In this document: piece by piece, positions 1-41,184 of the stretch
Numbering within the stretch: position 1 is the stretch's first letter
How the letters are laid out: each line of letters opens with the position of its first letter
NCBI GenBank assembly: GCA_012728215.1
Contig: JAAYFO010000023.1
Coordinates: 1 to 41,184 of the forward strand
DNA from: Spirochaetales bacterium
Lineage (GTDB): Bacteria; Spirochaetota; Spirochaetia; Sphaerochaetales; Sphaerochaetaceae
Direction: 5' to 3'
DNA: 41,184 nucleotides
Notes under the pieces: model-generated
The model's input: the letters and a program-made list of their open reading frames with translations, nothing else
What the model was told of the DNA's origin: nothing
Database searches by the model: none
Position numbers and translations under genes: made by a program

Positions 1-163
1 AATTAAACGAAATAACTATAATTCGACTTAGTTTTGGTTCGATTTCCTCGCTAACAAACTGTATTGAAATCCACAGAAGCATTTCTTTGAAATCAATTTA
101 ACGCCACCGGATGGACTTCTTTGATTATTTCTTTTCCATTGACTATAAAATGGATTTGGAATG

Positions 164-172
164 TGATACAAT
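164..172 (+). promoter_or_regulatory. Possible extended -10 promoter (TGA-TACAAT) for the GGDEF/EAL gene pair
   Basis: TGATACAAT at 164-172; no well-spaced -35; lies just before the G-rich SD region at 181-190. Confidence 0.35.
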
Positions 173-198
173 AATAAATGGGGAAAGGGGTTTCAGAA

Positions 199-2115
199 TT
201 GCGGTACAACACTTCGTTCGAAATATCTTCACTGCTTTTTCTCTTTTTCATGGCAATACATTATTTCCGAGTCAAACGATTTCCTGACAGGAAGAATCTG
301 ATGTTCGGCCTTATTCTGGCTTTTTCCATTCTGACGATTGGAACCAATCTGCTCTGTCACTACACCATCGATACTGCATCAAGAACAATCAACATACTGT
401 TGTTCCAAGCAGTCTTCTCGCTTCAGCTGATACTGGCTGTGCTCCTTTTCTTCTATGCCCTGACAATCTGCGGACTGTTCAACAGGAAGCATGCCTGGCT
501 CACTGTCATCACTACAGTCCTCTCCTTGGCATCTTTGGTAATGATCACTACAAACATCGTCAATGGATGGCTGTTCTTCTTCGACAAGGACATGAATTTC
601 TATCGTGGCTTCATGTATGAGTTGTATTTCATACCATTTGAAATAATTCTCATTGGGTCATTCGCAGTTCCATTCATAGCTCTTCACGATGGAAATACCA
701 CAGACAACCTGGTCATTCCCGCATACTCCATCATCGTGGCAATATGCATCACGATACAGTACTTTGTCCCCTCCCTCATCCTGTCGGGGCTTGGAGTGAT
801 GATCGGAAACACACTCATTTATCTGAATATCCAGAACTCAGGGAAAGGAACAGACCCTCTCACTTCCGTCTATTCCCGTGAAGCGTTCACAAAATACATT
901 GACGAACTGATCATGGAGAAGAAGAGCTATCCTCTCATATATGCGGACATCGTTGGAACTTCCACGATCAACAAGACGTTCGGTGAAACAAACGGAAACA
1001 TGATGATAAGCCAGGTTGCGGCAATGCTCTGTGGTCTGTCTGGAAAGAATCTCATCTTCAGATATACAGGAGACAGCTTCATCATCCTGGTAAGGGATAC
1101 ACAGCATCTGAATCAGTTCAAGGACAGGCTCCTTGGCAAACTAAGATCCAGGTTTGAAACCGGCACCATGAGCATCCAGCTTCAAATGCGGATGTTCTGC
1201 ATCATGGACACAACAAAGGAAACCTCAAGCGAATCGCTTACCAGAACCATTGAAATGGCGGAAAAGGCACTTAGAAATGCTCAGCCGAACACAATACCTG
1301 TCATCAATCAGGAAATGGCTGATGAAAGCCAAAGAACGACCGAGATCAAGAAAGCCCTTCAAAGGGCAATCGACAACAACAGCATCGAAATATTTCTTCA
1401 ACCAGTAATCGACAACAAGACGGGGAAAGTTGCTGCGGCAGAAGCTCTAGCAAGGATCAGCGACCCTTTGCTGGGACTCATCCGCCCGATGGATTTCATT
1501 CCGATTGCAGAGGAGACTGGAATGATCAGCTCGATGACTCTTCAGGTCGTCAACAGAGTCTGCATGTTCCTGAAGTCCGCTCCTCTTGACTGCTACAGGG
1601 ATTTCAAGTGGGTCTCGATCAATCTTTCGATCTCAGACTGCCTCAGCCGAGCACAAGGTGAGAAAATCTGCAATATAATCTCAAGCTATGGAATCAATCC
1701 AAGCAAGATATCATTCGAGATAACCGAGACAATGGCAACCATTGAAAAGGTGCTTCCTGAGAATCTCAAGGTTCTCACAGAAAAAGGCTATACATTGGCT
1801 CTTGATGACTTCGGAACGGAATACGCAAATCTGGACAGCGCTCTGAGGCTTCCATTCTCGCTGGCCAAGCTGGACAAGTCCGTCATCCACATCGTCCATA
1901 ACGGAAACAGAATGAAGATACTGAAGAAAATGGTCGAGGTATTCTCAGACCTTGGACTGGAGACAGTCGCTGAGGGAGTGGACAGCCAGGAAATTGTCAA
2001 CATAGCGACTTCTGCCGGTGCAAGATACCTGCAGGGCTTCTTCTATTCCAAGCCACTTCCGGTGAATGTATTCATAAATTACCTGATTTCGAACAAGGAG
2101 CAGAGCAAGCAATGA
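199..2115 (+). CDS. Membrane GGDEF/EAL protein; degenerate GGDEF (TGDSF), apparently intact EAL phosphodiesterase domain
   Basis: ORF 178..2115. N-terminal hydrophobic segments; RYTGDSF replaces GGDEF; AEALAR, SINLS, FEITET, LDDFGTEYANLD, KLDKS, AEGVD, YLQGFFYSKPL retained. TTG at 199 preferred as start (SD GGGGAAAGGGG; aligns with the paralog N-terminus). Confidence 0.85.
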   Translation: MRYNTSFEISSLLFLFFMAIHYFRVKRFPDRKNLMFGLILAFSILTIGTNLLCHYTIDTASRTINILLFQAVFSLQLILAVLLFFYALTICGLFNRKHAWLTVITTVLSLASLVMITTNIVNGWLFFFDKDMNFYRGFMYELYFIPFEIILIGSFAVPFIALHDGNTTDNLVIPAYSIIVAICITIQYFVPSLILSGLGVMIGNTLIYLNIQNSGKGTDPLTSVYSREAFTKYIDELIMEKKSYPLIYADIVGTSTINKTFGETNGNMMISQVAAMLCGLSGKNLIFRYTGDSFIILVRDTQHLNQFKDRLLGKLRSRFETGTMSIQLQMRMFCIMDTTKETSSESLTRTIEMAEKALRNAQPNTIPVINQEMADESQRTTEIKKALQRAIDNNSIEIFLQPVIDNKTGKVAAAEALARISDPLLGLIRPMDFIPIAEETGMISSMTLQVVNRVCMFLKSAPLDCYRDFKWVSINLSISDCLSRAQGEKICNIISSYGINPSKISFEITETMATIEKVLPENLKVLTEKGYTLALDDFGTEYANLDSALRLPFSLAKLDKSVIHIVHNGNRMKILKKMVEVFSDLGLETVAEGVDSQEIVNIATSAGARYLQGFFYSKPLPVNVFINYLISNKEQSKQ

Positions 2116-3992
2116 TATTCAATATTTGTTTCGAGATAACCGCATTGCTCATCCTTTTGGTGATCACAATCAGCTTCCATATGACAAGAAGCTTCCCTGG
2201 TCGCAAAGCACGGCATTTCAAGACATACCTTTGGATTGCCATTCTGGATGTCAGCTCCAACCTCATCAGTTCGGTGATGATCTCCTTTGCGTATTCTGTT
2301 CCACTCTGGCTGAACATATTGACAAACGAGATTTTCTATCTCAGCCAGCTGGCGATGTCCATTACCATAGTTCTGTATTCAATGCTGCTATGCGGTCTCC
2401 TTGAGGGGAAATCCAGCCCACTGGTGAAAATCAACGTCATCGCAAACCTCATTGTGGCGTTTCTGATCATCCTGAACCCTTTGACAAAGATGTTCTTCAG
2501 CTTCGATTCAGAGCTTGTCTATCATAGAGGCCAAGGGCTCCCCTTCCTCCTGGGATGGGTCGGCTTGAATCTGATTCAGGCATTGCTCATCGCCATTCTT
2601 TGCAGAAAAAGAAAGAACAGTTCATTGTCGCCTGCTTCGATCGTTATCTTCGATTTTATTGTATTCGCATTCGTATTCATACAGAGCATGCATCCAGAGC
2701 TGCTTCTATCGGGACTTTCAATCGCATTCGGCACATTCATTATCTTCTTTCATCTCCAGAGACCTCAGGAGCAGAAAGACCCTTTGACAAAGACATATAC
2801 CAGAAAGGCCTTCTTTGAATACTGTGCGGAGATTCTTTCAAAGCACAAGAGCTACCCGATAATCTTTGCGGACATCAAGAACACATCGGCCTTCAACAAG
2901 ACGTTTGGCGAGAGCAATGGAAACCTTCTCATAAAGAATGTAGCCATCAGACTGATGAAGAAATCCCGAAAGAATCTGGTGTTCAGATATGCCGGAGACA
3001 GCTTCATGGTTGTAGTCCTGGATAAGAAGCCACTGCCTGTCATTCTTGAGGAGCTGTCACGATTCCGCAAGCACGACATTGTTCTTGGTGGAGTGACATA
3101 CGATATTCCAATCCAGACATTCTGCTTCACGCAGATCAAGCAGATGGAGAGCACTTCAGATCTTTTCACTGTTCTTGAATATTCCATTGGACAATGCAAA
3201 CAGACAAACTGTGAGCCTCTGGTCATCACACGAAAGATCATTGAAGAAGCCAGACGTCAGGAAAAGGTCGAAAGCATTATTGCCCACGCAAAAGAAAACG
3301 ATTCCCTGAAAGTCGCCCTGCAGCCAATCTACGATGTCCGAAAAATGCAGACTTCCCATGCAATGGCAGTTTCATACCTCTATGATGAAGAAATCGGAAT
3401 CATTCACAAATCCGAGTTCTTTCCTATTGCAGAGAAAACCGGCCTCCTAACTGCCTTGCATCAGCAGATGTTGAATTCTGTATGTGAATTCCTTGGGGAG
3501 AATCAGGACAAGCCTGAATTCCGCTTCAAGACCATAACAGTTATTCTAACGTCATCCGACTGCATGAATCCTGATCTGGCATCATACATAATCAATTTGA
3601 TCGAGAAATACAACGTCAGGCCTTCAATGCTTGTCTTTGAAATCAGCGAGACCATGGCGACATTGTCAGTCACACTGAAGGACAACATGGAGATTCTTTC
3701 AAAACTCGGCATCGGTTTTTCCTGTGGCGGATTCGGAACTGGATATGCTAATCTTGATGCTGTCGGAAAGCTTCCATTCTCTACTGCAAAACTTGGGCAC
3801 TCGATAATCGAAATGATTTCCAACGAAAAGGAAAAGACAATCATTACCCATTTGATTTCCCTCCTTGCAGAACTTGGTCTGCAGACGATAGTAGAGGGAA
3901 TCAGCAATGAAAAAGAGGCCAAGCTTGCAATTGCGGCAGGAGCTTGCTTCCTTGAAAGCTCGTATTTATTCAAACCAATCAGAATAAGCTGA
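2112..3992 (+). CDS. Membrane GGDEF/EAL-like protein with both domains degenerate
   Basis: Paralog of the preceding gene with an ATGA start/stop overlap; RYAGDSF; EAL replaced by HAMAVS, DDFG by CGGFG, KLD by KLG, QG by ES. Confidence 0.8.
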   Translation: MIFNICFEITALLILLVITISFHMTRSFPGRKARHFKTYLWIAILDVSSNLISSVMISFAYSVPLWLNILTNEIFYLSQLAMSITIVLYSMLLCGLLEGKSSPLVKINVIANLIVAFLIILNPLTKMFFSFDSELVYHRGQGLPFLLGWVGLNLIQALLIAILCRKRKNSSLSPASIVIFDFIVFAFVFIQSMHPELLLSGLSIAFGTFIIFFHLQRPQEQKDPLTKTYTRKAFFEYCAEILSKHKSYPIIFADIKNTSAFNKTFGESNGNLLIKNVAIRLMKKSRKNLVFRYAGDSFMVVVLDKKPLPVILEELSRFRKHDIVLGGVTYDIPIQTFCFTQIKQMESTSDLFTVLEYSIGQCKQTNCEPLVITRKIIEEARRQEKVESIIAHAKENDSLKVALQPIYDVRKMQTSHAMAVSYLYDEEIGIIHKSEFFPIAEKTGLLTALHQQMLNSVCEFLGENQDKPEFRFKTITVILTSSDCMNPDLASYIINLIEKYNVRPSMLVFEISETMATLSVTLKDNMEILSKLGIGFSCGGFGTGYANLDAVGKLPFSTAKLGHSIIEMISNEKEKTIITHLISLLAELGLQTIVEGISNEKEAKLAIAAGACFLESSYLFKPIRIS

Positions 3993-4011
3993 AAGACTGA
4001 TCAGTCATGAT

Positions 4012-4045
4012 AACAGAAAAGGGCTGCTCCATTGGAACAGCCCCG
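4012..4045 (-). terminator. Rho-independent terminator of the rpsL-rpsG operon
   Basis: Minus strand GGGCTGTTCC-AAT-GGAGCAGCCC then TTTTCTG; 10-bp stem. Confidence 0.85.
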
Positions 4046-4063
4046 ATTTGTGAAAACCGAAAA

Positions 4064-4534
4064 CTACCATCTGAAATGGGAGAAAGCCTTGTTGGCTTCT
4101 GCCATTCTGTGGGTATCTTCCTTCTTCTTGAATGCAGCACCAGTATTGGCATATGCATCCAGAAGCTCTGCAGAAAGCTTCTCAGCCATGGATTTTCCAC
4201 TTCTTGCCCTAGCGGCATTGATGATCCATCTCATGGCAAGAGCTTCTCTTCGAGGCTCCCTGATTTCGGTAGGGACCTGATAGGTTGCTCCACCGACACG
4301 CTTGGATTTGATTTCGACGACAGGCTTGACATTCTCAAGAGCCTTGAGAAATACATCAAGTGGCTGTTCATTGGTCTTTTCTCCGAGAATCTTCATTGCA
4401 TCATAGATGATCTTGGAAGAAATTGATTTCTTTCCATCAAACATCATGCGGCAGATGAATTTCTCAACAACGATGCTGGAGTAGATTGGATCTGGCAGAA
4501 ATTCTCTAGCTGTTGAAACTGTTTTTCTTGGCAT
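4064..4534 (-). CDS. rpsG: 30S ribosomal protein S7
   Basis: [31 protein letters not shown]..., typical S7; follows rpsL. Confidence 0.97.
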
Positions 4535-4549
4535 AGTCCACCCTCCTCA

Positions 4550-4924
4550 TCAAGCCTTTGGCTTCTTCGCACCGTATTTCGAACGACTTCTCTTACGATC
4601 TTCCACACCCTGGGTATCCTTCGTTCCACGAACAATGTGGTAACGTACACCAGGAAGGTCCTTTACTCTGCCGCCTCTAAGAAGAACGACAGAGTGCTCC
4701 TGCAGGTTATGCCCGATTCCAGGAATATAAGCTGTAACTTCAATCCCGTTGGAAAGGCGTACACGTGCAACTTTTCTCAGTGCGGAGTTCGGCTTCTTCG
4801 GAGTCACTGTCATGACTCTTGTGCAAACCCCACGCTTCTGAGGACAACCATCCAAAGCAGGGCTCTTCGTCTTGCTTTTGCTGGCTGTTCGACCCTTGCG
4901 GATCAGTTGGTTGATAGTAGGCAT
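4550..4924 (-). CDS. rpsL: 30S ribosomal protein S12
   Basis: [12 protein letters not shown]...[20 protein letters not shown]...; start trimmed from 4936 to the ATG preceded by GGAG. Confidence 0.97.
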
Positions 4925-5013
4925 CTTACGATACACTCCTCATATCATAATTTTTATACTTATTGTCGAAGTCAGCATAGGACTGGATGGCCGATTTTTG
5001 GGTTTCACAGACC

Positions 5014-8000
5014 CTACTCCTCGTCTTCGCCATCAAACCCCCCTTCGGGCAATACTTTATCATCATCGTCAAATTCGACATCTTCGTCAATATCGTCATG
5101 GTCGAAATTGTCATCATCTGACACAAGATTCTTCTGTCTGTCAGCCATCATTGTCTGAACAGTTGAATTCAGATCCGCAAGCTGCTCCTCACGAAGCTTG
5201 ACAGTGCGGTATCTCTTCATTCCAGTTCCGGCAGGGATGAGATGACCAATTACTACATTCTCCTTAAGTCCACGCAGTTCATCCTTACTGCCTGCAATAG
5301 CGGCATTTGTCAGAACCTTTGTAGTCTCCTGGAAGGATGCTGCACTGACGAAGGAATCGATGCTCAAGCTGGCGTTGGTAATGCCAAGCAAGTACGGTCT
5401 TGCAATTGCTGGCTGTCCACCATCGGCCTGAACCCTTCGGTTCTCCTCGTGGAATCTGTACTTGTCGACCTTCTGATCCAGGATGAAGTTTGTATCTCCG
5501 ACACTCAGCACCTGAACCTTCTTCAGCATCTGCCTGATTACGATTCCGATATGCTTGTCGTTGATATCCACACCCTGATCACGGTAGACCGACTGAATCT
5601 CCTTGACCAGATAGGTCTGCAGTGCATTTTCACCACAGATCTCCAGAATATCATGCGGATCAGGTGTTCCATCGCACAGAGATTCCCCTGCTTCGATCGT
5701 ATCACCAGGTCGCACAAGAATATTCTTGCTGGTCGGGATCATATGCTTGAACTCACGCCCAAACTCATCAATCACCTTGACAGTTCTCTTTCCCTTGACG
5801 ATAGGTCCGAACTCAACAGTTCCATTCACCACAGCAAGGACAGCCACGCTCTTCGGCTTACGAGCCTCGAACAGGTCTCCGACTCTTGGCAGACCACCGG
5901 TGATGTCATTGGACTTGGCTCCTGACTTTGGAAGTCTGGCAAGCACTTCGCCCTTTGTGACCACTTCTCCATCCTCAACCTGAATATAGGCATCAGAAGG
6001 AAGATGGTATCCTGCAAGTTCCTTGTCATCGGCATCCATTACAAAAAGAGAAGGCTCAATGTTCTCGGTGTTGTGCGGAATTGTCTTGTGAATGACGTTT
6101 CCAGTCTCCTGGTTGACGTCATCGATATAAGTCAGACCCTTTGTCAGATCTCTGTACTGGATCACACCATCGAATTCACTGATGAACGGCTCGAAGAACG
6201 GGTCAAACAATACCACAGGCCGATCAGTGTCGACAAAGTCACCGACCTTCACCTTAAGCTCTGAACCATTATGGATATCAGCCTTGAAAACCGGTGAAAG
6301 AATCAGAACCTTGTTTCCAACAAACTTGACACGTCCACCCATCTTGTTGCACTTGACCGGCTCACCGCTTCTCACAGCATATTCGGAGAATCCTGCTATT
6401 CTGTCTCCATCGGCCACAGTCGCCTCGATGCCATCTCCAAGCTCTATCATGTCAAGGACATTGCTGTAGAGGAGCTTGCCCTTTCGGGTAAACACATTCA
6501 GTCCATCAGACTCTCTGAGAACAATGTTTCCATAGATATCATCGATGTAAATCGGATGATTGAATGCAAGCTTGTTCTCCTCGGCACCTGTTGTTGCAGT
6601 ACCTCCGACATGGAAGGTTCTCATCGTGAGCTGGGTTCCTGGCTGACCAATTGATTCGGCAGCTATGGTTCCCACAGCTTCGCCGATGTTCACCATCTTG
6701 TTGGTGGCAAGGTTTCTGCCATAGCACTTGCTGCAGACTCCATGCTCAGCCTCACAAGTGAGAACTGTTCGGACGAATACCTGCTGAACACCGGCATCCT
6801 CAATTTCCTTTGCCTTTTCATCGGAGATTTCCTTGTCAACTTCCAGAAGAAGCTCGCCCGTGATCGGGTGATACACATTTTCCAGAGTATAGTAACCGGT
6901 AATCCGATCGGAAAGAGATACAACGACCTCATCACCCTTCATCACTGCACTTCGGTAGATACCGTTGATGGTACCGCAGTCTTCCTCATTGACAACAACA
7001 TCCTGAGAGATATCAACAAGTCTTCTTGTGAGATATCCTGCTTCAGCTGTCTTCAATGCTGTATCGGAAAGTCCCTTACGGGCACCGTTGGTGGAGATGA
7101 AGAACTCCATGATTGAAAGTCCTTCCTTGAAGTTCGACTTGATCGGGAACTCGATGATTGCTCCGTTAGGACGGCTCATCAATCCTCGCATTCCACCAAG
7201 CTGTCTTATCTGAGTCTGGGATCCTCTTGCACCTGAATCGGCCATGAGGAACAGCGGGTTGAATCCACGCTGACTCTTTCGCAGTTCGTCCATCAGCTTC
7301 TCGCTGAGGTTCTTACCTGCAATAGTCCAAATATCGATAAGACGGTTGTAGCGCTCTTCCTTGGTGATATGACCCTGCTTGAACTGATCAAGAATCTCGT
7401 TCTGCTCCTTGTTGGCAGCATCCACGATTGTCTTCTTGGCCTCTGGAATTATCATGTCGGAAAGGCCGATTGTGGCACCGAACAATGTTGCGTATTTGAA
7501 ACCAACATCCTTGATGCTATCAAGCAGCTTGACTACTACGGAATTCGGGCAGTTCTTCAGCGCATAGCCGATGAGCTTCTTCAATTCCTTGTCTCCGAAA
7601 CACTTGTTGGTCATATCAAAAGGAATCTTTTCAGTTCTGGGGAGCACATCGTAGAAGATGAGTCTTCCAGCTGTGGTATAATCCTCAGGATCCTTAGGAT
7701 ATGTGAATCGCTTGCCATCCTCGAACTTGTATCCGATCTTGGCATTGTATGAAAGAGAACCGGCTTCGATAGCCATAAGCACTTCGGAGAAACTCTCGAA
7801 ATACTTTCCCTGACCGATATCGTCTTCCTTCACTCTTGTAAGGTAGTTGATACCAAGAATCATATCCTGACCAGGGAACACCACAGGCTTGCCGTTTGCC
7901 GGGTCCAGAAGGTTCGTGGTACTGAGCATGAGAGTCCAGCATTCCATCTGAGCAGCCTGTGTAAGCGGCACATGGATTGCCATCTGGTCACCATCGAAGT

Positions 8001-9348
8001 CAGCGTTGTATGCATGACATACGAGTGGATGGAGCTTGATTGCCTTTCCATCGACAAGCACTGGCTCGAAAGCCTGAATGCCAAGACGATGCAGCGTTGG
8101 AGCTCTGTTAAGCATGACAGGATGTTCGCGAACGACATCATCCAGGATGCTCCATACCTCATTGGTCTCATCTTCAACAAGGCTCTTTGCCTTCTTGATA
8201 TTGGATACTGTTCCGTTCTGGATCAGCTTCTTCATGATGAAAGGCTTGTACAGCTCAAGAGCCATCTTCGAAGGAAGACCGCACTGATGAAGTCTGAGTT
8301 CCGGTCCGACGACAATGACCGAACGGCCAGAATAGTCGACTCGCTTTCCAAGCAGGTTCTGTCTGAATCTTCCCTGCTTGCCTTTGAGCATGTCGGAAAG
8401 TGACTTCAGAGGCCTGTTGTTAGCACCCTTGACTGCATTCTTCTTTCGCTTGGAGTTGTCAAACAATGCATCCACAGCATCCTGAAGCATTCTCTTCTCA
8501 TTTCTGATGATGATGTCAGGAGCATGAAGATTGATCAGCCTGTTAAGTCTGTTGTTTCTGTTGATGACCCTTCTGTACAGGTCGTTGAGGTCGCTCGTTG
8601 CGAATCTGCCACCGTCCAGCTGAACCATCGGTCTGAGATCCGGTGGAATGACAGGAATGACAGTGAGAATCATCCATTCGGGCTTGTTCTCGCTGTTCCT
8701 GAAGTTTTCGCAGACCTCAAGTCTCTTGAGAATCCTCTTGTCGACCTTGTCGCCCTTGGCTCTCATGATTTCCCTGAGTTCCTCTGAAACCTTATCAAGG
8801 TTGAGGTTCTGAAGAAGAATCCTGATAGCCTCGGCACCCATCATGGCAGTGAATCCTTCACCGTACATTTCGCGTGCTTCGATGTATTCATCCTCACTGA
8901 GAAGCTGGCAGTCCTTCAACTCGGTTTCACCATGGTTGATGACAATGTACTTCTCGTAGTACAGAACACTCTGAAGAGCAGTCTTGGGGATATCAAGAAG
9001 GAGGCTCATTTTTGAAGGAGTGGAACGATAATACCAGATATGAGAAACGGGAGAAGCAAGGGTGATATGCCCCATTCTCTCTCTTCTGACCTTGGTATTG
9101 GTGACTTCCACACCACATCTGTCACAGACAACCCCTCGGTATCTGATGGACTTGAACTTTCCACAGAAGCATTCCCATTCCTTGGTTGTTCCGAAGATCT
9201 TTTCACAGAAAAGACCATCTCTCTCCGGTCTGAGAGTACGGTAATTGATTGTCTCCGGCTTTTTAACCTCACCATACGACCAGGCCTTGACCTGTTCCGG
9301 CGAAGCCAGTCTTATTCTAACGCTGTCGAAATCCTGAATTTCTTTCAT
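5014..9348 (-). CDS. rpoC: DNA-directed RNA polymerase subunit beta'
   Basis: Contains [15 protein letters not shown] and [28 protein letters not shown]. Confidence 0.99.
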
Positions 9349-9354
9349 TATCCG

Positions 9355-12300
9355 TTAACTCCTGCTTGTTTGGTTAGCTTTCTTGTTGATAAGCTCTTCG
9401 TCACGTTCCGTAAGCGGCACCTGTTTTCCCTTGGAATCGAATACTGACATATCAAGGGCAAGTCCCCTGATTTCCTGTACCAAGACATTGAATGCCTCTG
9501 GGATTCCAAACGACGTTGTCGGGCTTCCCTTCACTATGCTCTGATAGACATTCACTCGTCCGTTCATGTCATCACTCTTTATTGTGAGCAATTCCTGAAG
9601 AGTGTTGGCAGCACCGTAGGCTTCCAACGCCCAGACTTCCATTTCTCCAAGTCTCTGTCCGCCGAACTGTGCCTTTCCACCGAGTGGCTGCTGAGTGACC
9701 AGAGAATAAGGTCCTGTCGATCTGGCATGCATCTTGTCGTCCACCAAGTGATGGAGCTTGAGATAGTAGATATAGCCACAGAATACTGGATTTACAAACG
9801 GAACACCTGTACGACCATCATAGAGAACGGTCTTGGAGTTCTTAGGAAGACCTGCTTCGACCATTTTCTCTTCAATCTGCTCAGTGGAGGCACTCTGGAA
9901 CACTGGAGTCGTATACCACTCATCCAACTTCTCTGCTGCCCAACCAAGCTGAGTCTCCATGAGCTGTCCGATGTTCATTCGTGAAGGAACGCCAAGTGGG
10001 TTCAGACATACATCAAGCGGAGTGCCATCTTCCATGAACGGCATGTCTTCCTCAGGAAGAATCCTTGACACGACACCCTTGTTTCCATGGCGACCTGCCA
10101 TCTTGTCTCCCTGTCTGAGCTTTCTCTTTGTTGCAATGAGAACCTTGACAGTCTCTTCAACTCCAGGAGGAAGATCATCTCCAGCATCCCTTCTAAGGCG
10201 CTGAACATCGATGACCACACCTTCGGTACCATGAGGAACCTTGAGTGAAGTATCTCTGACTTCCTTTGCTTTTTCTCCGAAGATGGAGTTAAGCAATCTG
10301 AACTCAGGAGTTGTGTCGCTTTCGTTCTTTGGAGTGATCTTTCCAACAAGGATATGACCCGGGCGCACCATGGTGCCGATATTCACGATGCCATCGGCAT
10401 CAAGATTCTCAATCTTCTTGTCGGAAGTACTTGGAATATCACGTGTAAGTTTCTCGTTGCCGAGCTTAGTCTCTCTGATATCAGTTGAAAGCTCGCGGAT
10501 ATGAATCGAGGTATAGATATCTTCCTTGACCACACGCTCTGAAATCAGAACAGCATCCTCATAATTGTATCCGTTCCAAGGAACGAATCCTACAAGGATA
10601 TTTCTGCCCAAAGCAAGCTCACCACCATCAGTGGCTGGTCCATCAGCAAGAATTCCACCCTTCTCCACATACTCACCGACAGATACTATCGGCTTCTGAG
10701 AGAAACATGTGTCCTGGTTTGTTCTCTGGAACTTCTGGACAATGTATGTATCCACTTCACCTTCGATGTCAGGACTATCCGGCGAGACTCTGACTTCGGT
10801 GGAGGAAACGTAGGAAACGACTCCTGCCCTCTTCGCCTTGATCAGGACTCCGCTGTCGTAAGCAGTCTTGCCTTCCATTCCGGTTCCAACTCTTGGAGCT
10901 TCAGGGAATACGAGAGGCACAGCCTGTCGCTGCATGTTCGAACCCATCAGAGCTCTGTTAGCATCGTCATGCTCCAAGAATGGAATGAGGGAGGCCGCTA
11001 CAGAGATAACCTGCTTAGGGGAAACGTCCATATAGGAGACTTCTTCAGGAGGTACGATGAGGTAATCACCCTTCAATCTGCAAGGGACATCCTTGGATAC
11101 GAACGATCCATCGGAATTCAGTTCGGCATTGGCCTGAGCTATACGATACTTCTCTTCATCATTCGCATCGAGGTAAACGACCTGAGAAGTCGCCTTTCCA
11201 TTGACGACCTTTCTGTAAGGGGTCTCAAGGAAACCATAGCTGTTGACTCTGGTATAGTTTGCAAGTGAAACGATGAGACCGATGTTTGGTCCTTCAGGAG
11301 TTTCAATCGGGCACATTCTTCCGTAATGGGTGTAATGAACGTCTCTGACCTCAAATCCAGCACGATCTCTGTTAAGGCCACCACTTCCAAGAGCAGTTAG
11401 TCTTCTCTTGTGAGTGAGCTCTGACAGTGGGTTGATCTGGTCCATGAACTGGGAGAACTGGCTGCTTCCAAAGAATTCCTTGATTACTGCGACAATAGGC
11501 TTGTTGGCAATCAAGTCCTGAGGCTTGACGCTTGAACCAGTCTCCTGATTCATCCTTTCCTTCGCAATTCTCTCCATCCTATTGAAGGCGACCTTCAGCT
11601 GCTGCTGAAGAAGCTCACCGACACTTCTCACTCTTCTGTTTCCAAGATGGTCGATATCATCCACATTCTCCTCTCCATCGTATACCTTGATGAGGAAGCG
11701 CATTGTGTTGACAATATCTGCCTGGCACAGAACTGTGCTCTTGTTTGTGTTGATCTCGTTCTCGTCATTTGAGAACTTCTTTATCAGCTTGTAACGACCA
11801 ACTGAACCCAGATTGTAACGTCTGGAGGAAAAGAACATCTCTGGGAGTTCTCTTTCAGCACGTTCGATACTGACCATCTCACCGCTCATCAGAACGCTGA
11901 AGATCTGTGTAAGGACAGTCTCCTTGGTTGGTTCATCATAGCCGGCTTCGGCGTCAGTGTATTTTGCATCTTCGATATCGAAGCAGTTCAGAATGGCTTC
12001 ATCATGCAGAGTATCTGGATTCTTCTTGTCCATATCGATGATCATCAGGGAGGTGACTCCCATTGAAATCAGTTCATCGACCATATGGGCCTGAATCGCA
12101 TCACCTGCACGGAGAACCTTTCTCTGCTCTCCATCAATTGTGGCAAAGACATCCTTGTAAAGCCTGAGACCGGGGAGAATATCCTTAGTCTCTTCGCTTA
12201 CTGCCACTTCCTTGCTCTTGTAGAAAACGTTGAGAATCTTCTCTCGGGTATCATATCCGATTGCCCTGAGGAACAGCGTTCCAAGGATTCTCTTCTTGCG

Positions 12301-12879
12301 GTCTATCTTTGTGACGATGATTTTCTTCTTCTCATCAATCTCAAACTCCAGCCAGGATCCTCTGTATGGAATGATTCTTGAAGAAAGGACACCCTTTTCT
12401 CTTGCAAAGATAACTCCTGGAGACCTATGGATCTGGCTTACGACGACTCTTTCCGCACCGTTGATCACAAAGGTGCCTCTATCTGTCATGAGAGGAAGGT
12501 CACCAAAGAAAATTTCCTTTTCTCTGATTTCACCAGTCTCTGCCAATTCCAGAGAAATAACGGCCTTTAGCGGAACCGAAAAGGTTCTGCCTTTTTTCTT
12601 ACACTCAATTTCCGAGAACTTGATATTTTCAAAATCAAGCTTGTATGACTCGAAATTGAGAATCATTTCATTATTCTGACTCGATATCGGGAAAGTGGAC
12701 TCAAAAACGTCCTCCAATCCCTGACCTGTTTCCGGTAAAAGTCCCTTCTTGAGATTCTCACTTTGAAGGAAGCTTTCATATGATTCCTTCTGAATCCTAA
12801 TCAGATCAGGCAGTTCGCATGTCTCCTGAAACTTTTTCCCAATATATACGCGGTTTTTGGATTTGCCCGTGGCAACCAT
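9355..12879 (-). CDS. rpoB: DNA-directed RNA polymerase subunit beta
   Basis: Contains [27 protein letters not shown] and [10 protein letters not shown]; start set at [10 protein letters not shown], preceded by GGAGGG. Confidence 0.98.
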
Positions 12880-13040
12880 CTTGTACCCTCCAACGCAGTT
12901 TGAGGATGAAAACATCGCTGATCAAGCGGGCAGCAGGACTATTTCACCTGCATCTATTCCGTCTTTCCCACAATCGACCGTATTAAATTGAAATCGGTAC
13001 TAGCAGAAACACGATGTTGTGCTAAACGAAAAAGACTTTG

Positions 13041-13062
13041 CTCATCAAACGAAAGTGATGAG
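13041..13062 (-). other. Second hairpin in the rplL-rpoB spacer
   Basis: Minus strand CTCATCA-CTTTCGTT-TGATGAG followed by CAAAGTCTTTTT. Confidence 0.55.
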
Positions 13063-13071
13063 ACAAAATAA

Positions 13072-13110
13072 GGTCTTCCGTCCGGAGACAAACCCCCCAG
13101 ACGGAAAACC
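13072..13110 (-). promoter_or_regulatory. Strong hairpin after rplL, candidate attenuator or RNase processing site
   Basis: Minus strand GGTTTTCCGTC ... GACGGAAGACC (11 bp with one G-U) followed by TTATTTTG. Confidence 0.6.
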
Positions 13111-13117
13111 ATCGTAA

Positions 13118-13489
13118 CTATTTGACTTCGACAGTGCAACCAGCAGCTTCGAGTTTCTCCTTGAGAGCAGCAGCTTCTGCCTTGGAGACTCCTTCCTTGA
13201 GCTTTCCGCCGTTCTCGACGAGATCCTTTGCTTCCTTGAGTCCAAGCTCTGTGCAAGCTCTGACTTCCTTGATGGCAGGAATCTTCTTCGCAGGATCAAA
13301 TCCCTTGATGATGACGTCGAATTCGGTCTGCTCTTCGACTGCTTCAGCAGCTTCGGCAGCAGCGGCAGGGGCAGCGGCGGAAACAGCGGCAGTTACGCCG
13401 AACTTCTCTTCCATTGCCTTGATAAGGTCAGAGACCTCAAGAACCGTCATGTTTGCAATTGTTTCCAGAATTTCTTCTTTGGTAGCCAT
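13118..13489 (-). CDS. rplL: 50S ribosomal protein L7/L12
   Basis: [32 protein letters not shown]...AAGCTVEVK. Confidence 0.98.
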
Positions 13490-13554
13490 ATTATCTTCTC
13501 CTAAAATAATTTTCTTACAGTAATAGTTGGTTACAGAACGAAGACTAATACTGT

Positions 13555-14079
13555 TTAGTTTTCACTTTTTCCTTCAAGCTTTTCAGTGTAAGCAAGAAGA
13601 GTCGCAGCCAGCTTCTGAACAGGAGCCTTCATCGTACCCATGAGGATGCTGATAAGCTCAAGCTTGGTTGGCAGTTTCGAGTATGCTTCAGTCTGAGCGG
13701 CATTATAGATGCTTCCATCGATATAGCCACCCTTCACCACGAGCTTGTTCGTTGCTTTTGCGCTTTCGAACATGATCTTGGCGGCAGGGCCTTCGTTATC
13801 ACCTCTTGCGAGGATGACAGCGGTCGGTCCCTTAAGGCATTCATCCATTCCCTTGTGATTAAGCTGGTCAAGAGCGATCTTTGCAAATCTGTTCTTCACA
13901 ACTCTGCAAACTGCATCGTTCTTTCTAAGCTTCCTTCGGAGATCTGTGATCTCCTCGACAGTCATTCCTCTGTACTCAGCGAAAAAGAATCCGGTATAGT
14001 TCTGGAATTCATTCTTGAGTTGCTCAACAGCCTTTTCCTTTACAGGGGTGACCCTTGTCTTATGATCAATAACAGCCAT
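13555..14079 (-). CDS. rplJ: 50S ribosomal protein L10
   Basis: [25 protein letters not shown]...[30 protein letters not shown] just upstream; start at 14079 or 14082. Confidence 0.95.
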
Positions 14080-14090
14080 CATGCACCTCC

Positions 14091-14786
14091 TCAAGCCTTC
14101 TTCTCTGCAGATTCCTTAGCGAAATCCACTGCTACACCAGGTCCCATTGTGGAAGCCATCGAAAGAGACCCAACGAAATCGCCCTTGTGATCGGAAGGTC
14201 TTCTCTTCTGAATCTCAGCAAAGATAACCTTGGCATTCTCCACGACATCTTCACTGCTCATCGAAACCTTTCCAATAGCAAGGTGAACGACACCAGTCTT
14301 GTCTGAACGGAACTCAACTCTTCCCTGTCGAAGTTCGGCAAGGGCACCCTTGAGGTCCATCGTGACTGTGTGTGTCTTCGGGTTCGGCATCAGTCCTCTT
14401 CTTCCGAGAATCGGTCCGAGTCGTCCGACTGACTTCATCATGTCTGGTGTGGCTACTGCCACATCAAAGTCCATCCAGCCACCCTTGATCTTTTCAACCA
14501 GGTCGTCATCTCCGACGTAAGCTGCACCTGCAGCCTTGGCTTCTTCGGCCTTCTCACCCTTGGCGAAGACAAGAATCTTCTTCTCGGCTGAGAACTGATG
14601 AGGGAGCACTACAGTGTCTCTGACACTCTGGCTCTTTGACAGCAGAAGACTGACATGGAGCTCCACAGTCTCGTCAAACTTCGCAAAAGCGATGCTCTTC
14701 ACGATCTGTGCGGCTTCTTCCATGCTGTAAAGCTTGGTCTGATCATACTTCTTCACTGCTTCGAGATACTTCTTTCCGTGCTTCAT
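14091..14786 (-). CDS. rplA: 50S ribosomal protein L1
   Basis: [15 protein letters not shown]...[23 protein letters not shown] overlap with rplK. Confidence 0.97.
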
Positions 14787-15214
14787 TTCTCTACCTCCAC
14801 GCCCATGCTTCTTGCTGTTCCGGCCACGATTGTCTTCGCAGCTTCCACATCATTTGCATTAAGGTCTGGCAGTTTGACTTTTGCAATCTCTTCAAGCTGA
14901 GCCTGAGTAAGCTTGCCAACCTTATTCTTGTTAGGAACACCACTCGCCTTTGCAAGACCAAGAGCCTTCTTGATCAGCACTGATGCAGGTGGAGTCTTGA
15001 GAATGAAGCTGAAAGTCCTGTCAGTGTAGACTGTAATGACCGCAGGAACGACCAGTCCTGGTTCAAACTGCTTTGTTCTTTCATTGAACTGCTGAACGAA
15101 CTGGGGGGCACTTACGCCATGAGGTCCAAGAGCTGGTCCGATGGGAGGAGCTGGTGTGGCCTTCTGGGCGGGACACTGTAATTTAATAATAACAGCAACC
15201 TTTTTCTTTGCCAT
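14783..15214 (-). CDS. rplK: 50S ribosomal protein L11
   Basis: [34 protein letters not shown]; start trimmed from 15235; SD GGAG. Confidence 0.97.
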
Positions 15215-15260
15215 GATTTTTCTCCATATTAACACGGTTTCATAAAAAATATGATCCCAT

Positions 15261-15315
15261 GCCTGGTAATAACGCCTGTCATACGATCAGGCTCCCACCT
15301 ATCCGGTTACCCGGA
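15261..15315 (-). promoter_or_regulatory. Candidate ribosomal-protein (L1-type) leader element upstream of rplK
   Basis: Minus strand AGGTGGGAGCCTG-ATCGTATGA-CAGGCGTTATTACCAGGC, preceded by hairpin TCCGG-GTAA-CCGGA; resembles the GTGGGAG...CGTTA..ACCA element in nusG-rplK spacers. Confidence 0.55.
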
Positions 15316-15409
15316 GAGGAGTATCAAAAACTAGGGCGTGTTTATGTTAAAGAACAACTAAGCGGATTCCTACGCCATGGGACCCACATCCCGGCTCAAG
15401 CCGGTATCA

Positions 15410-15970
15410 TCACACTTTCTCAACCTGAGAGAAGTCAACATCGACAGGAGTAGGTCTTCCGAATATCTCAACGGAAACCCTGAGACGGGACTTTTCCGAA
15501 TTGACATCCTCTACTTCACCGGCAAACTGGTCGAAAGGACCATCGACGATGCGGACTCTGTCTCCGACATTGAATGACTGACGTGGCTTGAACGTTGTTT
15601 CGCCCTGAATCTCGCCAGTCTGCTTAAGAATCTCAGTATATTCCGCCTTGGAAAGCGGCTTGGGCATCTGCCGGGCAGTTCCCGTAAGGAATCCAGTCAC
15701 ACCTTCGATACGCTTGATCTGAGTGCAGACTTCCTTCCAGTTGATATCAGTAAGCTCCAGATCCACGAGAATATATCCTGGAAGGATTTTCTCACGAATC
15801 TCTTTCTTCTTTCCATCCTGATTCTCGGTATGAGTGGAGAACGGAATCTTCACATCGAAACAGAACATGGCGAAGTCCGGATTCATCTCCATCATTCGCC
15901 TGATGATTCTTTCGATTTTCTGCTCATATCCAGAATAAGTATGTACTACGAACCAGCCTCTAGACATCAC
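15410..15970 (-). CDS. nusG: Transcription termination/antitermination protein NusG
   Basis: RGWFVVHTYSGYEQKIERIIRR...PGYILV...FNVGDRVRIVDGPFDQFAGEVEDV. Confidence 0.97.
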   Translation of the reverse strand: MMSRGWFVVHTYSGYEQKIERIIRRMMEMNPDFAMFCFDVKIPFSTHTENQDGKKKEIREKILPGYILVDLELTDINWKEVCTQIKRIEGVTGFLTGTARQMPKPLSKAEYTEILKQTGEIQGETTFKPRQSFNVGDRVRIVDGPFDQFAGEVEDVNSEKSRLRVSVEIFGRPTPVDVDFSQVEKV

Positions 15971-15976
15971 AACCCC

Positions 15977-16156
15977 TTAGAACAAAAGCTCCAGTCCCTT
16001 CAGCAGCAGGAAATCCGCCAACCCTAGGAACACAGCAAAAGCGAACGAAGAGACTATGACAATAAGAGTCGACTTTCCGACATACTGTTTTGTCGGCCAT
16101 ACGACTTTCTTCATCTCTGCGACACTTTCCTTGAAATACCTGATGATCTTTTTCAT
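15977..16156 (-). CDS. secE: Preprotein translocase subunit SecE (59 aa, not in the supplied ORF track)
   Basis: Translation MKKIIRYFKESVAEMKKVVWPTKQYVGKSTLIVIVSSFAFAVFLGLADFLLLKGLELLF*; SD AGGAG; between tRNA-Trp and nusG. Confidence 0.95.
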   Translation of the reverse strand: MKKIIRYFKESVAEMKKVVWPTKQYVGKSTLIVIVSSFAFAVFLGLADFLLLKGLELLF

Positions 16157-16190
16157 GATCGACTCCTATATAGTTTCAGGTGAGATTTTT

Positions 16191-16264
16191 CAGGCCAGGA
16201 GGGATTCGAACCCCCAACACCCGGTTTTGGAGACCGGTGCTCTAACCGTTGGAGCTACTGACCT
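16191..16264 (-). tRNA. tRNA-Trp (CCA)
   Basis: AGGTCAGTAGCTCCAACGGTTAGAGCACCGGTCTCCAAAACCGGGTGTTGGGGGTTCGAATCCCTCCTGGCCTG; anticodon loop CTCCAAA; acceptor stem closes. Confidence 0.96.
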
Positions 16265-16282
16265 AAATATCTCATAGCTTAG

Positions 16283-16459
16283 CTATTTAATCTTTGTTTC
16301 TCTATGCAAAGTATGCTTGCGGTCAAACGGGCAGTACTTGTTAAGCTCTAGCTTGCCCGGAGTATTACGACGGTTCTTCTCCGTTGTGTAATTCTTCCTT
16401 TTGCATTCTGTGCACTGAAGGGCAATCTTTTCAACAGGCCCTTTTTTCTTATCTGCCAT
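16283..16459 (-). CDS. rpmG: 50S ribosomal protein L33
   Basis: [65 protein letters not shown]; the longer ORF would run into tRNA-Thr. Confidence 0.95.
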
Positions 16460-16501
16460 ACTCCACTCCTTTGCTCCAGTCTCCCGAGCAAAAACTTCAA
16501 A

Positions 16502-16574
<73 letters not shown>

Positions 16575-16603
16575 AAGACACCCATTTTGGGCGTGCAAAT
16601 GAC

Positions 16604-16632
16604 AAAATAGCAATTGTCTTGCCTTTTGTCAA
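16604..16632 (-). promoter_or_regulatory. Sigma70-type promoter of the tRNA-Thr/rpmG/secE/nusG operon
   Basis: Minus strand TTGACA-N17-TATTTT upstream of tRNA-Thr. Confidence 0.8.
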
Positions 16633-16743
16633 TAACGGCAAAGCCGAACAATGAATTATTGCAGAAACAACACATTCAGTCAACATGTTTTACCAAGGTT
16701 GCATCACAAGCTGGCTGTTTTGCCGACAATCTTCGCCACTTCG

Positions 16744-16788
16744 GAAAAACCAAGGCGAGTACGATTACCTCATCAGCAAGCACCCGCC
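16744..16788 (-). terminator. Probable terminator of glgP
   Basis: Minus strand GGCGGGTGC...GTACTCGCC (9 bp with G-U pairs) then TTGGTTTTT, just after the glgP stop. Confidence 0.65.
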
Positions 16789-16797
16789 TGTGAAAAA

Positions 16798-19323
16798 TCA
16801 TTTCTTCATAGCATCTTCAATGCTCGTATCCGTTCCATTGCGGTGTGCCACAGGACATGGCTTTATGTTCCATATCCTTGAGGCATACTCCGCAATGCTC
16901 CTATCCGACGAGAACTTTCCACTGCATGCAATGTTCATAACGGACTTTCTGTTCCATTCGTTCCTGTCGGAAACATAAAGGTCCGAAAGCTTCTGCCGTT
17001 CATCGGCATACATCCTCAGATCGGCAAACAGCATGAACCGATCCTTGCCCCCCCCGAAGATAGCCTGACGAAGAGGTTCGAAGATATGCGGTTCGGAAAT
17101 ATTGAAGTATCCGGACAGAAGAAGATTCACCATGTCCTTGATCTCCTCATCTGCAAAGATGAATGAATAAGGATCGTAATTCTCCCTTAGCTTCCTTACC
17201 TCTTCAGCTGTGTGGCCGAATATGAATATGTTGTCATTTCCCACAGCTTCCGCCATCTCCACGTTGGCGCCATCCAATGTGCCTATTGTCAGGGCTCCAT
17301 TGACCATGAACTTCATGTTGCCGGTTCCAGAAGCCTCCATGCCGGCAGTGGAAAGCTGCTCTGAGATGTCAGTGGCGGGTATGATTCTCTCTGCCATGGT
17401 CACTCTGTAGTTAGGCATGAAATGAACAGACAGCTTATCATTCACCGCCGAGTCGTTGTTAACGATATTTGACAGATTTGAAATCATCTTTATCGACAGC
17501 TTTGCATTGACATAACCCGGAGCGGCCTTGCCTCCGAAGAGGAACACAGTCCTTGGGAAGCTGTCATGGTACCTGCGGTCATTCTTGAGGCGCACATATA
17601 TGAGAAGAATGTCCATTGCATTAAGAAGCTGACGCTTGTACTCATGGATTCTCTTCACCTGGACATCAAACACCGAATCAGGATCGACGATGATTCCGCA
17701 GTCCTTGCGAAGAAATGACGCAGCCTTGACCTTGGCGTCTCTCTTGACCTTTGCAAACTCATCACAGAAACCCTTGTCCGAAGCAAATGGAGAGAGCTTG
17801 GATATCTGAGAAAAATCCGTTATCCAACAATCGCCTATTGCACCGGTAATCAGATTTGACAGCCCTGGATTAGCAGAAAGAAGCCATCGTCTCTGGGTTA
17901 TTCCATTGGTGACATTGGTAAAGCGACCAGGGAATATCTTGTTGAATTCAGGGAACATCTGGGTCTTGAGGAGCATGCTGTGAAGCTCGGCGACACCGTT
18001 TGTCGAATGGCTTCCCACAATGGCCAGATTGGCCATTCTCACCATCTTGGGACGGGATTCCTCAATCAGGCTCACCTTGCTGATCGCCTCATTGTCCAAC
18101 GGGAAGAAAGTGATTGCACTCTCAAGGAATCGCCGGTTGATTTCATATATGATCTGCATATGACGTGGAAGCAGTGAACCAAGCATGTCAACAGACCACT
18201 TCTCAAGTGCTTCCGGCATCAACGTATGATTGGTGTATCCCATCACCTTCACAGTGATTCCCCATGCTTCATCCCAATCAAGGTTTTCCGAATCAAGCAG
18301 TATTCTCATCAGCTCTGCAATTGCAATCGAAGGATGGGTGTCATTCAGCTGAATTGCGGCGAAATCGGGAAACTTCTCCCACTTCTGGTTTTCCCTCTTG
18401 AATCTTCGTACAATGTCGGCCAATGCGCAGGCAACAAAGAAATACTGCTGCTTCAGCCTGAGAATCTTGCCCATATAGCCTGTATCATTCGGATACAGAA
18501 CCTGGCTGATGTTCTCGGCCTGATTCCGTTCACGGACGCTTTCGGTGTAGTCACCCTGATTGAATTCCTTGAAATCAAATTCATTGGCAGCCTTTGCAGA
18601 GAAGAGCCTTAGGGTATTCACTGTCTTTGCGCCGTATCCAATCACAGGCATATCATAAGCCAATCCCTGAACCACTTCAGAACCAATCCATTTGAAACAG
18701 TCACGACCATTTTCACGGATCACCTTGACTTCGCCACCGAACTGAACAGGAAACACCAGGTCAGGACGGCATACCTCCCATGGATTTCCATATCCGCCAA
18801 GCCAGGAATCAGGTCGCTCAATCTGATATCCATTCTGTATCTTCTGATTGAAGATTCCATAATTGTATCTTATGCCATAGCCATATGCTGGTATTTCCAA
18901 CGAGGCCATCGAATCAAGGAAGCATGCCGCAAGACGTCCAAGTCCGCCGTTTCCCAGACCGGCATCCTTTTCCATCTCCTCAAGATCCTCATAGCTGTAG
19001 CCCAACCGGTTCATAGCTTCTTCCACCTGTGGACCAAGCCCTAGATTGACCAGGTTGCTGTTCATCGCACGTCCCATGAGGAACTCAAGGGACAGATAGT
19101 ACACTCGCTTGGCGCTGTTGCGTCTTTGAGTCTTACGACTCTCATCCCATTGATGAATAATCCTGTCCCGTATCGCCAAGGCAAGCGCCACATAGCGATT
19201 CTCATCAGTTGTATGATAGATATCGGCATCCATCGAATATTTTAGCTGCTCGGCAAAATCCTTTTCCAGGGCCTCCGTTGTCGGAGAGAACCTGACATTC
19301 TGAACAGAAGAAATCTTTGTCAT
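16798..19323 (-). CDS. glgP: Glycogen/alpha-glucan phosphorylase
   Basis: MEASGTGNMKFMVNGALTIGTLDGANVEM, DAGLGNGGLGRLAACFLDSMA, KRIHEYKRQLLN. Confidence 0.97.
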   Translation of the reverse strand: MTKISSVQNVRFSPTTEALEKDFAEQLKYSMDADIYHTTDENRYVALALAIRDRIIHQWDESRKTQRRNSAKRVYYLSLEFLMGRAMNSNLVNLGLGPQVEEAMNRLGYSYEDLEEMEKDAGLGNGGLGRLAACFLDSMASLEIPAYGYGIRYNYGIFNQKIQNGYQIERPDSWLGGYGNPWEVCRPDLVFPVQFGGEVKVIRENGRDCFKWIGSEVVQGLAYDMPVIGYGAKTVNTLRLFSAKAANEFDFKEFNQGDYTESVRERNQAENISQVLYPNDTGYMGKILRLKQQYFFVACALADIVRRFKRENQKWEKFPDFAAIQLNDTHPSIAIAELMRILLDSENLDWDEAWGITVKVMGYTNHTLMPEALEKWSVDMLGSLLPRHMQIIYEINRRFLESAITFFPLDNEAISKVSLIEESRPKMVRMANLAIVGSHSTNGVAELHSMLLKTQMFPEFNKIFPGRFTNVTNGITQRRWLLSANPGLSNLITGAIGDCWITDFSQISKLSPFASDKGFCDEFAKVKRDAKVKAASFLRKDCGIIVDPDSVFDVQVKRIHEYKRQLLNAMDILLIYVRLKNDRRYHDSFPRTVFLFGGKAAPGYVNAKLSIKMISNLSNIVNNDSAVNDKLSVHFMPNYRVTMAERIIPATDISEQLSTAGMEASGTGNMKFMVNGALTIGTLDGANVEMAEAVGNDNIFIFGHTAEEVRKLRENYDPYSFIFADEEIKDMVNLLLSGYFNISEPHIFEPLRQAIFGGGKDRFMLFADLRMYADERQKLSDLYVSDRNEWNRKSVMNIACSGKFSSDRSIAEYASRIWNIKPCPVAHRNGTDTSIEDAMKK

Positions 19324-19377
19324 TAAATCCTCACTGGTTTCACCATATCATCAAAACCATCACATATCAACATTTTG

Positions 19378-19389
19378 CAAACCGGTTTG
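19378..19389. promoter_or_regulatory. Perfect 12-bp palindrome upstream of glgP, LacI-family-like operator
   Basis: CAAACCGGTTTG about 55 bp upstream of the glgP start. Confidence 0.45.
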
Positions 19390-19487
19390 TCAGTATTTTT
19401 AGTGCGAAGAAGCATGAGAAATAAAATCCGACTTCACAAAGAATTAAAAGAGAAAATCAATAAACAGGCAAAAAACAAACCTGCTTT

Positions 19488-20630
19488 TCATATTTTTTCA
19501 ATCAACCTGATGAAATTCTCCACAGTCAATTCCAAATCGCTTTCTGCCCTTTTTCTTGCCTCCGAAAAAGGGATGCAGACCCGATTGATAGAAAAAACAG
19601 CAGTGACGCCTTCTTCGTAACATTGGCTGATATCATCTCCGATGTCTCCGACAAAGGCGATCACCTTGGCAGTCGATCTGCAGCTTCTGACCCGTCTGGC
19701 AATTCCTATGACGGCCTTTCCTCTGAGACTCTGAGAATCCAGCTTTCCTTCGCCAGTGAAGACAAAGTCGGCATCTTTTACCTGCTTATCAAATCCGACA
19801 GTGTCCAGGACTGTCTCGATTCCCATCTGAAGCGAAGAACCGAAGAACGCAACCATTCCTCCACCCATTCCGCCGGCCGCTCCGGCACCAGGCATTCTCC
19901 CGACATCGATTCCAATTGATTTGAAAATAACCCTGTCCAGATTCCTGAGCCCTTCATCCAAACGGCTGACCATCTCAGGCGTGGCACCTTTCTGCGGTCC
20001 GAATACATAAGCCGCTCCTGACTTTCCATGAAGTGGATTGTCTACATCACACATCGATACGATTGAGATTCCCTCCAGACGGCTGTCACGGCTATTGGAG
20101 TCTATTCTGACTATTTCCCCAAGCGTCCCTCCTGCAGGAACGAAGGTCTCTCCACTTTTGTTGATGAACTTGACGCCACAAGCCGCGGCCGCCCCACAGC
20201 CGCCATCGACAGTGCAGCTTCCCCCAAGCCCGATGATGATCTTACGGCATCCTCTTCCAACCGCCGACAGCAGCATTTCACCTACTCCATAGGTTGTAGT
20301 GGAAGCAGGATCAAGATGATGATCCTCGGCCAACGGAAGTCCTGCACAGGAAGCCATCTCAATCACGGCAGTGTCACCATTTACGATGATATATGTGGAA
20401 TCTACTCTATTCATGAAAGGACCGGCAACCGATACAGTGACCCGCTCGCCACCAAGTGCCTGCGCGAAAGCATCAACGCTTCCTTCGCCACCATCTGCAA
20501 CAGGAATCGATTTGATTTCGGATTCAGGCAATCTGCGAAGAATCGCCCTTTGCATAATGGAACATATCAATGACGAACTCATGGTTCCCTTGAACGAATC
20601 AGGTATCAGTACAAATTTCTTCGGCTTCAT
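19488..20630 (-). CDS. Glycerate kinase (GarK/GlxK family)
   Basis: KKFVLIPDSFKGTMSSSLICSIM, VADGGEGSVDAF, IIGLGGSCTVDGGCGAAAACG, VFTGEGKLDSQSLRGKAVIGIA. Confidence 0.93.
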   Translation of the reverse strand: MKPKKFVLIPDSFKGTMSSSLICSIMQRAILRRLPESEIKSIPVADGGEGSVDAFAQALGGERVTVSVAGPFMNRVDSTYIIVNGDTAVIEMASCAGLPLAEDHHLDPASTTTYGVGEMLLSAVGRGCRKIIIGLGGSCTVDGGCGAAAACGVKFINKSGETFVPAGGTLGEIVRIDSNSRDSRLEGISIVSMCDVDNPLHGKSGAAYVFGPQKGATPEMVSRLDEGLRNLDRVIFKSIGIDVGRMPGAGAAGGMGGGMVAFFGSSLQMGIETVLDTVGFDKQVKDADFVFTGEGKLDSQSLRGKAVIGIARRVRSCRSTAKVIAFVGDIGDDISQCYEEGVTAVFSINRVCIPFSEARKRAESDLELTVENFIRLIEKI

Positions 20631-20758
20631 TTCGACTCTCCATCAGAGATGATAGCACGAAAAGCCATCTGAGTAATCCTCATGTTCACAAAAATCCGGG
20701 TTGAAGCAGCGTAGGATTCTCCTTCGGAGCTCATCGATGAATTTCAGGAAGAAGCAAG

Positions 20759-21301
20759 CTAGAACAGGTTTAACGATATGACCAGTCCATCATATTCAGA
20801 GAACGCGGGAAGAACTGCCTTCTGATATGCCACACCCAGTTCTATCTGATACAGGTAGCCAGTCCATACGACAGTCCTGATTCCAGATCTGACCATGATG
20901 CCGTTGCACATTCTATGAATCACATTAGGCTGATTGGGAAGCTCAAGCCATTGAGTGAAGTAACCCACATCGACAAGAACGCGGGAAATTGTCGCTTCAG
21001 TGGAAAACAGACGCCAAAGAAAGCGGAACCCCATTTCAGTAGAGAATTCCATTGTCGCATTCATGCCCGTAGCGCTTCCTCCAGGCTGAGTCATCACTGA
21101 GCCAATGGCAAACCCCTCCATCCCGTATACGTTGCCGTGGATGCCCAATGAAACACCTCCAAAAGGTGCAAGCTGGCTTCCACGAACGAATGACACCCCG
21201 CCATCCAGATGAAAATCAAATCCTTCCCTGCTTCCGGCAGACAGCGAAAAAAGACAGGCCAATGCCAAGACAATCAGTACCAAACATCTTCTGCTCTTCA
21301 T
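20759..21301 (-). CDS. Exported protein of unknown function, possibly a small outer-membrane beta-barrel
   Basis: Signal peptide MKSRRCLVLIVLALACLFSLSAGS; alternating pattern; C-terminal ...SLNLF; 3 bp after the previous gene. Confidence 0.6.
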   Translation of the reverse strand: MKSRRCLVLIVLALACLFSLSAGSREGFDFHLDGGVSFVRGSQLAPFGGVSLGIHGNVYGMEGFAIGSVMTQPGGSATGMNATMEFSTEMGFRFLWRLFSTEATISRVLVDVGYFTQWLELPNQPNVIHRMCNGIMVRSGIRTVVWTGYLYQIELGVAYQKAVLPAFSEYDGLVISLNLF

Positions 21302-21304
21302 CTG

Positions 21305-21727
21305 CTACCTCCCCAGAAAAAGAAATCTTCTGCCATCCAAAGTCAGACAGCAGGGACCTTCATCCACATCAGCCTCGAATGAAAACTTCATCTTGGACTT
21401 CTCTTTGCCATCCAGTCCGTCTGAAAGCACCAATGTTCCGGATGACCTGAGCAATTCCAGATGATCATACTCAATCTCGTAGCTACCGGAAACCGAAGAA
21501 TAATCTGAACCACGGCAGAAATAACCACCTTCCAGTGACAAATCAAGCTGATAAAGATAATGCCCTTCATAGGTTGAAGGCAATTCATAGCTTCCAAAAA
21601 TCAAATTCGGCTCACTGAACGAGAAATCAGGGATCACTCCAGAAATCGTATTCAGGAGATCGCAGCTGGGAATCACCAGCAAAATCATCGCCAAAAGAAG
21701 GCCGAACAGCCAAATATTCTTCTTCAT
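21305..21727 (-). CDS. Small lipoprotein of unknown function
   Basis: MKKNIWLFGLLLAMILLVIPSCDLLN signal with lipobox-like VIPSC; SD GAGGAG; start trimmed from 21775. Confidence 0.7.
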   Translation of the reverse strand: MKKNIWLFGLLLAMILLVIPSCDLLNTISGVIPDFSFSEPNLIFGSYELPSTYEGHYLYQLDLSLEGGYFCRGSDYSSVSGSYEIEYDHLELLRSSGTLVLSDGLDGKEKSKMKFSFEADVDEGPCCLTLDGRRFLFLGR

Positions 21728-21737
21728 ATCATGCTCC

Positions 21738-24008
21738 TCAAAGGCTGCTCGATACAGAGACAGTACCTTGACCATCCGCCATCTTTACCGAATAATTGCC
21801 GACAAATGCCTTGTTTTCCACTCTTATCGACTCGTTCCCAATCACAGCAGGGTACATTCCACTGATGGTGAAGCTCAATCCCTGCGCTGTTCCAGTTCCA
21901 CTCGTATTCACGTGCATTTCAAAATACCCTTTTTCTGAATACAGAAAACTGGATTCTCCGAAATCCTCGTAGGTGAATGATATGAACCCTCCTATTCCTT
22001 CGGTCTTTGCATAATAACTGCAGAATCCGAAATCAGAGATACTGGCAGAGCCAACTGCACCGGCATGAGCTCCATGGGCTTCATGACATGTCTGCTTTTC
22101 CTCTCCGAGGGCCTCCATCTGCTCATTCAACGAACTCCCGTTACCCTTCTTGACTCTTGAATTGATCGAACCATCTCTCCAGTAGGAGGCAAGGTCTATG
22201 CCATCGAAGAAATCATTGGAGAACTGAGTCGGAAGCTTGTCTGCGTTTTCCCATGGCTTGAAGGCAAGGCAAGTCCAAAGCCTCACTAACGTCTTGGCGG
22301 TTATGGCACCATATCCAATGACAGGATCAGAGAACACGCTTGACCTTCCCAGAAGATCAACCGCCTGGATTCTATATGAGTACTTCTGCCCAGGAACTGC
22401 AGACTGGAAAGAATCATCATACGAACCGACATTACCTGGGACCGTAACAGAATCCAGCTTGCTGCTGCCATCCTCATTCCAACGTTCAATGACGTAATGA
22501 TCCACACCTTCTGATTTTGACCAGCTAATGCGAATCGGGAACACGCCTTCCAAATTGGCAGTCAGACCTGAAAAGAATCTATTGGACGAAACTGACAACC
22601 CCTCAGGTGCGCAAGGGGCTTTGACAGATATCGCATCACTCAAGGCGGTCTTCATTCCATCACCATTGGTCAACTGGACTGAGAACATCGTATATTGTTC
22701 ATCTTCTGGCAGAGAAGGATCGAATGGCGAGAAGAATTCAATGACATCCTTGTCTTCCGGTGAGATTGTCTCTTCCTTGCTGCTTGAGTTTCCTGCTTTG
22801 CATACTATTGTGTAGTACCAGTCGGAATGGCTTGCACGGTCAGCCGAAAAATCCAGACCAACTGATTGGGAAAAGGTTAACTTGAAGCCCAGTGGCTGGG
22901 ACGAAAGAGAAAGAACAGGAACGGGATTGGACAAAAGGTATCCATCTGCCGAAGCAGGTTCACCCTTCAGGATTGAATCAGAATCATCCTTAGTCAACGG
23001 AATGACAGTATAAGTGTATCTCACACCTTCTTTAATGCTTCTTGAACCCCTCTTGTCAGTGAATCTCCATTTCTGGCCATCCAAGTCCTCAAGCTTGTCC
23101 GCCCCATACGGGAAGACCATCTGCTCTGAGACACCAGGTGCAGACCGGTATATCTCATAGGAGCTCACTGCTGGATCCTGATCCCAGGTCAATGACAGCG
23201 GACTGGCCTGAGCATTGATACTTTCTCCCTGAGTGACTGCAAGGTTCTCAGGTACCGATGGGGCTCCATACACCAGTGAGTAACCGATGGCGGATGAGCT
23301 TTCATCCAAGTCTGTCTCACAGCCGTTTCTGCCTACCGCAGTAACCTTGAAATACAGATTCACCCCTGATTCTCCATCCTTGATGAGGTATGAGTATTTC
23401 TGAATCCCGCTGGAAGACGAACGGACTTCTGCGACAAAGGAGTCTGAAGAACTGAATATGAGATCACGGGATCTGTATATCTTATAAGAATCCACATCAG
23501 GATCCGCTTTCCAGCTGAGCATTATCTTTTCTGCATTCTTTCCTTTTGCGGCATCCAGTGCCGATGGCGGGCATAGAAGCGAACCCGCAGCTTCAGGCGA
23601 ATAATCCCCAAAGCCAAGTGCCTTGCTGCATGCCCTTACCCTGTAGGTGTATCTGGTTCCAGCAACCAAAGAGGGATAACTGGCTTCCCAATCCACATAG
23701 GAAGTGCCGATGATGTCGAAAGGGAATGTCTCGAAGACATCCGAATCAGATGCCTTGCGGGAAATCTCATAATAGTCAGCGCCTTCGACCTCACCCCATG
23801 ACAGCACAATCGAGTCTGTGTACAGCGCTTTGGAAGCGACAAGATATTCAGGAGCGCTCTTGTCAAAGACAGGTTTCTGAACAGGTTCATCCTCTATCAC
23901 CGGTGTCTGCTGATCAAAGCCGGAGAGAAAATGATCCATATCACAGGATGCCGTCAGAAGAAGAACCAGAATCAGCAGAAATGTCATCATATGTCTTGTT
24001 TTCATCAC
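21738..24008 (-). CDS. Large FN3-type repeat lipoprotein with a C-terminal domain of unknown function
   Basis: MMKTRHMMTFLLILVLLLTASCDMD lipobox; repeated 'ILSWGEVEGADYYEISRK...GTRYTYRVRA' FN3-like units; CHEAHGAH in the C-terminal domain. Confidence 0.75.
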   Translation of the reverse strand: MMKTRHMMTFLLILVLLLTASCDMDHFLSGFDQQTPVIEDEPVQKPVFDKSAPEYLVASKALYTDSIVLSWGEVEGADYYEISRKASDSDVFETFPFDIIGTSYVDWEASYPSLVAGTRYTYRVRACSKALGFGDYSPEAAGSLLCPPSALDAAKGKNAEKIMLSWKADPDVDSYKIYRSRDLIFSSSDSFVAEVRSSSSGIQKYSYLIKDGESGVNLYFKVTAVGRNGCETDLDESSSAIGYSLVYGAPSVPENLAVTQGESINAQASPLSLTWDQDPAVSSYEIYRSAPGVSEQMVFPYGADKLEDLDGQKWRFTDKRGSRSIKEGVRYTYTVIPLTKDDSDSILKGEPASADGYLLSNPVPVLSLSSQPLGFKLTFSQSVGLDFSADRASHSDWYYTIVCKAGNSSSKEETISPEDKDVIEFFSPFDPSLPEDEQYTMFSVQLTNGDGMKTALSDAISVKAPCAPEGLSVSSNRFFSGLTANLEGVFPIRISWSKSEGVDHYVIERWNEDGSSKLDSVTVPGNVGSYDDSFQSAVPGQKYSYRIQAVDLLGRSSVFSDPVIGYGAITAKTLVRLWTCLAFKPWENADKLPTQFSNDFFDGIDLASYWRDGSINSRVKKGNGSSLNEQMEALGEEKQTCHEAHGAHAGAVGSASISDFGFCSYYAKTEGIGGFISFTYEDFGESSFLYSEKGYFEMHVNTSGTGTAQGLSFTISGMYPAVIGNESIRVENKAFVGNYSVKMADGQGTVSVSSSL

Positions 24009-24014
24009 TTCCTC

Positions 24015-27000
24015 CTAGAATGGCTTCACTGCCAAGTCTGCGGCACTTACTTCAACCGTCTCACCATTGAACGACACTGACAGCTTTCCCTCGCCATAAG
24101 TCTGGACATTGATGGCTTCAGTGATCTTCACCACTGCCAAGATGTTTTTAAACAAATCAGACGGGAACCTGATTACGAATTCTCCTTTATCTATCTTTCC
24201 AAGTGGATCAGTGTTCAGATAGCTGTTGTCATTCACCCAAAGAACCACCGGAGTTGTATTCGTCACAGTGAAACCAGCTGCTCCCCATGGAGCCGCGGTC
24301 AGTTGAATCGATCCTCCATCTCCCTGAGAACCGGACCAGAGGACAGAAGGGACGTTCTTCACAACAGCATGCCCATCTGAACTGGTGACAGTCTTCTGAG
24401 GCGAGCCACTGCTGGCAGAGCCTTGCCACCAATCCCCGTTTATCGCACTGCTGCTATCTGCTTCATGAAGATAGGACGAAAGAAGGCTATTCACCACCCA
24501 AATCATTTCTTCGGGCTTAAGCAGTCTGAATGAATCCGAAACTCCCTGGCTTTTTGTTGACCTGACGACGGTCCCTCCGACATTCCTCACACTCTGGATT
24601 GTGAATAGAGAGAGAAAATCTGAAGGATACTTGATATCGGCGCCAGCAAAATTACATGTCATGGTCTTGCCATCTGCACTCAGGCTGACAAATCCCGCCT
24701 GGTCTTCTGTCCCAAGCAAAGCTCCAGCTTCAAGACCGGCAGAGCCAACTGACACTCCTGACCTTGAGTTCTGAATCAGCAAATAGTCATCAGCATAAGG
24801 AGCAACACTCCAAGACAGCGTGAAGAAAGTCTTGTCGCCATGGCTCTGTACAGAAAGATTCTCAGGTGCTCGAAGGACAAATCCCAATGCCGAATCATCC
24901 CCTTCTGCAAAAGTCTGCTTCAACGAAGTCATTCCATTCTTCACTGTCTCCAAGGTAAACCATGTATCTTCGGCGGTGCTTGTCAGCCAGCTGGTTGTCG
25001 TGCAGGAAACAGGTTCGGACCAGTTCCTTCCATCATTGCTTGAATACAGATTGTACGAATCGGCCCCTTCAACTGCATTCCATGTGACCTTTATCTGCTG
25101 ACCGCTTTCAGCCTTGGAGGCGACTATGCCCTTTGGTGGGGCAAGCCAGCAACCTGTCACTGGCAAAACCAGATCGGCATTGACTGTTGAATCTCCGTTT
25201 TCAGGAATGACAACAACTGAATACTTCTCTGACAATGGATATGGATTGGAAGCGGAGGATGAGAACAGTGAATCTGCAGCTGAGAATTTTTCATCATAGA
25301 CAGTCTTTCCAAAGACAGAGGCGACGTGCCGGCTTCCAATGAACCGGTCTTTAGAAACCACATCTCCTCGATAGATGTTCAATGCATAGCCATCTGCTCC
25401 AGCCACTGAATTCCAAGATACAGAGAAGAAACCCGGCGCTTCCTCCACGGTGGCTTCCACACCAAGCAAAGCCGGTCCAAGAAGACAACCATTTTCCACA
25501 TTTGACAAATCAGTCGTATTTCCAAGTCTGTCCTGAGCCTGAACGACAAAATCGAAGATCCTTCCGGAATCGGCAGTACCTTCTCCAATGCCATCAGTAA
25601 GGATAGTCGATGAATCATTGAGATGAACCACTTCATAAGGTTCACTGCTTCCGCCAGCACGATAGCTCAGCAAATACCCGGAAGCTCCTTGGGAAGGGCT
25701 GAACTGAACATTGATTGAGGAAATGGAAGTCCCATCTGAAGCAGCAAGACCCGATGGAACAGAAAGAGTCTGAAGCCTGGTCACTTTTGCACTTACAGTA
25801 CCAACGTAGTTCGGGTTTTGAGAATCTTCCCCATAAGTGGCCTGAACCCTGCAATACTTTGAGAGTCCGTCGGGCAAGCCCAGAAGTTCGACACTGACCG
25901 TGTTTCCCTGGAAGTTGAACAGACAAGGAGTGTCGGAGGTGGAGGCAATCAATTCCCCTGTGCCGACATTCTCCATATCAGAAGCCCATCTTATCTCGTA
26001 ATGAAGCTTAAACTGATCCAGGACGTTGGTACCTCCCACCAGAGTCTGCGTCCAGGTCAGGACCGCCTTCTTGGCCAGGATGTCAGATGAATCCAGGTCT
26101 GAAACATAATCAATCATCTCGAATTCCGTATTGTAGTCAACTGTTTCTGCTGTCACTATCGGTTCGGAGGTAGTACCATCCATGTGTTTCATCTTCAAGG
26201 AATAGTACCAATGGTGATCATAACGCGAATCCAGAGAATCCGCCGATCCATCAAGGGAGAACTGATCGCAATGACTTGATCCAGTCAAATCAAGGCTCAC
26301 GGTTCCAAGCGAATCAATTCGTGAAAGAACGAATTCTGCGTTTCTGCCGGAAGGATCGAAGAAATCCCAGGCCAGATTCACGGTGACACTGCCATCTGTG
26401 ATGGAACTGCTTGCAATTCTCAGATTCTCAGGAAGCCATTCTGCATATCCTGGGTTCTCTGTTTCAAGAGAACTGATGGAGGAACTCTGCCTTACAAGAG
26501 CAGTGCCGTTCTTCAGATAATAAGCTGTGATCCGATAGTCATATGTCGTATTGGACGTGATATCGTGATCGACATACAGATAACTCGCCTTGCCGCCAGC
26601 ACCTTCGGGAACCCAGCTGTATTGTGCACAATTGATTTCGGCTTTCTGGCTGACCACAGTCTCCCAGTTTTCAGTTCCATGAACAGAACGTTCAACCAAT
26701 GCCCTATGGGCGACTGTCACATCGTTGAGACCAGTGATGAAATCATCCATTTCCCATCTGATTTGAATTTCTGACTTGTCGGTTCCTTCCGATGCCCTTA
26801 TGGACAGAGCCTGATAAGGAGAATACGAAATGTCTGTGCAAAGCGACAAGTCATCGCAGCCAATCACAATCTCATTGCCTTGTCCATCAACCAAACCGGT
26901 ATTCAGACTAAGACTGTAAGAAACAGGAACGGCATTTCCAGCCACAACATCAGAATAGGAGCACCCCTGCCCTCTATATATTTCCTGCTCGGCACCTTTG

Positions 27001-27578
27001 TGGAACCTGGTCAGGACAAACTCATAGCCTGGATACAAAGTTGAATTGCCATCCAGCTCCTTCATCAGTTCATTGCAATTCCATGACAGATTTATCGAAG
27101 CTCCTTCCACCAAAGCCAAAAGATCGATCTTTGGAAGCACTGCCCCCTCAACTGCAGACGATTCACTGCTTTTGAAAAGGACAGTCCTGCCATTGTGAAC
27201 GTACGGTATCACCGCAGTCACGGACGCAAGGACATGAGTACCGGCTTTCAGCGAACCAATGGTAATGGAAAACTCCTTCTGCCCAGCTTCGGGAACTACT
27301 GTCAGCTTTCTTGTTTCAAGGTAATCAGGACCGGTCTTGTACTGAAGCTCATAGTAAAGTCCATACCCTTCGGCATTATCCTGCCCTGAGAATGACAGGA
27401 CTACAGACGAGTTCCCATCCACAGTCGCTTTCAGATCAGTGACTGCAACAGCCTTCAAGACCGGGGTCAGAACGCTTTCCACCTTGCCTTTCATTGGATC
27501 ATACCTGCAGCCATTGACTGTTATCAGAAGCGCAAACACCATCAAAAGTATATATATTTTACATTTATTTGTTTTCAT
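24015..27578 (-). CDS. Very large FN3-type repeat lipoprotein
   Basis: MKTNKCKIYILLMVFALLITVNGCRYD lipobox-like signal; many FN3-like units (VTWNAVEGADSYNLYSS, VSWNSVAGADGYALNIYRG). Confidence 0.75.
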   Translation of the reverse strand: MKTNKCKIYILLMVFALLITVNGCRYDPMKGKVESVLTPVLKAVAVTDLKATVDGNSSVVLSFSGQDNAEGYGLYYELQYKTGPDYLETRKLTVVPEAGQKEFSITIGSLKAGTHVLASVTAVIPYVHNGRTVLFKSSESSAVEGAVLPKIDLLALVEGASINLSWNCNELMKELDGNSTLYPGYEFVLTRFHKGAEQEIYRGQGCSYSDVVAGNAVPVSYSLSLNTGLVDGQGNEIVIGCDDLSLCTDISYSPYQALSIRASEGTDKSEIQIRWEMDDFITGLNDVTVAHRALVERSVHGTENWETVVSQKAEINCAQYSWVPEGAGGKASYLYVDHDITSNTTYDYRITAYYLKNGTALVRQSSSISSLETENPGYAEWLPENLRIASSSITDGSVTVNLAWDFFDPSGRNAEFVLSRIDSLGTVSLDLTGSSHCDQFSLDGSADSLDSRYDHHWYYSLKMKHMDGTTSEPIVTAETVDYNTEFEMIDYVSDLDSSDILAKKAVLTWTQTLVGGTNVLDQFKLHYEIRWASDMENVGTGELIASTSDTPCLFNFQGNTVSVELLGLPDGLSKYCRVQATYGEDSQNPNYVGTVSAKVTRLQTLSVPSGLAASDGTSISSINVQFSPSQGASGYLLSYRAGGSSEPYEVVHLNDSSTILTDGIGEGTADSGRIFDFVVQAQDRLGNTTDLSNVENGCLLGPALLGVEATVEEAPGFFSVSWNSVAGADGYALNIYRGDVVSKDRFIGSRHVASVFGKTVYDEKFSAADSLFSSSASNPYPLSEKYSVVVIPENGDSTVNADLVLPVTGCWLAPPKGIVASKAESGQQIKVTWNAVEGADSYNLYSSNDGRNWSEPVSCTTTSWLTSTAEDTWFTLETVKNGMTSLKQTFAEGDDSALGFVLRAPENLSVQSHGDKTFFTLSWSVAPYADDYLLIQNSRSGVSVGSAGLEAGALLGTEDQAGFVSLSADGKTMTCNFAGADIKYPSDFLSLFTIQSVRNVGGTVVRSTKSQGVSDSFRLLKPEEMIWVVNSLLSSYLHEADSSSAINGDWWQGSASSGSPQKTVTSSDGHAVVKNVPSVLWSGSQGDGGSIQLTAAPWGAAGFTVTNTTPVVLWVNDNSYLNTDPLGKIDKGEFVIRFPSDLFKNILAVVKITEAINVQTYGEGKLSVSFNGETVEVSAADLAVKPF

Positions 27579-27603
27579 TGCTTACAATTCACCACGTCCG
27601 ATA

Positions 27604-27632
27604 ATAATGAACAAAAACTATATTATCGTCAA
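27604..27632 (-). promoter_or_regulatory. Sigma70-type promoter of the FN3 lipoprotein operon
   Basis: Minus strand TTGACG-N17-CATTAT, about 25 bp upstream of the start. Confidence 0.6.
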
Positions 27633-27795
27633 GTATTGTACACACTCTATTTCAACTGATTATTATCAGTAAAATATTCAGTTCGTTTTGGCTTTTTGAG
27701 GCATATGGAATTTTCCCATCCAAGGATTTAGAAATTATCAGCAAATGCAGAATATCAAGCAGTAAAGACATGCTCGATGAAGATCTGGAAGGAAC

Positions 27796-28515
27796 CTAGT
27801 TCAGAAATGGAATCCGAGATATCAATGAGAGAAGAACAGGAGCAAGGACCAATGCTGGAAGGAAATTCGCAGTCTTGAACTTCTTTATGTCCAGGAGGCC
27901 TAGTCCTATCATCAACAGCAGAACACCGCCAATCGAAGCCAGCTCATTTATTCCTGAATCTCCCATCAGGGGTTGCAGCCATCCTCCTGCCAATGTGAAG
28001 AAACCCTGATAGACAAGGACAAACAGGGTAGAGAATGCAACTCCGCTGCCATAAGCAGAAGCAAATACAATCGCCATACAGCCGTCCATTATGGATTTCA
28101 CAAGCAAAGTCTGATAATCACCAGTCGTCCCCGCCTGTATTGATCCCACGACCGTCATTGCCCCTGAACAGAACAGAATCGAGGCGCTCATGAAGCCCTG
28201 GGCAAACCCAGAAGCCTTTTGTTCTTTATCTTCACCTTGTCTAGGCTGAGTGATCCGTCCAAGCTTCTCACCCAGAATCATGATGCCATCCTCAATTCTG
28301 ATCAGATACCCCAGGCCTCCACCAAGCACCAATGCGAGAATCATCACCAATGGATTGGAGGCTTTCAAGGCCATGCCCATTCCCAGAACAAGAGTCACAC
28401 AGCCACTGGAAGCAAAGACGACTTCCTTGAACTTTTCAGAAACATGGCTTTTGAGCAGTAACCCAACTATTGAGCCAATAATTATGGCTATGCAATTTAT
28501 AAATGTGGCAATCAT
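27796..28515 (-). CDS. DUF554 family membrane protein
   Basis: MIATFINCIAIIIGSIVGLLLKSHVSEKFKEVVFASSGCVTLVLGMGMAL...GGGLGYLIRIEDGI. Confidence 0.9.
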   Translation of the reverse strand: MIATFINCIAIIIGSIVGLLLKSHVSEKFKEVVFASSGCVTLVLGMGMALKASNPLVMILALVLGGGLGYLIRIEDGIMILGEKLGRITQPRQGEDKEQKASGFAQGFMSASILFCSGAMTVVGSIQAGTTGDYQTLLVKSIMDGCMAIVFASAYGSGVAFSTLFVLVYQGFFTLAGGWLQPLMGDSGINELASIGGVLLLMIGLGLLDIKKFKTANFLPALVLAPVLLSLISRIPFLN

Positions 28516-28566
28516 ATTGGAATTGAGTATAATGACTAATATGCAGTTTTTTCAAGGAGACTTATT

Positions 28567-29178
28567 GTGGATTTCATAATTCTAGCCGCTGGGACTTCTT
28601 CACGTCTTCCTGCCGCCAATAAATTGCTTCTTCCATTCGAAGATGAGCCTCTGTGTCTCCATTCGATAAGGCAGGCCTTGGAAGCCTCTTCAACCCTAGG
28701 CGGGAAGGTGACCATAGTCACAGGCCATCAATCTGGAAAAGTAAGAAGGCTTCTCACTTCATACTCCCTGGAACATAGGGAGAACCTAAGATTTGCATAT
28801 AACCAGAACTATATTTTTGGCCAGTTCTCCTCTACAAAAGTCGGTCTCAAGGCAATACAGCCGGATTCTCCCTTCTTCATCTGTGTGGGTGATCTTCCTT
28901 TGATAACGGCCGACCATTATCTCAAGTTGGCACCATTGCTGAAAGGACATGATGCAGTCAGACCATTCTACGGCACACGCCCCGGGCACCCCGTGCTTCT
29001 TGCCTCCCGTCTGCGCCAAAGCCTTATTTCAATGCCTGACAGCCAGTCAGTCCGCGGACTGCTTGATGATTGCGATGTATTGGAACTGCATACTGATGAT
29101 CCTGCATGGACAACCGATATTGATACCTGGGAGCAGTACGAAAAAATCTCAGATACAGTCCAGCCAGCAAACTCTTGA
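28567..29178 (+). CDS. MobA/MocA-like nucleotidyltransferase
   Basis: MDFIILAAGTSSRLPAANKLLLPFEDEPL..., FICVGDLPLIT, RPGHPVLL; GTG start with SD AAGGAG. Confidence 0.85.
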   Translation: MDFIILAAGTSSRLPAANKLLLPFEDEPLCLHSIRQALEASSTLGGKVTIVTGHQSGKVRRLLTSYSLEHRENLRFAYNQNYIFGQFSSTKVGLKAIQPDSPFFICVGDLPLITADHYLKLAPLLKGHDAVRPFYGTRPGHPVLLASRLRQSLISMPDSQSVRGLLDDCDVLELHTDDPAWTTDIDTWEQYEKISDTVQPANS

Positions 29179-29192
29179 CCTTTCAACAGCAA

Positions 29193-29222
29193 AAGTGCCC
29201 AGACAGCTTGCCCAGGCACTTC
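29193..29222. terminator. Bidirectional terminator between convergent genes
   Basis: AAGTGCC...GGCACTT in the 62-bp convergent spacer; TTTTG on the minus strand. Confidence 0.65.
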
Positions 29223-29240
29223 TCCACTTAAGACGGCAGA

Positions 29241-30926
29241 TCAATCACTGGCAGGCTTGAAGCGATTTCCGATCAAGTTTGCCGACACCACCATCAAAGT
29301 CGATATGGCAATCATGATAATTCCCAATGCAGAGAGCTTTCCCCATAACCCGTCATCGGAGAATTTGAGAATCATTACAGCCAGTGTCTCGGTTCCAGGA
29401 CGGGACAGGACAACGGAAAGTGACAATTCACGGAAGAACATGGTTGCCATGAGAACCCATCCTGATACTATTCCCGACACCAAAAGAGGCACAATGATTC
29501 GCTTTACTGTAGTGAGAAACGATGCACCGCACACTTTTGATGACTCCTCAAGATGACTGTGAATCTGGATGAAGGCACTGGTCATAGGTCGTATGCCATA
29601 TGGCAGATAAGTCGCTATATAGCCAATGAGAAGCGCCCAGATCGTTGCATACAGCGGGGTACGGACAAACAGCCACATGAACCCGATTGCGATGACAATG
29701 CCAGGGAACGAGAATGAAAGGAAACTCAGAGATTCCAGAACACCAGCGGATCTTGTCTTCACCTTGACAATGACATATGAGACAAAAACCGAGAGAATAG
29801 TTCCCAAAGTGGCACCGACAAGACTTAGGAACAGACTGTTCTTCAATGACACAAGCGAGATTGAGTCAGTGAAAACCGACTTCCAATGATTCAGATTCAT
29901 CATCGAGAAGGCCTTGGCACTTGGAACCATGGAATATGGCACAAGCGAGGTATACAGCAATACCAGAACCGGAAGGATTATGAGAACGAACAGAAGAATC
30001 AGCAGGATGATGAACAGAGGAATCCTTGCCCCCTTCAGCTTGACCACCACTGGCTTGAACCCTCTGCTGGAGACAGTTATGAATTTTTCAGAAGATCTTG
30101 TCAGGTACCTGTAGACATATATCAGGGAAATTGACAGAACCAAGATGCACATTCCCGTGGCAGCGGCCTTTCCATAATCGGGGATAAGGCCTGTCGTCGT
30201 GATTTTGTAGATATAAGTGGCAAGGACAGTGATGTTGGCAGGCATTCCAAGAACGGAAGGAACTGCAAACGATGCCAGGCAACGTACAATGCACAAGATC
30301 AGTGCGGCAAGAATGGCAGGACGGAGGAGAGGAAGCGTGATTCTTAACAGCGTCTTGATGTTCCCTGCCCCAGATACCCTTGATGATTCCTCAAGCGAAA
30401 CATCAAAAGATGCCATTGCAGGAGAAATAATCAGATAAGCTATCGGCAAATCCAGCCGTCCCTCGACAAGAATCATTCCTCCAATGGAGTATATGTTCAT
30501 CGGAGAATGACTCATTCTGAATACATCCTTGAATATCAGATTCAAGATTCCATTTGAAGGATTGAGAAGGAGTCCCCAGCTGACAGCGAACAGGACATGC
30601 GGAATCATCATCGGAACAACGGAAATGACCTTGAACAGAAACTTTCCTGGAATGTCTGTCCTGTTGTTCAGATAAGCAAGAAACAAGGCAAGCACAGTCG
30701 AGAACAAGGCAGAACACAATACAAAGACGCAAGTATCACCAAGCACACCATAGAATGATACATCCCCGTATACTGCCTTGTACTTGTCCAAAGTGAAATC
30801 TCCGATTTGAACAAGGCCCTTTGAAAAACTTCCAATCAGAAGCATGATGACCGGACTCAAGCTAAGCAATGCAAGAATTGCAATCAATACCCAAGTCAGT
30901 CTAGTCTGTGATTTAATCATACTCAT
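29241..30926 (-). CDS. ABC transporter permease, two fused permease units (Fe3+/2-aminoethylphosphonate/polyamine type)
   Basis: Two halves each with a permease EAA loop (LEESSRVSGAGNIKTLLRITLPLLRPAI; LEESSKVCGASFLTTVKRIIVPLLVSGI). Confidence 0.92.
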   Translation of the reverse strand: MSMIKSQTRLTWVLIAILALLSLSPVIMLLIGSFSKGLVQIGDFTLDKYKAVYGDVSFYGVLGDTCVFVLCSALFSTVLALFLAYLNNRTDIPGKFLFKVISVVPMMIPHVLFAVSWGLLLNPSNGILNLIFKDVFRMSHSPMNIYSIGGMILVEGRLDLPIAYLIISPAMASFDVSLEESSRVSGAGNIKTLLRITLPLLRPAILAALILCIVRCLASFAVPSVLGMPANITVLATYIYKITTTGLIPDYGKAAATGMCILVLSISLIYVYRYLTRSSEKFITVSSRGFKPVVVKLKGARIPLFIILLILLFVLIILPVLVLLYTSLVPYSMVPSAKAFSMMNLNHWKSVFTDSISLVSLKNSLFLSLVGATLGTILSVFVSYVIVKVKTRSAGVLESLSFLSFSFPGIVIAIGFMWLFVRTPLYATIWALLIGYIATYLPYGIRPMTSAFIQIHSHLEESSKVCGASFLTTVKRIIVPLLVSGIVSGWVLMATMFFRELSLSVVLSRPGTETLAVMILKFSDDGLWGKLSALGIIMIAISTLMVVSANLIGNRFKPASD

Positions 30927-30932
30927 TCTTCC

Positions 30933-32018
30933 TCATTCGGTAACAAGAAGACAATGCTCCGGCCTGACAGAGAACTGCACGGGATCTCCTGGAGACAAAT
31001 CAACAGTAGCCGGAAACTTGACCATCACCTGGGTATTCTCGACCTTTATTTCACTTTCATAGACTTCACCGACAAACACCATTGATTCAACGATTCCACT
31101 TACAGTGTTGACAGGTTTTGGCTCATCAGCTGATACCAGTTCGACAAATTCAGGCCTTATGCAGACCACGACCTTGCTCTGTGGATCAAAGTCTGTCTGG
31201 CTACAGACAAACTGACCGATATCGGTCCTCACAATGGAACCATTTGCATCTTTTTTTTCCACTACCGCTGGAATAAGATTGGACCTGCCGATGAAATCCG
31301 CAACGAACTGATGCTCTGCATGAAAGTAAATCTTCTTCGGGTCCCCGATCTCGACAATTCTTCCATTTCGCATTACACCGATATTGTCCGAAAGAGCCAG
31401 TGCTTCCACTCTGTCATGAGTGACGTAAACCGCAGTGATTTCAAGTTCAGTCAGAAAAGACCTCAATTCCTTTCTCGTCTCCTCTCTGAGCTTGGCATCA
31501 AGATTTGACAGCGGTTCATCAAACAGGATCACCTTTGGCTTGGCAACAAGTGCCCTCGCAAGGGCAACCCGCTGCTGCTGACCTCCAGACAATCTTGTGG
31601 CAGGACGCTTCTCGAATCCCTCCAATTGAACGAATTCCAACACTTTTCTGACTCTTTGTTCTATCTCCGCCCTTGGAATCTTCTGGTTCTGCAGAGGATA
31701 GGCAATGTTATTGAAGACATTCATATGAGGCCATATGGCATATGTCTGGAAAACCATCCCCAAGGATCTCTTTTCGGTAGGGACGAATATCTTCTTCTTT
31801 GAAGACCAGACCACAGTATCACCAATTTGGATTTCTCCCTCGTCCGGAGTTTCCAGACCGACAATACTTCTAAGCAGTGTAGTCTTGCCACATCCACTTG
31901 GACCAAGAAGAGTGAATATCCTATTTGATGGAATCACCAGATTCACATCATCCAGAGCCTTTATGATATTCCCTTCCGACTTATAATACTTCTTTAAACC
32001 TGTTATACGGATTTCCAT
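30933..32018 (-). CDS. ABC transporter ATP-binding protein (FbpC/PotA type)
   Basis: LLGPSGCGKTTLLRSIVG, RLSGGQQQRVALARALVAKPKVILFDEPLSNLDAKLREE; C-terminal TOBE-like region. Confidence 0.95.
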   Translation of the reverse strand: MEIRITGLKKYYKSEGNIIKALDDVNLVIPSNRIFTLLGPSGCGKTTLLRSIVGLETPDEGEIQIGDTVVWSSKKKIFVPTEKRSLGMVFQTYAIWPHMNVFNNIAYPLQNQKIPRAEIEQRVRKVLEFVQLEGFEKRPATRLSGGQQQRVALARALVAKPKVILFDEPLSNLDAKLREETRKELRSFLTELEITAVYVTHDRVEALALSDNIGVMRNGRIVEIGDPKKIYFHAEHQFVADFIGRSNLIPAVVEKKDANGSIVRTDIGQFVCSQTDFDPQSKVVVCIRPEFVELVSADEPKPVNTVSGIVESMVFVGEVYESEIKVENTQVMVKFPATVDLSPGDPVQFSVRPEHCLLVTE

Positions 32019-32048
32019 GAGACATTCCTAGTATTTTTGAAAATTCAG

Positions 32049-33077
32049 TTATTTCGCAGCAAAGATCTTTTCGAACTTCGCTCCCCAGCTGATGATTTCC
32101 TCATCGGAAAGATCTCTTATAGGCCTCACATCGGCGTCCTTGATTCCTTCAATCGGAGGATAGACACCCGGTGTCAGCACATATTCACCAACCTGCTCTG
32201 AAAGAATCCCTGTGGTCTTGTCAGAAAGCCAGAATTCCATGAAGGCTTCAGCGGCATTCGGATGCGGTGAATCAGCAGTGATTGCAATCGCTCTTGGAGA
32301 ACCGAACAACGGCTGTTCCACATGTGCCCATCCAAGCGGTGCTGGAGCTTTGGTGATGATATACTTCGGCATTGAAATTCCGATGAGCATTTCTCCGCTT
32401 TCTATCGGTGCAGGTGTCGGGCCAAACGACTTGACGAACATCGGTGAGTTGGCGGCAAGGCCCTCAAGGAAGGCGTACCAGTTTTCTTCTGAACCGAAAA
32501 CATTGTTTTCCTTCAGCCCGACGAGCCAGGAGATTGTCGTAGCATGGCTTGCAGGATTTGCCATGACGATCTTTCCCTTCCACTTGGGATCGCAGATATC
32601 TTCGTATCTCTTCGGGACATCTTCAGCCTTGACCAATTCAGTATTGTAAATGAGTGCGACATATTCGATTCCGAACTGATAGATTCCACCATTGTTTCTT
32701 GTCCATTCAGGGTATGTCTCTCCAATCGGCGATACATAATCCTTGATCACACCCTGATCCTTGAGTATCTCAAGCACCGGAAGTGGCGCCTGAAGGACAT
32801 CAGCCTGAAGCTTGCCTGCCGCGAACTCAGTCAGAACAGTCGAAACGAAATTCGCTGTGGAAAGACGTGTGACTTCAGCTGTGATCCCGGACTCGGAATT
32901 GAATGTCTCGATGACCGGCTCAATACCGGTGATGCTGGCATACATCGTGACCTTGTCCTCAAGGGTCTTGCTTTCACTCTTGACTTCCTGGCCTCCTGCT
33001 GCAAACAGCATGCCACCAACGGACAACAACACAACAAAAACAACAGCTCGCTGACAATAGAAAAAGGCTGCCTCCAC
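32049..33077 (-). CDS. ABC transporter substrate-binding protein (Fe3+-type family); 5' end uncertain
   Basis: VVFVVLLSVGGMLFAAGGQE signal; VTMYASITGIEPVIETFNSESGITAEVTRLST...; the GTG at 33077 overlaps a terminator hairpin. Confidence 0.82.
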   Translation of the reverse strand: MEAAFFYCQRAVVFVVLLSVGGMLFAAGGQEVKSESKTLEDKVTMYASITGIEPVIETFNSESGITAEVTRLSTANFVSTVLTEFAAGKLQADVLQAPLPVLEILKDQGVIKDYVSPIGETYPEWTRNNGGIYQFGIEYVALIYNTELVKAEDVPKRYEDICDPKWKGKIVMANPASHATTISWLVGLKENNVFGSEENWYAFLEGLAANSPMFVKSFGPTPAPIESGEMLIGISMPKYIITKAPAPLGWAHVEQPLFGSPRAIAITADSPHPNAAEAFMEFWLSDKTTGILSEQVGEYVLTPGVYPPIEGIKDADVRPIRDLSDEEIISWGAKFEKIFAAK

Positions 33078-33097
33078 TCTATGAATGGAAACAGCCT
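33062..33097 (-). terminator. Rho-independent terminator of clpB
   Basis: Minus strand GGCTGTTTCCA-TTCATAGAG-TGGAGGCAGCC then TTTTTCT. Confidence 0.8.
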
Positions 33098-33117
33098 TGA
33101 AAAGATCCGGATTACTT

Positions 33118-35691
33118 CTATTTGGTCATTGTAAGCTTTCCACCTACGACATCCAGACTGATTGTATCCCCATCTGTGAAACGTCCACCAAGAAGCTCCT
33201 TTGCAAGGGGATTCTCCACATCGTTCACCAACGCCCGCCTGATTGGACGAGCACCGAAATCAAAAGAGAACCCGTTATCGCAGATCATCTGGGAAACGGC
33301 AGGAGTCCACTTGAGTCCGAGACCCTTCTGGGCAAGACGATCTTCCAACTGCTTCATCTGAAGTTCGACGATCTTCTTGATTGCACTTCGATCAAGTCTG
33401 TTGAATACTATGATCTCATCAATTCTGTTGATGAATTCAGGTTTGAACGAATGACGGATGATATCGACAACCTTCTCCTTGGCAACATCAAAATCGACAT
33501 TTCCAAGAATCTCTCCAGATCCAAGGTTGCTTGTCATGATGATTATAGTGTTACGGAAATCAACCACTCTGCCCTGACCGTCAGTCAGTCGGCCATCGTC
33601 AAGAAGCTGAAGAAGAATATTTAAGACATCAGGATGCGCTTTCTCGATCTCATCAAACAGAATCACCGAATACGGTCGTCTTCGGACTATTTCAGTAAGC
33701 TGTCCGCCTTGATCATATCCAACGTACCCAGGAGGTGCTCCGATAAGCCGTGAGACTGAGTACTTCTCCATGTATTCGCTCATGTCGATTCTGGCAAGAG
33801 CCTTCTCGTCATCGAAGAGGAAATCTGCAAGAACCTTTGCAAGCTCCGTCTTTCCCACTCCAGTAGGACCAGCGAAGAGGAACGAGCCTAGGGGCCTGTT
33901 CTGGTCCGAAAGACCAGTCTTGTTACGCCTGATTGCATTGGCAACAGCACTTACAGCCTCGTCCTGACCGATTATCTTCTTGTGGAGAGTGTCTTCCAGC
34001 ATTAGATACTTGTTCATTTCACTGGACAGCATTTTTCCCACAGGAATGCCTGTCCAAGTGGACACAATCTTGGCAATGTCCTCTTCTCCAACTTCCTCTC
34101 TGAGAAGCGAACCTCCCTCCTGCAGCTTCTTGAGCTGCTCGCTCTTATCCAGAACGCTTTTTGAAAGTGACGGAATCTGGCCATGCATGATCTCGGCAGC
34201 TTTAGCCAAGTCGCCGTTTCTCTCGGCAATCATCTCATCTGTCTTGAGTTTGTCAATCTGAGCCTTGCTGCTTCTGATCTCATCAATGACCTTCTTCTCA
34301 TTCTCCCACTTCAGATGCATAGAATTATGTTTCTCAGTCAGATCGGCAAGTTCATCCTTGATCTTATCCAGCCTCTTGAGAGAGTTGGAATCAGTCTCCT
34401 TTGAAAGAGCTTGCTTCTCAATATTAAGCTGAAGCATCCTTCGGCCGATCTTATCAAGCTCCACAGGCTGACTTTCGATCTCCATCTTCAATTGGCTTGC
34501 GGCTTCATCCACCAGGTCAATTGCCTTGTCTGGAAGAAAACGATTGGTGATATATCTGTTGGAGAGAACCGCTGCCGCTACCAAAGCATCATCAGTTATC
34601 CTGACTCCATGATGAACCTCGTATCTTTCCTTGATTCCCCTGAGAATCGCTATGGTATCCTCTACCGATGGTTCCTTTACATAAACAGGTTGGAAACGGC
34701 GTTCCAAGGCCTTGTCCTTCTCAATATACTTTCGGTATTCATCCAAAGTAGTGGCTCCCACAGTATGGAGCTCACCTCTGGCCAAAGCCGGCTTTATCAA
34801 ATTTGACGCATCGGTGGATCCTTCTGCGGCTCCTGCTCCCACTATGGTATGAAGCTCATCAATGAACAGAATGATCTGTCCATCACTCTTGGCGACATCG
34901 TTGATCACAGCCTTCAGCCGCTCCTCAAACTCACCACGATACTTCGCACCAGCGACAAGCTGTCCCAGATCAAGCTCCAGAAGCCTCTTGTCCTTCAGCG
35001 ATTCCGGCACATCCTTGGAGACTATCCTTTCGGCCAGTCCCTCAATTATCGCCGTCTTTCCGACACCTGGCTCTCCTATAAGAACTGGATTGTTCTTCGT
35101 CTTTCTGGAAAGAACCTGCATCACCCGCCGTATTTCCTCATCTCGACCTATGACTGGGTCCATCTTTCCTGTCTTGGAAAGAGCAGTGATGTCCTTGCAG
35201 TATTTGTCCAGTGCCCCGAACTTGCTTTCGGCATCCTCGTCAGTCACACGCTGATTTCCCCGCAGGCTCTTGAGAGCCTCGAGCATTGAATCACGCCTTA
35301 GCCCGAACTTTCTGAAAAGCTCACCGACCCCATCGTCCTCATCCATCATCGACAGGATGATATGATCGGTGCTGATGAACTCATCCTTCATTGAAGCAGC
35401 TTCTTCCTGACTCCGTGAAAGCACGTTGTTAAGATGTCTGGAAATCACGACCCCTCTGTTGGAACCATAGCTCTTTGGGTCCTTGTCTATAAGGATTCCA
35501 AGTTCGGACAGAATCACCTTGGGATCTGCTCCAAGCTTCTGAAAAAGCCCCTGAGCCAACCCATTCTCCTGCTTAAGAAAGCAGTAAAGAAGATGTTCCG
35601 AACCAATCTCGGCGTTGTTGTTCTTTGCGGCGAGGGCTTGGGAATCATTGACTGCTTCCTTAACCTTGACTGTAAATTGATCAAAATTCAT
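33118..35691 (-). CDS. clpB: ATP-dependent chaperone ClpB
   Basis: [14 protein letters not shown]; Walker motifs [15 protein letters not shown] and [45 protein letters not shown]; start trimmed to the ATG after GGAG. Confidence 0.97.
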
Positions 35692-35725
35692 ACACCTCTC
35701 CTTCAATCAAATCATTTACCTTCTA

Positions 35726-35754
35726 AATTTAATCAAGGAAGCGTCAAATGGCAA
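35726..35754 (-). promoter_or_regulatory. Sigma70-type promoter for clpB
   Basis: Minus strand TTGCCA-N17-TAAATT; no CIRCE element seen. Confidence 0.45.
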
Positions 35755-35768
35755 CTTTTTCCGTTTAA

Positions 35769-37247
35769 TCAATCTTCACTGCAGAACCGTCTTATCAGCG
35801 TCATGTAGAAATCCAATGCACGACCGCAGTTTTCGACAGAAAGCCGTTCGTTCGAATTGTGCATCCTGCCAAGTTCATCAAAATCAAGAAAAGCTGGGCT
35901 GAAACGGTATATGTGGTCACAGATTTTACTGTAGAATCTGGCATCAGAACCACCTGCCATGAAATAAGGGACAGCAATCGTATCGTCGAAGATGGAATTT
36001 ATCACCATTCTCAGGTTCTCGAATTGTTCACAATGAATCGGCGAAACCGAACTCTGTAGTTCACCCTTCATCAGCTCAATCTTCACCCTTCGATCTCTGA
36101 TAACTTTTTTCAACCACCTTGATACACTCTCAAAGTCGTCCGGATTCATGATTCTGACATTGACCACTGCTGAAGATTCATCACTGATGACGTTGGCAGC
36201 TTCAGAACCTCTGCACATGGTCACAGCATGGGTAGTTCGGATGAAAGCCGCAAACTTGGGATTCAATCTGAAAATCAGGAATACAAGAGGCCGGGATATC
36301 CATATGTTTGAAAATAGAACAGAGAAAGCTCCTCTGGTATTGCCTCCGACGGCATCGAAGAACCATTTCATCGGAACAGCCAGATGACAAGGCATCTGTG
36401 CCCTCTCCACCCTGTACATCGCTCTTCCAAGTATTCCCAAGGAAGTTGGGTTGGCAGGCGATGAAGAATGACCGCCCTTCTTTCTAACGGACAGCCTGTA
36501 ATTCACATGCCCTTTCTCAGCGACACCTACCACTGCCACATGAGAACGAATCTGCTTCATAAGCTGATCCATCACGGCACCGCCTTCATCCAGCAGCATG
36601 TGGAAGTGGATTCCACGTCTTGCAAGTTCCTCTGCAAGCTTGACAGCTCCGTCACCTGCAACCTCTTCGTTTGTTCCAAAGCCTATGTAAAGCGACCGTT
36701 TCGGGACAAATCCTGATTTAAGCAGGTTCTCGACAGCAGCAAGTATTCCGGCAATCTGAATCTTCACATCGAATGTGCCTCTCCCCCAGACAAACCCATC
36801 GGCTACATCGCCATCGAAAGGGCCATGCTCCCATTCTTCAGTGTTGCCTTCAGGAACGACATCCTGATGAGCAGTAAGAAAAATCGGCTCATCATCAGAG
36901 TTCTGCCCTTTCCAGAAGTAAAGGAGATTCCCATTTCCTATGACTTCGCAAGTTAGATTCTGATAAACGAGAGGAAAGTCATCCTTAAGTATCTGATGGA
37001 GCTTGTCAAACTCTTTCCAGTCCATGAGCTTTGCATCAGGACGGGAGACAGTTCTGCATCTGATGAGCTTTGAAAGCACTTTGACGACATCAGACTTGGC
37101 AAAATCAGTGGCTGGCACGGTCTCAGTCTTCTGTGACTTGTACACCATGGCGCATTTGCGTTTTCCATTTGCAACAACAATCATAACAAACAGCAATACA
37201 ATTAATACAAATGCCACAATCAATAAAACCCAGGCAAAAACACCCAT
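35769..37247 (-). CDS. Membrane-anchored M20 family peptidase (carboxypeptidase-like)
   Basis: N-terminal TM; LTAHQDVVP, WGRGTFDVK, FGTNEEVAGDGA, GGSDARFY. Confidence 0.9.
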   Translation of the reverse strand: MGVFAWVLLIVAFVLIVLLFVMIVVANGKRKCAMVYKSQKTETVPATDFAKSDVVKVLSKLIRCRTVSRPDAKLMDWKEFDKLHQILKDDFPLVYQNLTCEVIGNGNLLYFWKGQNSDDEPIFLTAHQDVVPEGNTEEWEHGPFDGDVADGFVWGRGTFDVKIQIAGILAAVENLLKSGFVPKRSLYIGFGTNEEVAGDGAVKLAEELARRGIHFHMLLDEGGAVMDQLMKQIRSHVAVVGVAEKGHVNYRLSVRKKGGHSSSPANPTSLGILGRAMYRVERAQMPCHLAVPMKWFFDAVGGNTRGAFSVLFSNIWISRPLVFLIFRLNPKFAAFIRTTHAVTMCRGSEAANVISDESSAVVNVRIMNPDDFESVSRWLKKVIRDRRVKIELMKGELQSSVSPIHCEQFENLRMVINSIFDDTIAVPYFMAGGSDARFYSKICDHIYRFSPAFLDFDELGRMHNSNERLSVENCGRALDFYMTLIRRFCSED

Positions 37248-37300
37248 AGCATAGCCTCTCGAACTATATGAAATAATCCAGCATGATCTTCGTTATAAAA

Positions 37301-37322
37301 ATAGTCCGCATCTGCGGACTAT
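37301..37322 (-). terminator. Terminator after the TetR gene
   Basis: Minus strand ATAGTCCGCA-GA-TGCGGACTAT then TTTTAT. Confidence 0.8.
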
Positions 37323-37350
37323 GATTATTCAAATCATCTGTGATCTGATT

Positions 37351-37941
37351 CTACTCCAGTTTCTTCAGTATTTCCAGCTGTGAATGCAGCACAGTTCTCA
37401 CTACCTCCGCACTATCGTGAGAAAAATAAGTCAACTGGAAGCAGTATGACTCCAAAAGTATGACAATGCGTCTCACTTCAATGTCCACATCACAGTCAGA
37501 AATCACTCCATCACGGATTCCAGATCGCAGAAGTCTTCTAATCAGGTGCTGAAGCTTTGCGGTCCTTCGATACACCGCATCCTCCAACTGCTGATCAATC
37601 TTGCTGACTGCAACTATAAGGTTCCTTATCTGGTCGATATTGCGTGCAGCAGTGTCCATGATATCATCACAGATATCCAGTATTCCATTGAGAGGATGGC
37701 TCTTTCCTGTCCATTCAACCTCGCTGTACTTTACAAACATATCCTCGGTGGACTGCTTGAGAGCATAGTAGTAGATGTCTTCCTTGTTCTGGAAATACTG
37801 ATAGAGAGTCGCCCGAGAAAGACCACTGCTCTTTGCAATATCACTGAGATTCGAATCGTCATACCCATCTCGTGCAAATACTTCCAAAGCAACTTTCAGT
37901 ATCATTTCCTTGCGCTTCTCATGGTCTACTTTCTTAGGCAT
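37351..37941 (-). CDS. TetR family transcriptional regulator
   Basis: MPKKVDHEKRKEMILKVALEVFARDGYDDSNLSDIAKSSGLSRATLYQYFQNKEDIYYYA; start trimmed; SD AGGAGAG. Confidence 0.92.
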   Translation of the reverse strand: MPKKVDHEKRKEMILKVALEVFARDGYDDSNLSDIAKSSGLSRATLYQYFQNKEDIYYYALKQSTEDMFVKYSEVEWTGKSHPLNGILDICDDIMDTAARNIDQIRNLIVAVSKIDQQLEDAVYRRTAKLQHLIRRLLRSGIRDGVISDCDVDIEVRRIVILLESYCFQLTYFSHDSAEVVRTVLHSQLEILKKLE

Positions 37942-37995
37942 CTTGCTCTCCTGACGTGAGTTGATATAATAATAATAGCACAGGAACGTTTTTTT

Positions 37996-38012
37996 CACAA
38001 TTGTAAATTGTG
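37996..38012. promoter_or_regulatory. Candidate operator upstream of the tetR gene
   Basis: CACAATT-GTA-AATTGTG, perfect 7-bp arms, just upstream of TATTAT and the tetR SD. Confidence 0.5.
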
Positions 38013-38118
38013 TCAAACACCAGCAGGCAAATGCTGAACACTGAAAACACTACGCCATTCACTTGTTAATTTTCAAGTAAAAAGCCCTCAAAAGCTGCCG
38101 CAATATTCATCGGCCTGA

Positions 38119-38922
38119 TCAGAAAGTCAGTACAACTTCTCCATTAGGATAGGTGGAGGCCACCCAGTTGCGAACTTCATCACTCTGCAGAGCGGCAATC
38201 AAGGCTACTATTGCAGGATCTTTCTCATGACCTTCCTTGACTGTGATGATATTCACATACGGGCTATCTGCACCTTCGATGAACAGTCCATCCTCATTGG
38301 CCTTAAGTCCGGCAGGAATGGCATAGTTCCCGTTGATGACTGCAGCATCCACATCAGGCAGAACGCGAGGAATAGTCGCGGCTTCCAGCTCAGAGAACTT
38401 CAGGCCAAGCTTGTTCTCTGAAATATCCTGAACTATGCTGTCAAGCTTGCTTGGATCCTTGAGCTTTATCAGACCGGCGGACTGAAGAAGAAGAAGTGCT
38501 CTCCCTTCATTGGTCGGGTCGTTTGGAATGGCAATCAACGAACCTTTTTTAAGCTGATCAAGCGACGAAATCTTCTTTGAATATACTGCCAGTGGCTCGA
38601 TATGGATTCCACCTGCGTTTGAAAGGTGATAGCCATGCTCGGTATTGAATGAAACCATGTAAGGTATGTGCTGGAAGAAGTTGGCATCAAGTTCTCCTTC
38701 TTCCAGAGCGGTGTTCGGTGTGACATAATCAGTGAACTCTACGATCTGAAGATCAATTCCCTGTGCTGAGAGATCATCCTTGACAAGATTCAGCATCTCT
38801 GCATGAGGAACTGGAGTTGCTCCAACCTTAAGCACCTGCTTTCCTGATTCCTGGGATCCCTGGGCACACACTGCACAGACGACAAATATCGCAACAAAAG
38901 CGCAAACTAAAATTTTTTTCAT
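38119..38922 (-). CDS. metQ: MetQ/NlpA family methionine-binding lipoprotein
   Basis: KVGATPVPHAEMLNLVKDDL, YVTPNTALEEGELDANFFQHIPYM, LIAIPNDPTNEGRALLLLQ; start at MKKILVCAF with SD ATAGGAG. Confidence 0.93.
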   Translation of the reverse strand: MKKILVCAFVAIFVVCAVCAQGSQESGKQVLKVGATPVPHAEMLNLVKDDLSAQGIDLQIVEFTDYVTPNTALEEGELDANFFQHIPYMVSFNTEHGYHLSNAGGIHIEPLAVYSKKISSLDQLKKGSLIAIPNDPTNEGRALLLLQSAGLIKLKDPSKLDSIVQDISENKLGLKFSELEAATIPRVLPDVDAAVINGNYAIPAGLKANEDGLFIEGADSPYVNIITVKEGHEKDPAIVALIAALQSDEVRNWVASTYPNGEVVLTF

Positions 38923-39022
38923 ACTATTACTCCTATCGGACAAACACACCCGAAACAATTCACTGATCGACGACCAGAGCCAAAACTAAAACGAAAAATA
39001 CCTGAAATAGGATACGAAGAAA

Positions 39023-39088
39023 TCATGCCCTCCCGGGCATCATCATGAGAGACATTGCACAGAAATCAAAACAAAATGCAGTTCTCAT
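39023..39088 (-). CDS. Candidate 21-aa Met/Cys-rich leader peptide upstream of metQ
   Basis: ATG..TGA translating to MRTAFCFDFCAMSLMMMPGRA; SD AAAGGAG at 39095-39101 with 6-nt spacing; promoter-like TTGACT-N17-TAATGT just upstream. Confidence 0.6.
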   Translation of the reverse strand: MRTAFCFDFCAMSLMMMPGRA

Positions 39089-39116
39089 GTATTTCTCCTT
39101 TAAAAGTATTGTCAGC

Positions 39117-39145
39117 ACATTAACCAAATTTTTGAATTTAGTCAA
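39117..39145 (-). promoter_or_regulatory. Promoter and overlapping dyad for the leader peptide/metQ
   Basis: TTGACT (39140-39145), 17-nt spacer, TAATGT (39117-39122); dyad TTGACTAAATT-caaa-AATTTGGTTAA at 39120-39145, 9 of 11 positions symmetric. Confidence 0.55.
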
Positions 39146-39258
39146 CCATGTCATGCACAATTATTTCTATCAAACAAATATACACTGTTTATTTTATTAT
39201 ATAACAACGAATTGCTTTATTCACAAATTGCATAAAAATACAACAGTATATTTTGTCG

Positions 39259-39924
39259 TCAGCGTTTTTCCATCAAGTCAGCACTGATCTTGTTTCCAAT
39301 GACTTGAATAATCTCAACCATCACCAAGATCACAACCACAGCTGCAAGAAGCACATCGGTGCGCCATCTCTGAAAACCATATCTGATTGCAAGGTCGCCT
39401 AATCCACCACCACCTATCGTACCAGCCATAGCACTGTAGCCAATCAGATTGATTATCGTCAAAGTCACACCTGATACCAATGACGGCATGGCTTCCGGAA
39501 GCAGAACCTTGAATACTATCTGTTTGTTGGTGCTTCCCATTGCCTTTGCAGCCTGAATCACTCCAGGATCAACTTCCTTAAGTGCAGATTCAATTACTCT
39601 TGCAACGAATGGAGCAGCGGCTATGGAAAGAGGAACTATGGTTGCAGCCGTTCCAATGCTCTTGCCTAGAATCAATCTGGAAAGAGGAAACAGCACTATC
39701 ATCAGAATCAGAAACGGAAAGGATCTGAGGACATTGACAATCCGTCCAAGCACCTGATTAAGAACCTTCATCGGCTTTATTCCGCCTTGGTCCTCCGGTA
39801 AGCTGACACAGAGCAATACACCAACCGGCAGCCCAAGCAGCATGGAGAATACAGTGGAAAAGAAAACCATTATCAAAGTCTGCAAAGTGGCGTTACCCAC
39901 AAGTCTTAGAACTTCATTCATCAA
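39259..39924 (-). CDS. metI: Methionine ABC transporter permease MetI
   Basis: TLQTLIMVFFSTVFSMLLGLPVGVLL...NVLRSFPFLILMI...GYSAMAGTIGGGGLGDLAIRYGFQRW. Confidence 0.95.
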   Translation of the reverse strand: MMNEVLRLVGNATLQTLIMVFFSTVFSMLLGLPVGVLLCVSLPEDQGGIKPMKVLNQVLGRIVNVLRSFPFLILMIVLFPLSRLILGKSIGTAATIVPLSIAAAPFVARVIESALKEVDPGVIQAAKAMGSTNKQIVFKVLLPEAMPSLVSGVTLTIINLIGYSAMAGTIGGGGLGDLAIRYGFQRWRTDVLLAAVVVILVMVEIIQVIGNKISADLMEKR

Positions 39925-40933
39925 CTCCCTCCTCGACTACGATACCCTGCTTTACAAGATACTCTATCGCAGCCTTGCGGTTTTCTTCATCACCACTTAT
40001 ATCACAGACGATCGTACCCATCTGTTCACCTTCGACATGCTGTACTCCACCGGCACGGATGTTCACTTCCACAGGAAGATACCTGCAAAGTCTGCTTAGA
40101 ACTGGGGTATCGGTCATTCCACCTCTGAATCGGAGTGTATAACGGCCACCCTTTCTTGACCAGCGGACCAGCTCTTCATCCTTCTGACTGGAATCAACAG
40201 CCAGTGTCATCAGATGCGCAAGGAAATCCTTGGTGACTTTGCTCTTGGGATGAGAGAACAGTTCGGAAACGGGGCCGCTCTCAGCAACACCGCCTTCATC
40301 AAGAACTGCCACATAGTTGCAACTGTCGCGGACAACTTCCATCTGGTGGGTTATCATGACGACAGTCAGGTTCATCTTTTTCTGTATCTGCTTGATCAAA
40401 TCCAAAATAGCCCTTGTGGTCTGAGGATCCAAAGCACTTGTGGCTTCGTCACAGAAAAGGATATCAGGCTTGTTTGCCAAGGCTCGTGCGATAGCTACAC
40501 GCTGTTTCTGTCCACCACTCAATTTGCTTATGGGAGTTTCGATTCTGTCTGCCAGACCAACAAGGTCCATCAGCTCAAAAACTCGTTTTTCAATCTGTTC
40601 CTTGCTCATTCCACAGATTTCAAGAGGATAAGCGACATTTCTGCCCGCTGTCCTGGAAGAGAACAAATTGAAATTCTGGAAGATCATCCCAATCTTTCTT
40701 CGCTGGGCAATCAATTCGTCCCTATCAAGCTGATCAACTCGCTTATCGTCAAACCATACACTACCTGAATCAGGCTTTTCCAGCAGACTCATCATTCTGA
40801 CCAACGTGGACTTGCCTGCGCCGGACTTTCCTATTATGCCGAAAATCCTGTTCTCAGGAATCTCCAACGAAATATCGCTGACAGCATGGAGCGACCCATA
40901 GTGCTTGACCAGATTTTTTAAAGTAATCCTCAT
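39914..40933 (-). CDS. metN: Methionine ABC transporter ATP-binding protein MetN with C-terminal NIL-type domain
   Basis: GIIGKSGAGKSTLVRMMSLLEKPDSG, KLSGGQKQRVAIARALANKPDILFCDEATSALDPQTT; overlaps metI. Confidence 0.95.
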   Translation of the reverse strand: MRITLKNLVKHYGSLHAVSDISLEIPENRIFGIIGKSGAGKSTLVRMMSLLEKPDSGSVWFDDKRVDQLDRDELIAQRRKIGMIFQNFNLFSSRTAGRNVAYPLEICGMSKEQIEKRVFELMDLVGLADRIETPISKLSGGQKQRVAIARALANKPDILFCDEATSALDPQTTRAILDLIKQIQKKMNLTVVMITHQMEVVRDSCNYVAVLDEGGVAESGPVSELFSHPKSKVTKDFLAHLMTLAVDSSQKDEELVRWSRKGGRYTLRFRGGMTDTPVLSRLCRYLPVEVNIRAGGVQHVEGEQMGTIVCDISGDEENRKAAIEYLVKQGIVVEEGVDE

Positions 40934-40965
40934 GCTATGTTGTCCTCCCAAAAAAACTTCCCCTC

Positions 40966-40994
40966 ACTTAACCATAATTGGACACAAAATTCAA
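40966..40994 (-). promoter_or_regulatory. Possible metN promoter
   Basis: Minus strand TTGAAT-N17-TTAAGT. Confidence 0.4.
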
Positions 40995-41072
40995 CTCCTA
41001 TCATCAGGTCTTGATATAAGGAATTGGTTTTATGTCCTGTAGGGAAATCGAAGGGAAAAAAAGATAAAAAAA

Positions 41073-41184
41073 GGCCCGGCGGCTACCTACTCTCCCGCAA
41101 ATCAATGCAGTACCATCGGCGTGTGAGCGCTTGACTTCCGTGTTCGGGATGGGAACGGGTATTGTCACTCAGCTATGGCCACCG
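41073..41184 (-). rRNA. rrf: 5S ribosomal RNA (5' end cut by the window edge)
   Basis: Minus strand CGGTGGCCATAGCTGAGTGACAATACCCGTTCCCATCCCGAACACGGAAGTCAAGC...GGGAGAGTAGGTAGCCGCCGGGCC followed by a T run. Confidence 0.93.

Follow-up and report, generated by a model that had tools for sequence, protein, structure and literature searches.

The metQ gene of the window, as we call the whole stretch of 41,184 nucleotides analysed, is preceded by a short open reading frame (ORF) rich in methionine codons, which recurs together with its gene context among related spirochaetes and which we take, with a probability of about three in four, as part of a ribosome-mediated attenuator that acts in cis, responds to the availability of Met-tRNAMet and governs the uptake of methionine. 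The ORF and its Shine-Dalgarno (SD) sequence, the Met clusters, the covariation of a first helix (P1), the invariance of a second one (P2), a U-rich tail, a coding signal and the gene contexts can all be read in the genomes compared. The two helices had been overlooked in an earlier, sequence-only reading of this DNA; the observation made there is confirmed as real, and it is stronger than first reported. The positions of the features are collected in Table 1.

Table 1. Features of the metQ leader region and its neighbouring genes in the window
Feature	Position	Strand	Basis or remark
Leader ORF MRTAFCFDFCAMSLMMMPGRA*	39023..39088	minus	21 codons, ATG at 39088, TGA ending at 39023; sequence and ORF list, conserved equivalents, coding signal
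Leader SD strand GGAGAAAU	39091..39098	minus	RNA fold of the window, predicted partner 39016-39023
Candidate sigma-70-type promoter of the leader-metQ transcript	39117..39145	minus	Sequence
Final Met-codon run AUG AUG AUG (codons 15-17), presumed stall site	39038..39046	minus	
P1 5' strand CAUGAGA, includes the leader start codon	39083..39089	minus	Pairs with 39044-39050
P1 3' strand UCUCAUG	39044..39050	minus	End of the pyrimidine box and first Met codon of the final run
P2 hairpin AUGCCC-GGGA-GGGCAU	39025..39040	minus	Overlaps the last Met codon and the stop codon; flagged terminator-like
Pyrimidine-rich tract after P2, U-rich tail GAUUUCUUCGUAUCC	39008..39024	minus	Enrichment in relatives
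metQ, methionine-binding lipoprotein, downstream gene	38119..38922	minus	PF03180, E 5e-92
metI, permease, upstream gene	39259..39924	minus	MetI model, E 3e-61, just under cut-off
metN, ATPase with NIL domain, upstream gene	39914..40933	minus	MetN model, E 2.5e-102

The leader ORF and its neighbours

The sequence-only reading had placed in the metI-metQ gap a 21-codon ORF with an AAAGGAG sequence at a spacing of 6 nt, and both were found exactly as claimed (SD at 39101-39095). Methionine occupies codons 1, 12, 15, 16 and 17, and cysteine codons 6 and 10. The peptide had been described as rich in sulfur amino acids, which holds for Met, with 33% of the body residues in 49 non-redundant leaders (Ser, 18%), and fails for Cys, with 3.6% across the family; the cysteine codons can be regarded as incidental. 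The promoter-like sequence reported 5' of the ORF is also present, as TTGACT (39145-39140) and TAATGT (39122-39117) separated by 17 nt. Individually this is a weak site, and such sequences are enriched in the relatives, where the top promoter score 5' of the leader is 8.14 versus 7.46 +/- 0.15 in shuffled sequences and the -10 element ends ca. 31 nt ahead of the leader ATG (both on 49 non-redundant relatives).

The PF03180 match of the gene located 3' of the leader agrees with its earlier description as a methionine-binding protein gene. By family matching, the three neighbouring genes are closest to MetQ, MetI and MetN, though under the strict cut-offs of NCBIfam; the metQ product matches the MetQ subfamily model with an E value of 3e-64, under the model cut-off, and the metN product is under the cut-off of the MetN model, with its NIL domain over its own. 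A gene encoding a TetR-like regulator (37351-38016, minus strand) lies just 3' of metQ in the same orientation. No Rfam family was matched in the metI-metQ gap, nor did the SAM-I, SAM-II, SAM-III and SAM-V riboswitch models at metQ, or the T-box model at the leader, give any match at gathering or relaxed thresholds, which bears out the earlier statement that no known RNA element was recognised at this gene.

Equivalent ORFs in relatives range from 19 to 25 codons. Among the single-base changes that separate 69 pairs of related leaders in their N-terminal part, 47, 35 and 94 affect codon positions 1, 2 and 3, and 80 changes are synonymous versus 45.6 expected, the pairs not being independent; an excess of synonymous substitutions, which the sequence-only reading had suggested looking for, is thus seen. 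Positions 1 to 3 of the final run are Met in 48, 45 and 40 of 48 relatives (100%, 94% and 83%), and a second Met cluster is found 3-5 codons before that run, codons -5 to -3 being Met in 73%, 54% and 67%. In the window this upstream cluster is a lone AUG, codon 12. The control codons are these two Met clusters, which flank the strand complementary to the ribosome-binding site (RBS) of the leader, that is, the P1 3' strand. The SD, the Met-rich body and the final Met run are the conserved features of the leader, and the C-terminus of the peptide is not conserved.

Distribution among Sphaerochaetaceae-type spirochaetes

Homologues of metQ were gathered from 141 genomes of the family without regard to the leader. 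Allowing for chance hits and diverged forms, metQ is preceded by an equivalent leader in about 80 of these genomes, and the conservation in relatives on which the earlier proposal was made to depend was found, with ORF, SD, Met runs and context recurring in 8 of the 22 genera of the family. The P2 pattern is present in 83 of the 141 genomes, and 78 distinct elements were collected. Of the 30 top-ranking loci in the metQ homology search, 18 have a leader-type ORF ahead of metQ, which is short, is preceded by an SD, contains a Met run and ends in MMMPx(R/W)A or nearly so; such an ORF is present also in 9 of 20 further loci found in the same way, which were chosen partly since a strict pattern had missed them. 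In leaderless loci metI and metQ nearly touch, or a recognisable leader is absent. In one locus (G080:C1:2233352-2234174) the metQ gene is broken, with a TGA, into two overlapping frames, and the leader ahead is intact; this could be either a disrupted gene or an assembly error.

The organism-named contigs that carry the element are mainly from Spirochaetales MAGs and from Bullifex porci, and a contig from the window's own genus carries the title Sphaerochaetaceae; Bullifex belongs to the Spirochaetaceae according to NCBI, so the family name varies with the taxonomy used. With a strict sequence pattern, which diverged stems would escape, no element was detected in ca. 300 genomes that represent 44 further families of the class, and no convincing one outside the family in 85,488 species genomes. 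Proteobacteria, Gemmatimonadetes and a few genomes of the family also gave matches to the P2 pattern, which were discarded as chance hits, since they had no SD or no stop codon, or were intragenic.

Predicted pairing of the leader's ribosome-binding site with leader codons

Just before the Met run the leaders carry a box of pyrimidine-rich codons (Ser-Ser, Phe-Ser, Leu-Ser or Ser-Leu) complementary to the leader SD, and it is with this box that the leader's own RBS is predicted to pair, forming P1. Examples of partners are GGAGGACA with UGUCCUCC, GGAGAGCA with UGUUCUCC, GAGAGACA with UGUCUCUC and GGAGGGUUG with CAGCUCUCC, as well as GGAGGACAC with GUGUCCUCC, where Val stands instead of Met. 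The energy of the RBS-box duplex is -10.68 kcal/mol versus -8.28 kcal/mol for permuted partners (z -8.8; 49 sequences), the covariation is retained with one sequence per 65% cluster (z -6.7), and the signal peaks exactly at the box. Pairing of the same codons with the metQ SD was rejected, showing no covariation (z +0.8). A helix of at least 6 bp is found in 46 of 49 elements, the longest one having 14 bp, and exchanging the box for other leader codons raised the predicted accessibility of the SD from 0.23 to 0.46.

In alignment A2, 93.3% of the P1 cells are paired, double changes occur in 7 of 8 pairs, and the covariation score was reached by none of 500 shuffles; when the whole structure was slid along as a control, the paired fraction dropped to 39-54%. 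Shuffles ignore relatedness, and the cluster-level test and the slid controls are therefore the safer evidence. Full-leader MAFFT alignments misplace the SD in many rows, for which reason P1 was counted on an SD-trimmed alignment, in which six rows are still off by a column or two, and fixed-anchor counts were made too. In the window and its sister L002, P1 is shifted by a few bases so as to include the start codon (CAUGAGAG with CUCUCAUG in L002), and the SD itself is predicted to pair with the tail; the fold of positions 39010-39112 of the window (minus strand) has a z of -2.7. Pairing of the SD with the U-rich tail was discarded as a general feature (z +1.0), being confined to the window's genus (L001 and L002).

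Hairpin P2 and the tract that follows it

In the family, P2 has the form AUGCCC-N4-GGGCAU and is located at the stop codon, directly following the Met run. Its GCCC/GGGC pairs are invariant, the outermost pair of the stem excepted, in 77 of 77 aligned elements, many of which were retrieved by the P2 pattern itself; the loci picked by metQ homology alone agree. The tract after P2 contains in relatives 7.65 T and 0.29 G per 14 nt versus 4.03 and 2.70 expected, and at least 5 T within an 8-nt window are found in 44 of 49 tails, about 9 being expected by chance. The P2 stem has just 6 bp, the stop codon intervenes before the U tract, and several elements have a poor U tract, that of the window being among the weaker ones. 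An extended stem in which AUGAUG pairs with post-stop sequence is possible, with a weak signal (z -1.9, 17/500).

No conserved alternative helix that could serve as a mutually exclusive antiterminator was found among the relatives. Pairing of the P1 box with the P2 3' arm was rejected in that role, since P2 is invariant and a stalled ribosome would hide both strands. A second hairpin, GUCCC/GGGAC, occurs about 45-70 nt past the leader stop in many genomes (for instance L021, L053, L120 and L164), but it is missing from several others (L036, L037, L039 and L043).

A less likely possibility is that the Met-codon-sensing leader is the same but acts through Rho-dependent termination, or through decay of the mRNA, in the unstructured and G-poor sequence that follows it, instead of through intrinsic termination at P2. 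The 30 nt located 3' of P2 are nearly free of G, some U tracts are weak, the untranslated RNA before metQ spans 75-160 nt, and terminator-less Cys leaders of Mycobacterium have been explained likewise (PMC1262725). Against this output, a Rho site would not need the U-rich sequence that follows right after a strict GC hairpin in 44 of the 49 tails, and a ribosome stalled on the Met run would leave the post-stop region uncovered.

Proposed mechanism

The conservation of the ORF, of its Met codons and of its context supports the Met-codon leader proposed in the sequence-only reading. Translation of the leader, stalling, termination at P2 and the direction of the response, on at low methionine, are inferred. 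The transcript would have a short start followed by the SD, the ORF of 19-25 codons with P1 and the Met run, P2 over the stop codon and the U-rich, G-free tract. With ample charged Met-tRNA, the first ribosome would finish and depart, the leader start would be shut by P1, and transcription into metQ would be reduced by P2 and the U-rich tail behind it. With scarce charged Met-tRNA, the ribosome would stall within either Met cluster. The P1 3' strand lies between the two clusters, so that a stall at either one should open P1, by occupying or melting that strand, and the leader would stay open; a stall on the last run would additionally cover the P2 5' arm and block P2, and metQ would be made from the open message. 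A ribosome covers about 15 nt on either side. Closed P1 and P2 would then mean low metQ, presumably via termination at P2 and otherwise via Rho or decay. A point against the attenuator reading is that Met starvation also lowers the charging of the initiator tRNA.

P2 would also be covered by a ribosome that follows RNA polymerase closely without stalling, and left free by a stall at the upstream cluster, so that the anatomy leaves the polarity unfixed; physiology argues in favour of induction at low methionine. A polarity like that of pyrBI, in which translation through P2 blocks the terminator and stalling at the upstream cluster lowers metQ expression, is permitted by the geometry, as a stall 3-5 codons before the last run would free P2, and pyrBI-type attenuation has the same geometry. 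We consider it unlikely, because uptake would be shut off under methionine scarcity and the Met codons within the P2 5' arm would be left unexplained.

The ending MMMP is nearly universal among the leaders, and proline near the end is common in arrest peptides, so that one might think of an arrest peptide in the manner of TnaC or SpeFL, whose nascent chain would sense SAM or free methionine and whose arrest motif would be MMMP. The makeup of the peptide makes this improbable. Its N-terminus differs between groups, and its run may contain Cys or Leu and has from one to three Met. Pro is encoded by CCC and Ala by GCA almost without exception, the former as P2 requires, and the codon between them is NGG with any N, which gives Arg, Trp or Gly. 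In three genomes (L148, L149 and L156) the stop codon falls within the P2 loop, so that the peptide ends in MMMP and the hairpin is kept. P2 is thus kept despite a varying or missing peptide tail, which indicates selection on the RNA and not on the tail, and no conserved C-terminal peptide independent of RNA constraints was found.

A metabolite riboswitch, with P1, the AUGAUG junction and P2 as aptamer and the ORF as incidental, would account for two helices with a near-invariant junction at a gene of the kind that, together with SAM genes, is a classic riboswitch target, but it is very improbable, since the frame is open and has an SD and a coding signal, no Rfam family matches, and the P1-P2 spacing varies in whole codons (one to three Met codons, with AUGUGC, AUGCUG or a single AUG accepted), which favours codon reading over a ligand pocket.

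Comparison with known systems

The element would work like a leader-peptide attenuator, and its nearest layout is that of uORFC-8-2 before cysS in Rhodobacterales (PMC8632094), for which ribosome-mediated attenuation has been proposed and which likewise has tandem control codons at ca. positions 14-15, two stems and a 3' U run. It differs in its Cys codons, its alphaproteobacterial hosts, the aminoacyl-tRNA synthetase gene that follows and the location of the control codons in the first stem, and the section consulted on it makes no mention of pairing with the leader RBS (PMC8632094). The trpL, hisL, leuL and ilvL attenuators (Rfam His, Leu, Thr and Trp leaders) share with the metQ leader a short ORF rich in codons for the regulated amino acid, near the promoter and before the genes for that amino acid, with RNA helices overlapping the control codons. 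The metQ leader is in turn distinguished by its amino acid, methionine, by its phylum, Spirochaetota, by a first helix that closes its own RBS, by a hairpin inside the end of the ORF and by the absence of a conserved terminator/antiterminator exchange; as no exchangeable antiterminator helix was found, we do not file it as a classical trp-type attenuator.

A Met-containing leader peptide, metL, has been proposed before metNIQ in Streptomyces lividans, without conservation evidence (PMC8079986). It shares with the present element its position ahead of a methionine ABC transporter, whereas it comes from one genome, is 29 codons long (MSTTSDRTPATEATTTPGARCMCRRMCAF), contains two internal Met but lacks a Met run, is leaderless, has no U-tailed terminator and is unlike the metQ leader in sequence and structure. 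The suggestion that the mechanism was possibly new has therefore to be divided: the architecture is the element's own, while the idea of a Met leader before metNIQ had already been put forward for S. lividans. The Cys leader ORFs before cys operons of Mycobacterium are also conserved and have a run of sulfur-amino-acid codons near the stop, but the codons are Cys instead of Met and there is no conserved hairpin (PMC1262725). In the LEU element before leuA of Actinobacteria, leader codons pair as well with an SD box, in that case the SD of the regulated gene, whereas those of the metQ leader pair with the leader's own (PMC1262725). Of two earlier surveys, one from 2005 detected no RNA element at the methionine operons of Actinobacteria (PMC1262725), and one from 2010 gave Proteobacteria and Actinobacteria as the only groups with known leader systems and added Firmicutes to them (PMC2965389). 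A literature search with most subscription journals outside its scope yielded no description of the present element and no leader attenuator from Spirochaetota, and the only Met-tRNA leader sensor in the literature searched was the single-genome proposal for S. lividans metL. The P1 architecture, in which the RBS is closed by codons flanked by Met clusters, is new here.

Other genes behind the element

A second copy of the element may occur in the same genomes before other methionine-linked genes. In L166 it stands before a second metN-metI-metQ operon, and in L170, L171, L173 and others before an apparently circularly permuted MetQ with an M20 amidohydrolase behind it. In L167 and L168 it is found ahead of an oligopeptide-binding protein (SBP_bac_5) with a permease, which suggests uptake of Met-containing peptides or of a Met-linked substrate, and in L169 ahead of an Fe-ADH with an aminotransferase that has methionine-aminotransferase models among its best matches. 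The second MetQ-like lipoprotein (L170:1048-1950, minus strand; found with the leader also in L051, L071, L075, L086, L116, L119 and L171) looks circularly permuted in L170, where this was checked, residues 31-163 matching MetQ 130-258 and residues 192-296 matching MetQ 23-126. At even odds in our estimate, there is a hitherto undescribed family of RNA regulators, self-closing leaders whose own start is hidden by a strand lying between control codons, so that stalling at those codons determines if the leader remains open. In Sphaerochaetaceae-type spirochaetes it would act as a Met-tRNA sensor for a small regulon; this would comprise metQ, the second metN-metI-metQ, the permuted MetQ with the M20 amidohydrolase, the peptide-binding protein and the Fe-ADH with the aminotransferase.

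The SAM-I riboswitch (RF00162) also provides RNA control of sulfur metabolism in the window's genome, but it sits before metK and gives no match at metQ, which points to separate RNA sensors for SAM synthesis and for methionine uptake. SAM-I riboswitches of the family precede two clearly different types of MetK, one divergent, found in L195 and in the genus of the window, and one that looks like the usual bacterial type, found in others (L190, L191, L192 and L195 versus L196 and L198). In L193, L194 and L197, SAM-I stands before a protein of ca. 240-260 amino acids, by eye of the N-formylglutamate amidohydrolase type, an unusual target.

Significance

Leader-peptide attenuators are known for many amino acids, and the control of methionine genes is normally ascribed to SAM riboswitches, T-boxes or repressors. 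The metQ leader probably switches uptake on when charged methionine tRNA is short. The coexistence of a conserved Met-codon leader with SAM-I on metK implies that SAM and charged Met-tRNA would be sensed separately, with a division of labour in which SAM would be read for SAM synthesis and Met-tRNA for uptake. Since translation also starts with methionine, the question arises of how starvation for initiation and for elongation are told apart. The P1 arrangement would offer these spirochaetes a simple, testable means to restrict the leader to about one translation per transcript.
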